Shown piece after piece: positions 1-64,000 of a DNA stretch of 64,000 nucleotides. This DNA comes from Pilasporangium apinafurcum (Eukaryota; Oomycota; Peronosporomycetes; Pythiales; Pythiaceae). Location: assembly GCA_001600495.1 (NCBI GenBank), contig BCKE01000012.1, forward strand, positions 651,445-715,444. The letters are read 5' to 3'. The position numbers and the translations under genes are program-made. The stretch's first letter is position 1. Every line of letters starts with the position of its first letter. Under the pieces are notes generated by a model. The model had not been told where the DNA came from, did no database searches, and was given only the letters and a program-made list of their open reading frames with translations.

Positions 1-126
1 GATGCCAACGTAGTTGGTGTTCATCACATTTGGCTTGAACGTCGCCGCAGGTTGCGAAAGGTAGCCGTGTGCATTAACTTGTTGCGTGAAGATTGCGGCA
101 GTTGCTGTGAGTGCGAGGAACTTCAT
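1..126 (-). CDS. AA17-type lytic polysaccharide monooxygenase, secreted (5' end only)
   Basis: Only the first 42 codons lie in the window; the gene runs off the left edge. The ATG is at 126 on the minus strand. The product starts with a signal peptide of about 19 residues (MKFLALTATAAIF...), and cleavage after ...VNA would expose a histidine followed by GYLSQP. LPMOs need an N-terminal His for the copper histidine brace, and oomycete AA17 enzymes, which oxidatively cleave pectic homogalacturonan, start with a closely similar HGY sequence. Secretion and the exposed His are seen directly; the AA17 assignment follows from family knowledge and phylum. A near-ideal oomycete core promoter lies 61 nt upstream, which supports this start. 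The catalytic core is not visible, so an AA16 or other LPMO class cannot be excluded. Confidence 0.75.
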   Translation of the reverse strand, partial: MKFLALTATAAIFTQQVNAHGYLSQPAATFKPNVMNTNYVGI

Positions 127-186
127 GGTTAAAAGAGCAGAGCAAAGTCACGCGAGGTGTTGTGATTGATGAGGAGGGAGAAATGA

Positions 187-202
187 AAATTGGAGAATGA
201 GC
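187..202 (-). promoter_or_regulatory. Oomycete core promoter (Inr + FPR) of the LPMO gene
   Basis: Read on the minus strand, this 16-mer is GCTCATTCTCCAATTT. It fits the oomycete core promoter consensus GCTCATTYYNCAWTTT at every position. It sits 61 nt upstream of the LPMO ATG, in the range expected for a transcription start site. This is the clearest promoter in the window and independent evidence for the phylum. Confidence 0.8.
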
Positions 203-2447
203 AATTGATCGACTGGTAATACGAAGACAAGAATGGAGAGCAAAGAGAGAGGGAGGAAATGCAGGGGGCTGTGGTTTGTTACTCATCGTTGCGATATTAC
301 CACCTGGTTTCGGACAGCGAACCACTCACTTCATACATGGAGCAAGGGAAAGACCAGCGAGTTCTCTATGCTACCTGCATCAGACGAACAGCAAATCTAA
401 CAGAATGTGTCACCAGTCGACTGATTGACAGCTGGTTTGGGAGAAGGTAACGCAAAAGGTGGGCACCCAAAAAATAAAAAATAGAGAAATTTTCAGCAAA
501 ATAACGTTTTTATAAAAATATTTTCAGTAATTTATTTCTTTTTCTTATATAAATGCCCAGACAAACCAATAGTCGAGTTTTTCACTGCAACGATCCTGTT
601 CATTCCTTCGCTTGAACCTCAAAGAAAAGCCTTCCACCAAATATCACTAGCAATAGGAAATGGCTATCGTATGTTTTACTACAACACAGAGAGAACAACG
701 CCATATCTGCTGTCTCAGTTACGGAGTATGGTGACGTTGCTATTACTTGAATCTTAGCCTTGTGCACCCAAACAAACGGTATTTGTGCAATAATAGCAAT
801 TTGCGTGGACAAAAGCCTGTACTATAAATCCTGCCTCTCTCATTGGTATCGTCCATGGTGGTGGCAGTATACCCAATCTGATTATATCATTCATAATAGC
901 TCATACAATGAAAATGATAATGGTTAAGATCGAACTGATTCTTGATGTCTTCGTACATTTATCATCTCTTCGTCTCCTGCGAGAAAGTTCCATTCTAGAA
1001 AAAAATGATCTATACGGTAAGAGCGATGATCGAATCGCTTGTTTTCCTGGCTGGCTAGATAACTCTCTCCATCTGCCTCAAGAAAAAGTACAACTTTGCG
1101 ATGATAACACGATTATTCACACACAATCAAGGTTATGACTCACAAATTTTGGATTGCTGTAGCGTCAACTTTGACGCAAACCGCACTTGGCGGCTTAGAA
1201 GAAAACACTATTTGATCAGGTAAATTCCTCAATGAATAGAATTATCTATTTCTTCTTTATCTCTTCATGTAGTTTATAGACGACACCCATACAACTTAAA
1301 TTCAGTTATGGTTTTGATATTGTTATGTCGTGGATTGCAATACATGCCAGCTCAGTTTCTGCTCATTGGTAAACTAATCAGTCACCTTTGGCCATCTTTG
1401 CCTGGACTTGGAGTAAGATAAGTGTTGCCAGAAAACATCCTTATGAATCAACTACCCAGATGGTCTTCGAAGATCGCCATCATATACCGGAAAGTTCAGT
1501 GCTGCTTTGACAACGATGGGTTTCATTTATAGAAAATGGCGCAAGTATCATCCTGAATAACACGATGCGCGATTCACATTCATCACCAATACTATTATAG
1601 GATGATGAAACACAGTCCATTTCTACCATGTTGGTTCACAAAGAGTAGCAAACGCATAGAGATTTGAGATTGTGTACCAGCCGATAGGGCGGAAGGCAAT
1701 CAGTGATCAACTGTGGATGAATAGATGGGATGGGAAACTCATGGGAACAACTGCTAGTTTGTTTAGACAGAGCCGATTGGCAAGATGTAGTAATCCAACA
1801 AATGTTACTCAAAATGCACGTGAGATGTGCCACAAAGCTTTACTGACAGAAAAAAAATAAACGGCAACAAGATGCGTGAGTTCTTGATCGCAATTCGTTG
1901 TGACCAGCTGTTTCAGCAGAAAATATGACTGTACATATCGACCATTCTCTAGCAACCCTCAATCAAGTGGCGTCGCCAAAACGTTGTACAATGTTAATAA
2001 ATCTGACCCATCAGAATAACTTCTCGTCGTTTTGCGTACGCAGAAATCCTCTCTAGTGACGACTCCATGTGTATCGCAAGTCGCTCAATCACAATTTTTT
2101 GGGGGGGAAGTATCATACCTGGGACAGTGTCATTTAAATAACCTCCTAGTGTCAAATTGGTTAAGTAACTACCATTCGTACTTAAAAAGGCATTTTTAGT
2201 ATTTTATTGGGTACGATAGGGTATAATTTTTGATGGGTCGGATTTCACATACCCAATAGGGCTCGGAGTGCTTTACCCTCAAGAGATAGATACCCGACCC
2301 AATATCATATTATTGTGTCTATTGCTGTGCTTTCATTGAATGGGCGAACGAATGAGGGGCGCTGCTAGATCAAATAACAACGACAGCGCCAACGCGATCC
2401 TCCTGCCAGTTAGATCACTAAGCACTACTCTCTCTCTCTTTGCGAAA
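203..2447. other. Intergenic, no gene recognised
   Basis: About 2.2 kb of A/T-rich DNA. The longest open frame (76 codons near 908-1138, +) has no recognisable motif. A G run lies at 2101-2107. Between about 2200 and 2310 are several short copies of ACCCAAT or GGGTA in both orientations, which may be worn repeat debris. The 5' leader of the U2AF gene probably lies at the right end: TTTCATT at 2330-2336 resembles an initiator. Confidence 0.5.
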
Positions 2448-5065
2448 ATGGGAGGTGGTCGACGGGAAAGTGAGGACACCAAGATGCGCAGCGACAACAC
2501 GCCCATGAGCGATGAGGATGAGGAAACCATTCGTGCGAAGTTGCGTGAATCTGGGTGGGAAAAGAAGAACCGCAAAGGCAGTTCCACCAAACCAGGAGCC
2601 AACGAGACTGATACTAGTAGTAGTTTAACGAATGGCAAGGCAAAGGGAGACGAATACGAAACAAAGAAAAAGGATCGTCACGATAACGATGATGGAGACG
2701 GCGATAGAAACGACGATGACAGGAAAGACAGTGATCGCCATCGTGACACGGGGCGGAAGAGCAGCAGGAGTGATGGTCGCAGCAGTCGCAGCCATCGATC
2801 TCGATCCCGCCGTCGGGATCGAGATCGGCGCAGCAGCCGCAATAGCTCTCGACGCAGCAGCAAATTATCGTCGTCTAGCCGCCGGCGATCATCCCGATCC
2901 CGATCCCGATCACGGTCACCATCTGAATCTCGCTCACGATCCCGATCGGTTTCCGTAACCAAATCCAGCAGCAAGCGATCGAGCTCCTCCCGCAAACGAC
3001 GCGCCTCAGTATCGAAATCACGTTCGCGGTCGATGTCCAAAGACAAGAAGCAGAGAAAAAAGGAAGAATTGAAGCAAGAGGAAGAAGCGGACAAGAATGC
3101 CAAGCAAGAGCAGAGCGAAGAGAAGTCAAAAACTAACAAAGATGAGCAGCAGCAGCGCCGTGATGGAGACGATGACAGCAAGGCACATCGTAGCAAGGAC
3201 AAGAACGACGACAATGAAGAAGAAACAGACAAGAAAGATAAAGATTCGCACCGCAAAAGCAGTCGAAAAAGCAGTCGACGGTCGTCGCCTCGATCACGCT
3301 CACGATCGTCGCGCCGTCGACGCCATCGTTCGCGGTCAAGATCACTCTCGGTGTCACGCAGTAGACGACGTCGTGGGTCATCGCGATCTCGATCGCGGTC
3401 CCGAGACAGTCGGCGCAGCCATCGGGATCGAGACCGGGACCGAGACCGCCGTCGCCGTGGACGCAGCCGTAGTCGTAGCCCCAGCTATAGCTACTCGCGC
3501 AGCAGTCGCCGTCGTCGTTCGGCGTCGAAGGATAAACAGCAACGGCGTGACGCCAACAGCTCTCCAGAACCACACGATCATCCACCAGCAGCTGCTCCAG
3601 GACCAGTGGATCCTACGGCATCAGTAGTGAACCCGACAATCACGCAGTTGATGCAACAATATCCAACGATGAGTCTTCAAGACATCATCGCCAAGATGCA
3701 GGCGTCGAATGTGACGATGGCGGCTGCAGTGGCGATGAAACCTGCGCGTGAGCTTTACGTGGGCAACCTTCCCCCAAACGTGACTGCACCGCAATTGCAG
3801 GAGTTTTTGGGCACGATTATCCAACAAGTGGGCTTGTCCATTCAGCCAGGCAATCCGATTCTCAACACGTGGATCTCGACCGATGGCCATTTCGCGTTTT
3901 GTGAAATGCGATCGGTGGAGGAATGTAACTTGGCACTCTTATTGAATCAGCTTTCGTTATTGGGCCAACCGCTCAAGTTTGGACGACCGCGGAGCTTTAT
4001 GGGGCCACCACAACCGATGCCAGTTGTGTCATCTCGGACGCAAACCGCGTTGGTGAACCTCGGTTGCACTCCCAATCCTGCTTGGTTTGCCTCGCCTTCT
4101 CTGGGCAGTGCATCGACTGGTGTTGGGGCTGCGTTAGCGTCGTCAACATTGGGGATGGCTGCTGGTGGCGTTGGAACGGTGGGTAATGTAGCGACATCTA
4201 TGTCTGCAAGTGCACTATTAGGATCACAGCTTGCTGCTGATGCGCTCTCGAATCGACTTATCATGATGAACATCCCAGTTGTACTTGAGGAAGAGCAAGT
4301 GACAGAACTCGTGCAGCCATTTGGCGAATTAAAGAGTTTCTCGCTGGTGAAAGACAGTGTGACTGGCGCGTCTACTGGAAGTGCACTGTTTGAATATAAA
4401 GATGATAGCGTCGCTGAGGAGGCTATGAAAGGTTTGAATGGATTGGATATCGGTGGAATTGCATTAACTGTGCGTCGGGCACCACGAGATGCAGTGATTC
4501 CTGGTGCTCTACCTCCAGCTGTTCCTGCTGCAAAAGTTGATGAAACCAGCGCCGTTGTCAAGATGGTACGTGTCATTGTGTCTTTTTGCCAGACAATCAG
4601 ATTTTCTCAAGTATTGCCTTTTGTATGTATGTAGGCAAACATGGTCACGATAGAGGAACTTAAAGACGATGAAGAGTATGCCGACTTAGCTGAAGATGTG
4701 GAAGAAGAATGTAAGCGCTTTGGAACTGTTGTGGCTATGGAAATTCCACGCCCAAAGGTATGAATTATATCATGTTTGTTTGATTTCATTTACATTGTCT
4801 CACTTTTGGTTACAAATTGATCGTAGGATGGAGAGGAAGTTCCTGGTGTTGGTAGCATTTTCGTTCGCTTCCAGAATACGTTGGAAGCCTCTGCTTCCTT
4901 GAAGGTTCGTTACTCTTGTTTATATGTTTCTTTGATTGATTTCGTTATCCATGAACTAACTCTTCGGATATCTCGCAGGCATTGAGCGGTCGCAAATTTG
5001 GAGGGAAGATTGTGCAAGTGACCTTCTACCCTGTTGACAAGTTTGAACGGAAGGACTTCAACTGA
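2448..5065 (+). CDS. U2AF2: U2 snRNP auxiliary factor large subunit (U2AF65-like)
   Basis: Binds the polypyrimidine tract and helps recruit U2 snRNP during pre-mRNA splicing in the nucleus. Exons: 2448..4565, 4635..4757, 4827..4904, 4979..5065 (801 aa). All introns are GT-AG and 69-74 nt. Order: acidic N terminus; a very long RS domain (residues about 60-395, dense SR/RD dipeptides); RRM1 from about 432 (LYVGNLPPN); RRM2 from about 603 (LIMMNIPVV); C-terminal UHM-type RRM from about 704, encoded by the three small exons and ending in FVRFQNTLEAS...FYPVDKF. This matches U2AF65, but the RS region is several times longer than in animal U2AF65 (about 475 aa in total). I chose the ATG at 2448, which follows a pyrimidine-rich leader (GCGAAAATGG context). 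An in-frame ATG at 2340 would add 36 residues but lies almost on the likely transcription start. Confidence 0.93.
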
Positions 5066-5846
5066 GCCTGAGTGCCTGGGTTTACATTTGTGTGGAAACA
5101 TTTTCATTTCTCGCTTGTTCCATGTTTATATTGCGTTCATGTGCTGGTTCAGCTTGTGGGCAACGATGTGTTCGTTGATGAAATCATCCGGAACGGAAAG
5201 GTATTTGAAGGAGCGGGATGTTGCCGCTAGCTAACCATTGCTGTTCGCTTTCTGTAGACCAGGAATTGCAATGAACTATGTTTGCTTCTTGATGTTGCTT
5301 TGTGCTAATACTAGTATTTGTTACGACATTGGTTGATAAGGACTCATTCCCGGACTGATTTACTGCTTTCAATTGCCATGATCCATGTAGAGATGATCAC
5401 AGAGACTGGGGCTTAATCGCGTACAGCGCTGATGCTGATGTGCTTTGTTTGTGGAAGAGAATTGTATCGTTTCTCCGAGCTTTGCAGTCGTTGGGTGGCC
5501 GTGATCGTGCACATGTGTCTCTTGGCGACAACTGAAATGAACCAGAGAAGCAGACGATGGGACATAACAGCGATACCCCATGCAAATGATGCCGATTATG
5601 ATCTCTATCCCATTCATAGCGCGGTGTTACGCACTTGCTTATTTGTATAGTCAAAGATCGATTACATATAGGATCGGAGACAAACAGCTCCTGGTTACGA
5701 TTGAAGAAGAACGATTGGCGAGACATTGTCTTCTCTTCTTTAATCCATCCGGCCGGCGCATGCAAGAATACACCATTTGTTAATATCAACTGTACAATAA
5801 TCCTCTTAGACCGATCTTTGCTTCCGTTTGTAGGATGGCACAATCA
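5066..5846. other. Intergenic between convergent genes, no gene recognised
   Basis: The stretch holds the 3' ends of U2AF (+) and of the LRR/IQ gene (-). A minus-strand open frame of 148 codons (5397-5843) has no motif I recognise and overlaps open frames on the other strand, so I do not call it. Confidence 0.4.
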
Positions 5847-8800
5847 TTACAGAAATCTTTCAACGTCGTTAGAAGCATCAATGGTTTCGTGTGTGGCCAT
5901 GTGCTCGGTGGTTGGAGGTTCTGAGACTACTCGTTTCGAAATGCGGTGGTAGTATCGATACTCTTGCTGTCCGTAGTCATAAAACGATTCCCACAAGCAG
6001 GTCCCATTTTCATCATAGTTCTGCTCACGATAGAGCATCGAGTGCGTGTTATGATCGATTGTATCATCAGCCACTGCGTTCTTGTTTTCCTCCGATATGA
6101 TGCTGCTGTTAGCGTACGTGTCTTCAGCGACTACCAGGTCATCCCACTTGCCTGTTGTGACTGGTACATACTGAGCGATTTGCCAGAGAGTTTCCTGGTA
6201 GCTCTCGGTCGGGATCATGTTGACAAAATCATAACCACGCACTAGGTCTTGCTGGATCTCAGATGGCCAAATCGAAGGGAAGTCTCCGTCGCCATAATCG
6301 CGACGGATGCCGTAGAAATCAAAGAGTCGCCGCTTGAGATGCAGCTGCCGTTTCCCATGCCCATGCACTACGTCATCGCACTATGGAGAAAAAAAATTAT
6401 TCCCATCAGCATCAAATATCGAGAAACGGTCGATATGAAATGGGAATGGAAAGCTAAAAAGAGCCGAACCTCATTGCAGAAGAACTCTGAGCAAGTCGAA
6501 CACTCGACGCTTGCACTTTGTGGAGTCTCTGCTCAACGAAGGACATCAATTAGTACGAGTGCGCATCGAAAACACAAAACAATAAAGATGCAGAGCAAAG
6601 ATACGCACCGCATTGATCGCATTTCGGTCGACTCGTCAACATCAGCAATTCACGCGGCATTCGCCATCGGATCTCTCCATTGACCTGATTCTGAGATGAA
6701 ACCATGAGTCACATGCCACGAAATGAGTTGGAGAGTAAGAAGCAAGACAGATAGATATGCAATACGTACAAAGTAAAAGGGTGCACCGTATCCCTTGCCG
6801 TGGTGATTGTATGCATCGACAAGTTGCTTCCAACGTGTTCGCTTTGCTGCGCGCACGCGTTCCACCTCCCGCTTTGCCTCCAACTGTCGCCAATGTGATT
6901 GTACCAGTGTCGCCGCCCATACTTCCATATCGACAGCGTTTTGCTGCAGATCCAGCAGCTCCATCATGACCTGCTGCGCGCGTTGACGCAAGAGAAACCG
7001 ACGGAACGTGCGCTGTAAATGAATCGCGGCCCGCAGTTGGCGTTCCTCGCGCAGACGTCGCCCCTCACGGAGCACCGCGACACCAATTCGATCTTTGCGC
7101 CCACGCCACTGTTTCTGGATTACTCGCGCAGCGCGTTGACAATCTCGTTGGTAGTTTGCCATCTGAAGCATTCGCACTGTGTCACGACCTTTCTTGGCGC
7201 GATATATTTTTTGCAATTTCGTGGCTGCACGTTCACGCTCACGGATCGCTTCTCGTCGTTCTTCTGCGATTCTACAAGCGCGCTTTCGTCGGAATTGTGC
7301 TTGCAGTTGGGTCGCGCGACGAGATTGCAACTCCAATTCCAGATTCTTTTGTCGCTCCAGCGCTTTCGCCTTTTTACGATCGGCTCGTCCACGATAGATG
7401 GTCTGAATCCGCAAGGAAGCTTCACGTTCCTCCTTTTCACGGATTTGCCGCTGTATTCTCTGTAAGTTAACACGTTTACGGTCGGCAATTCCCCTGAAAC
7501 GACGTTGCAGTTGAATGGCTGCCTGGGTCTCACGTTGATATTGCTTCTTTTTGGCTGCGAAAATGAGTCTCGCGATTTTTGCGGTGCGTTTCGCGCGGTA
7601 ACGGCGCTGCACTACTAGCACATATTTCTCAAGCTGCCTCGAGATGATCGCTTGCATTTGCTTCTGTGCGCGTCGTGCCTGGCAGGTTTCACGATATCGT
7701 CGTTGGATCTTGATGGCTGACTTTTCTAGGCCAGAGCGCATGAGCTTCTTGATCATCGCCTCTCGTCGAGCTTTCCGTCCACGCCACATGCTTTGTAGTC
7801 GTCGCGCCACATGCATACGCATTGTCTCTTCTTTCCGCACCAACGCGAGCCTCCGGGCAATCCTAGAGCGGTATAGATTCTGTACGAAATATCAATTTGT
7901 TTTGCACATGGAACACAGCGTAGCATAGTCGGTAAGCGACCGCAATAATGAAGAGTGTAAGCATTGAATGTAATGGATCTCACTTGGATTTTGACGGCAG
8001 CCACCCATAGCGTGCACATCTCCTCCACAAAGCGACGGTCTTTGGCGCGATGCATAGGAAAGATGCCCATTTCCGCTGAGCTCGATTGTGCTGCGTTGCC
8101 AACAGGAACGCGAAGAACACCGAACGGCCACGAACTGCTCAGGCTTTGCAAAACGCGATGGGAAACCCTACAGCCCTGCTCAAGGCAACATCATTGTCAG
8201 AAATATGATTAAGTAGTAAATACACAGGGAATATCTAAACACTGACATGAACACTGAGAGTGAGTAGTAATGGACACGCAAATGCAATTCGGGCGATGGA
8301 ATCCTGCGTGATGAGTGCACAGCCCGCGAGGTACAAGTGCACAAGTGCAGGATGTTGAAAACCATCGACCAGTGCACTCACGCCAGTATCTGAGATCATC
8401 CGACACCCAGAAAAATCAAGCACTTCAAACTGATCCGCATGGACGGCTAAATGGCGCAGTCCATTATCGCTCACTTTGTCGCATTGAGCAACATAGAGCT
8501 CCTTCAGCGATGGACAGCATTCACTTATTGCTCCCAGCATGGCATTGTCGCAGAGCAACACACCCGAGAGATTGAGCGATCGCAAATGTGCGCATCCGCG
8601 CAGCAGCGCCTTGACTGCCGGTAAGGTGATCTTTGGACATGCTTTCAAATTTACCTTCTGGAGAGATTGGCAACTCGCGCCTATAGCAACTAGAGAGCGT
8701 TCAACGAGCTGAAAGCAGCCGCTCAAGTTGAGGTCTAATAACTCTACAAACAAAACTTATCAGCTTAATGAACAGTGACACTGGAGATATCGTGTTGCAA

Positions 8801-10415
8801 GCTAAGATCTTACTTTTACAGCCTTGAGCGACAGCTCGTAGTCCTTCCAACCCAAAATCTCGATTGCTTCCATCAGATACAAGATAGAGATTGCTCACAT
8901 GCAAAACCTCCAGCTCTGGACATCCATTGGATAGCAGTCGCAGACCCACATCGGAAACACTCTTGACATTCGAGAGTCGTATAGATTTGAGATGTGGGCA
9001 ATGCTCACTCAACCCACGAAGAGAGACGTCTGTAACGTAGAAAACATTGGTGATATCGAGATGCTCAAGCTCGTGACACCCATCGGCGATCCATTTGATG
9101 CCCCCGTCGGTCAGGAAGTTGCAGCCGGCAAGATTAATGGATTTCAATCTGGTACAGTGCTCTCCAAGCGCTGCACACGCTGTGTCAGTGATTTTTTCAC
9201 TGTATTGACTGCGGTTCAAGGCGACTCTCTCCAACTGTAGACACTTTTGCGCCAAAGATACAATTCCACTGTCTGACACTTGCGTGCAATCGCTCAGGAT
9301 GATTGTCCGGAGACTTTGACACTGATTGGAGAGTGTCTTAAGCAGATTATCGGTGATTTGTAGGCAGCGGGCGACATTGAGATGCTGCAGCTTCGTAAAG
9401 GCGTAAATGCACCGCATCAACACCCACTCACCGATTTGTGCGCACTCTACGACTGCTAAGTCGGTGAGCTGCTGGCAATGATCACCGATGGCACTGAGCC
9501 CAGCCCCCTGGACATTTCTGCAGTTGCTGATGTTCAAGCGAGTGAGTGACCTACAGTGTTGTGCCAATGTCCGAAGACCTACGTCTGTAATCTGCACAGC
9601 GTTTGCGATTTCGAGCACTTGCAAAGCAGGCACGCTCTCGGCAACAGCCACCAAGCCAACGTCTGTGATTGACTCGGCACCATTCATAATAAGGCTTTTC
9701 GTTAGTTCTGCGTCATCGTTGACTTGCAGTCGTCTGCCTCCTGCTGATGACGGCGCTGTCGACGGGGTCGATGTCGGTCCCAGCAACTGCTTTTGCCTCA
9801 ATTGGGTGATCCGCTTGTTGCGTGCAGCAATCCGAAATAGAGTCGTGTCAGAGACAATAACAGTCCATTTGCTGATATTGATGTGCGCAGAATGAGTAAA
9901 CTGCGATGGAAGCTCTGTCGGGTTTTGCGCGACTCCCTTACGAGTTCCCCGCTCAATCGACGTAGTAAAGAACGCCAAATTATTGAGGATTGCTGGTCTG
10001 TAGAATATGCAATCAAAGATAAGCATGCACGAACAATTTGCTCAAATTTCTACATTATGTACGTTGAGAAGGCTTACCGAGTATCATGCGAGAAGGCTAT
10101 AGGTTGATGCTGACCGTTATCATTTTGATTCGAAGTAATGGGGGAGCGTACTGGTCCAAGTGGCACATGGTTGGTCTTCAAAGAGTGATTTAATCCACCA
10201 GGATTAATCGATACGTTATTACCTCCACCAGCACGCTCTTGTTCTGACCGCTTTGGTTCTGAAAGCACGGCTAGCTTCACCGTACTCGTTGGATTGAGCT
10301 TCTTGCTGATGTTGCTGCGTGACTTTGTGGGAGGTTTAAAAGTCTCGACTGCATTTACTGACAATGGTTCTGGCAGGACAGGAATGCGAGACCTCGCCAA
10401 TCTGGGATACGACAT
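5847..10415 (-). CDS. LRR (AMN1-like) - multi-IQ - WW - B-box - WW protein
   Basis: One eight-exon gene of 1,331 aa: complement of 10078..10415, 8814..9997, 8247..8743, 7984..8175, 6770..7879, 6609..6690, 6470..6528, 5847..6380. Every junction keeps frame and falls inside a recognisable repeat or domain, which is why I treat it as one gene. Domains: a disordered N terminus; about 15 cysteine-containing leucine-rich repeats (residues about 220-690) of the AMN1/F-box-LRR type; about 11 IQ motifs (about 725-1075; e.g. IQRRYRE, IQKQWRGRKDR) that should bind calmodulin or EF-hand light chains; a WW domain (W...FYFNQVNGEIRWRMP, split by an intron); a B-box zinc finger (CDQC...CSTC...CNEC...H); and a second, degenerate WW (W...YRYYH...EPP, second Trp replaced by Val). 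No F-box was seen. A scaffold in calcium or ciliary signalling is possible, but function is inferred from domains only. Confidence 0.87.
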
Positions 10416-10841
10416 TGAGCCAAAAATGAAAATTTATATCCGCGCTAGGTGCATAGATATTTACGACACATTCGTACGGCATAAGTCTGTTTCTTCGTTC
10501 CACATTTGATGAGTGATTATACACGGCTCGACGGTATTCATCTAGGAGCGTCATGCATCAGCTCGAGAAAATATAAAATACTTCGATCTGTCTATCTATA
10601 GGTAGACAACCACAACTATTTAACAAATTGTTGCCTCCCTTCGTCTCTTCATCCTAGCGCTGAAGTTAAAATTATGTCACAAAAGACTCGAAGTCAACTA
10701 ATTGGCATTCACCTCAGTCCACCATATGGTGTGACTGTTCTCGTATTGTTATCGTCGATGATAACAGCTTCAGATATCCGCCCTTGGGTCATTGTCGCTG
10801 CCATAATCAGTTTTCAGCATCCCAATTTTTACATAATTCAC
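10416..10841. other. Intergenic, promoter region of the LRR/IQ gene
   Basis: This stretch lies between the stop of the RCC1 gene and the start of the LRR/IQ gene, both on the minus strand. No further gene or repeat was seen. Confidence 0.5.
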
Positions 10842-13625
10842 TTATGGTACATTACAAGCACTGCGCGGAACGGAACGTGATGGCGCCGATTTTGGACGTG
10901 AACTGGGAAGCAACGCCATTGACGGTTGCAAACGAGCGCCGCTATCTCCTTCGCTTTGTTGAGCCACAAGTTGATTCCAATTATTACTTGTTTGTGGCAA
11001 ATATGCTGGATCAGTATCTTCACGGAGAGCATGAGCCAGTGCCTTTCGATTTTGCGAACTGAGTTTCATCAGCGCTCCTTGTTGACGCGGATAAAGGTGT
11101 GGATGCCGCGTCTTCCCCACCTGGTGGATTATCTCGCTCTTGATACGTGAGGCTGATCCGGAAGGAGCAGTTGCAGGTCGTTTCACCGGAGTTGGAAACG
11201 TAAACAAGCGCGTTTGACGCCATAGAGTTGTACTGCAACATCGAATTGGACGATTCACTGTCTTCGAAGTCTTAACATGAGATGCCATCCTCACACAGTC
11301 CTCTCCTACATCCTTTTCTGTTGTATTACAGGAGTTGACTACAACAGCGCTGGCTGTATGTGGACGCAGCTTCTGTCCGCATTCAGTCCTAGAATTAGTA
11401 ATCATCTGCGCGTCTTGTTGAACTTGGCACACAAGTTGCAGTGTCTTTGCTAGCGAAGAAGAGGTATCCAATGGAGGTTTTCGTCGTCGCACTGCGGCTT
11501 CGTGCTCAATTCGCTTTTGTTTCACGATTTCTACAACGCAAGCCCGCCGTTTCTCATCGTCCTTCACAAAAGATTCGTATTTCTCCATCAACTGCGCATA
11601 CAACATCGGATGATTGGCTTCAAGAGCGTCTAAGTGCTTCTGTGAACCAGTTGTAAGCACGACTGAATGACCTTCTCCAGCCGCGATTTGTGTGACATTC
11701 AGACCCACTGTGGATGCCACAAGGTGAGGAATCGTATAGATTTGTGGGAATGATCCCACACCGCATTGCCCCAATTCATCACTTCCCCACGCAAACACTC
11801 GTGCGTCTTGCGTCAGAGCCATAGAATGCAGTTTTCCCGCATCGATAGCGCATATCACCAGTTGTGCATCCGCAGCGAAATATGAAATTTTTGTCGGCAC
11901 CATGCGACTACAGCAATCGCCTAAACCAAGTTGACCGTTGACATTCCATCCAAAGCTATATACTGAATGACATTCTGTTAGTACAAGCGTATGGGCTGCT
12001 CCGCATGCTACATATGTACACAATTTGTTGTTGTCACCCTTGTTACACTTGAAATCGACTGGGGCAAAGTAGGACGAGTATTCGCCCCCTTTACAGGGTC
12101 GCCCGAGCCGCCCATGCTCTCCCAAACCACAAGTAAGCAATTTGCCGTTTAGTAAGATAATTGCAGTGTGCATCTCACCACAGGAAATCTTGGCGACGCC
12201 CATCCGTTTCAAGGAGAGAATTTCCATAGGCATTCCAACAGAATCAAACGATTGATCTTGTGTGTTTCGACCGTGGCCGAGTGCACCACACCGCCCGTAC
12301 CCCCACGAAAACACATCTCCATCTTCTGCCAATGCCACAGTATGTCTCGCTCCACATGCCACATGCACTATGCGTTTATGCAACAGTGACGTTATCACCC
12401 GTGGTGTTCGTATACTGTAATTATTGCCATGGCCCAGACGGCCATCCTTCCCTTCACCCCATGACAAGAGATATCCTTGCTCCGTAATGGCGACGATATG
12501 TGCGTCTCCGCACGCAACATCCACAAGCATATTACTCAGCGCAGCACATGCACCCTGATCACGCGCTAAATCATCATCGGCATCGACTGGGCCGCCATTA
12601 CTCCCCAAATCCTTCGCTTCAGAGGAATAATCGACTTCCATTTTTCCTAATGTGACAACGCTACCAGTCTTGTAGAGTAGCACTGTGTGATTTGCGCGAC
12701 AGACAACTTTGATCAACGCATTTCCATCTTTCGGCATACCAAATAACTCCGGTTGTTCTTGAACACTATCAACGCCATCACTTGGTGCCACTGCATCTGT
12801 GACTGCTGTCCCTGAGACGAGGTTTCGTCGCGAAAACTTTTTTCGCACTATTGCAGCGTGTGTTGCGGAATTCGCTGCTTCTACAGCGGCCATAGCAGCA
12901 GCTGTTGCCAACGGAGTTGCCGAGTGTTGCGCTATTAGTGAAGATTTCGCAACAAGTCCTCCTATTTGCCGCTCTGAGCCCAAATCAATCTGTGTGAAAT
13001 CATGGGAGTTTTGCCACGTAGAAGATACCGGTTTGCCCAATTGCCGAGTGGTAGAAACAGGATTTCCCGTTGCAAATACGCAACAGCCATCACGTCCATT
13101 AATCTGTACCATCAGTGTTGGCGGCAGAAAGATCATCCGACTGCCATTAAAACGTGTGTCCATGCTACTACTGAAATGCTCTATAATTTGCATCTTTTTG
13201 CGCTCATCCTTGGAGCTATCTTCGTGAATGCTACTGACCGCCGAGACCCGAAAGAATTGCGGTTCCATCCAATTTTCCGGTGTAAAAATCTGCAATGATG
13301 GTGAGACACGAATACTGGTTGAGATGTTTCCAGGTGCAATGGTTACTGGATGATCCGGTGGACATGAGAGAACTGCAGAGTAAAATGATGCACATCCTTT
13401 AACTGTTACGTGCAGCTTTGAACACGAAAAAATCACACTCGGACGCGCTCTAGCTCCTGCGAACCCGCCACATATACCTTGACGGCGGATAGTGGGATTC
13501 GATGATGAAGAAGCAGGACGGGCTCGTGGGACCCCATTCACCATGACGATGGTGCTCAATGCCAACAGCAGGCACCTCGCTGAAAAATACAGTCTTTGAC
13601 ATGAAGATATTAACGATATTTTCAT
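10842..13625 (-). CDS. RCC1-repeat (beta-propeller) protein
   Basis: Single open frame of 927 aa without introns. The middle part (residues about 300-640) carries RCC1 repeats with the usual signature V.CG..H...L...G.V.SWG.G..GRLGHG (seen as CGDAHIVAI, CGARHTVAL, CGEMHTAII, CGAAHTLVL, AAGEGHSVVL). Such repeats form a seven-bladed propeller used for guanine-nucleotide exchange or protein scaffolding. The C-terminal 250 residues are basic and disordered with a coiled stretch (EKYESFVKDDEKRRA). The start at 13625 gives a hydrophobic N terminus (CLLLALSTIVMV) that could be a signal peptide or anchor; an internal ATG at 13544 would remove it and is also credible. The upstream gene ends only 86 bp away. 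The true exchange substrate, if any, is unknown. Confidence 0.85.
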   Translation of the reverse strand: MKISLISSCQRLYFSARCLLLALSTIVMVNGVPRARPASSSSNPTIRRQGICGGFAGARARPSVIFSCSKLHVTVKGCASFYSAVLSCPPDHPVTIAPGNISTSIRVSPSLQIFTPENWMEPQFFRVSAVSSIHEDSSKDERKKMQIIEHFSSSMDTRFNGSRMIFLPPTLMVQINGRDGCCVFATGNPVSTTRQLGKPVSSTWQNSHDFTQIDLGSERQIGGLVAKSSLIAQHSATPLATAAAMAAVEAANSATHAAIVRKKFSRRNLVSGTAVTDAVAPSDGVDSVQEQPELFGMPKDGNALIKVVCRANHTVLLYKTGSVVTLGKMEVDYSSEAKDLGSNGGPVDADDDLARDQGACAALSNMLVDVACGDAHIVAITEQGYLLSWGEGKDGRLGHGNNYSIRTPRVITSLLHKRIVHVACGARHTVALAEDGDVFSWGYGRCGALGHGRNTQDQSFDSVGMPMEILSLKRMGVAKISCGEMHTAIILLNGKLLTCGLGEHGRLGRPCKGGEYSSYFAPVDFKCNKGDNNKLCTYVACGAAHTLVLTECHSVYSFGWNVNGQLGLGDCCSRMVPTKISYFAADAQLVICAIDAGKLHSMALTQDARVFAWGSDELGQCGVGSFPQIYTIPHLVASTVGLNVTQIAAGEGHSVVLTTGSQKHLDALEANHPMLYAQLMEKYESFVKDDEKRRACVVEIVKQKRIEHEAAVRRRKPPLDTSSSLAKTLQLVCQVQQDAQMITNSRTECGQKLRPHTASAVVVNSCNTTEKDVGEDCVRMASHVKTSKTVNRPIRCCSTTLWRQTRLFTFPTPVKRPATAPSGSASRIKSEIIHQVGKTRHPHLYPRQQGALMKLSSQNRKALAHALREDTDPAYLPQTSNNWNQLVAQQSEGDSGARLQPSMALLPSSRPKSAPSRSVPRSACNVP

Positions 13626-13711
13626 GCGCTATTTTTGTACTTTCCTTTTTCAATTTGATGCTTTTGTTTTGGGTCAAAATTACTTCATCTTCATCACTTC
13701 ACTCATTGTGT

Positions 13712-15157
13712 TTACTCAGAAGAATAAGGCTTTCTCCCTCCTGCTACGAAAAAATCCGCTTGTCGCCACGAGCAATCCACATCGATAAAGCCCACCTTTG
13801 CCATCACTTGCAATTGCTCGAACAACCCCAACTGACCAACGTGGTCACCAATGATTATGTGACCACCAGGAGCGAGCGAATTGTAGATGGCACGGAAAAT
13901 TTGCTCATAAATCTCTACCTTTGAGTAAGCCTGAACTTCTTCACGTCTTTCGTGGCTGGTCTCACTAGACTTTGGGTGATTATAATGGGCTGGTTTCTCT
14001 GCTAGCACATGTAGTGCCAGACACGCAATCACGACATCGACTGGTTCGCTGGAGACAGCAGTCATTTCTTCTGGAATGAATCTGCGCGTCACGAATTGGA
14101 CATTATTCTCCAGATGAGCATTCGCAAAACGCTTCTTTGCTATCATCAGTCGTTCTTCCGACGCATCCATTAGGGTAACTGTGGCAGTTGGGTAAGCTTT
14201 CAGCAGAGGTAAGGAAGCAAAGCCACTTCCCGCACAGAGGTCGACGACATGCTTTCCATCGCATGGTGGAAGCGCAGCGATCAACTCTTCCACCATGGGC
14301 TCTGCAAGAGGCAACCGTCGGTGTAAATGCAAGTCATACCAGTAGGGATTTCNAAAAANCCCGCCTCTTCGTTCAAGATTCTTGCTCCAGCTGTCCGTGT
14401 TTTCAGTGCGAGGTTTCTTGTTTAACGGCAAGGAAGCTCCCGATTTAGCTGTGAGTTCAATGCCCAACGATGGCGAAGGTATCGTGATTTCATCGCCTTC
14501 CACATGAGTTCCTTCAACCTTCGTCCGGATATCGGACTCCAATGGACTATGCGGATTGCTGTCACTATTACTGTTACAGCTACTCTCCCGCTTCACACCT
14601 GCTGTCGAACCAGTATTTCCAGTAGTCTTACGGGTTTTCTCATCTTCCTATAACCATGCAAATTCGTAGTCAATTGGCATAACTCACTTATAAAGGCACA
14701 CCCGTAATTCGAAAATATCGAGATGACGCACGTTATTATCAGTACTGCGTTTACTTACCCTGTGCTTTTCGTGCTTATCGCTTGCTTGATGTAGCTGCTG
14801 TTGTCTGAATGCCTGTAACTCGTCCATGTGCTTGGTCTCCATGTGATAGCGAATACTTTGACTACTGCCTTTATGGTAGTTCAATGCGCGTGAGCACTTG
14901 AGGCACCAGATCCCGACAGCATCATCTGTCGTCCACAGCTTTTTCCCCTCAGGCAACTGTGGAGCGGGTGCGATGAGCTTGGCAAATTGCCAGTACTCAG
15001 GTTTCCTTACGTTCGTCTGACTAAATAGAGGGGGTTGAACAGTATATACAGAGGTAGAGACATCCGTGTCGGTCGCTGCAGCGTGCGGGGATTCGGCGGC
15101 GCCCGCATCGGCGATGAGATCTGCTTCTTCACGTGCGCGCATTGGGAACATGTACAT
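13712..15157 (-). CDS. BED-like zinc finger fused to a class I SAM methyltransferase
   Basis: Two exons: complement(13712..14647, 14759..15157), 444 aa, joined by a 111-nt GT-AG intron. The N-terminal part has one C2H2 finger of BED-like spacing (WCLKC...YHMETKH), preceded by an acidic, alanine-rich leader. The C-terminal part is a Rossmann-fold methyltransferase with motif I VVDLCAGSGF, an acidic residue after the second strand (LMDAS) and VIACLALHVL at the motif IV position, so it should use S-adenosylmethionine. The acceptor (RNA, protein or small molecule) cannot be told from sequence. The start codon is uncertain: ATGs at 15157, 15151 and 15142 are in frame. Two undetermined bases (14353 and 14359) fall in codons before the conserved NPYWYDLHLHRRL stretch, so two residues are unknown there. 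Confidence 0.8.
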
Positions 15158-15661
15158 GCGAGAAAAGGAAACTGAGGATATCAGAGTGATGGTATAAGGA
15201 TACAGGCAAAGCAACGGCGACTTGACTAATTATACATCTGTGTGTATCATTATTGAACAATTATCCAATTGAAGGACAAAGGACCATTCTGCGACCAGCT
15301 TGTGTAGGATGCTCTTCCTCCCAATCAATCGCCCACGTAGCAGTATATAGTAGAAACATAAGATTCAGAGAGTTTTTTTGTTTCCGTTGAGTAACAGTGA
15401 AGCAATCGATGATGTAAACAGCCACGAATCTGTCGGTGCTCTTGCATACTCACATCCCGCCGAGCGACATCATTCGCTGGATTCGAATTGAATATCCACA
15501 GCAAGTTGAATACTCACTCGCGCAACCTTCTAACAACCTGCGACGTATGTGACAAGCTAAAAACCTTTATTATCATATACCCTTTATTTAATGTATACAT
15601 AATTTAATATTATTCTATTACATATGACCTATAATAATTAATATTATCGATCGTCATCTCA
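15158..15661. other. Divergent intergenic region
   Basis: This is the shared upstream region of the zinc-finger methyltransferase (-) and glucose-6-phosphate isomerase (+). It becomes very A/T-rich from about 15560 to 15650. No perfect core promoter match was seen. Confidence 0.5.
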
Positions 15662-17573
15662 ATGTCAGTCGGTGTCGCGATTGTGTCTCCTGTAAGAACT
15701 GTACCAGTAGAATCGGGAGGGGGAGGGCAAATCACAATGCAAGCCCATTTCGCAAAAAGCGTCCAAGCCCTCACATCTCCATCTGCCTTCTCCACTGCTG
15801 TTGTCTTTACACGGTCCATGATGATTAACGACACCGCCGCCTGGAAGAGCCTCGAAGAACACGCCAAGACCATCCAATCCACCACTCATCTGCGCGACCT
15901 GTTGCAGGACGAGAAGCGTAATGAAGTGCTGCGCACTGAACAACGCGGCATTTACGTCGACTTCTCCCGCCAGAATGCCACCACGCAGACACTCGATTTG
16001 CTCTTTGATTTGGCCGAAACGGCGGAACTCAAAAAGAAGCTGGTATGTTTTTTTACTTTGTGAATGATCCTTTTCACAGGGTTTTTGACGATTGCTTTGA
16101 TTATTCATCTCTGTATAGGCTGCGATTGCCAGTGGTGCACATGTGAATGTGACGGAAGACCGTGCAGTGATGCACATGGCATTGCGTGCACCTGCCACAC
16201 AAGAAATCTTGGTCGATGGCCAGAACGTAGTCCCGGAAGTGCACGCTGTGCTGAACGCCATCAACAAATTCTCGACGGCGATCCGCTCGGGTGAGAAGAA
16301 GGGTTCTACGGGTAAGCCTTTGAAGAACGTCATCTCGATTGGTATTGGCGGCAGCTACTTGGGTCCAGAATTCGTTTTCGAAGCGCTGCGTTACGAACCT
16401 GTCGCGAAGGCAGCATCAGAAGGCCGCACACTGCGTTTCCTCGCCAACGTCGACCCAGTCGATGTTGCACGTGCCACCAATGGGCTGAACCCGGAAGAAA
16501 CGCTGGTCTTGGTTGTGTCTAAAACGTTTACGACTGCCGAAACGATGCTTAACGCACGCACGTTGCGCAAGTGGATCGTTGATGACTTAACTGCTAAGGG
16601 CGTGTCGGAGGCGGATGCCGTCAGCAAGCACATGATCGCTGCCAGCTCAGCCGTGCCATTGGTGCAACAGTTTGGTATCGACAAGGAGAACATCTTTGGG
16701 TTCTGGGACTGGGTTGGTGGCCGCTATTCTGTCACGAGTGCCGTGGGTATCGTCCCATTGGCACTGCAGTTTGGTTATGACATTACCGAGCAGTTCTTGG
16801 CCGGTGCGCATGACTTGGACAAGCACTTGCTAGAAGCACCGCTGCGCAGCAACTTGCCAGTGATCATGGGGCTGCTTGGTGTCTGGAACTCATCGTTCCT
16901 TGGCCACAGCTCTCGTGCGCTGCTGCCATACTCGCAAGCGTTGCTGCGTTTCTCGGCGCACATCCAACAGGTCGACATGGAAAGCAACGGCAAGCGCGTG
17001 ACCTTAGAAGGTGTGGATCTGCCGTTCCAGGCGGGTGAGATCAACTTTGGTGAACCCGGTACGAACGGTCAGCACAGTTTCTACCAATTGATCCACCAGG
17101 GCCGCGTTGTGCCTTGCGACTTCATTGGCTTCTGCGAAAGCCAAAACCCCGTGCAACTCGCGGGTGAGCCAGTCTCGAACCACGACGAATTGATGTCCAA
17201 CTTCTTTGCACAACCCGATGCTCTTGCGCGTGGTAAGTCGCTTGAAGACTTGGAGGCTGAAGGCGTCCCAGAGCACCTGCGCAACCACAAGCTTTTCCCG
17301 GGCAACCGGCCATCGATCTCGCTGCTCTTCCCCAAGCTCGACGCATTTACGTGTGGCCAGCTGTTGGCGCTCTACGAACACCGTACAGTCGTGCAGGGTG
17401 CAATCTGGGGTATCAACTCATTCGACCAGTGGGGTGTCGAGCTAGGCAAGGTGCTCGCAAAGCAGGTGCGTTCACAACTGCAGGCCACGCGCACGGACAA
17501 CGCGCCGATTCAGGGTTTCAACAGCGCTACGACCGCCATGCTGTCCAAGTACTTGCAGTACAAGTCGGCCTAA
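15662..17573 (+). CDS. GPI: Glucose-6-phosphate isomerase
   Basis: Interconverts glucose 6-phosphate and fructose 6-phosphate in glycolysis and gluconeogenesis. Two exons, 15662..16042 and 16119..17573, give 611 aa; the 76-nt intron is GT-AG. Family landmarks: [27 protein letters not shown] (the active-site loop signature), the substrate-contacting GTNGQHSF with its His, and the C-terminal [13 protein letters not shown] signature with its catalytic Lys. The protein is about 50 residues longer than most GPIs: a stretch before [18 protein letters not shown] has no family match, and the native start may be one of the downstream ATGs. The gene is G/C-richer at third positions than its flanks, as expected for strong expression. 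Confidence 0.97.
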
Positions 17574-17927
17574 GTTACGTTATTACCACATGCACACGTT
17601 TGTTTTGTAGTTATCTTGGTCAGTTTGTTTGGGTAATGATCTTAATGAACAAACACCATTACATGCAACACAGACTTCATTTCATCTTCTCTACACTCTT
17701 TTCTACATTGTTGTTGTTTTACTTTGCACCATTGAATGGTAGAAGCACAATCTTCCTCATGCCATCATTTACGTGGACGAAGAGCTATTGGCGGAATAAC
17801 TTCAAGTTAGAAATGTACACGCGCCACGCTGCGTCACATCCGCTGATATATTACTTACTGTAAATTACTTTACTTTCATGTAATTTACGAAATAGGCTCA
17901 ATGCCTCTATTTTTCTTTCAGTAATTT

Positions 17928-17972
17928 TTTTGGGTCGAGTTTTTAGGATGAAATTCCTAAAATGACCCAAAA
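17928..17972. repeat. Long imperfect hairpin
   Basis: Two nested inverted arms: TTTTGGGTC with GACCCAAAA outside, and TTTTAGGA with TCCTAAAA inside, closed by a 6-nt loop. It lies 355 bp after the GPI stop. It could be a worn foldback element or a structured 3' region. Confidence 0.6.
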
Positions 17973-19497
17973 CAATCCTATCAAAGGAGGATAGCGATTA
18001 ACAAGACCAAATCTATTCCATCTTCAGAGATACACGAGAAACATGCTGTGCTCACCTTGCATCATATCATCAACATGCCAACATACCCTCATAGGTTGAG
18101 CTGTTACTTGTGGGAGAGAGTTTGGTTTTAGTTCCACAAATATCAACATTTGTTTTCATCGAGTACAACTGAAGTATCCACACCCATGGACACGCTCGAC
18201 ATACCACAAGCGTTCGATGACCATCCTTCGCGGCAAAAACTGCTCTGGGCGATTTACTACGGTCTTCTATACTGGATGTGAATGTCCATTATTTGTGGGT
18301 AAGCCTTATGGCTCTTTTTTCGAGTTTGAGTGGGGAAAGCCGATAATTAACCACGCAAGCAGCCGCAACGATGATGCCCTTCCTTTTTATGTTTACTGGA
18401 GCTGCAAGCAGCCTATTGGCCCCGCACTTTCTTCTCTTTTGTTTGGCGCGCAACTCTTCTGACTTGACCTGTCACGTGCACCATCCTCCATAACATTGCA
18501 TTGTCATGGTAGTTCAAGGGCTACGTGGTAAGTGGTAGAGCAGAAATCTACACGCGCTCTGCACACCAACCTCCGAAAGATAACAATAAATAGCTCAGAA
18601 ACATACGCACATCACCACAGAACTCATTGCTCGAACACAACGCCGTTCCATAACGAATTGCTGGGCATCTCCTTTTAGACGCTTCTAATCAACTGCAAGC
18701 GCTTCAGATCCACTGTCGCTTAATTTCGCAGGTGCGTCTTGAAGTTTTTTTCCGCATTGGAGGGATTTTCGAAGGTATTCGTCCGTCGTGGATGAGTTTT
18801 TTTCTGTTCTACATACCTACTACATTCCATGTTTGGGTTTTCTGGTCGCTTGGTGAAGTTTAGTCGGGTTGAACCTCTTCAATACTTATGACGTGATGGG
18901 AATTCATTTTCAAGCAAAAGCAGCACTGCGAGATATCTGAGTTCTGGAATATAGTGCCCATCCAATTGGGTGTCGAGCCCAATGTTGGGATCACGACGTC
19001 CATCGCCGTTCTTCGATTACCCCCACAGAAGAATCGGCTCGTACACATTAGCAATGATGGTGGTCGCAATTGTAGCAACAGAATTTGCAGCGGTCCACGT
19101 TGGTGAAGCAGAGTAGCACGTCCAAATTCCCCTACCCGCACTCTTTCTGTAGAGGTTTGGTCTTGGAAATCACCAAATAAAGGTATATTTTTGGTAAAAT
19201 TTTACAAAATATGATTTTTAATTTTGTATAATATTACAAAATGTATACTACTAAAGCTATAGTACCTTATTTTGTAATTATATGTCACTCACCTGATCCG
19301 CTGACACGCCTATGTCACGCTGCCAGTCACGACCCATGAGTCCAACTTGTCAAAGAAAACTGATCTCCTGGGTGGGTGTTGATCAAGAATGAATGGGGAA
19401 CTCCGGTGTTATGCACCCGCAGGAGTAAGTAAGTGACTGACTGCCCCAGCCGCGCATCTCCCTCTCCGCAATCTCCGCCATCTCTCTCTTTTTCACT

Positions 19498-19515
19498 GTC
19501 ATTCTCTGACTTTCC
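19498..19515 (+). promoter_or_regulatory. Possible initiator/FPR of the acyl-CoA synthetase gene
   Basis: GTCATTCTCTGACTTTCC lies 57 nt before the ATG in a pyrimidine-rich leader. It carries an oomycete-style TCATTYY initiator followed by an imperfect flanking element. Confidence 0.35.
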
Positions 19516-19571
19516 TCGTCGCGGACCAAGCCAACACACATCATCTTCTTCACTATCAACCAAATTCATTC

Positions 19572-21485
19572 ATGCGAGGTGTGTGGCTTCCGGATCAAAT
19601 CGCCGACATCGTCGTGCAATCCGATGGCATCGGCGCGCGAAAACCCAAGACCGTGATAGATGTTTTCAAGGCGACTGTTGCCCGCAAACCTGAGGGCAAG
19701 GCACTCTGCCAAAAAGTGAACGGCAAGTGGATGGCGTACACGTGGCGCGACTACTACGAAAATTGTATGCGCTTCGCAAAGTCTCTCATCCACATCGGTG
19801 TGCAGCCTCATGACGCAGTCAATGTGTTGGGCCACAACTCGCCCGAGTGGTTCTTCGTCAATACCGGTACGGTCATGGCCGGCGCAATCATCGCTGGGAT
19901 ATACACCACCAATGGTCCCGAGGCGTGCCAGTACATCTCAGAGCATTGCGAGGCCAAAGTGGTCGTGGTGGAAAACCGTGTGCAGCTCAACAAGTATGTG
20001 CAAATCGCAAAGGATCTGCCGCACTTGAAGGCGATCGTCATGTGGGATGGCGAACTACCTACGGAAGTCGAATGCCCCGTGCCGATCTATGCGTTCAAGG
20101 AGTTCATGCGCTTGGGGAAGAATGTGCCTCAGCAAACACTGCAGGAACGCATGGACATGCAGAAACCGGGACATTGCTGTACGCTCATTTATACTTCTGG
20201 CACGACAGGTCCACCAAAGGCAGTCATGATCTCGCACGACAATTTCACATGGACGTCCTACAACGTCCTTGAGACCGTCGACGGTATCACCGACGCTGAA
20301 CGCAGCGTCAGTTTCCTGCCACTGTCGCATGTGGCTGCGCAATTGCTGGATATCCACCTGCCGATGTTGGTTGGATCGGAAGTCAACTTTGCTGGACCGG
20401 ATGCACTGAAAGGCGCACTGGTGGAAACCTTGAAGGAGATCCGACCGACATTCTTCTTTGGAGTTCCGCGTGTGTGGGAGAAAATCATGGAAAAGATGCG
20501 CGAGGTCGGCGCGAAAACGACTGGTTTTAAGAAAACCATGGCTATGTGGGCCAAAGAAAAAGGAGCCGAAAAAACCAAGCGCGCACAATTCGGTGGTGAC
20601 GGCAAGAAATCGCTCAGTTTCCGGTTGGCGAACAAAGTCGTGCTGACCAAGATCAAGGAAGCGCTTGGGTTGGAATACTGCCGCTACTGCTTCTCTGGTG
20701 CCGCACCAATTACAGCTGAATGTGTCAACTTTTTCGGCAACCTTGACATTCCAGTGTACGAAATTTTCGGTCAATCGGAATGCACGGGCCCGCATACTAT
20801 CAACCTGCCGGGAAAATGGAAGATCGGCAGCATTGGTAATCCGTTGCCAGCGACGCGCACGCGCATTGATCCGCTCACAGGTGAGATTCAGTATTCCGGC
20901 CGCCATATCTTCATGGGTTACTTGAAGAACGAAGCCGCGACAAATGAGACGTTGGTCGACGGCTGGTTGAAGTCGGGCGATGTTGGCCAATTCGACGAAG
21001 ATGGGTTCTTGTCCATCACGGGCCGCATCAAGGAACTGATTATCACCGCCGGTGGTGAGAATATCCCACCAGTATTGATTGAAGATGTGCTGAAGTCCGA
21101 GATGCCAGCACTTTCGAATGTCATGGTCATTGGTGATAAGCGTAAGTACCTGACGTTCTTGTGCACGTTCCGCGTCGAAATGGACGACGAAGGCACACCA
21201 TCCAATAAATTGGACAAGAACGTTTTACTGGTCGCTAAGGCCATTGGCAGCAACGCTACGACGGTCGAAGAAGCGAAAACCTGTCCGGAATTCAAAAAAT
21301 ACATCGAAGACGGCATGAAGCGCGCTAACGCCAAGTCCACGTCCCGCGCGCAATGCGTGCAAAAGTTCCTCATTCTGGACCGCGATTTCTCCATCAATGG
21401 CGGTGAACTCACGCCGACGCTCAAGCTCAAGCGATCAGTCGTGGAGAAGATGTACCTTGACGTTATCGAAGAGATGTACGCGTAA
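19572..21485 (+). CDS. Long-chain acyl-CoA synthetase, bubblegum (ACSBG) type
   Basis: Activates long-chain fatty acids with ATP and CoA through an acyl-adenylate. Uninterrupted 637-aa frame. AMP-binding signature at residue about 206 (LIYTSGTTGPPKAVMISH), core motif IFGQSECTGPHT, hinge/ATP motif DGWLKSGDVGQFDEDGF...GRIKELIITAGGENIPP, which also carries the linker of this family. ACSBG affinity rests on the NLPGKWKIGSIGNPLP and NIPPVLIEDVLKSE stretches. Slightly shorter than animal ACSBG proteins at the N terminus. No peroxisomal C-terminal tripeptide (ends EEMYA) and no transmembrane helix seen, so a cytosolic or ER-peripheral site is likely. Confidence 0.94.
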   Translation: MRGVWLPDQIADIVVQSDGIGARKPKTVIDVFKATVARKPEGKALCQKVNGKWMAYTWRDYYENCMRFAKSLIHIGVQPHDAVNVLGHNSPEWFFVNTGTVMAGAIIAGIYTTNGPEACQYISEHCEAKVVVVENRVQLNKYVQIAKDLPHLKAIVMWDGELPTEVECPVPIYAFKEFMRLGKNVPQQTLQERMDMQKPGHCCTLIYTSGTTGPPKAVMISHDNFTWTSYNVLETVDGITDAERSVSFLPLSHVAAQLLDIHLPMLVGSEVNFAGPDALKGALVETLKEIRPTFFFGVPRVWEKIMEKMREVGAKTTGFKKTMAMWAKEKGAEKTKRAQFGGDGKKSLSFRLANKVVLTKIKEALGLEYCRYCFSGAAPITAECVNFFGNLDIPVYEIFGQSECTGPHTINLPGKWKIGSIGNPLPATRTRIDPLTGEIQYSGRHIFMGYLKNEAATNETLVDGWLKSGDVGQFDEDGFLSITGRIKELIITAGGENIPPVLIEDVLKSEMPALSNVMVIGDKRKYLTFLCTFRVEMDDEGTPSNKLDKNVLLVAKAIGSNATTVEEAKTCPEFKKYIEDGMKRANAKSTSRAQCVQKFLILDRDFSINGGELTPTLKLKRSVVEKMYLDVIEEMYA

Positions 21486-21705
21486 ACGTATGGCGTACAA
21501 GATGGCAATTCACTATTAGAAGTGAATATCGATCAACTGACGTTCATTCGCTTGTATATGTCTACTCCTGGCAGCAAAAAATTACCGACCTGTTTGTGAG
21601 TTTCTTCGTTGTTTCGTCGAATTAATAAGCTAGGTACCCGTATGATAAAATGCATTTTGATGATTTGACTTAATATCCTGCGTATTTGTGGTGCGTTATC
21701 AGTCA

Positions 21706-22996
21706 CTATGTCTTTGTCGCCAACAACGTTCGTTCGTTCTGAGTATTAGCATGTAGCCAGATTAATCGAAACTGATGAAAGTCGCGTGATAGGATGCTCA
21801 CTGCTTGGTCAAAAGATCCTTGGATTGCAGCTTGTGTTGGTTTTTTGCCCAATTTCAATGTAAAAACTACATGCGAGCCAGGAATCAGAAGATATGCAAT
21901 TGTGCGCATCAATTCTGCCATGTGCACAACACGAATGTTGATGTCGCATACGCATAATGAAAATCGCTCCATCTTCTCCAACTGATGAATGGCATCTTGT
22001 AACAAATGCTGAAGATGCACAATGGGCCGATTTGTCACCGGGATGGTCAATTCGCCAGGATCAACAGCTACAACACGTGCGCCATGCGCAACTAAACAGT
22101 CCGTCCAGCCACCCTAATGACCAATACAAAATCAGTAACATAAGATTGTCAAGATTCCCATGGATGCATAAATAGCAGCACGTACAGGCGACGCTCCGAC
22201 GTCCAATACATGGTCTCCAGGAGTGAGCATAATGTGATTCCGCAATACTTCCAGCATCTTAAAATACGCTCGACATGGAGCATCCGCGGCAATTGCTGGA
22301 TATCCAAGGTTTTCTATTTGGAAATTTTGACTTTCCTGCTGCTGATCGCCTTTCCCGATGCACTGTTCTGGATTGATTTCGCATTTATCTATAATCCCGA
22401 AATGGAAATAGGATGAGACGTTCGTCTGCATGGTAACATGTAGTTCCTTGGTGTAGTGCTTCGGGTGGATGCGATATCCGTACGCCTGCAAAATCGCCAC
22501 TAGTTTGAGTTGCAAGTGTTTCGGGAACGCCACCACACGGAACGTCGACGCTATCCAAATACGTCACCAGTAAATAAAATAGACACTGGTGTCAAAGGGA
22601 TGAAAAGCCGTGCATGGTTGCTGTTGTGCTCTCACCTTTTGCTTCCGTCATGTGTTGCGAGCGTGGAATCCATGATGCGTCGCTGCAGCTCCAGTTCAAT
22701 TGGTAAATTCGATGGGCAGCGATCCGACCGGTGCCCATTTCCTCCACTAACCGTCGGCGTAGCAATGCTGTTGTACTCACGAGACCATCCACTGGCAGGT
22801 ATTCCTGCACCGTTCGTCCTGTGTTGAGACGTGCATAAATGATTGGAGTGGCAATTGCTAGCACTTGTATTGGAGCACCTTCACACTGCAACTGCTGCAG
22901 TCGGTCGCGGAATCGGTCCACTTGTGTAGCTTCGGTGTGAATGGCGACGCAAGGATTTAGAATTTGCTGTTGCGAAGCTGATACATCAACCGCCAT
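21706..22996 (-). CDS. FtsJ-like (RrmJ-fold) RNA methyltransferase
   Basis: Three exons, complement(21706..22113, 22186..22550, 22636..22996), 377 aa. The SAM-binding motif I DVGASPGGWTDCL is rebuilt exactly across the second intron (DVGASP / GGWTDC), which is strong support for that join. It is followed by VVAVDPGEL and later VVFTLKLGKK, matching the K-D-K-E pattern of 2'-O-ribose methyltransferases such as RlmE and RlmM. The N-terminal 190 residues have no clear domain; RlmM-type enzymes also carry an N-terminal extension. Substrate (rRNA, tRNA or mRNA cap) is unknown. The frame before 22996 continues without an ATG, so this ATG is the start. Confidence 0.82.
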
Positions 22997-23741
22997 GTTT
23001 GAGTTCTTGAGCGCAAAAAATAACAAATTTCAAAAAATCCTAAATTTATGTGGTCCACTTTATTTACCCTCATTTCTCTTGGAATCAGGTAATTGGACCA
23101 GTTGACATTCGATCCTAAGAGACTGTTACCAAGGCACTCGAGATGGATCACATGAACTTATCAGCCCACTCGACAACGAGTTCTCAAATATTAACAGTCG
23201 CCGCAATCATGATATGCTCTGCAAAGCATCTTGATACCATGACATCATGACATCCAACTTTTACATTTTTTCATTTCTTTCAATATTTTATTATAGTCAG
23301 GTACAGACGCTGTAGATTATCTGTGTGTTGAGATCGCCCATTTATTTTACAGTTTAAGTCGATGTAATTCTGGCTGGTAACAAAAAATCGAGGCTTCTTT
23401 TGTCGTTAGATGACATCACTGTGGACGATTCTTGAAGCTTCCATTTCGTCAATCTGTTGACATCTAGGAGTGGGATCTATACGTGTATCTCTACGCCCTG
23501 TTTGCATCAGCAAAATTACGTGAACAAGCATTCTGCCATTGCATCGCCATGGACCCGTTTTGGTTGGTTTGTAGCCACCAAAGATCAAAAATCTGCGCAA
23601 ATCAACCACGTGAAACGGTTTGAGACAAGCGTCAAAACCCCAATAAACCAGCAAAAAACGAAAAAACCCCTGCCAGTTTCCAGTGATGATTCTTCTCTGT
23701 CACCCACCTCCTGTTTTTTGAAAGGCGTCGCAAATACTCAA
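22997..23741. other. Divergent intergenic region
   Basis: Lies between the FtsJ-type methyltransferase (-) and the lipase (+). It contains ATGTGGTCCACTTTATT at 23048-23064, found again at 45941-45957. The frame of the lipase is open upstream of its ATG (from about 23457) but holds no ATG there. Confidence 0.5.
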
Positions 23742-26600
23742 ATGGGGCAGAGAGCGCAAGAAGAACCATCAATGACACCACTTCTCGAATCAGCACCAGC
23801 TGCAAACACAACAAACAGACGAGAACCAATAGCTAGAACGTCATTGATACCACATATGATGACAGCAACAACAACAGCACCAGAGAAAGCAAAAGCAATA
23901 GAGGAAGACAGGAAACCACGTCCGCCACCATTGCAACTCCACTTCAGCAGAAAATCTGTAGTGATTCGTGCAAGAAGACGATGTTTTGAAGCTATTATGC
24001 TATGGGAGCTTGTGCTCCGTGGTTTTTTCGTGGAATTACCCAAGGTCTTGTATGCGCGTCTCGCGAGCTTGGAAAAAATGATTGCATTCTTCGTCGTTTA
24101 CGTCATGCTCCAGGCGCTGGCAATTCTGTGGGGCTTTCTGTTCAATGTTGGTGCGATATTAAGCGAAAACATGACCACGATTATCATGATGCCATTCATT
24201 CGGGCTGTATGCGTACTGTTCATCTATGTATCGGTGATGGGGATCGTTCTTTCGTTTGGAAGAACGACGTGGATCCTCACATGGCAGTCTTTAGAGAATT
24301 TCCCGCTGATTCGCCGAATCATTGCGATTGAATGCCGTCCACAGGCCGTGATCATCACGGTAGCAATACCATTACTAGCGATCTTGCCGAGTCTGATCTT
24401 GGTCCCACCGGCATGCAGTGCTGCAACCGCTGAAGAGTCGTGGATGAAAATTATTTGCGAAGAATCGTATCTCAAGTTTCTGAGCGATAAGCATCCTGTC
24501 TTCCAGCGAGCGCTGCGATTGTCAATGGCGATTACGATCGCTCAATTTATCCAACTTTGCCTCGAAATTCTTCCACACTGGCGCTGCTCGCTCTCAGGAT
24601 TATCCACGGCGTCAACATTTTTCTTAGGAGGGTGGCTACTATTGATGAACTTCCTTGGTGCGATCTGGGCTGTCGAATGGGTTGCACGCCATTTTGCGTA
24701 TAAGATTACACCACTGAGTAATCTCTCTCTACTGCATTGGGAAGTTGTAGGGATGGCCTTGCTAATGATGTGGATTCTCTGGTTTCTGGCCGTGACATAT
24801 CATACATTTGCGAACGTAAAAGAGTGCGAGCCAAGTCAGAAGGGACTAATCGGATTTTTCGAGCGCGTGAAGTTTACTTTTGTGTTCGGCCAAGCGATAA
24901 TCTTTCTCCGAGCTTGCTTCCATCCAAGTATGGGGTTTGTGCATGCCCAGTTAGAGCTCACAATCATCAACTTGCTCCTGCCATCCATCTATGTGATTTC
25001 GTTGATGATGCTGCGCATGGTGTGCTCGTTCACAATCAAATCTATCTCCATCAGTGTACCACTAGCATTAGGATTAGGAGCACTGATTTTTCAAGGGTCC
25101 AACATGACGGAAAAGCCGCATTCGCTATTTATTGTGAGCTTATTCCTATTTGATACATTTTTGCGATGGTCATCAACCGTATCATCGTTGAGTCGCATAC
25201 ATCGACTACCATATTTGCTTCAGCAAGCGTCGACAAAAACCAAAAAGCCGCTCGCAGGGCATAACACGGCGAAAAAGATGGTGGTTGTGGCGCTACTTTT
25301 GCTTTTGGCATTTATTGGCGTACTGTCTGCGTTTAGCATCTTGGCGGTTCTTCAGAAGAGTGCTCACTGGTTTCCGGATGCAACGTCAATCGCATATGAC
25401 GAGAACTCGATGCATATCCAGCACACTGCAATTGTGAAGCTTCATTTAGGTCTCACCAATGACACTTCAAAGTCCATGTCGTTGAACCAGCCCAAGTATT
25501 CAAGTTGCTCCAATCGCTGGAATGGCCTCGGCCTCGTGGATTTGGCTTTATTTGCTGAGGCGGCATACTTTGATCCTGAATCCAACGATATTCTGCAGTT
25601 TATCTCAACTATATTTGGCAATAATATGGACGTTATCAATATCAAACTTCCAGAATTGAACACAAAGACAGGATCAAAAATTGATTTTTTCGAGGCATAT
25701 ATTCCGTCACTCAACACAAGTGTTATATCCGTTAGAGGTACGGATATTTGGAGATTTACTGACTTCATTGAAGACGCCAAAATGTATTTCGAGCCCGTAG
25801 TATTTGCCGTGTTGTCGACAATCTTCCCGACCATTCGGATTTGGCCTGATGTAACTTTCTCGACGTTAATTGAACTGTACAGTGAATTGGTTTCACTATG
25901 CGGTATTCAGCACGAGTCATGGTATTACCATGAGCTCCTGGAGTATGTAAATTCCATCAAAGATCGCGATGTAGTGCTTACTGGTCATTCTATGGGTGGC
26001 GGTATCGCTCGTCTTGTGGGTTCCGTTCTTGGCAAAACATCGATTACGTTTTCGCCACCAGGTATTGTTCAAAGTTATAGCAAACTTGTTCATCACGTTG
26101 GCGGTCAATCAATGAAAGTGGAGCGAGCAAACCTTCATCATCAAAGTGTCGCCGTGATACCAGAATACGATCCCGTGACATTGATAGATGCCCAAGCGGG
26201 AATGATTCAAAAGATATCTTGCGACACACCCCATCTTTCCATGCAACTTTCTTGTCATATGCTGGAAGGAACTTTGTGCAATTTACTTGAACATTGTGGT
26301 GATACTACCGGGCGTATATCATCCTGTCGATTCCAGCATAAAATTACAAGCATTACCGAAAATCTCCTCCCAAAGTTAGCCATTGTGTGCTCTCCGTCTA
26401 CTGTTGTCCCAGTAGTTGTTACGTTTGCTATTATGTTATCAACATTGCTGCGTCGTCGCAGACTGTCCTCTCCACCACCATCTCCGGTACTTCACCGCAG
26501 AAGGAAGAGCAAATCACCAACAGGCAATCGCGTACGTTCGCGAGGAAGAAGTCGACCTCAGCATTCGTCGTCACGACAACGTCGAAGTTCAATTACCTAG
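23742..26600 (+). CDS. Polytopic membrane protein with class 3 lipase domain
   Basis: Single exon, 952 aa from the first in-frame ATG. After a disordered N terminus, residues about 85-545 hold roughly ten hydrophobic helices (e.g. AFFVVYVMLQALAILWGF, VVALLLLLAFIGVLSAF). The C-terminal half has a lipase-3-like alpha/beta-hydrolase fold with nucleophile elbow LTGHSMGGGIARLVG at about residue 745, a plausible oxyanion-side ISVRGTD and a candidate catalytic Asp in PEYDPVTLID. A last hydrophobic helix (VVPVVVTFAIMLSTLL) is followed by a strongly basic Arg/Ser-rich tail of about 45 residues. Probably hydrolyses acylglycerols or phospholipids at an internal or plasma membrane. Overall this resembles diacylglycerol-lipase-type proteins with an N-terminal membrane bundle, but the extra helices are unusual. 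Confidence 0.83.
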   Translation: MGQRAQEEPSMTPLLESAPAANTTNRREPIARTSLIPHMMTATTTAPEKAKAIEEDRKPRPPPLQLHFSRKSVVIRARRRCFEAIMLWELVLRGFFVELPKVLYARLASLEKMIAFFVVYVMLQALAILWGFLFNVGAILSENMTTIIMMPFIRAVCVLFIYVSVMGIVLSFGRTTWILTWQSLENFPLIRRIIAIECRPQAVIITVAIPLLAILPSLILVPPACSAATAEESWMKIICEESYLKFLSDKHPVFQRALRLSMAITIAQFIQLCLEILPHWRCSLSGLSTASTFFLGGWLLLMNFLGAIWAVEWVARHFAYKITPLSNLSLLHWEVVGMALLMMWILWFLAVTYHTFANVKECEPSQKGLIGFFERVKFTFVFGQAIIFLRACFHPSMGFVHAQLELTIINLLLPSIYVISLMMLRMVCSFTIKSISISVPLALGLGALIFQGSNMTEKPHSLFIVSLFLFDTFLRWSSTVSSLSRIHRLPYLLQQASTKTKKPLAGHNTAKKMVVVALLLLLAFIGVLSAFSILAVLQKSAHWFPDATSIAYDENSMHIQHTAIVKLHLGLTNDTSKSMSLNQPKYSSCSNRWNGLGLVDLALFAEAAYFDPESNDILQFISTIFGNNMDVINIKLPELNTKTGSKIDFFEAYIPSLNTSVISVRGTDIWRFTDFIEDAKMYFEPVVFAVLSTIFPTIRIWPDVTFSTLIELYSELVSLCGIQHESWYYHELLEYVNSIKDRDVVLTGHSMGGGIARLVGSVLGKTSITFSPPGIVQSYSKLVHHVGGQSMKVERANLHHQSVAVIPEYDPVTLIDAQAGMIQKISCDTPHLSMQLSCHMLEGTLCNLLEHCGDTTGRISSCRFQHKITSITENLLPKLAIVCSPSTVVPVVVTFAIMLSTLLRRRRLSSPPPSPVLHRRRKSKSPTGNRVRSRGRSRPQHSSSRQRRSSIT

Positions 26601-26624
26601 ATATATAATCCGAAAATGTACATT

Positions 26625-29144
26625 TTACTTCATCACACCAATGAATAGGCTTTCCAAACCGTCTGCTGAATGCAGTTGTTGATCTTCTTGGTTACGTTGT
26701 GTTGTTATTCGCGCATGTTGCACTCGTTTTGACGACTCATGTCCTTTTCCCTTCTTTTGATCCAAACACATTGGCTCACGTTGTGGTTTGGACATATTGC
26801 AAAGTATCCCACTAAGTTCTGATAGCCCATTGTTTGCAAGATGAAGACGAACTCGTTCTTCACGTTGCTCTCGTTGCTTTCTCAGTCGTTGTTTCTGCGC
26901 GAGTTTGATTTCGGCTCTTGTTTGTTCAGCGACATCCATTCGATTTACTAAATTCTCACGAGTAAATAGTGGAGGTAGTCCATTCATCTGTACATCACCA
27001 AACGCACTCTTTGATTGCCTTGAATCAGCTACGGTCATAAGCGGTCTTGACGGGGGAACTCTGCTTCGAGAGCTGCCTGTATTTTGCTGATCTCCAATTG
27101 ATGTTTGTGGATCTCTCGAACTGTACTTAATTTTGCTTTCTTGACATGAGGAAGCAATTGGATCACTTGTCGTACGAACCGATGGCACTAAACCCTTGGA
27201 TTCGAGGCCAAAGACGGGTGGAAGATTCTCCCTTACACTTTGTACGACTTTTGAGCTTAAAAATTTTCTATGCTGAGAGAGCTCCTTAGTATATTCATTC
27301 GTGCAAGACGATCGGCGCTCTTCCGAGGATCCAACGCGTTGTTGAAGGGGAAGAATCGAAAAGGATTGACCGAGTTGTGGAAGGTGTAACGAATGAGATG
27401 GATCTTGGGGTGTGTTGGTTTCTTCACTGCGGCCAACGATTTGCTTTTTCTCTTTTACATTTAGATAGTGAAGCCCAGGAAAAAGCACGTGTTCACATTC
27501 GGGGTGTGGACACGAATACATCTGCGATAAAATTGACCGGGACAGACAACTATCGTGAAATATATGCTAAGTACAATGACAGCAATGCTTATAGTCAGTC
27601 AAGCAGTAAATCCGTCATCCACACAAAAACTAAACATACTCCACACAGAAGTGATCGTATATCTGCTTGAATTCGAAGACTATGTCGGCAAATAACGCAT
27701 ATTCCTCCGGGATCGCCAAAAGTCTTAGCATTCTGAGCAGCCACCTTTTGCCCTCCAAGAATGGATAGAAGGTACTCCTGAACTGGAAACTTTTCACCTT
27801 GGTCAAGCTGGAGAAGTACATCGTAGTCATTGGTCGAAAGCTCTCGACTTTCAAGTTCTGATATCATCTCTGAACTAATCGCAGGCCGTCGATGAATCTC
27901 GCGGAGCGCAGGTATCCATGGATCCTTGGTATTTGTCTTCATTACAAAACTGTGATTTAGATGAACATTCGATTCTGTTTCAGATGTTCACATGCCCAAA
28001 AAAGCCAGTTAACATGCATTACAACACTATGAAAGGTAACATTTTGTAAAATGAATGCTGACTTACTGAAGCATCGCTCGCATAAGTCAGTGTTCTTGCA
28101 CTGAACACAACGATATCGCTGATTGCGGATCGGTTTCACCTGGCATTTCTTGCATGACACGTTCTTATGAACATTCGGCGCGCGATTTGCTACCTCGATT
28201 TCCTTTTTCAAGGCGGTTAGTGCTAGTTCACCCCAATCATGACGACAAAGCGGGCAAATGATGTTTTCTTTCGATTGTTTCCGGCTTTCCCCAAACACTT
28301 TCACTACACAATCCCAGTATATCAGTCGGGCTACAGTATACATTGACGCCAAGTCTAGTAGTTGTAGACCACGTACTGCACTCAATGTGGAAGCTATTGC
28401 CACATCCTTTCCTGCAGAATGTTAGCGGTTGATTGTTGTCCATGTCTTCTTGGCAGATCGCGCATACTTCACCTTCTACAAGGGGATGCTGTTCAACATC
28501 TGCATCTTCATCATTTGTTTCAGGGACTTCCGCTGCAGCTTCTTTACGTTTTTTCAAAAATGTACAGGCATGCTTTGGGGCAGTTATCCTGCCTTGCTGA
28601 TCCCGATAGTCACCACGAAGTAACATTTCAATCTAGGAAATGAGTGTCAGATTCGCGATGATTGAACAAACTACAACACATCTTCTGACCTCAGAATCAA
28701 TAAGTGATTTTTGCCACACAATAGGAGTTGTCGCTGGAACACGTAGGATCTACACAACCATCAATTTTCGTAAACTTACAGCAAAAAATCAGAAAACGCT
28801 GTCTAAATTCAGCAGCCTAGCACCTTGAGCATGACGAACAAGATATGAACACAAATCTCTGCATCCTTGCATGAACATGTTTGTAGAGATCCGATCAAAA
28901 CTCTATGTTTCTTTGCGCAGTTTTGTTCTTGTATCTGTTCCAACAGACATTCATTAATAACTAGTAAGTTATCGTTCAACTTCCCATCACGTTGAATCGT
29001 GTGAGAGCCAAATGAGCCAAAACTCACCACATATGACGTCGGTCCCGTGGTTTGCACCAGATACATGGTCGTCTGTAACGTTTCTTCCATCCGTTGCTTC
29101 ACCAATTCCGGCAATTTGGCGCGATACGTCACCAATCTCGCCAT
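26625..29144 (-). CDS. ZSWIM2: ZSWIM2-like E3 ubiquitin ligase (SWIM-RING-ZZ-RING)
   Basis: Six exons: complement(26625..27566, 27640..27974, 28067..28330, 28377..28632, 28690..28749, 28824..29144), 725 aa. Exon joins restore four zinc modules in the ZSWIM2/MEX order: SWIM (CSC...CVHILFVMLK, residues about 90-107), RING 1 (CAICQED...CGNSFHIEC...CPLC, about 181-250), ZZ (CKKC...CVQC...CERC...HLNHSF, about 272-312) and RING 2 (CVIC...LCGHIFHDSCL...CPHPEC, about 393-437). The ZZ His pair and the RING 2 CGHIFH appear only after splicing, which fixes those acceptors. The C terminus is basic and disordered, with a coiled region. Animal ZSWIM2 is an E2-dependent ligase linked to testis and apoptosis; the oomycete role is unknown. 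Shares a 264-bp divergent promoter with Derlin. Confidence 0.9.
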
Positions 29145-29255
29145 TTTGCCTGATCAATTGGCGCTCTTCCTTCCCTCCGATCTACCCGCGCTGGTTTGAC
29201 AAAAATAGTGACAACTTCAATGCGTAACCATCATAACCAACCATCACTCCTATTA

Positions 29256-29297
29256 TAACCCCTTTCTAATACGATAATGCGGTTATGAAAGGGGTTA
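29256..29297. repeat. Perfect 11-bp inverted repeat in a divergent promoter
   Basis: TAACCCCTTTC (29256-29266) and GAAAGGGGTTA (29287-29297) are exact reverse complements separated by 20 nt. They lie between the starts of the ubiquitin ligase (29144, -) and Derlin (29409, +). Confidence 0.75.
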
Positions 29298-29408
29298 CAC
29301 TGTCAGCACCAAGTGGCATCATTTCCGCGAGTATCTCGACCACGGGTGCATTACCTTCTCAATCACATTGCGCGAAGGTTTTGCGTGGCGATTCTAGAAG
29401 TTGAGAAG

Positions 29409-30607
29409 ATGAATGATCCGCTGGAATGGTACTATGAGATCCCGATCATCTCCCGGCTGTATCTGACGGGGTCTTTTTTGACGACCACGGCCTGTGCACT
29501 TGATTTGGTGTCACCTTTCTCACTCTACTTCAATTTCAATCTCATTTTCTTCAAAGGACAAGTGCGGCATTTGAGAAAGAGAATTATGCACTGTAAAGCC
29601 CTAATGGGATGGACTAACAGCTTACTGTCTCTGTTGTGATGTGTGCATTCTGTAGGTGTGGCGATTAGTGACCAATTTCATGTTTTTTGGGCTCTTCAGT
29701 CTCGATTTCCTCTTTCACATGTATTTCGTGTGCGTTACCCGAGCCATTTGCGTTGCCTATCTTCGTTTTGGTTTAAAATTTGCTTGATAAGCGATATTGT
29801 GCTGCTGTTGGTTATGTTATGTATGTTCGTCGTATTTACAGAGTGCGATACAGTCGATTGCTAGAGGAAGGTTCGTTCCACGGCCGTACCGCCGACTTCC
29901 TCTACATGCTGCTCCTGGGTGCATTAGTGATGATTGTAAGTGGCCAAACTTTAGTTCTCTCTTCAGCATTTCCCTTTAATATGGCTTCTTTTAATATTGT
30001 CATTGTATGCGCAAAAAATCTCAGCTGGTTGCGCCATTCGTCAGCATTCACTTTCTCGGTTCGTCGCTGACATTTATGATGGTCTACCTATGGGGTCGTC
30101 GTAATGAGCATGTCCGCATGAGTTTCCTCGGCCTCTTCCCATTCACAGCACCGTACCTGCCGTGGGTGCTCTTTTCGTTTTCCATTTTGCTTGGCAATAA
30201 CGCAACTACGGATCTGATTGGGATTATCGTGGGTCACATCTACTACTTCCTCGAAGGCAAGTTATGAACCACCAATGATTTAGATGATATCAATTATCGT
30301 GAATGATCATAAATATGCTTAATATGGTTGTTCTGGTCCTGTAGATGTGTACCCAACCATTGCCAGAATTCGCGGATGGAAAACCGAGCGACCACTAGCG
30401 ACTCCACGCATCCTGTAAGAATTCTATGCAAGTGATTTTGCGTCCACAGAGCTATGTAGTTTGCTTATTCTATAGCATGCTTCCTTCAGGAAATATCTAT
30501 TGGATCCACGTCCAGTCGTAGCTGAACAAGTAATTAACGATATGGCCCCTGGTCAGAACGACGCTGTGTTTTTGGATGACAACAACAATCACCCGCATAT
30601 CGACTAG
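29409..30607 (+). CDS. Derlin (ER-associated degradation factor)
   Basis: Rhomboid-like pseudoprotease of the ER membrane that helps move misfolded proteins to the cytosol for degradation. Six exons: 29409..29561, 29656..29729, 29842..29935, 30025..30256, 30345..30414, 30490..30607; 246 aa, the usual Derlin length. Derlin landmarks: [18 protein letters not shown] at the N terminus, [43 protein letters not shown] and [12 protein letters not shown]. The fourth intron begins with GC (AAG/GCAAGT) instead of GT: only this donor keeps the LEDVYP reading. The tail ends with acidic, Asn-rich residues. Fits functionally with the GH47 mannosidase 5 kb further on. Confidence 0.95.
30257..30344 (+). other. 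GC-AG intron of Derlin
   Basis: The donor is AAG|GCAAGT, the best-known context for GC donors, and the acceptor is TGTAG. No GT donor nearby keeps both frame and family sequence. Confidence 0.8.
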
Positions 30608-30830
30608 AGAGAAACAGTTTGGAGAATCCAATTGGCACTACACTATCTTAATCAATGCACATTGTCAATTTGTACCACAAAAGGGGTTCCTGTTTTAGAT
30701 TGAGGCACGATTTTTTTTTATGTTGCAAGCAAAAATGTATGAAGTTTATATTGATTGATGATCTTCTTGTAAATACTCGGATGTCAGATAATTACGTTGT
30801 GGCCACCTGAAAAACTAATCTGTGCTTTCC

Positions 30831-32519
30831 TTACCACTCTTGATCGACGGACATGAGTGGTGTCTTTGACTCCCGACGGAACCGTGGCACTTGCAGCATC
30901 AACAGGAACGAATTTCGGTCATCCTCATTGTTGTCGCCGTCCAAATCAAAGTCGTCGCTATCGGTGGACGATGCGTTTGCACGTCCAGTTGTTGAGGACT
31001 TTGAAGTCTCTGGGTTTTCTGTAGTCGAAGGCATTCCCGATCCGAGCCGACGTCGGAATAGCGGCGGCATCTTCGATACAATCCGAGACGCCGCAGAAGG
31101 CGGAGGCGTTGGTGGTTTGCTGGTGTCCTGTTTTACCCCAGTGTTCTCGAACTGCATGATTGGCACTGGCATCAACGCGTCATCCTTTGTGTCTTTCTTT
31201 GACGCTGTCAGCGACCGCTTCAGTGATGTCGGCATGGAAAAGATGGACTTAGATAACGAAGATTCCTCTTTGCCATCGGGGCTGGATTGTTCACACTCTG
31301 AAGTAGGTAGTTGGTTCACTTGTGCTTTCCCATCACCTTTATTTGCGCTAGTACTTGATCTCATGAGCGATGACATGGAAAACAAAGACTTGGGCTGTCG
31401 CTCTTCTTTTACTTCCGTATCGTTAGAAGGCTGATCAGCTTGACTTTTCACTTCTACCTTGGACGAACTAGTGTTTCCTCGTTTGAGTGATGGCATGGAA
31501 AACTTTGGCTTGATCGATTGTCTCAATGGTTCTTCTTTTGAGTTCGTACTAGTAGATGTAGTAGAAGAAACTGTATCCGCTGTGTCTTTCATTTGTGCCT
31601 CTTTCTTTGAACCGGCACTAACTTTCTTGATGATCGGAATGGAGAAAATGTCGCTTGGAAACAGCGACTTGGGCTGCGTTGCCTCCTTCAGGTCTGTGCT
31701 AGACAATCGCATGATCGCCACAGGGGATGCTGCTTGCTCATTAGTTTTGCTTTCACTGGCGTTTTTCTTACCGGAAGAAGACGTGCGCCGTATCGATGGA
31801 ATCGAAAATCTATCGGTCGAGAAGATAGAGGATGAGGATTTTGTCTGCTGTGAATCGCTGTTTTCTTTCTTAGTTTCGGTACTGGCTCGGCGCAGTCCAG
31901 GAATCGGCAATGCACCACTGCTACTGCTGTTGCTACTGCGCTTCGCTGCCACATCATCTGTATGCGATCGCTGAAGTGTTGGGATGGGCAACACCAGGGT
32001 AGTTTCTTCTGCGATCGAATTGGTCGTCTTCGCTTCCCTTGTGGACCCAGCGCTCGCTCGCTTTAGCGATGGAATCGTAAATTTACCGTCGCTCGTGGAG
32101 AAACTGCTCGCTTTGGATTTTTTTTTCTTCTGTTTCTTCTCCGTTGCGGAAGCGAAGCTGCTAGTAGATGTATTACCGTTGGTAGACGCCCCGCCAGTCA
32201 CTGCTCGTCGTAACAGCGGCGCATTAGCGAACATACCCGTCGCTTTCTTAGGCGGTTGGGTAACGGAGGAATGGGTTGTCTGCATGGATTTGCTGGAGGC
32301 AAAACCGACTTCTCCTATCATTTCAGGGTCAATATCGTGTGTCAGCACAGGGCTCATGCTGGGCAGCGTCGTCTGCATCATTGGATGCGCACTCATCGTC
32401 GGTCTTTTCGAGATGACAATTCGCTCGGCAGTGGAAATGGAGGAAACACCAGCGGCAGAAGTAATGGAAGCAGAAGCAGTAGGAGCGACTATGATCAACG
32501 AGGATGGATGGGCTGGCAT
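30831..32519 (-). CDS. Unknown disordered protein with ~13 basic phosphosite-like modules
   Basis: Single frame of 562 aa, no family recognised. It is Ser/Thr/Lys-rich with no globular domain, but built from about thirteen degenerate modules spaced 25-45 residues apart, each with a hydrophobic-proline lead and a basic-Ser/Thr core: LLRRAVT, PSLKRAS, PTLQRSHT, PGLRRAST, PSIRRTSS, PIIKKVS, PSLKRGNT, SSLMRSST, SLKRSLT, FRRRLGS, RFRRES and weaker ones. R/K-R-x-S/T is the core recognised by basophilic kinases such as PKA. The modules are joined by acidic or neutral linkers. An acidic patch (DDFDLDGDNNEDD) lies near the end. The stop is TAA inside GAGTG/GTAAGG, a good donor, so an extra 3' exon cannot be excluded. 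The next gene upstream on this strand is a PKA-like kinase. Confidence 0.75.
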   Translation of the reverse strand: MPAHPSSLIIVAPTASASITSAAGVSSISTAERIVISKRPTMSAHPMMQTTLPSMSPVLTHDIDPEMIGEVGFASSKSMQTTHSSVTQPPKKATGMFANAPLLRRAVTGGASTNGNTSTSSFASATEKKQKKKKSKASSFSTSDGKFTIPSLKRASAGSTREAKTTNSIAEETTLVLPIPTLQRSHTDDVAAKRSSNSSSSGALPIPGLRRASTETKKENSDSQQTKSSSSIFSTDRFSIPSIRRTSSSGKKNASESKTNEQAASPVAIMRLSSTDLKEATQPKSLFPSDIFSIPIIKKVSAGSKKEAQMKDTADTVSSTTSTSTNSKEEPLRQSIKPKFSMPSLKRGNTSSSKVEVKSQADQPSNDTEVKEERQPKSLFSMSSLMRSSTSANKGDGKAQVNQLPTSECEQSSPDGKEESSLSKSIFSMPTSLKRSLTASKKDTKDDALMPVPIMQFENTGVKQDTSKPPTPPPSAASRIVSKMPPLFRRRLGSGMPSTTENPETSKSSTTGRANASSTDSDDFDLDGDNNEDDRNSFLLMLQVPRFRRESKTPLMSVDQEW

Positions 32520-32741
32520 AGTAAGTACGTTCGATCGATTTGTCTAACTAAGCCAAGTTTCTCTCGGTTGTCTGTTTGTTGCAACGAAAAAGGGTGGGAA
32601 GTGATTGGCAACTTGGAGAATGGCAACTGCGCTCTTGGGCAGCACCGGTGACATTGAAAAACCCAACTGATATCAATCCAGTTTCTGGGTGATTTCCATA
32701 CCTTTACATACTCTACCCATCTAAAATCTATTTGCAATGTC

Positions 32742-32768
32742 AAAAACCCCATATTTTTATGGGTTTTT
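32742..32768. repeat. AT-rich hairpin
   Basis: AAAAACCC-C-ATA, a TTTT loop and TATGGGTTTTT: arms of 11 pairs with one unpaired C. It recalls the GGGTC/GACCC hairpin at 17928-17972 in base make-up, though not in sequence identity. Confidence 0.5.
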
Positions 32769-33159
32769 ATTATTTGATTAGGATAAACCCATTTAATTTT
32801 TAAGCTGAAAAATGATTTTTTTCGAATTTACCCACATTTAAGACTGTGGGAGCATTTTGCCCAATTTTTTCCCGCTAGACCACATAGCCCTTCCAGTTTC
32901 CAGATGGTAACACATGAGTCTGCGTTTAATGTCTTTTTTCTGGGTGGTATGTAGATGCATTTCATATCGCTTTCTCCCCAACCAGATTGAGAAAACCATT
33001 TAATCCGCTTATGATCTGAGTACTTCTGACAGTACAAGCGACGGCGCAAACGCAAGACGCTTTTACATTTCATTGAAGAGCTACATAACATGCAGTAAGA
33101 ACAGGTGGAGAGTCAGTTCAGTGCTGGCAATAGGAAGTTCTTTGGTAATTTGCTCAACA

Positions 33160-33480
33160 TCACAGATCCGTACATATAAGTTTAGTTGGTGGATGTATGG
33201 TGCGACAAAAAATTTGGACATGTACCCATGATGGTCTCAGTCCAAGAAGCACATGAACAACTTGCTTGTCTATAGAGCGTCTCGATGATGTTCGGTTTTC
33301 CACGTGGTGGCTGAATGTTGCGGCATGGACGATCACCGTAAATGGATATAAGAGATTCAGTAAACAGATAGGTAGAGGTGTGGGAAGAACAGCAATGGAG
33401 AGGAGATCTATTGGATACATCCATGGGATCAGTTATTTGAGATCTGCGGACAGCAAATTTTGTCAGTTTTATCGATAAGA
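33160..33480 (-). pseudogene. Possible Ty1/copia integrase remnant
   Basis: A minus-strand frame reads ENRTSSRRSIDK...LLGLRPSWVHVQIFC. This resembles the NRTPSR...(P)...L.G.KPS..HLRVFG stretch at the end of the copia integrase. Frames are broken on both sides and no LTR was found. Call is weak. Confidence 0.3.
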
Positions 33481-34045
33481 CAGGAATGCTAGATAATGAG
33501 GACAATGCCATATTGACAAACAACCATCAGGTATCTTTCTCTCCATCCACTGCTACTGCTATGTAAGGCATCGTTGCCGTTTTGATTACGTGTGACTTAT
33601 GATGGTCGATGGAATAATAAACGCAGCTTTAGACTGCGAGTTTTCTTTGTCTTGGGATGTGAATCATCGAACAGCAAAGACGTGCTGGTACAGTTTACCA
33701 AGATGGCCGTGACAGGACAGCTGGTGATGCAGCAAATTCCGTGATCTTTGACGAGTCATCAAGATTGGAATCGGTCCTTGGACGTACAGATCGATTCTGG
33801 TGAAGCCCTCGTCAATACCGCCAAACTTGCCTAGGCTTCATCAGGCAACGCATTCAGAATACCTATTCCCTTTGTACCTGGTGTGAAACGGACTTTCAAT
33901 CTGTACTTGGGAAGGCACTTGACTCGTCCCAAGCACTGGCTCAAGGGATCTACTAATCACTCGCTTCGGTCATTTGGCACGGCCACAAGTAGCAGCAACT
34001 GCTCTGCCCGTCTAGCTTTCAGAGTTCTTCCATTAAATATTGTGT

Positions 34046-35173
34046 TCAGAAATGGCGAAATTCATGCACAAACGTGTCGTTTGACACCATCGTCTCTTCG
34101 GTTGAGTTTGGGTAGGCATCAAAGTGCGCATGATCACCTTCCTTACCAAGCTTAGGCTCGTATGGAGGGTCTACTTCGCGTTGCCGCACATCCTGCCAGT
34201 CGACATGCTCAAACCAGTCGTGGTTCTTGATTTGCTCGACTTCACACAGGCGCTTGTTGATATCTGGGATCAGCATCTTCTTCAGAAAATCCCTCAGAAC
34301 GCTTGGGATTCGATGCTGTGAACTCCAGCTAAGTTGACCTTTCAAGATGCGTGTATACAATGCAAACGCCGATTCGTGATTGGCCCAGGCGAACGGCGGA
34401 TGGCCGTTCACCATCTCAAAGACCACACAAGCAAACGCCCACAAGTCCACTACTCGGGTGTAGCTTCTTGAACTTTGGGTGAGTTGCTCAGGAGCTAAAT
34501 ATTGCGGAGTCCCCACACATGTTGACGTTCGATCGTTTGGTGTATTAATTTTCTTGACGAAGCCAAAGTCGACGACCTTGAGGTGGCCGGAGCCATCCAG
34601 CAGGACGTTTTCTGGCTTGAGATCTCTGTACATGTAGCCGATTTTGTGGCAATTCTCAATGAATACGAGAAGCTCTGTGGCATAAAACTTGGCTTCGTCG
34701 ATAGTAAACTTGCCGACTTGCTGTAAGCGGTGGAACAATTCGCCGCCAGGGACGTATTCTAGCAGGAAATGCACGTGTCCTCGGGTCTGTAGACTCCCAA
34801 AGTACTTAACTGTGAACGGATTATCGAATTTCGTCATATCTATCAACGCCTTTTTCTCCGCTTCTACATGTGGAAGCAACTTGTTGACAAGGATGTCGCG
34901 CTTGGGCATGGACTTGAGTGCGTAAAACTTAGATGATTTCTTGTGCTGCACCAAGCGAACTTTGCCCAGCATGCCGGTGCCTACAACGGCGTGGAAAAGG
35001 AAGTATGTTTCGAGACTGAACGGCTTCGGAGGCATCTCAAGTGTTTGGCCAACCCATAACAGCGCATTTTGATCGCTAGTACTTGATTTACCGGTGCTGC
35101 CTGTGCTCTGGCCATAACGATATGCACACTCTGATGACGGTCCAATTGCCAAGAGGGAGGCAGCTGCCCCCAT
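34046..35173 (-). CDS. cAMP-dependent protein kinase catalytic subunit-like AGC kinase
   Basis: Ser/Thr kinase of 375 aa, one exon. Key residues are present: glycine loop GTGMLGKV (about 63-70), catalytic Lys in YALKSM, YRDLKPEN, DFG in VVDFGFVKK, activation loop Thr in TSTCVGTPQYLAPEQL. Two features point to PKA-C: the protein begins MGAAASLL, an N-myristoylation consensus, and ends exactly in F-R-H-F, the C-terminal FxxF that PKA-C docks on its own small lobe. The frame is open further upstream but only through a GTG, so 35173 is the first ATG. The APE-region Glu to Gln (PQY for PEY) is a small deviation. No regulatory subunit gene is nearby. Confidence 0.9.
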   Translation of the reverse strand: MGAAASLLAIGPSSECAYRYGQSTGSTGKSSTSDQNALLWVGQTLEMPPKPFSLETYFLFHAVVGTGMLGKVRLVQHKKSSKFYALKSMPKRDILVNKLLPHVEAEKKALIDMTKFDNPFTVKYFGSLQTRGHVHFLLEYVPGGELFHRLQQVGKFTIDEAKFYATELLVFIENCHKIGYMYRDLKPENVLLDGSGHLKVVDFGFVKKINTPNDRTSTCVGTPQYLAPEQLTQSSRSYTRVVDLWAFACVVFEMVNGHPPFAWANHESAFALYTRILKGQLSWSSQHRIPSVLRDFLKKMLIPDINKRLCEVEQIKNHDWFEHVDWQDVRQREVDPPYEPKLGKEGDHAHFDAYPNSTEETMVSNDTFVHEFRHF

Positions 35174-35446
35174 TTGGACTGATTGCCAGTATTCGTCCGA
35201 CGACAGAAACGATAATGGGACCGACGTCAATCCACAGCATGATCTCAAAATAGGCACGACATACCATCCACTTTTCCAGTGTCTGCTTATTTTGGAGCGC
35301 ACCGGTGATAAATCAATAGTGAGTGTGAGGAGAACGAAAAGAGAACTATTGTCAATATGTGCAGATTGCGCTTACTAGTATATATTCCAGCGATCTGTTG
35401 TTTAATATGTCTCTGGTGGGCAAATTTATCCTATCAAATTACTTAG

Positions 35447-37661
35447 CTAGTGTTTAGATTCAAGCTCGTGAGACCCAATGACGAGTTCATTCTCTGGAAC
35501 CTGATCGATTGCAAATGGATGAGCCTCGGTATTGAAGACAATCTCATCCAGTGGGAGCACCGAGTCGTCTGAAAATAGCAGGAACAAGTACTTGAGTGTC
35601 TCAGCGATGAAAAAACTCTCCATTTCACTGCGAAAGCCCTGCTTCGGTGGTCCGTTTGCAACGTTCGAGACACTCGCGTACCCGCCTTTTGGCAGTTTGC
35701 AATGGGTCTCAAATGCTTCCATGATCGCTCGTCCATATTGGCGATACTTCTCATTTTTGGTGATGCGGTAAAGGATCATTAGACTCTCGACAGTCTCGGG
35801 ACGCAGCAGGTTGAACGCATCGTTCTTGCTGACAATCAAATCCGATTGTACCTTGTCGTCGAGATTGAAGTACACAATTTCTGGGGCCAAATGCGTCGCC
35901 ATTTGGGCGTACATCTGGTAGCACGTCTCTAGTAGTTGCTCTGCCAGCGTCAAGTGCTCTTTCGGAAGACCGTGCATGTATCCCAGAGCAAGCATTCCCG
36001 GTATAAAACACACCAAGTGGTCCATCTTCGGCTCGAATTTGCCTTTCACAATTTCGCCTATAAACACGAGACCGTTGGGTTTGGATTTGCCGACAAGGTT
36101 ATCCATGATACCCTGTACGGCGTTCAAGTACCGTGTCTTGTATTTCTCATCTTGTTTCCCTGAGAGTAGCCATTGTTTCAGCAAGTATTCATAGTAACTG
36201 TCACCATTGGCGCCCAATGTGATTTTGGTACGAAAGTTGGTCACCCGTCCGTTCGAGATGCGAATATTTACTGGAAGCAGACCACTTGGGTAGTTTTCAC
36301 GAACGTCCTTTGCCAACTGACCAGATTACAAGCGCAATTAGCGTGAGCATGACCGAGGAGAAACACGAGAATGACGTGTGGCAATCAAACATAACGCACC
36401 GAATCCATGACTTTCTCGACTTGGTTGTGGTACTGGCGATTGCCCGTCAATGTGGAGAGGTACTTGAATTCTAATTGCAGCGACCCCACTTCCGCTAATG
36501 TACTCGCATACTTACCGCGCTTTTTCTACACTCATTCGTCAGAAAATGTAGCGTTCAGAAGATTGCATACAGAATATCGCTCACAAAATTCATAAGCATG
36601 GTCATACCACGATGTCATAGTCCTTGGTAGGCACACCATGCGGGTATACTTTAAACGCTGGAGACAGCGCCGCACCGAGTTTATCAGCCATCACCAGCAA
36701 GTGTGATTGACCTGCAACAAGAATAAGACATAACACCACCAATACGAGTAGCGAGAGATCAGTATTTCGACCACCCAATAGAATTTATATACAAAATGTC
36801 ACTCTTCATACCAGACAAGTAATATGACGAAAGCAACCCGCCCATTAATCGGATCGTTGTTTCAAATACGCTGATGAACCCTTGTTTGAAAATCCGGCCG
36901 TGCATGTGGTCAGCGACCCACTGACTCGCCTGGTCAAATTCGTCAAACATGCCAACAAGATAAAGCGTGTCCAGCGCATCGACGAGCGTCAGCGCCATGT
37001 CGTGGTCTTTCAAACCTGTACCGGTCATTGTCTTTACGTTGAGGGAGTCGTGGCCGTAAGCATAGGTCGCATAACCTTTCCACGCCCATTGCACCATCTC
37101 AGTCACTCGTCGTTGGTCGGTATTGTGGTTGCCTGGGTCATATCGCTCGCGACGCTTCAACAGCGCAAGTGTATCGTTCTCAGACACCACTGGTGGTACA
37201 AACACAAACTTCTCGTTCTCCTTATCTTCTTGTAGTTCCTGTTGAGTCTCTTCAGCTTGGCTCTTCGGTTCGACTTGCTGTAGGTGATACATCCAGCCAT
37301 TATTCTCTTGCTCCTTCACGTTACTCGACGGAAATAACCACCACCGTGAGAGTTGTCCGACGCTGAATATCGTCAAAACAAGTATGGTCAGTGCTGTGAG
37401 TGAGCACCAGCGAGACGATACGCCTTTCCATTTGATCGATGGATTATAGTGGCTGGTACTGGTGGAGGATGACCATGACGGCAAGCTCTGTGTAGCTGAA
37501 CTACTGTGAATGTATCGACGCGAGCGCGATTCCATACTTGACGGTGGTGTAATTATGTGTAGTGCCTGATGTGCTCGGCGGTTGAGAAGCTCACTAGAGC
37601 TTTCAGAGGTTATCCGCTTAGTATTACCACTACTAACGGTGGTATGTTGTCGACTGAGCAT
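35447..37661 (-). CDS. Class I alpha-1,2-mannosidase (GH47), type II membrane protein
   Basis: Trims alpha-1,2-mannose from N-glycans in ER or Golgi. Four exons: complement(35447..36316, 36400..36525, 36608..36711, 36812..37661), 649 aa. Basic, Ser-rich cytosolic tail, one transmembrane segment (LTALTILVLTIFSVGQL, about residues 90-106), a Glu/Gln-rich stem, then the GH47 domain from about 185: YAYGHDSLNVKT, LVDALDTLYLVGM, VFETTIRLMGGLLSSYYLSG, LAEVGSLQLEFKYLS, ETCYQMY, LRPETVESL and the closing VFNTEAHPF. The type II topology with stem suggests Golgi or ER mannosidase I rather than an EDEM-like soluble form. The third exon's acceptor was chosen because it alone restores TLAEVGSLQ; the donor before it could be 3 nt earlier. 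Confidence 0.94.
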
Positions 37662-38168
37662 TTCTGTTGGGTTTATTTTGGGAGGAAGTATCAGAGCTGC
37701 GGTGTAAACAGATCCGAAGGGATCACGTTGGCGATGATCGGTTGAGCACCCACCGCTAGTGCCGTGTGACTGCTGAGATCAAATCAACAACAATCAATAC
37801 ACCCTAAACCCACAGTACTTCATCACGATGATTGCACCCTATTCTGGCTATGACTTTGAAGAATAAGGTGTACAATGTGACAACAATCACACCAAGAAAG
37901 CGATCCAACTGCTCATGGCATTGCCATGTGGTGTTTTAAATGGCACATGCTGGAAATTTTGATTGCTGCGGGCCAGGATCTATGCTTAAGCATTCATTAG
38001 CTTCACATCTCCTTTTCATCAAGAAGAGGATTATATATTGTAGCACAGAGAGAAAGTAGATATCTTTAGCCATCACTATGTATCTACATATGTCACTTTA
38101 ACTCCGTACTTTCGTAATATCTACAAACAGCAAACTTGTCATTACGACCACAATTCGCAAAATATCGC
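37662..38168. other. Intergenic, no gene recognised
   Basis: Between GH47 start and the M96-like gene stop, both on the minus strand. No repeats or open frames of note. Confidence 0.5.
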
Positions 38169-39782
38169 TCAGATACCCTGGTTCAGCAGACCCGTAACAC
38201 CCTGGATAGTGTAGCCAACATATTTCTCGTATAGACTGAGCACAAATTCTGTTGTCAGCTGAATATCCGCAGATGATCCCGCAGCATTGCCTTTACTCTT
38301 CAGTGGTGTCAGTGAGAATTGAACACATATACGACAAACTGATGATTCTGCGTCGTCCTTTGCAGGTTCAAAAACAGCCCTAGCCAATTACGAGTTTCAA
38401 ATCTGTCTTAGTGACCGCAGTGTCATCATCAACTCCACGTTTGACAACCATATACCACCTACCAGCCTCGGTCCTCTATGTCCAAGTCTGCTGGTCCCTG
38501 CACTTCTCTTGAGTACGTTGATAAACCTTCCCAGAGCAATGTAAATCGATTCTGGTCCACATATCGCCGCATTGCGACGTGTCCAATCACCTCGACGGGG
38601 CCAACGCCGGGATTGAATTTGCTAGCACCATACATATCATCTCCTACTTTCTCAAGTGCCTGGAACAACCAGAATAAAAAAACAAAGAGAGTTATCAGCT
38701 TATTTGCTTTACTTAGATCCAGCAGACAGCCCGAACGGTAACACTTACTGGATCATTGGCTTCCATGATGAAGCTCCAGGTAACGCTGCCAACCGAGGAG
38801 AAATTGAACGGAGTATAACGACTTTCGACGACTTGTATACGCATGGTATGCTCGTCACCTTCGCTTCCCACCTGCATATTAATCTTCCGTTCCCCCAGTT
38901 TAGAAATAGGTATGCCAAGCTCTTCAAATTCCTTGTCCACCTGACAATAAGAAGCTTCGATGTGCTCAAATAGTTTGTTGTAGTTGACGTTGGACGAGGG
39001 ATACTGCGGTTTCTGCTCATCGCTGTCCTGGGATAACGCCGGAAGAATACCAAGCTCCTATAACATTAATCCCAAACACATAAGCAATCACGAGCGAGTC
39101 CAATGTAGTTCCTTCGATATGTGAAAGCAAACCTCCAGATCTGGGGCTTTCGAAAGTGATCGTTGGATAGCTCGAATCACTTTGCGTTGGTCTTCCAGTG
39201 CCTGTCGTAACCTTGCATTCTCCCCGACGGATTGTTGTCTCGCAATCAATAATTGGTCTGCCACTTTCTTCCAAAAGTGATTTGCTCCTTGATTGTTTAA
39301 CCCACCTTCTTGCTTTAATGTGTCTAGTTTCTGCTCTAACGCGAGTGCAACCGCACGCATGTGGTCCACTTCCTGTTTCCTTCGCTTTCGCTTTGCTCCA
39401 GGTTTTACGTTCGTTGTGCTCTTGTTGGTTGCTTCAATTGATGCGATAGGAAATTCCGGTTGTAAAGGAGTTAGATTTTCTGTATCAATGCGCGCAAGTG
39501 TCTCCATGAATCCCGATAACTCATCTTCTTTTATAAACAGCGTATGCTCGGTCGATGTGGTGTCTTGAATTGTAGAGGAAAACACCAAATTCTCCACCAC
39601 GGACGGCTAACCATGCGCATCAACGTAAGATACTGAAACACATAACAGACCATGAAACGAATATCATCATGCATCCGCACCTGGCTGGTTGGCAAGACTG
39701 TCTCATCATCCCCGGAACTGTAAGTTTCTGCATTAATCTGCGTCAGTAGCTCTAGCAAATCGTCATCGAGCACTTGCGCCAT
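38169..39782 (-). CDS. M96 mating-specific-like protein (basic/coiled-coil plus START-like region)
   Basis: Five exons: complement(38169..38379, 38463..38659, 38749..39057, 39133..39606, 39681..39782), 430 aa; introns 69-91 nt. A short acidic N terminus is followed by a basic stretch KRKRRKQE and heptad-like leucines (bZIP-like, about residues 85-115), then W..VADQLLIARQQSVGENARLRQAL and a C-terminal region of START-like make-up. This layout fits the large oomycete family annotated as M96 mating-specific proteins, first seen as sexual-stage transcripts in Phytophthora. Molecular function is not established. The last intron hides 24 in-frame codons in another frame (YMVVKRGVDD...), so an alternative splice there is possible. 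Recognised by pattern only. Confidence 0.65.
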
Positions 39783-40047
39783 CTCGAGCTACGTCTTCTC
39801 TTACTCAAATGTATTCTCAATACAAAACCTTCAATATATCATAAAACCTTCAAAAATGGATAATTTCTACCATCAACATTACTTTAGTTCCAATGCTTCT
39901 TCAGGATACTAGTGACTATGATATCATGCATGCCTCTCATTACGCTTTCTGCTTCCTGCGTCAATATTTTCATCCCCGCAATAGCAATACAGCACACCGT
40001 ATGTACGTACGCTCTATAGACAAGTAAGATAACAGAGAGAGCCTTGC

Positions 40048-42289
40048 TTACTGTTTGCGATTCGCGCATTCTCGCTCTTGTACTTGACGACGTAGGATCT
40101 TGCCCGACGCACTCTTGGGAATGACGTCCGTGAACTCTAACTGACGGACTTTCTTAAACGGTGCTACGCGCTCCGCGACAAACTCCATGATCTCTTCTGA
40201 TGTCACATTTGTTGGGTTGCTCGGATCTTTCAAGACGACGTATGCCTTTGGGACTTCTTCACCGTTTTCATCGACGCCCCGGATACAACAGGAGTCGAGC
40301 ACAGCGGGGTGATGGTTCACAATATCCTCGATTTCAGCAGGAGCGACTTGGTGTCCCTTGTATTTGATCAACTCCTTTACACGATCTACGATAAATACAT
40401 GACCGTCTTCGTCAATGTATCCGATATCGCCAGTACGAAGGAAGTTGTCCTCTGTGAACACATTGTCATTCGCTGCTTGGTTGTTCAGGTATCCGAGCAT
40501 GACTTGAGGACCTCTGTACAATAGTTCGCCGTGTGAACCCACGGGTAGGTCTACATCAGTCTGAGTACACTTCACTCGAAGTTCCGTGTTTGGAAGCAGA
40601 CGACCCACACTTCCCTACGAAAAGCCAATACATGTGCATATCAATGCAATCAAACGCATATTCGATATAAAAGTGGAGCAGGCCACGTACTGGTTTATGG
40701 TTGGAGTCTTCCGTCCAATTAACAGCTGGTGAGAGTTCGGTCATACCATAAGCCTGCTGCACCTTAATTCCTAGCCGATTAAACACACGATTTTCAAGTT
40801 CGATCCCCAGTGGTGCGCCACCAGAAAGCAGATATTTCGTTTGGGAAATATCGTACTTGTCCACCAGTGGACTATTAGCGAGGAAGAGCGCGACGGGTGG
40901 AGCGATGTGTGCTACACGCATCTACGGCATTGACAAAAAATTCACGATATTAGAGGATACTATCCATAGTGATGACTGCTGTGAAGTTTATAGCACTTAC
41001 TGGATATGCCTCCAATGTTTTCAGGAATTGTTCGGGTTCGAATCGTGGCAGGATGATTTTGGCAACCCCTTGGTAGAGTTGTACATGAATCAACATCAAG
41101 CCGTAGATGTGGAAGAATGGCAAGAGACCCAATACATGCTTATCAAGTTTTTCTACAGTAGAAACTTGAAGCGTGTTTGCGATCATGTTTCTCCCACTCA
41201 ATGCAACACCCTGCGAGAAAATATCTTGAGCACATTGAATAGAAGGCGTTATTGTAAGAAATATCAAATCAATACCTTTGGATTTCCCGTCGTTCCGCTT
41301 GAAAAAGGTAACAGAAGATTTAAATCTGGGTCAATCTTCTCAAACTCAAATGAGTCATATTCTTGCTTCGCCAAGTCACTGACCAAACGGCACAAAAACC
41401 ACCCACGTTAGCGCTCGCTAGAATAAAAAATCTTTTGTAGGTCATGCCGTACTTGATGTTTTTAAGCCCTTGCGATTCTTCTGCACTTCCCATTGTGTAA
41501 ATATTCTGTTTCGACACACCAGCCAATTCAGCTGCTTCAATCGCAACGCTTTCCAATGTTTTGTGCACAATAATATATTTCGCCTGATCCAAGCAAAGAT
41601 ATGGTAATAAGCACAGGTTGCTAGTAACAGTATAAACGAAGTGGACAGCTCTCAATACCTCTGATGCCTTCACTTGGTACTCCAATTCATACGGAAGAAA
41701 CATCGGCGATGAAGGCGACACAATTGCTCCCAACGACGTCAGTGCTGGTTAGAATATCCGCAACAAACCACCCAAAGCGTTAGCAACTACAGCTTAAGTC
41801 TACGGTTCGTAGAACTATATAAGCGATTTATACCAAGCATCACAGTAGGATATTCTGTACAGTTGAAGGAATGAACCACAACCGCCTGCGTACGTACTTG
41901 TCATCCATCTGTCCATCAAGTGCTCAATAAAGGAATCATTTCTCACTTACATCCCCCTTGCGCACACCATCTCGTGCCAATGCCACGGCGATCCGTTTGG
42001 CATTTTCATATAATTGACGATACGACGTGCGTTCGTGCGTGAGCCCATTAATATACGCCGTCTTATCTCCATCCGTGAGCGCGTGCTCCTCCACTATATC
42101 AAAAATGGTTTTTCGTGGCAATTCGAGTGGTGTATGTGGTGACGTATATACGATTGTCGAAAACCAATGTTGCTCGGACAAAAACAAGTGGTTCATCACA
42201 AGTGGTTGATGCAATTGAGCCGCGGCATCCATGCGGATCTTGGTGACAGCCCGACGGCCAGCAGATGAAAGTAGTCGACGGGTTAACAT
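40048..42289 (-). CDS. 4-coumarate-CoA ligase-like acyl-CoA synthetase, copy A
   Basis: AMP-forming ligase that joins an aromatic or medium-chain carboxylic acid to CoA. Eight exons: complement(40048..40614, 40691..40921, 41001..41210, 41276..41378, 41453..41583, 41659..41744, 41834..41885, 41951..42289), 572 aa. Landmarks: LLPFSSGTTGNPKGVALSG (ATP loop), QAYGMTELSPAV, GELLYRGPQVMLGYL, FLRTGDIGYIDEDGHVFIVDRVKELIKYKGHQVAPAEIE and the C-terminal catalytic PKSASGKILRR. The N terminus (MLTRRLLSSAGRRAVTKIR) is rich in Arg and Ser without acids, typical of a mitochondrial presequence. True substrate unknown; oomycetes do not make lignin, so a fatty-acid or host phenolic substrate is more likely. 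No peroxisomal tail. Confidence 0.92.
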
Positions 42290-43064
42290 GAGTTCGCTGC
42301 GCTTCTTTTACGCGTCTTCTTCTTGTTGTTAGTAGTTACACTTGGAGGGGAAATGCGCGAATGCGGTGAGCACCGAATGATGCCCATCCTTTCCATGTAA
42401 ATCCCAACTAACCCTCGCAAAGCTTGAAGCTGTGATGTGTGACCGCAGGTTCTCCTAAATTCGATACCTCTTGCTTATTCAAATTATCTAAAATCGATTA
42501 TTATATTTTTATAATGTTAAAAGAAAATTAGCATATTTTACACTAGCTGAAATATAGCTCTATAAGATGATGTATCGTCAATAAAATATCGATATAGCCA
42601 ACATCGGACAAGGAAGCAGAAGCGCCAACTGTCTGTTCTGACAATAGTTTACGGATCGTTGGATTTGCAGAAAAACCAACTACCAGTTATACTTGATTAA
42701 AGTATACCATCCATTGTATTACCTTCTCACAGATTAAATCGGTGAGGAGATCCTTGCCTGTGCCTCCAACCGATGCAGAAGGTATCATAATGTTCTAACG
42801 CCATCGAGAAGGAGCTTTTAATACCTGCTATTGTATGAGTGGGATACTATATGTGATTGTGTGGTCACCGTAATCTCTTTTCTTCTTATTGTCGTACCAT
42901 TGTTCGTTAAGAAGTAACCAGGATCAACTCGTGTTATGATAGAGCTACTTATGTAATTAGCACAGTTTAGAATAGCATCAATTTCTGTCGTGATCGACGT
43001 TCACACCTTCATATCAAATGAATCTACATGATTGCCACATTAACAACAAACACATACATGTTTC
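42290..43064. other. Intergenic between tandem ligase genes
   Basis: About 780 bp, A/T-rich in the middle. No trace of a third gene copy or of repeats that might have driven the duplication. Confidence 0.5.
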
Positions 43065-45316
43065 CTAGTGGTTGGCGTTTTCCCATGCTTGTAATTGCCG
43101 ACGCAAGATCTTTCCCGAGGCGCTCTTCGGAATGGCGTCGATAAATTCCAATTGACGCACTTTCTTGAACGGTGCCACACGTTCTTCGACAAAATCCATT
43201 ACTTCTTCGGCTGTGATGTTTGTGGGATTGCTTGGATCCTTCAAGACCACAAACGCCTTTGGGATTTCCTCGCCATATTTGTCTTTGCCTCGGATGCAGC
43301 AAGAGTCGGCAATCGCTGGATGATGGTTCAGGATGTCTTCAATTTCAGCCGGAGCGACTTGATGGCCCTTGTACTTGATCAGCTCTTTCACACGATCAAC
43401 CACGAAGACGTAGCCGTCTTCATCAATATAACCAATATCACCTGTACGCAAAAAGCGATCATCCGTGAAAACGCTTTGGTTCGCTTCTTGATTATCCAGG
43501 TAACCGATCATAACTTGAGGTCCTCTGTAGAGTAATTCTCCATGTGCATTCACAGGTAGATCCACATCTGTCTTCGTACACTTGACTTTGAGCTCAGTAC
43601 TTGGAACCAATCGACCCACACTTCCCTTTTAAAAATACAAATAGCGTAAGATTCAAACAATCAAATGTTCTCAGCCCATGACGGAACATAACACTTGCGA
43701 TATGGATGGTAATACGTACTGGTCTATGGAATCCATCTTCACTGTAGTTAACTGCAGGTGATGCCTCTGTCATCCCGTAAGCCTGCTTCACAGTGACACC
43801 CAAACGCGCCTTAACAAGCGCTTCTGTCTCGATCCCCATCGGAGCTCCACCCGACACGAGATATTTTGTCGCAGAGATATCATATTTCTCCACGAGCGGA
43901 CTATTCGCGAGAAAGAGAGCGACCGGAGGTGCAATGTGCGCCACTTGAATCTAGTAATCCACCATCAAATGCATGTCTGAGTAGATATTCTTTGCAAACA
44001 CCAATTGTCTCACAGTACACTACCTTATATTTTTCCAAGGCAGTGAGGAATGTATCTGGCTCGAATCGAGGGAGAATAACCTTAGCTGTACCTTGGTACA
44101 TTGACAAATGCATCATCATCAACCCGTAAATGTGAAAAAACGGTAGCAGCCCCAATGAATGATCGCCCAGTTTTTCCACGCTGTCGACTTGGAGTATGTT
44201 AGCAATCATGTTTCTTGCACTTAGTGCCACACCCTACACCCACATCATTTAGATATCATTATCATTAGTGGAAGCACGCATATTTGTAATATTGCACTTT
44301 GATCGGTAAATACCTTCGGATTTCCTGTTGTGCCACTCGAAAATGGCAGCAGGAGATTCAGCTCGGGGTCGATCTTCTCAAACTTGAAGGAATCGAAGTC
44401 GCGCTTTGCCAAGTCACTGAACCATAAACGCAACAATCAGTAACCAACACTAAAAACGATCGAAGTGTGACGAAAATGTATGGACGTACTTGATGCTTCT
44501 GAGTCCTAGCAACGATTTGGTTTTTCCCATAGTATAGACATGTTTTTTGTCAACTCCCACCTCTTTAGCCGCTTTAACCGCAACTTTTTCGAGCTCTTCA
44601 TGTGCAATAATGTAGTTTGCCTAATATACGATTGGAAACATGCAAGTAAAGTTCTCAATTCATATTGGCTACATCGAAAATGATGCATACCTTTGCTGCT
44701 TTAATTTGATAAGCGAGCTCATTCGGGAGAAACATAGGTGATGATGGTGACACCACGGCACCCAACGCAGTGATTGCTTCATAGATGCGCGCATACAAAC
44801 ATCAACCAAACACATCAGAATACGCAACATTTTGAAATGACAAACGAAGGTTATGAGAGTATACCGAGTACGACTGTGGGGTACTCTATGCAATTGAACG
44901 AATGAACAATCACCGCCTGTGTATCGCAATTCATATACATAGTATTAGAAATATGATATAGATATTGAATCAAATCAGTTCATGAATGCACGTACATCAC
45001 CCTTACGCACGCCATCTTCTGCCAGCGCCACCGCAAGTCGCTTACTGTCTTCATAGAGCTCCTTAAACATAATGCGCTCGTGCGTGACACCACAGATGAA
45101 TGCCGTCTTGTCTCCCTTGATGTGCGCCTGGTCTTCGACGATGTCCCAAATCGTTTTGCGTGGCACGTTCAGTCGTTTGTGAGGCGATGAGTGCACAATG
45201 GTCGAAAAGGCCTGCATATCGCGCATGTAGCCAATGACTGGTTGGTGGCGCTGCATCGTGGCGGCGTGTACAGCCACACGCGTCTTGGCTAAAGAGAGGA
45301 ATCGACGTGCAATCAT
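43065..45316 (-). CDS. 4-coumarate-CoA ligase-like acyl-CoA synthetase, copy B
   Basis: Tandem paralogue of the gene at 40048-42289, same strand, with the same eight exons: complement(43065..43625, 43720..43950, 44024..44233, 44314..44416, 44490..44620, 44691..44776, 44865..44916, 44996..45316), 564 aa. The six internal exons have the same lengths (231, 210, 103, 131, 86, 52 nt) and phases as copy A. Motifs: LLPFSSGTTGNPKGVALSA, QAYGMTEASPAV, FLRTGDIGYIDEDGYVFVVDRVKELIKYKGHQ, PKSASGKILRRQ. Copy B has ASPAVNY where copy A has LSPAVNW, close to the acyl pocket of this fold, so substrate range may differ. N-terminal MIARRFLSLAKTRVAVHA again looks mitochondrial. Confidence 0.92.
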
Positions 45317-46219
45317 GATTGTGCACTTGCTCTTGCTAGCGCTGTGCTTTTCCTTGGTGGTCTTCTTGGGCTGATGGAAAATAGCGGAATGCCGAGGAGG
45401 TCCATTTTTTCACACATAGAAAACTTGAAGTTCAGTAGTGAGTCAGGTGATGTGCTGGGGTATGTAACAAACTTTAATTTCTGTTAACATGATATTTATT
45501 CCGTTAAATGGTAGAATGTATCAATATTTATGTTAAGGTGGTGCGTCCAGGTGGTAAATTTTTGGTTAATAAGAAAAAAATTGTTATAGAGAAAAACTGG
45601 AGGAGTTTCATCCGCTTTTCGTTTTTTTTCCGGCGTCGCTACTGTTGACGTATCCATTTTTGCAAATCCACTAAGCATTTGATGTATACACTGTGGTTCC
45701 ATTTTGCAATTTGACTTGGTACATCTCTGGAGTGGTCTCGTTTCTCAACGCCAACGCAATACTGACGCTCGATTTTGTACAAACAACAATTCCTTGATAA
45801 ACAACGGTCAGGTACGTGGTGACTCCATGGAGTCTTCAATGGAGTGTTAAAAAGCCGCTGCTCATTCCCACCACCGGCTCAAAAATTATCAAAGGAACTA
45901 TTGGAGTGGACCTTGAACTTGTCTTTTACGTCCTATTTTCATGTGGTCCACTTTATTAGTTTATTTTTTGTATTTTTAACCAATGGGTGGCCATATTTCT
46001 ACTTTTATGATTGCGAGACCAAATTTTCTACCAATCATCGAGTGATATAAAGCGCGCAATCGTGCGCAATCCCACCGCTCCGTTGGATCTGTTTGTCCAA
46101 ACAGCCGCTCACAAAAAACAGACCACCAGAAGAATCCGCAGAGTAGCTCCACGGAGATCCACACACCAATCCCATCAACCTCATCTCACTCTTACATCTA
46201 CCCCCATAGGAATAAGACG
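45317..46219. other. Intergenic, 0.9 kb, possible small repeat
   Basis: Divergent region between ligase copy B (-) and dihydroxyacid dehydratase (+). An AGTGGACC (45905-45912) / GGTCCACT (45944-45951) inverted pair is present, and ATGTGGTCCACTTTATT recurs at 23048. Minus-strand frames at 45496-45839 are unrecognised. Confidence 0.45.
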
Positions 46220-48147
46220 ATGCTGCGCACATTCACCACATCCACAGCGACGCGGCGTCGACTGCTACACCAGAGCCAACGTGCGTTCGCGAGTTCATCG
46301 AACACTGGCAACAGTGATGCCCCGAAGCTCAACAAGATCAGTAGTCGCATCACCGAGCCCAAATCCCAAGGCGCCTCGCAAGCGATGCTCTACGCTACAG
46401 GGCTCAACGAAGAAGATATGAAAAAGGCGCAGGTTGGCATTGCCAGCATGTGGTGGGAGGGTAACCCTTGCAACATGCATCTGCTCGACCTGGCAATGGA
46501 CGTCAAGAAAGGCGTGGAAGCGGCAGGACTAGTCGGAATGCGCTTCAACACGATTGGTGTGAGTGATGGTATCTCTATGGGTACGGATGGCATGAGTTAC
46601 AGTCTGCAATCGCGTGATATAATTGCCGACTCCATTGAGACTGTCATGGGTGGTCAATGGTACGACGCCAATATCTGCATTCCTGGGTGTGACAAAAACA
46701 TGCCTGGCTGTGTGATGGCCATGGCGCGTGTGAATCGCCCCTCGTTGATGGTCTACGGTGGCACCATTCGTGCGGGTTGCTCGAAATCGGGCAAGCGGCT
46801 CGATCTTGTCTCTGCTTTCCAGGCGTATGGGGAATACATCGCTAACCGCATCACTGAGGAAGAACGATTTGATATTATCCGTCATGCCTGCCCTGGTGCT
46901 GGTGCCTGTGGCGGCATGTACACGGCCAACACCATGGCAACGGCGATTGAATCTCTTGGTCTCAGTCTGCCTTTCTCGTCCAGTTACCCTGCAAATTCGG
47001 AAGAGAAGAGGGAAGAATGCAGGAAAGCTGGTGAAGCGATCAAGCTGCTGCTAGAGAAAGATTTAAAGCCACGCGACATCTTGACGCGCGAGTCGTTTGA
47101 AAATGCCATCACCATCACCATGGCGCTTGGTGGTTCAACGAATGCTGTGCTGCACTTGATTGCTATTGCGCGTGCCGCAGATATCCCATTGACCATCGAC
47201 GATTTTGAGAAAATCAGCGAACGTGTGCCGTTCCTGGCGGATCTGAAACCCAGTGGTGCGTATGTGATGGAAGACATTCACCGTGTTGGTGGTACGCCAG
47301 CCGTGCTCAAATACTTACTGAACAAGGGCTTCATCCACGGCGATTGTATGACGGTCACCGGCAAAACGCTCGCTGAGAACATCCAGGATGTGCCGGATCT
47401 CTCAGATGGTCAAAAGATCATTCATCCAGTTGAGAAACCACTTAAGTCCAGTGGTCACTTGCGTATTTTGCGTGGTGACCTCGCACCGGAAGGTTCGGTT
47501 GCCAAGATCACTGGCAAGGAAGGCTTGATCTTCACTGGTACCGCCAAGGTAACAAAAAGGAAATGGTTCCTATGGGAGTATCGACCAAATTAACTAATGA
47601 TATTTGTGCTACTAGGTGTATGACCGGGAAGAAGCGATGCTCAGCGCGTTGGAACGTGGCGAAATCACCAAGGGTAGTGTCGTAATCATCCGATACGAAG
47701 GTCCCAAGGGTGGACCGGGCATGCCTGAAATGCGTAAGTTTTCATTCGCTTCCTTACTCTCTTTTAGTTGCTCAATGATATACTTATTCTTTCGTATGGC
47801 GTGCATGTATAGTCACACCAACATCTGCGATCATGGGAGCTGGTCTAGGGAATGACGTAGCAATGCTCACGGATGGACGGTTCTCTGGTGGTTCGCACGG
47901 ATTCATCATCGGTCACATCACCCCTGAAGCGCAAGTCGGCGGACCCATCGCGCTTGTGAAGGATGGCGATAAAATCGTTGTTGACGCCGTGAAGAACCGC
48001 ATCGACTTGGTGGACGTCACACAGGATGAACTGGCCGAACGCAAGAAACACTGGACGGCACCACCGCTCCCAGCTACCCGCGGGACGCTGTACAAGTACA
48101 TCAAGAACGTCAAGTCTGCCTCGGAGGGTTGCGTCACTGACGAATAA
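46220..48147 (+). CDS. ILV3: Dihydroxy-acid dehydratase, mitochondrial
   Basis: Third enzyme of valine/isoleucine synthesis: dehydrates 2,3-dihydroxy-acids to 2-keto-acids with an Fe-S cluster. Three exons, 46220..47548, 47616..47733, 47813..48147; 593 aa. Family marks: [26 protein letters not shown], the cluster Cys in [11 protein letters not shown] and [25 protein letters not shown] and the late signature [21 protein letters not shown]. The first 30 residues ([20 protein letters not shown]...) look like a mitochondrial presequence. Presence of the gene means the organism keeps branched-chain amino acid synthesis at this step. Confidence 0.97.
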
Positions 48148-48415
48148 GTAAGTAGTCATGCTAGTGAGTTAGTAAATACCATTTTATATACACTTGTGCC
48201 TAAAAACACAAACAAAAGCAGTTGAAGGTACACTGTTGTGGCTTATTGTGTTGCCTGTTGCTATTAAAACAAACAAGAACGAAGAAAAGGCGACAAAATG
48301 TGGTGTATACAAGGTTAAGAGAATCCAAGACAAGACTGGACAAGGATGGACTCAAACTATACTGCTTGGTATGCGCAGAAGGTGAGTAAGACTAAGAATG
48401 AATAACCGATTGTAG

Positions 48416-50965
48416 CTAATAATGAGTCGTCGAGGGTGATGGGCACCCGCCGGATGCGAGCTGCTGCTGCGTGTGGTAGGATTTGACCAAAAGCTTTCGC
48501 ATGCGCTCTTGAGCTTCGTAGTACCCAGCGTGGTAATCACCGTAGCGATTATTTGCGTTTGGCATGGCAGGCGTCGCATACATCACCGGTACAGCTTCAT
48601 CAACAACCTCATAAACGCGTCCTACCATCGCATGAGCGCCATTGTTTCGGCCATTCATCCCGTGCCTGGGCTGAGCTGGTGCTACTGTTGCAGTTGCTGT
48701 CTGTACGAAGTCTCGGTCAATATGCTGTTTGGCATTCATATTGCGTTCCATCGTTGTCACTGCAAGCGTTGCAAGTCGTTCCATCGTGAATGCACAGCTT
48801 GCACCCAACGTGTCACGCTTGGTGAAGTCGGCCACGCAGACATATCCGAGTTTCTTGCCGGTGCGCGAGTAAATCGGACAGCCTGCGAAGAAACGGATCG
48901 TTGGGGGTGCTGCTCGTTTGCTAAAGAATTGCTGAACCTGCTTGTCAACGTTCGCGTCCAGCACGATTGCCGGCGTCGAGCCCATGATTTTGTCAATAAA
49001 CACCGTAAGCTCGTCGTCCAAAGCGAAATTGCCGTTCACCCCCGCGGATGACCGGATGAATTCGCCATCAGTGTCAATGATTGAGACCGAGGCAATCGGG
49101 CAATTAAGTGTCTGACATGCCAACTCACAGAGCAGGTCAAACATGTTGCTATTGCCATGTCCGCTGTCATTGGTGTGCGCTTGCTGCTGTTGTTGCTGTT
49201 CCATTGCTGTTAGCTGCGTTTTCAGGCACCGCGAGTCCAAGAACTCGTCGAATTCGTCCGGATGCGTGGAACGTGAGATCGGATGTATTGCTGCGACATT
49301 GTGACGATGCAGGTCACCAGTGTTGCTGTTGATCTCGCCACTGTGCTGGTCCTCAAACAAATCATCGGTAGAGTTGTTGTTAGTATTGTTATTCGATGAG
49401 TAGCTGGAAGAACTCCTCGTGCTGGTCTCAAGACCGCCGCCCAAATGGCCATGATGGCTGAGCGTTTCCGTGAGATGAAGCTCTTCGCTGGAGCAGCTTG
49501 TGTGCTTGGACTCGGCGTAAGATGAACGTGCAAAGGATGGGTTAATGTTGCTCAGACTACGAGCGCGCACCATGTGATCAAAGACGTTGGATTTCTCCAT
49601 ACGCTTCAAGGGTGTCGACCGGGCGCGGATACTACAGACCTTACAGAGCCGCAGTTTCGAGCACCCGATGACCGGCAAATCAACATTCTCAACCGTGGAA
49701 CAATCGGAACAAACAACTTCACCGCATTTGCGGCAGTGATGTTTGCGTCGCAAGGCATGAAAGTTGCGCATGCACAAGTGGCATTCCTTGCGTTCTTTGT
49801 CGTTCACCCAGGTGGATCGCTGAATGTAGAGCTGGCTACTCATGCGCAAGTCTTCGATGATACCTTGTAACCTATTCAAGCATGTCAATAAGATCGAGCT
49901 CGTCATATGCGCGTGCTTGGACGGGAAACTGCCGCAGATGATCACTTCGGTCTCTTCTTCGGACAGTTTCCGCCAAAACACGCCAAGTTTTGTCAATGTA
50001 GTTCGTGTAGCCCCGTGCGTATCCTTGAGTTCCATGCACCCAACGCGTTCGCCCTCCGCTGACGTAAAACACCAGACGTGCACAGCCTCCTGTTTGTCCG
50101 TATTGGGAACGTACGCCAGTGACTGGTAGTCCACGAGACAGAGATCACGTTTGCCTGATAGACCAGTTTCAAATGCCCCCCATTTCACAGTCAGTAGCTC
50201 CTCGGCATCTTCAATCAGATCCTCACTGCTCTCGCTTTCCTGATTGCTTAGCTTCATACTGTCCACCGATCCGGTTTCGGAGCAGCGGCGCTGACGCGCT
50301 TGTAGGGTTGAGAGATTGGCTGGATGCCCACGCGCGTTTTCATTATCGAGTGCGCGGCAACTGGGAGTCTTGGGCCACATCGTCGGTCGACGTTGCAAAG
50401 CTGAAGTGCCAGCGGTTGTATCAAAGCCTTCCAACGTCGCACTTCCGTCGCCGAATTCGGATTTATCGTTATGTACCTGGCTCTCACTGCAGGAAGCTTC
50501 AGAATCGACCTCAGATCGACTACCATGATGGAGGTGGTTATTGTCACTCATCAAAGAGGAAGTTGATCCCTCGTGATGACTGTTTGGGTTCGCGACCGTG
50601 TGCAGGATAATGGTGTCGACGTAGTACTTTCCAAAGCACTTGCGCATAAACTCGCGCCAGCTTTCTGTGTTGGTGTTAGCAATGACCTGGTTCACCTCGT
50701 GTTCTTGGCATCGAAGCACTGTAGCAGCACGCACGAGTCGATACGAGGACGCGAGGTTACTCGTGTCCTTGCGGATCTGTGTGCCATCTTTTTCAGGTGG
50801 CACGTACCGCCACTGGTCGTTGAATGACTGGTTGAGGCATGTGCGTGCATTCTGCTTAGCAAGTTCGTAGAGTTTGTCGTTCTTTTGCTTGGTGAGTGGT
50901 AAACTTCGGAAAAAATCTTTTCGCAATGGGAAGCCACTGCCCATGTGTCCATGGTGATTAGCCAT
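48416..50965 (-). CDS. FYVE zinc finger plus GAF-domain protein with START-like N terminus
   Basis: One exon, 849 aa from the ATG at 50965; the frame is open upstream only via a TTG. The N-terminal 380 residues have the make-up of the START-like regions found with FYVE fingers in oomycetes. The FYVE finger (about 388-448) reads ECHLCMRNF...RRKHHCRKCGEVVCSDCS...LCKVC and has the R+HHC+.CG core that binds phosphatidylinositol 3-phosphate. A Ser/Asn/Gln-rich linker is followed by a GAF-like domain (about 608-735; CPIASVSIIDTDGEFIRSS, FFAGCPIYSRTGKKLGYVCV), as in cyclic-nucleotide or redox sensors. The C terminus is disordered. Likely an endosomal lipid-binding protein; the GAF ligand is unknown. 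FYVE-GAF fusions are common in oomycetes and rare elsewhere. Confidence 0.87.
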   Translation of the reverse strand: MANHHGHMGSGFPLRKDFFRSLPLTKQKNDKLYELAKQNARTCLNQSFNDQWRYVPPEKDGTQIRKDTSNLASSYRLVRAATVLRCQEHEVNQVIANTNTESWREFMRKCFGKYYVDTIILHTVANPNSHHEGSTSSLMSDNNHLHHGSRSEVDSEASCSESQVHNDKSEFGDGSATLEGFDTTAGTSALQRRPTMWPKTPSCRALDNENARGHPANLSTLQARQRRCSETGSVDSMKLSNQESESSEDLIEDAEELLTVKWGAFETGLSGKRDLCLVDYQSLAYVPNTDKQEAVHVWCFTSAEGERVGCMELKDTHGATRTTLTKLGVFWRKLSEEETEVIICGSFPSKHAHMTSSILLTCLNRLQGIIEDLRMSSQLYIQRSTWVNDKERKECHLCMRNFHALRRKHHCRKCGEVVCSDCSTVENVDLPVIGCSKLRLCKVCSIRARSTPLKRMEKSNVFDHMVRARSLSNINPSFARSSYAESKHTSCSSEELHLTETLSHHGHLGGGLETSTRSSSSYSSNNNTNNNSTDDLFEDQHSGEINSNTGDLHRHNVAAIHPISRSTHPDEFDEFLDSRCLKTQLTAMEQQQQQQAHTNDSGHGNSNMFDLLCELACQTLNCPIASVSIIDTDGEFIRSSAGVNGNFALDDELTVFIDKIMGSTPAIVLDANVDKQVQQFFSKRAAPPTIRFFAGCPIYSRTGKKLGYVCVADFTKRDTLGASCAFTMERLATLAVTTMERNMNAKQHIDRDFVQTATATVAPAQPRHGMNGRNNGAHAMVGRVYEVVDEAVPVMYATPAMPNANNRYGDYHAGYYEAQERMRKLLVKSYHTQQQLASGGCPSPSTTHY

Positions 50966-52028
50966 AGTTGAGACCGAGAAAAGCAGATCCGACCCAAACA
51001 AGGGTGTTTTGTTTATGGATGTGGCGGTTGGTGATGAGATGGAGAGGAAGAGGGAAGAAAAAAGCGAGGAATTAAAAACGTCGTAGTCCTCTCCACTCGA
51101 ATGGCACACTGCAGCAGGCGCAGGTAAAAGATACAATAAGGAGTCCTTTGGTTTCAGACATGACGCTCCAGGTTAATCTGGTCGTTTTCGTGGTTTTTAT
51201 TCTTCGTCTCTGATGCAGGAAATCCGGAAAAACAGTGGAAGAAAGAAGCGGCAAAGAAACTTCATGGGTAATTGCAATGCTCTGCAATTTGGAGCGAGTG
51301 AGTAAGGAACAAGTAAAATTAGACGAACGTTTCCCAGGAGCAGACGCCTCCATACAAACTACAAAATCAAAATTCACGCGACCGGGAACATGGAAGAAAT
51401 CATTTTTGATTTCGAGTAGAGCAGTCGGATCTTTATCGAATGCGATCGATGGCTTTCTGGCTTTTCGACGAGCGAGTGGCGCAAATGGTAGGAAGCATCG
51501 CATTTTTTTTTCTATTTTTGTATGGGAAGGGTATGAGGTCAGGACGTTCGAAAACCCCCAAGGCTACAATGGAATGTTCTTTTGTTGCGGCATCAAAGCA
51601 GCACGTGAGACTAGAGATTAGGAAGAGAATGTCATGACCAAATCAATCGCAACACATATAGGGCATTAAATGTGAATGGAATGAGACAGGAAAGAAGAAG
51701 TTGGCGAAGTGAGACCATCAAACATTTTCACTCGAATGAAAACCTGATCCGAAAAATGCGCCGTAAATAACATGTAGTACAAGTTATTTAAGGTATTTGA
51801 TCCCAACATCACTAGTAAATTTTTGATTAAGTTTACATAAATGCTTTATAGTGGCTTGTTCTTGACTGTTTACTCACTTGATTAAGTTTACAAAATGAAC
51901 CCATTTCATGGTGTGAAAAATGGATGCCTTTTCTTCCATCACATCCACATTGCCTCAACAATGGAAAAAACACATCCCATGAAAGCTCTTCTCTGTGCGC
52001 AGATGGTATGGAACGGCTACTTGGGATG
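50966..52028. other. Intergenic, 5' region of the FYVE gene up to the transposon
   Basis: A 128-codon plus-strand frame (51235-51621) shows no family traits. Otherwise unremarkable, with A/T-rich sequence after 51700. Confidence 0.45.
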
Positions 52029-52030
52029 TA

Positions 52031-53577
52031 CAGTGGTCTGAGAAATTATAGCCGCACCCAATTTTTTTTTGATAACTTGGTTTGGCATGTGCTTTTGTAG
52101 TTGCTCTTTAGATATAATACTAGCAACACAACATCGAGACAACTCACCAACAACCATTGCAATAGGTGTGATAAATCAAATAAAAACGCAATTATTCGGT
52201 TTTTGATAATATGAAAAAGTATAGACGAAGCAGCTACTTGTCGATGATTTTGCCTCCCTTGAGAATCGTTTGCGCCATGCGGTCTGGCATTCCCATCACT
52301 AAACGACGTAGATAATCTTGATCAATTGCTGTCCAGCTTGAAACGATTTGGCGCTTGAGTTCGTCGCGATTTGTGAACTGGTGTCCACCACGGTACACAG
52401 ACCGGACCAGTTCACCCCACACATTCTCGATTGGATTCAGATCCGGGCTGACTGATGGCCAATCCATAATGGATGCATTGACTGTTCTCAAAAACCCTTC
52501 CGTCTGTCTTGACGAGTGAGTAGGGGCTCTATCTTGCTGAAAGATGACTTTTGACGAACCGCTAGACTGCTGTACGTGCGCAATAACCGGTATTAAATAG
52601 CGATCAAGCGTTGCAATGTACTTACATGAGTCCTGTCTCCCTTCCAGGAAGACAATATCTGACTTCCCATGGTAGCTGAATGCCCCCCACACCATTACTG
52701 AACCACCTCCTATAACCCGGGAGGAGTATATTTCACGCTCGCGCCGCAGATCATGCCAGTAAAACTGGCAGCCATCTGGCCCATCTAGATTAAACTTTTT
52801 CTCATCACTAAAGATGGTAACACGAAAATCTTCAATCTTGTTGAGATTCTTGATGGCAAACTTGACGCGGTTTATCTTGTGTGTTGACGTCAGTTTTGGT
52901 TCTTTTTTTCTGCGTATGTACTTGGCAAATTTTGTGGCGCGAAGGATTTTAAGGATTGTTGTGTAGTGTACGGCTGGCGTTATAGTTGCTGCAATCGCCT
53001 TGGATGTCATTCTTTGTACACAGGCAAGCCGAAATATGCGACGAATGTCGCGCACCTTGAGTTTTGACGGTCGTCCTATCTTGATTTTTGTCTTGTTTTT
53101 TGTCCCTTTACCTTCTTCTTTCAACAAAAATGTGCGAATTATCTTGTCGGAGCGATTGAGCTCCTGAGCAATCAGTCTATTACTTTTCCCAGCATTTTTA
53201 GAGGCGCGAATGTATCCAATCTCTTCACCGGTCAATCGCTTTCCTCTCGGCATCCTTCTTATGTTTGAATCTCGAATCTGAGAGCGGCAGCACACTCGCA
53301 GATCCCTCATCGAAGTTGAAACGCCATTTATAACCAATGCAGACTTTCTAATGGCTCTCATTACAAAAATTACACAAGGGCGTCTATAATTTTTCATATA
53401 GGGAAAAATGCATTTTGGTTGATTTTTTTTCTGACAGAATCGGTTGACGCAAAATGGCTACAATAGTGCAGTTCCCATATGATGATGGAAATCATATCTG
53501 AACGCTGGCCGTACATTCACTCATACAATAAAACTATCAAAAAAAATTGGGTGCGGCTATAATTTCTCAGACCACTG
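52031..53577 (-). mobile_element. Tc1/mariner-family DNA transposon, apparently complete
   Basis: A 1,547-bp element. Terminal inverted repeats of 44 bp (52031-52074) and 43 bp (53535-53577) begin CAGTGGTCTGAGAAATTATA and are identical except for one T in a T run. A TA dinucleotide flanks each end (52029-52030, 53578-53579), the target-site duplication of this superfamily. It encodes one intact transposase. The nearly identical ends and open frame suggest recent insertion. Confidence 0.96.
52234..53253 (-). CDS. Tc1-type transposase (DD34E)
   Basis: Cuts and rejoins DNA at the terminal repeats of the element that encloses it. From ATG 53253 the product is 339 aa, the standard Tc1 length; an in-frame ATG at 53397 would add 48 residues of poor fit. 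N terminus: paired helix-turn-helix DNA-binding region (LTGEEIGYIRASKNAGKSNR, then GRPSKL, the GRPR-like hook between the two helical domains). Catalytic triad: Asp in IFSDEKKF, Asp in FQQDRAP and Glu in LNPIENVW, with 34 residues between the last two. No stop or frameshift. Likely functional protein, though expression cannot be judged. Confidence 0.95.
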   Translation of the reverse strand: MPRGKRLTGEEIGYIRASKNAGKSNRLIAQELNRSDKIIRTFLLKEEGKGTKNKTKIKIGRPSKLKVRDIRRIFRLACVQRMTSKAIAATITPAVHYTTILKILRATKFAKYIRRKKEPKLTSTHKINRVKFAIKNLNKIEDFRVTIFSDEKKFNLDGPDGCQFYWHDLRREREIYSSRVIGGGSVMVWGAFSYHGKSDIVFLEGRQDSCKYIATLDRYLIPVIAHVQQSSGSSKVIFQQDRAPTHSSRQTEGFLRTVNASIMDWPSVSPDLNPIENVWGELVRSVYRGGHQFTNRDELKRQIVSSWTAIDQDYLRRLVMGMPDRMAQTILKGGKIIDK

Positions 53578-53579
53578 TA

Positions 53580-54657
53580 TATCCATCCTGCTGCACAGCT
53601 AGAGTGCTGAGAAGGTGAGTAGTAAAGCGAATTAAAGCGAGCGCATTTGTTTTCTTTTCTTTTACCAGATTGTCAAGTTGTTGAGTTTCATGTATTTGTA
53701 AAAAAAATGGTTCGATTGTCTACAAACATATCAAAGAACAGTGACCATGCTGACGTGAAATCTTTCCAGCATACTGTGTGCTCTTTAATACACTTCCCAT
53801 GCTCTATTTTTCCACTCGCTCTGGATTGTGTGTTCTTTTTCTGTAAGTGAACTGCACAAGCGGTTGTGAATAAGTCCAATCAACTCAGGTTCACGCACCG
53901 TTTTGAGAGTCAGTGACGACAGTCACAACCTACGCAACGCTTTGTCCGCTACCATCCATCTCTGAAGGCAACAATAACGTTAGTCTGGAAGAGATTGGGC
54001 TCATTACGTACGCATGCGACTGAATTGCCACTGGACCTCGATTTTCGACTTTTTTGCCTCCTGTCTCTAACTTATGCAATTAAACTTGACATGATCTGGA
54101 CATCGTTTTGTGCAATTAAAAGCAAACGTTGCATGGCAAATAATCTGGAGTGATCTTTGTCATGTTGTCCGATACCAGGAATAACAAGTGGGTGGTAAAT
54201 GGTTTCCAAGTATATGTGGAAATCAATTAATGCTGGGAGAGAGGACAAAGGAGTATCCTGGCAGCATCAGTAATCAATGACTGTGCTCGTGCTCAACAGC
54301 TTTAGATCACTTGGTAGTTAAGATATGATGATCACTAGTTTTATTGGCTTTCCCGTTCACAAACTCACCGAGAGCAGTGTTAAATATCGTCTTCGGGTAT
54401 ATTACTTCACCAAAATCAATTAGTGGAGCCATTTTTGGAGAGATCAATCAATAAAAAAGGGAGAAAAAGCATTGCGACATAGATCCGCTGTCTCTGGAAG
54501 TAATAGACGTAAACATCACGAAGAACCTTGAGGGAACTTCGCGTAACTTTTCCGGCCAAGATTGAGTCGTTACAGCCGTTTCTCCAAATTCAAGCAACCC
54601 ATTCGACCCATCTCCCGTCATTACCACTTCGCATAGAAACTCACAAAGAGCGGGCGT
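53580..54657. other. Intergenic, no gene recognised
   Basis: About 1.1 kb between the transposon and the next plus-strand gene. No repeat or conserved frame found. Confidence 0.5.
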
Positions 54658-56448
54658 ATGTGGCACTCCGTGCACAATCATGGAACAAACAGAGCGCTGG
54701 ATTCGAACGATGGAGACATCGAAGAAGAAACCCCCTATGATCTCCAAGCGGTGGAAGAGAAACTGGCACGTATGCAACGCGAGCGACACGCCAGGCGCAC
54801 GCGTACAAACGCACCCAAAACAGCCCTTCATCCCCATGAAAAGAGCAATGCTCGTGCAGAGAAAAATACTGCTAACGGTCAGATTGCAGTGCCGGCAGCG
54901 GATTTTGAATTGAATGCAGCCGACGATTCTTGTGGTTCAGCGAGTGAAGAAAGTGATCAGGACGCAGGATCCATCTCCACAGATTCATGCAGCGACAATG
55001 ACGATGTGTCAAAGCATGGCAAGCGGCGATCGACTCGAAGGCAAATCCGACGTACACAACTTAAAGACAGCCTAGATTTGTCTATGTCCATGTCGATTGC
55101 CGATCTTGATTCATACCATGGCAAACAACAGCAGTCGAAGGTGAAGACAGCGCCATCTGACCGGAAGAAGCCTTCAAAGTCACTCTTCTCTGCACCACCA
55201 CCACTACGGGAGACGAGTAAACCCGTCAATGACCAACCGGATGTACACATGAGTAGCGGATTACAACACTTATCCAATAATGACGAGGAGTATTCACCAC
55301 CCACACTAGTCCAAAGGCGCAGACAACTTGAAAGAGAGGCGATTGCTGCAAAAGCAGTCACCGCTGGTTCAACTGTTATTCCATGTGTGGCTGACCAACC
55401 ACACCAGATGCCACCGCCACCAGTTCAGATGGCTGACTCACTACGCCAAACGCCATGCCCTTCAATCAATTCACTCAGTGCTACAAGCCAGATACGTCCA
55501 GAAATGCAGTATCATACTCATCAGCTAAAGTATCACACGCCAAAGCTGGGAACGACTGTCTTGCACCAAAGGCTGTCAAATATCGAGCATGAGTCATCGA
55601 TAGACCGTCAATGTCGGACGCATACAATAACAGCCACCTCGGAGCAGGCAGAGCCGACAAATACACGATTTGTGAAGTCTTTTGTGGAGCAAAAATCGCG
55701 GTTAATCCCACCAACGACAGTCGCTTTTGCACATTCTATGCTCAAGCCACGGCAAGACAGTAAAACAACAACAGCAGAGGTAGTTCCGATATCAAATCAA
55801 TGCCAAGATCGATGTGTACCCACACTATCCGAATACATTGAACATAACCGGTTCTCGTCAGTCAAAGTACTGTCAACGGAACCTCCCTGTTATTTATCAA
55901 CAGCTACGGAAACATCTTCATCTCAGGCACCACTATCGCAACAGCGTATCGCTGCAAAACACATTTCTCCACCAAAGCCTGAAGAAGTTGATGATCTCGA
56001 TACAGCAGCAGAAGACAAACTTCGGCAATCGCTTGAGAAACTAAACAGTCGTCTAACAAAATTAAGCGCAAAGCTACCAATGGAGAAGGAATGGACACCG
56101 CCAACAAATCATCAACAAACCCATTCCAATCGACCTAGGCAAGAGCAACCAAAGAAAGCGAGTTCACCTCCTGCGTCTGTGGATGATGATATTGAGGATG
56201 ACATTGACGAAAAAACACTTCGTGCGGCTTCCTATGGTGGCGGAACACACTGTAAACTTCGCCAGCCAACTCCAGTTTCTGCGCGGTCGTCTTCACTTAG
56301 GCGAGCGCAGATGTCAAACGGAGTTGTTAAAGCGCGAGTTCGAACTGGTGGTGTGCTGATGCAGGAAACGATTGAAAGCGCATCGCTGGATCGTGACGGC
56401 ACACACAAGGTAACAGTGAAGAAAAATTTGGCACACTTGCTATTTTAA
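54658..56448 (+). CDS. Unknown, largely disordered protein
   Basis: Single open frame of 596 aa; I do not recognise the family. Three parts can be seen: an N-terminal short helix (YDLQAVEEKLARMQRERHARR), a long low-complexity middle rich in Ser, Gln, Thr and His with acidic patches, and a C-terminal stretch that looks conserved in kind: a predicted coiled coil (EDKLRQSLEKLNSRLTKLSAK), acidic DDDIEDDIDEKTL and a final ordered-looking segment (VRTGGVLMQETIESASLD...VTVKKNLAHLLF). Opens with ATG at 54658, just after a pyrimidine-poor leader; no introns needed. Ends 94 bp from the convergent cyclophilin gene. Codon use does not stand out from neighbours. Confidence 0.7.
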   Translation: MWHSVHNHGTNRALDSNDGDIEEETPYDLQAVEEKLARMQRERHARRTRTNAPKTALHPHEKSNARAEKNTANGQIAVPAADFELNAADDSCGSASEESDQDAGSISTDSCSDNDDVSKHGKRRSTRRQIRRTQLKDSLDLSMSMSIADLDSYHGKQQQSKVKTAPSDRKKPSKSLFSAPPPLRETSKPVNDQPDVHMSSGLQHLSNNDEEYSPPTLVQRRRQLEREAIAAKAVTAGSTVIPCVADQPHQMPPPPVQMADSLRQTPCPSINSLSATSQIRPEMQYHTHQLKYHTPKLGTTVLHQRLSNIEHESSIDRQCRTHTITATSEQAEPTNTRFVKSFVEQKSRLIPPTTVAFAHSMLKPRQDSKTTTAEVVPISNQCQDRCVPTLSEYIEHNRFSSVKVLSTEPPCYLSTATETSSSQAPLSQQRIAAKHISPPKPEEVDDLDTAAEDKLRQSLEKLNSRLTKLSAKLPMEKEWTPPTNHQQTHSNRPRQEQPKKASSPPASVDDDIEDDIDEKTLRAASYGGGTHCKLRQPTPVSARSSSLRRAQMSNGVVKARVRTGGVLMQETIESASLDRDGTHKVTVKKNLAHLLF

Positions 56449-56541
56449 TACAGTAGATACAAAATGCTTTGCTTCATCACAGTCATCAGTCCTACCTTTT
56501 CACATAGACCTGACAAAAACGCATGTTCTGAATATTTTGAT

Positions 56542-58409
56542 TTACGTCGACAGCTCTCCACAATCTTCAATCACGACTTCGTTCGACAATCGTGGCTTGT
56601 GGTTTTTTGCTCTATCTACTTCCACATTTTGTATCATATCGACGACATCGAGTCCTTTAATCACCTCGCCAAAAACGACATGCTTCCCGTTTAAGTTCGT
56701 CAAAGCAGCTTTAGTCGTAATAAAGAACTACACACACAGTCGAAACACGAGCGATCAAGTCATGTGAAAGAGGATGACAGGTTTGAGGAATACAGCATGC
56801 GGCACAAACCTGTGAGCCATTCCGGTTCTTGCCATTGTTCGCCATTGATAACAGACCGACGTCATCGTGCAGGAGAAATTTTTCATCTTTGAATTTTCCC
56901 CACAAGTCACCATGTGGTGTCCCGCCGTAGATACTCAGACCACCTGTTCCATCCCCAGCAGTAAAATCTGCAGATACAACACAGGAGTATTTGAAAAATA
57001 GCAGTCGTAAGCATGACTGTCTCATCCAGATCACATAATCCAGCACGAAATAGAAACGAACCTCCGCCCTGAATCATAAAATCCTTAATAATGCGATGGA
57101 ACTTGGATCCTTTGAAGTGCAAAGGTTTGCTTGAAAGGGGACCAACACCCTATGCACGTAAGGTTAGCCAACTAGGACAAGCTCATGCTCACGCAATATT
57201 GATAAACACCAACCTTTTCACCAGTGCATAAGCATCGGAAATTCTCTGCCGCTAGAGGAACTTCATCGCTCAGTAGTCGCATTACAATCCGACCAGCGTG
57301 TTTGTCTCCAATGGAGATGTCCATAAACACAGTCGGATGGTGATCCTTCGTGATGAATTTGGCCTTCCGTGCTTCCAGGCTGGGTTGTGGTCCAGCGGCG
57401 ACATACTTCTCATGCAGCTTTGCAAACAGTTCTTCCTCTTTCCCTTTGTACGTTTCCAGTGTCCGATCGACTGTGTCTAGTTTCGACGGGTTATGCTTCG
57501 TGTAAAACTCCACCAGCCTCACCTTGTATGATGTCGATTCCTTCTCGTGTTTGTCTATCACAAAACATTGCTCATTATACCGCTTTATTTCTTCGTGATT
57601 CGCTTTAGGATCTCTCACTCACCACTTCCCGTTTTTGGAAATTCAGACCGTAAAGACTTGGTAGCCATCCAAGCATTATGAGACGCCTCACGAAAAGTAG
57701 TTGCTGACGTTGATGATTGCGACGCTGCTTGACTTGAGACTCTTCCCCCATCGATTTCTGCTATTGTCATCACTTTCTGCCCACCAACACTACCGTTTAT
57801 TGGTTGCTTTGGCTGCTCAATTCCTAATCCATACCCTTGACGAAGCAACTTCGTCGCCAGGCTCTCCTGTCCACTGTGACTCTGGTGATCATCTCGTCCC
57901 CTAGCTTTTTCAAACAGCAACTTACTGCTCTTTGTAGCACTCTCGATCACTTTTGCCTGCTCTAGCAATTCATGGTGCTGTTTCCGCCACGAATGCTTCG
58001 ACCGCTCTCGAAAATTCACCTTCCCAGACTCATTACTACTGGTACTTGCGCTTAAGCTGGCAAACTGTGCGCTATGCGATGCATTTGGACGACCTTTTTG
58101 TACTTCCAGTCCAAATTTCTCCAATTCACGCATGATCGGATCATCGCGCAATTGTTTGGCATCTTCCCATCGCTTTAATGACCGTTTCTTGAATGCTGTG
58201 GCCAATTCCACGTTTTCGGATGTGGAGTTTAAGTACTCTGTGCGGCTCGCACGCTGTGATTCGTCAGACACATTTGCGGCAGTCCACTACACAAATAATC
58301 GTACACCAAATTCAGTCATTTGAATCTAGAGAGAGAAAAGCGTATACACACATAAACAACGAACATCGAAGATGCGGATCGGCTTGACTACATGTGCATG
58401 TGCTGCCAT
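56542..58409 (-). CDS. Cyclophilin-type peptidyl-prolyl isomerase with long N-terminal extension
   Basis: Catalyses cis-trans isomerisation of prolyl bonds. Six exons: complement(56542..56727, 56810..56967, 57062..57149, 57214..57554, 57623..58286, 58365..58409), 493 aa. The PPIase domain fills residues about 308-493: [46 protein letters not shown] (catalytic Arg present), [16 protein letters not shown] and [11 protein letters not shown]. The Trp that normally precedes LDGKHVVFG and binds cyclosporin is Asn here, so low drug affinity is expected. The 300-residue N-terminal part is Ser/Gln/Lys-rich with no known domain. The first exon, only 15 codons, was placed from ATG context and frame and is the least certain piece. 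Confidence 0.88.
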
Positions 58410-58666
58410 CTTGTCTAGTCTGCTTTTCCTAACCAAAATCCAATACAATACCAGTACAATACCGGTATTCCACAACAACGGTTCCTTGCAGCGGTTCGAA
58501 AGCTGAACCGTGTAATGATTCGCTATAATTACTATTTTAAAATCATTATCATTGGCTAAAAATACTAAATGACAACCTCGAAGATTGAGTGGGTGGTGGA
58601 GCTCCGCTGGCTGAAAATGGGCTCAACCGCCTCCATTTCCTCATTTTCCTCGTAAACGTTGCAAAA
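58410..58666. promoter_or_regulatory. Short divergent promoter: cyclophilin (-) and uL13 (+)
   Basis: Only 257 bp separate the two start codons. TCATTTTCC at 58641-58649, 18 nt before the uL13 ATG, resembles an initiator with a very short leader, common for ribosomal protein genes. Confidence 0.4.
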
Positions 58667-60015
58667 ATGGTGTTTGAAAAGCCGATCGTTGTTGACTGCC
58701 GTGGCCACTTGTTGGGCCGTCTCGCCTCGTTGGTTGCCAAGGAGCTCCTCCAGGGCCAACATGTCGTCGCTGTGCGTTGCGAACAGCTCGAAATCTCCGG
58801 ATCGCGTACGTATTTATGCAGTGTATGAACTGAATGAAGGAGTGGATAGCATCAGCTTCAGTCCGCTTCCATTACGACAGCCACTCAGGAACGAGCAACA
58901 GTAGTTCATCAGGGAACAGCAGGGAATTTCGAATTTTCGACTGGGTTTGTTGTCTCCGCCATGATGTGATGCTGTGGAGCTCTGTATTATAATCCTGGTG
59001 GGGTTATTCATCGCTAGCTTGGGACTGCTGGTGGATGGGAAAAGGGAGCGGCTGATTGTCTGTTTGTATATATCCATGAATTTGCTTGTTTGTATTTGAA
59101 TGCGGAATGGTGTGGCATCTGCACGTTGGAAAAAGTGTGTGATTTTGCGTGTGTGAAGTGGGAATGGAGTTTCGATGGTGTGGCATTTTTTTTCCCCTTG
59201 CGTCTTTGTCTCTCCCTTCCCTGGGTGTGTGTTGGGATGGAAGTGTTCAAACACAAAAGAAGAAAAAAGAAACGCCCATCGGGCTTCCAAACAAAAACAA
59301 AACATGCAAAAGTCGCTGCGTGCAGACACCCTGCTTTTCCCTTTATACAGGGGGAAATGCAGTGGTGTGTCATGCCGTCTGCCATTTCATTTTTTTCTGT
59401 CTTCCCTTTATTTAATGGGAGTTAGACTAAGAGCAAACCTTGTGTGTTTCTCTTTGAAAAATGAAAAACAGACGTGCGCAACAAAGTCAAGTTCTTGCAG
59501 TTCTTGAACAAGCGAACGGCTACGAACCCCAAGAAGGGTCCCATTCACTACCGCTCGCCTGCCCGTATGTTGTGGCGCACCATCCGTGGTATGCTTCCAC
59601 ACAAGACCGCTCGCGGTGCTGCTGCCCTCCAACGCCTTAAGGTGGGTGATACTTTTCTTCAAATAAGGAATATGCGGTCTAGTAGATGATGCTTAACCAG
59701 AGCAAATTTTAGGTGTTCGAAGGTATCCCATCCCCATACGACAAGCAGAAGCGCATGGTCATCCCTGATGCTCTCCGTGTGCTCCGCTTGAAGGCCAACC
59801 GTCGTTACACCGTCCTTGGCAAGCTCGCCACGGAAGTTGGCTGGAAGCACGGCGAACTTGTCGCTCGTCTTGAAGCCAAGCGTGTCGTCAAGTCCGATGC
59901 CTACTACAAGAAGAAGCTTGCCCAGAAGAAGCGTGTTGTTGCTGCGGAAGCCAAGGTGTACTCGGAAAACTCCGAGCTCAAGCCTACCTTGGCCAAGTAT
60001 GGCCATGCTCTTTAA
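58667..60015 (+). CDS. RPL13A: Ribosomal protein uL13 (RPL13A / RPL16)
   Basis: Component of the large cytosolic ribosomal subunit. Three exons: 58667..58805, 59472..59641, 59713..60015; 203 aa, the normal eukaryotic length. Family sequence: [19 protein letters not shown] at the N terminus, [44 protein letters not shown] and [14 protein letters not shown]. Strong G/C3 codon bias fits high expression. The first intron is 666 nt, against about 70 nt for the second and most others here. It has no long conserved frame; I searched for box C/D-type snoRNA signals (RTGATGA with a downstream CTGA in stem context) and found no convincing set. Confidence 0.97.
58806..59471 (+). other. Unusually long first intron of uL13
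   Basis: 666 nt with GT donor (GTACGT) and AAACAG acceptor. Contains several T-rich and A-rich runs and open frames on both strands (59014-59385, 59175-59507) that look like chance. Confidence 0.7.
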
Positions 60016-60250
60016 GCGGCTACTTTTCTCGCTTTCGGTCGTGGCTTGCTATAGTAGTAATGTAGGCACGCAAATGCATCATTTCGTTTTACTAATAATG
60101 TGAAATGAACATGAGGAAAATCCAATTGATTCAAAAACAAACAAAATACTGTCGCTTATATCTCAATCCAGTAACTTGTCGATTTATTTGTTTTGACGTG
60201 GGGATATGCTTCTACACATTTATACATACATCATTGATTGAGAAAGGTGT

Positions 60251-63101
60251 CTAAAGGCCATCGAAGGCGCTAAACTTGTCTTGTGGGTTGCTATTCTGTT
60301 GGTATGGATCATATCCTCCCGCCTGAATTTGCAGCATTTGACCGGGACCTGCCAATCCACTACCCATGCCGCCGCCCATCGCCATACCTCCATTGCTGTT
60401 GAAGCCGCTCATGTATGACTGTTGCTGAGGTTGTTGCTGTTGTAAGCCGTACGGTGTCATCTGCATCATATTGGGGTTGTTAAACTGATTGCCCATCATG
60501 CCTGCGTTCTGGTTGTAGTTCATCGTCGATTGCTGTGGTTGTTGGTAGCCCATGCCAGTGTTCCCAGAAAAGGACATGCTGTTCTGGTTCGAGTACGCTT
60601 GTGAGCCAGCTCCACCCATATTCATGCCACTAAACATGCTGCTGCTGGTATTTCCTGGATTCGATATTGGTACTGTACTTGGTAATGCTGTGAGAAGATT
60701 TCCAGTGTCCAAGATCCCACCACCCGATGAACTCGAAGCCTAAATCATGCAGCGAACGATATTAGCACCAGCAACTATCATTAAATATATGTTTGTTATG
60801 ATGCTCCTTTACCTGAGCAGATGGAATATCGAGCAAGTCAGCATTTCCCCCATCATTCCTGTCCCCAGATCGACGCGTCCGACTGCTTTTCTTCGCAGCT
60901 CGTCGTCGTGTTGAAAACGTCTCCGATCGATCCGAAGGTGCCGAGTCCCGTGAAGAAGACGATTCACTGCGACGTTCAAATCCAGCAGTACTCTGTGTTC
61001 GTCGTGAGCCGAGGTAGAATGGATTGTCCGAGTTTGGCTCGGCATTGTTGGACGAAGACGATTCAGAACCCCTTCGTTCCGGTACGTATTCTTCCGAAAG
61101 CATTTGGTTGACAGCCGTGACACCTGATTCTCGATCGCGTGAAGCCTCGGCTGCTTTCACAGCATGTGTCAGCCCAGAGGTAGCAGTGATGCTCGTCGAG
61201 ACACTATTCACTGATTGCTCCGCCGTGAACGTCTTGTCGCGCTCCTGAATCACAGCCTTCAGCATATCCTGCATTTTCTCACAGACGACATCAAATTGCG
61301 CATTATTCAACGTCGATTCCCAGAGCAACGGCGCCACTGCGGGGATGATGAGCTTGGCGATGAATTCCGGGCCTAAGTGCTTGCCCAGATTGTCATAACA
61401 CCCCAAAATGCACATACACACTGCGGGGGTCTTGTCAGTCTGCAGCGTCTGCGCCAATGTGGGCAGAACACTCTCGACAAGGAGATCCTTGTCAAACACA
61501 TGGAACGATTTCGCCAGCCAGAGTAGCGCATTAACACGCACCGATGCTTGTGGAGGTTGCAAAATCAGTTTGTTCACACGTGGTAGGATCACTTGTTTTA
61601 GGATACGATACTCAAATAAACTCGCTTGATCGACGATCTTGTTTAGTACCGTATCCAAGATTTCCGGGACAGTACTATCCAATGCCCGGCAGAGCATTGG
61701 CACGATGTGGTCACGAATGTAGCCATCTTCGGCTTTCGGGATCAGAGTCTCCAGCTCCGACACAAACATAAGCATGCATTGCACTGGCTCAGTAATGTTA
61801 AGCAACGGAATCATCATCGGCCCAATCGCGTATGAGAATGTGTGTTTGTCGACCTTGGCAACAATCTTGAGCAGCGGCGTGATCACAAACGGTGCAACGG
61901 CTTTGTTGATTACGACCGCCTGGAGTCCAGGGAGGACCATATCACGCAACGTGCGCGTAGAAAAACCGTCGATTTCTTCTGGAAGCGTCGTCAAGAACTT
62001 GGCCTGCGACGCTGGGTCTTGTTCCACGAGACTCTGTAGCGTACGCAGTGTCTTAATCGGTCCCGAGTCGAAGAATTGTGACGCCAAAAACATACGCGCT
62101 TCCGGTCGTTGCGTAGGTTGTAGCGACAACAATGAGCGGATGGTATTTTGCAACGAGACGGGTACAGTCGGAGGGAACGAAATTGGATGCAGTGATTGCA
62201 CCTTATAGCCATGTGTCATTTTGTTGCCGTCATGCACGTCCAATACAGGATTGCGCCCACCATCGGCGCGTGGGGGCACAAAGAGCTCATACACCAAGAG
62301 TCCAAGCGAAAACATATCGGCGCTGCTATTGAATAAACGTGGTTCAGTGACGATCTCAGGCGCACAGTACTCGAGCAGGGGCTCCCAACTGCCTTCCCAC
62401 ATCCCCGTTGTCGGATTCTTTGTGCCAGTAGACGAATCAATCGAGTAATACTCACTGCGAGAAGTTTGCCCTGGCTCCACAACGCGACAGAAACCCATAC
62501 CACCAAGCTTCCACTCGCCCTTGGGAGTGATGAAGATACTCTGTGGACTGATACCGAGATGCACGCGTCTACCTTCACGATGCAAGAAACTGAGCGCCTC
62601 ACCAATGTGCATCAACCCACAAGCGACTTCGAACTCGGTCAGTCCAATCTCGAGCACTTCTGGGGTGACATTGCTGACATTCGTGAAATTTTTGTTCGCG
62701 TTTGCCAATGAGCACGTCACGCGCTCCGTCACAAAGCTCAACGTGCGGCGTGTTTCTTCAAAAACTTCTTCAACTTTCAGCACATGCGGGTGTCGCAGCA
62801 CACGCAGTGTCTTCATGTCATGACGAAGGACATCCAAAACCCGTTCTTGTGTCTCCTTACGCTTCAGTTTCTTCAAATCGTCCTTGTCAAACACAAAGAT
62901 GCTCACTTCCATGTTGTTCTTCTTCGAGACTCCAGGGAAGATCTTCCATGAAAGTTCATGGCCACCGGACGCAGTCGAGTCTTTCGGTGTTTCGTAGTGT
63001 TTCGTGAATTCCTCCCCTAGGACGCCCTGCATTGCCCCCGAGACCCCCGAGACGGCGCCCGAGACAGCGGTCTGCATGGCACTGGAGAAGCGATTCAGCA
63101 T
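60251..63101 (-). CDS. SCYL2: SCYL2-like (CVAK104) pseudokinase with HEAT repeats
   Basis: Two exons, complement(60251..60739, 60813..63101), 925 aa. SCY1-like proteins act in clathrin-linked traffic between Golgi and endosomes. Residues about 40-340 keep the protein-kinase fold but lack catalytic signatures: no VAIK lysine at the usual place (VSIFVFDKDD), HLGISPQS in place of HRD, and LGGMGF in place of DFG, which is the state known for this family. HEAT-like helical repeats follow (about 360-620; PQASVRVNALLWLAKS, ESVLPTLAQTLQTD), then a Ser-rich disordered region and a Gly/Met/Asn/Gln-rich C-terminal tail from the second exon ending NPQDKFSAFDGL. The tail's D-x-F-type ends suit adaptor binding. 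Length fits SCYL2. Confidence 0.92.
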
Positions 63102-63898
63102 GGTGATCGATTGCTTCTCCCCTGTCTTCTACGTTCTTTAGCGTTAACTGACGTCACGAATGAATGGGAGAAATAGAGAGGGGAGTGACGGAATGAGCGG
63201 CGGTGGTATGCGGACTTCCTCACTTTTTTCTGAGCTTCTCGTTGGTGATGAGAATGTGGGCAACCAAAAAGTGACCGAAGCCACTCTAAAAAACCTCAAA
63301 ACCTATACAAGTGCAGGTTACCATGTAACTACCGCAAGACTTTACCTAATTAATACAGTATTACTCCTAGTTACCTAATTTTTTCATTATTTTTTATAAG
63401 AAATGGGTAAAATTGAGAGGTTAAAGCTTGCAAGTATATGCAATATCAGCAATTACAGCAACTAGAAAGTCATTTTGCCAAAGTTCCCATCATTTACCAA
63501 CGTTAGAGAGATATATGATATACACCCTCTTTACTAACTGACACTAGATACACGTACGAGGAAGCATATGAAGAGGAAAGAGATTTGCTCTTTTGGAGGA
63601 AACTTAGGAACTCAATTATCACATTTAAGAAAGCTATGTAGAAAGTAAAAGAATGAGTGACTGATGTTCGAGTGTCCAATTCAAACAGAACCGTAAGCAA
63701 TGAACTATCGCACGTAGCAGAAGTTCGCATCCTACACACAGTAAGAAACCGTACTTTATCAAACCCGTTCGGGTTTATCCCGTTTTTAGACCTGCTGGGT
63801 ATGAGATATAATGGATNTCCATTACATACCAACTGTAGCAACCAAAAACCTCAGCGCACGATCGGACGCCAAACTTCAACATTCTCCGATTTGCCACG
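63102..63898. other. Divergent intergenic region with an unresolved base
   Basis: Lies between SCYL2 (-) and the last gene (+). CCCATTCATTCGTGACG (minus strand, around 63155-63171) may serve as initiator region of SCYL2. An N at 63817 sits in the middle of a palindrome-like stretch (see findings). A minus-strand frame at 63503-63841 has no family traits. Confidence 0.45.
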
Positions 63899-64000
63899 AT
63901 GAAGCGAAGAGGTCGTCCACCAGATTTCGATGAGGAAGACTCTCACGATGACTTTGAAGACGTAGGGCTTCAAATTGGCACACCACGCTCGCGTTCCAGA
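63899..64000 (+). CDS. Start of an unidentified gene (first 34 codons)
   Basis: ATG at 63899 opens a frame that runs off the right edge: MKRRGRPPDFDEEDSHDDFE..., ending in an Arg/Ser stretch. The beginning recalls an AT-hook-like KRRGRPP followed by acidic residues, so a nuclear protein is possible. Too short to identify; the upstream frame is open too, so an earlier start or an exon boundary cannot be excluded. Confidence 0.5.
   Translation, partial: MKRRGRPPDFDEEDSHDDFEDVGLQIGTPRSRSR

Follow-up and report, generated by a model that had tools for sequence, protein, structure and literature searches.

The window examined here is a stretch of 64,000 nt from Pilasporangium apinafurcum (assembly GCA_001600495.1, contig BCKE01000012.1, positions 651,445 to 715,444 of the forward strand), and all positions are given in window coordinates. 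The minus strand between 10415 and 5847 carries eight exons that can be spliced into one continuous frame, ATG to stop codon, for a single protein of about 1331 residues. An earlier note on this DNA had described eight exons that join in phase, and trials of splice combinations bear this out. Eight combinations closed in frame; they differ at three acceptors only and yield products of 1329 to 1333 residues. In the preferred model of 1331 residues, exons 4 and 7 start at 8175 and 6528 (CAG acceptors) and exon 6 starts at 6690, the latter being preferred because it fits a relative in the same genome, designated C4. Introns are of the GT..AG type and 68 to 104 bases long when tabulated with exon 4 starting at 8178. 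The alignment with C4 and the same-genome HMM, IQ-register and intron figures reported below were computed on a 1332-residue variant of the protein. The gene comprises the following features:

5847-10415, minus strand: whole coding region, eight exons, 1331 residues preferred (in-frame closure; full-length relative C4)
10078-10415, minus strand: exon 1, with the ATG and an N terminus without a Pfam match
8814-9997, minus strand: exon 2, N-terminal linker and most leucine-rich repeats (LRRs), no F-box found (Pfam; AF2 solenoid; Foldseek match to FBXL2/FBXL17)
8247-8743, minus strand: exon 3, last LRRs (in-frame closure; Pfam)
7984-8175 (alternative start 8178), minus strand: exon 4, linker from LRRs to IQ motifs and start of IQ 1 (in-frame closure; C4 alignment)
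6770-7879, minus strand: exon 5, encoding IQ motifs and the N-terminal half of WW 1 (in-frame closure; Pfam)
6609-6690, minus strand: exon 6, C-terminal half of WW 1 and start of the B-box (same-genome HMMs; flanking introns common to C4)
6470-6528 (alternative start 6531), minus strand: exon 7, middle of the B-box (same-genome HMM; flanking introns common to C4)
5847-6380, minus strand: exon 8, end of the B-box, a conserved segment, a WW-like tail and the stop codon (in-frame closure; C4 alignment; poor AF2 model)

Upstream, the next open reading frame (ORF) lies on the minus strand at 10842-13628 and appears by eye to consist of RCC1-like repeats. The convergent neighbor on the plus strand (2340-5064) is SR-rich with RRM-like parts and resembles U2AF65 by eye.

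The domain order of the window protein is FBXL-type LRRs, approximately 11 IQ motifs, a WW domain, a B-box, and a degenerate WW-like tail. The LRRs, the IQ array, the first WW domain and the B-box thus stand in the order and place that the earlier note had given them; the second WW domain that it had listed does not hold up (see below).

Searches of the Pilasporangium genome with a C-terminal piece and with exon 5 recovered the full-length relative on contig C4, for which hand splicing gave a model of 1318 residues in eight exons. Four splice variants of C4 closed; one donor was then changed by eye, and both variants tried closed. The window protein and C4 are 28.9% identical over 1280 residues (blastp, E = 1.7e-160). 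The last three introns interrupt both genes at the same codon and in the same phase, whereas the other four differ. A single C4 ORF of 917 residues contains LRR_4 (5.1e-21) and IQ (3.8e-15) together, so that the join of LRRs to IQ motifs in C4 is independent of splicing. This bears on the claim that the locus is one gene, and on the alternative that two neighboring genes were wrongly joined near 8176-8246, a reading encouraged by the shortness of exon 4 and its ambiguous acceptor. Comparison with these same-genome loci makes two genes unlikely, and we regard a wrong join as scarcely credible and dropped it: the LRRs and IQ motifs of C4 share one ORF, C4 also aligns across the junction, and another locus, C8, carries LRR, IQ and WW within one ORF. 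Searches of virus and prokaryote contig collections with exon 8 and the C4 ORF returned no relatives, which says little because those collections hold virus and prokaryote sequences only.

The LRR head was recognized by Pfam as LRR_6 (3.2e-22) and LRR_4 (6.4e-21). Exon 2 folded alone with AF2 gave an LRR solenoid with a period of about 26 residues (mean pLDDT 65, residues 1-98 below 50). FBXL2 and FBXL17 ranked first when this model was submitted to Foldseek, with one Leishmania doublet chain at rank 47 amid many LRR folds in the best 50 matches, and FBXL2 was the best match of exon 2 in a sequence search of the PDB (6o60, E = 2.2e-43). By sequence and Foldseek, the LRRs, which the earlier note had called AMN1-type, are closest to FBXL2, FBXL17, COI1, TIR1 and SKP2. 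The window protein therefore has the FBXL-type LRR solenoid of F-box/LRR substrate receptors and shares LRR class and fold with FBXL2 and FBXL17, but differs from them in lacking a detectable F-box and in its added IQ array and WW/B-box tail. Pfam returned no F-box match before the LRRs up to E = 10. A loose F-box likeness seen by eye ahead of the LRRs in exon 2 was set aside, as Pfam was negative and the region was modelled without confidence.

The remaining domains are located as follows:

6860-7989, minus strand: array of 11 IQ motifs, crossing intron 4 (relaxed motif; same register in C4)
6655-6832, minus strand: WW 1, spanning intron 5 (same-genome HMM; PRPF40A WW match)
6339-6621, minus strand: B-box of the form CxxC..CxxC..CxxC..H..H, spanning introns 6 and 7 (Pfam below cut-off; same-genome HMM)
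6246-6320, minus strand: DFY..DY.DGDFPS.WPSEI.QD segment, the best conserved part of exon 8 (C4 alignment)
5913-6011, minus strand: degenerate WW-like repeat (aligned to a C4 WW; no HMM hit)

The proposed array of about 11 IQ motifs is present according to Pfam, HMM and motif counts. Pfam detected IQ in eight stretches (8.8e-08). A relaxed motif gave 11 matches and a stricter motif gave 10, eight of them in the register of the array. An HMM built from other IQ domains of the same genome found seven domains at E ≤ 0.01, compared to at most one in any of 200 shuffles (this shuffle control was done for the HMM and not for the relaxed motif); its whole-protein scores were poor (-1.0 bits for the window protein and -15.9 bits for C4). 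The intervals between successive IQ motifs are 29, 30, 32, 34, 34, 34, 30, 32, 34 and 38 residues. For each of the 11, C4 has a counterpart at the same offset, and C4 gives one extra motif match. Over an ungapped stretch of 340 residues, 89 positions are identical (26%), while the next best ungapped offset, with 56 of 340 identical, lies one 34-residue repeat away. Because MAFFT introduced a small number of short gaps that offset one another within the IQ array, the claim of a common register is one of no net shift between motifs; the LRRs and tail required more and longer gaps. The spacing differs in the C8 relative. The IQ spacing common to the window protein and C4 suggests a rod that may be constrained in length, and we infer that selection may have acted on the length or register of the IQ stretch. 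Conservation of the spacing at an overall identity of only 29% points to a function for which length or register matters.

WW 1 scored 11.0 bits with the same-genome WW HMM, compared to 5.1 bits for the best shuffle (341 scored of 500), and the best PDB match of the 118-residue C-terminal piece was the WW domain of PRPF40A (E = 0.0054). Pfam returned no WW match up to E = 10 anywhere in the window protein. The B-box is ANCHR-like by Pfam at 24.2 bits, under the 27-bit cut-off, and scored 27.4 bits with the same-genome HMM (best shuffle 6.3 bits, 398 scored of 500); these HMMs too were built from other domains of the Pilasporangium genome. A second WW domain was not found in the window protein by Pfam or by the same-genome HMM, and we therefore dropped it as a true WW. 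The WW-like repeat in its place can be aligned to one of the C4 WWs and lacks the second Trp; a very low-confidence AF2 model gives it three strands, and the model of exon 8 as a whole (pLDDT 34.7) is too poor for use. C4 itself has WW domains in two stretches by Pfam (1.5e-10) and, by the same-genome HMM, one before the B-box and three after it (10.0, 0.5, 15.5 and 12.6 bits). No Pfam family matches the segment at 6246-6320, which follows the B-box; within the genome it is most similar to C4, and a weaker match on C62 (34%) overlaps it in part. A Tudor-like reading of its DY.DGD part was abandoned for want of Pfam support.

When the genome was searched with the LRR exon, 28 places in 14 clusters were recovered. 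Six of the 14 clusters have same-strand Pfam IQ domains no more than 5 kb away, compared to 0.16 expected, and with the window gene added, IQ follows the LRRs in at least seven of the 14. All expected numbers assume random placement, and the genome IQ counts are lower bounds, as 150 of 317 candidates were scored and the window gene's own IQ motifs were missed. Pilasporangium thus has at least seven LRR-IQ loci, namely the window gene, C4 and five others, and the tails differ among loci, including a WW array and an Agenet/Tudor tail. LRR and IQ occur above Pfam cut-offs in one ORF at C4, C8, C18 and C11:24 kb. The C8 ORF (minus strand, L029:2147-6745) encodes 1532 residues with FBXL-type LRRs, IQ motifs and seven WW stretches (LRR_4 2.9e-18, IQ 1.5e-30, WW 1.2e-40). 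Two further loci are putative single genes: at C17 the LRRs stand mostly in a neighboring ORF, and at C11:434 kb the ORF with the LRRs has an IQ below the cut-off (15.4 bits), with more IQ motifs and MORN in the next ORF. Within one ORF on the minus strand, C18 (L030:2332-5274) has LRRs, IQ motifs and then Agenet/Tudor, a tail more usual in chromatin proteins.

WW domains co-occur with LRRs in two of the 14 clusters (0.15 expected) and B-boxes in none. The zero for B-boxes arises because the B-box list omits those split by introns in the window gene and C4; the B-box of the C67 gene is likewise missing from it, and none of the three enters the co-occurrence counts. WW domains are abundant in the genome, at 110 places; of the 73 WW clusters, 13 are accompanied by a same-strand IQ no more than 5 kb away, where 0.80 would be expected. 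Four of 19 B-box clusters lie near WW (0.19 expected) and five near IQ (0.21 expected). Combinations of IQ, WW and B-box without LRRs were found in one ORF at C11:683 kb and in two neighboring ORFs at C85. One ORF at C8:435 kb and another at C36 have WW and B-box with no IQ by hmmscan, although the genome IQ list places one IQ inside the former.

No named family with the LRR-IQ-WW-B-box set was found in the literature searched, a weak negative given that most subscription journals lay outside the search; to that extent, the claim of the earlier note that no such family has been named is supported. Among known systems, animal LRRIQ proteins combine LRRs of another class with IQ motifs and are not known to carry a WW or a B-box. 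The window protein likewise has LRR and IQ in one protein, and C4 has them in one ORF. IQGAP is a calmodulin-binding WW and IQ scaffold with CH and RasGAP domains. The window protein shares the WW (by same-genome HMM only) and IQ (by Pfam) but has an LRR head and a B-box instead of CH and RasGAP, neither of which was found by Pfam. In TRIM/RBCC proteins, a RING precedes the B-box. The window protein has the B-box, at the HMM and Pfam scores given above, and no RING before it by Pfam up to E = 10.

The nearest published combinations are TPPP-like multidomain proteins. According to the available part of PMC3498115, p25alpha proteins of flagellated stramenopiles carry B-box and IQ and one also WW, the proteins named being Ectocarpus CBN75312 and CBJ49059 and Phytophthora infestans XP_002905233. 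These share B-box and IQ with the window protein, and CBJ49059 shares WW too; in the part available they have p25alpha and no LRR listed, whereas the window protein has LRRs and, by Pfam, no p25alpha. Thus B-box with IQ, with or without WW, is already in print for stramenopiles in that source, and the LRR-headed version was not found in the literature searched. A further Pilasporangium ORF, at C10 on the plus strand (L023:671-6280), comprises p25alpha, IQ motifs and three B-box stretches, and resembles the stramenopile p25alpha proteins as described in the available part of PMC3498115.

The build of the gene is unusual, its individual parts are commonplace, and its function is one that we infer. 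The reading we prefer, with a confidence somewhat short of even, is that the protein is an intracellular scaffold predicted to carry calmodulin or centrin, with the microtubule or flagellar apparatus as its likeliest site. The LRR solenoid would grip one partner, the IQ stretch would form an extended, Ca2+-sensitive helix made rigid by bound calmodulin or centrin, and the WW and B-box would bind partners at the far end. From IQ 1 to IQ 11 there are 327 residues, which would measure about 49 nm if they formed one helix. A Ca2+ switch does not follow, as IQ is described as a Ca2+-independent binding site in the available part of PMC3498115. In favor of the scaffold are the presence of the domains in one gene, the FBXL-like LRRs, the kept IQ register, the differing tails, the flagellar genes of the genome, and the published findings on P. 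infestans centrins and a calmodulin antagonist (PMC5322657) and on stramenopile proteins that combine B-box and IQ (PMC3498115); we count against it that the PDB matches listed for the pieces tried include no axonemal chain, that exon 5 has no PDB match at E = 0.01, that the LRR, IQ and WW terms are absent from the main text of a P. infestans flagellar gene paper (PMC3471859), that spacing differs in C8, and that MAFFT places gaps in the IQ region.

The flagellar genes comprise homologs of radial spoke protein 3 (1.4e-81) and IFT46 (4.1e-94). Elicitins, a mark of oomycetes, were found at 50 places. Together with the register kept with C4, and with the C10 B-box/IQ gene whose p25alpha recalls the flagellated-stramenopile proteins in the available part of PMC3498115, the flagellar genes favor a narrower reading, in which an IQ rod of fixed length would act as a distance-setting ruler of the axoneme or basal body. 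We consider a ruler rather unlikely. Exon 5, which carries the IQ motifs, had no PDB match at E = 0.01, and the PDB matches listed for exon 5, exon 2, the 118-residue C-terminal piece and the C8 and C4 ORFs included no axonemal chain; the pieces tried matched FBXL, TIR1/COI1, SKP2, PRP40-type and other chains. In Foldseek, the Leishmania doublet chain reached only rank 47 of the best 50. Although the genome has flagellar genes, no link between the window gene and the flagellum was found. In a paper on P. infestans flagellar genes, the main text as available does not contain the terms leucine, LRR, IQ motif, IQ domain or WW domain (PMC3471859), and the available published text offered no flagellar promoter motif usable as a test.

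A general cytoplasmic or actin-side adaptor, resembling IQGAP in use and having no flagellar role, has in our view a small but real chance. The WW and IQ that IQGAP also has, and the frequent proximity of IQ to WW clusters in this genome (13 of 73), are consistent with an adaptor, but the CH and RasGAP domains of IQGAP are absent by Pfam. Quite unlikely, and offered as speculation, is a lineage-specific scaffold family that would combine an F-box-less FBXL-type LRR head, a fixed-length IQ rod loaded with calmodulin or centrin (about 49 nm if one helix) and exchangeable tails (WW-B-box-WW, WW array or Tudor), and that would serve as a ruler in the zoospore flagellar apparatus.

A ubiquitin-type role, which the earlier note had considered, is not supported, as Pfam found neither F-box nor RING and a B-box by itself does not make a ligase. 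The corresponding reading, a substrate receptor of a ubiquitin ligase in which substrate would be held by the LRRs, attachment to the ligase would be provided by the B-box or by an F-box that escaped detection, and calmodulin would act as a switch, is very doubtful: the kinship of the LRRs to FBXL2, FBXL17, COI1, TIR1 and SKP2 and the B-box agree with it, but F-box and RING are absent by Pfam up to E = 10, and the stretch of exon 2 before the LRRs is only loosely F-box-like by eye and was modelled without confidence.

These observations turn an odd domain list into a gene group with testable parts, in which the head and the IQ stretch are shared and the tails vary. As to the putative ligands in P. 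infestans, sporangia show a rise in three of four predicted centrins, but the level of the canonical calmodulin gene in hyphae exceeds that in sporangia more than 5-fold, which argues against a role in spores only (PMC5322657, available part). In the same part of that source, zoospore release in P. infestans is blocked by calcium inhibitors, including the calmodulin antagonist trifluoperazine, and new candidate receivers of that signal would therefore be useful.
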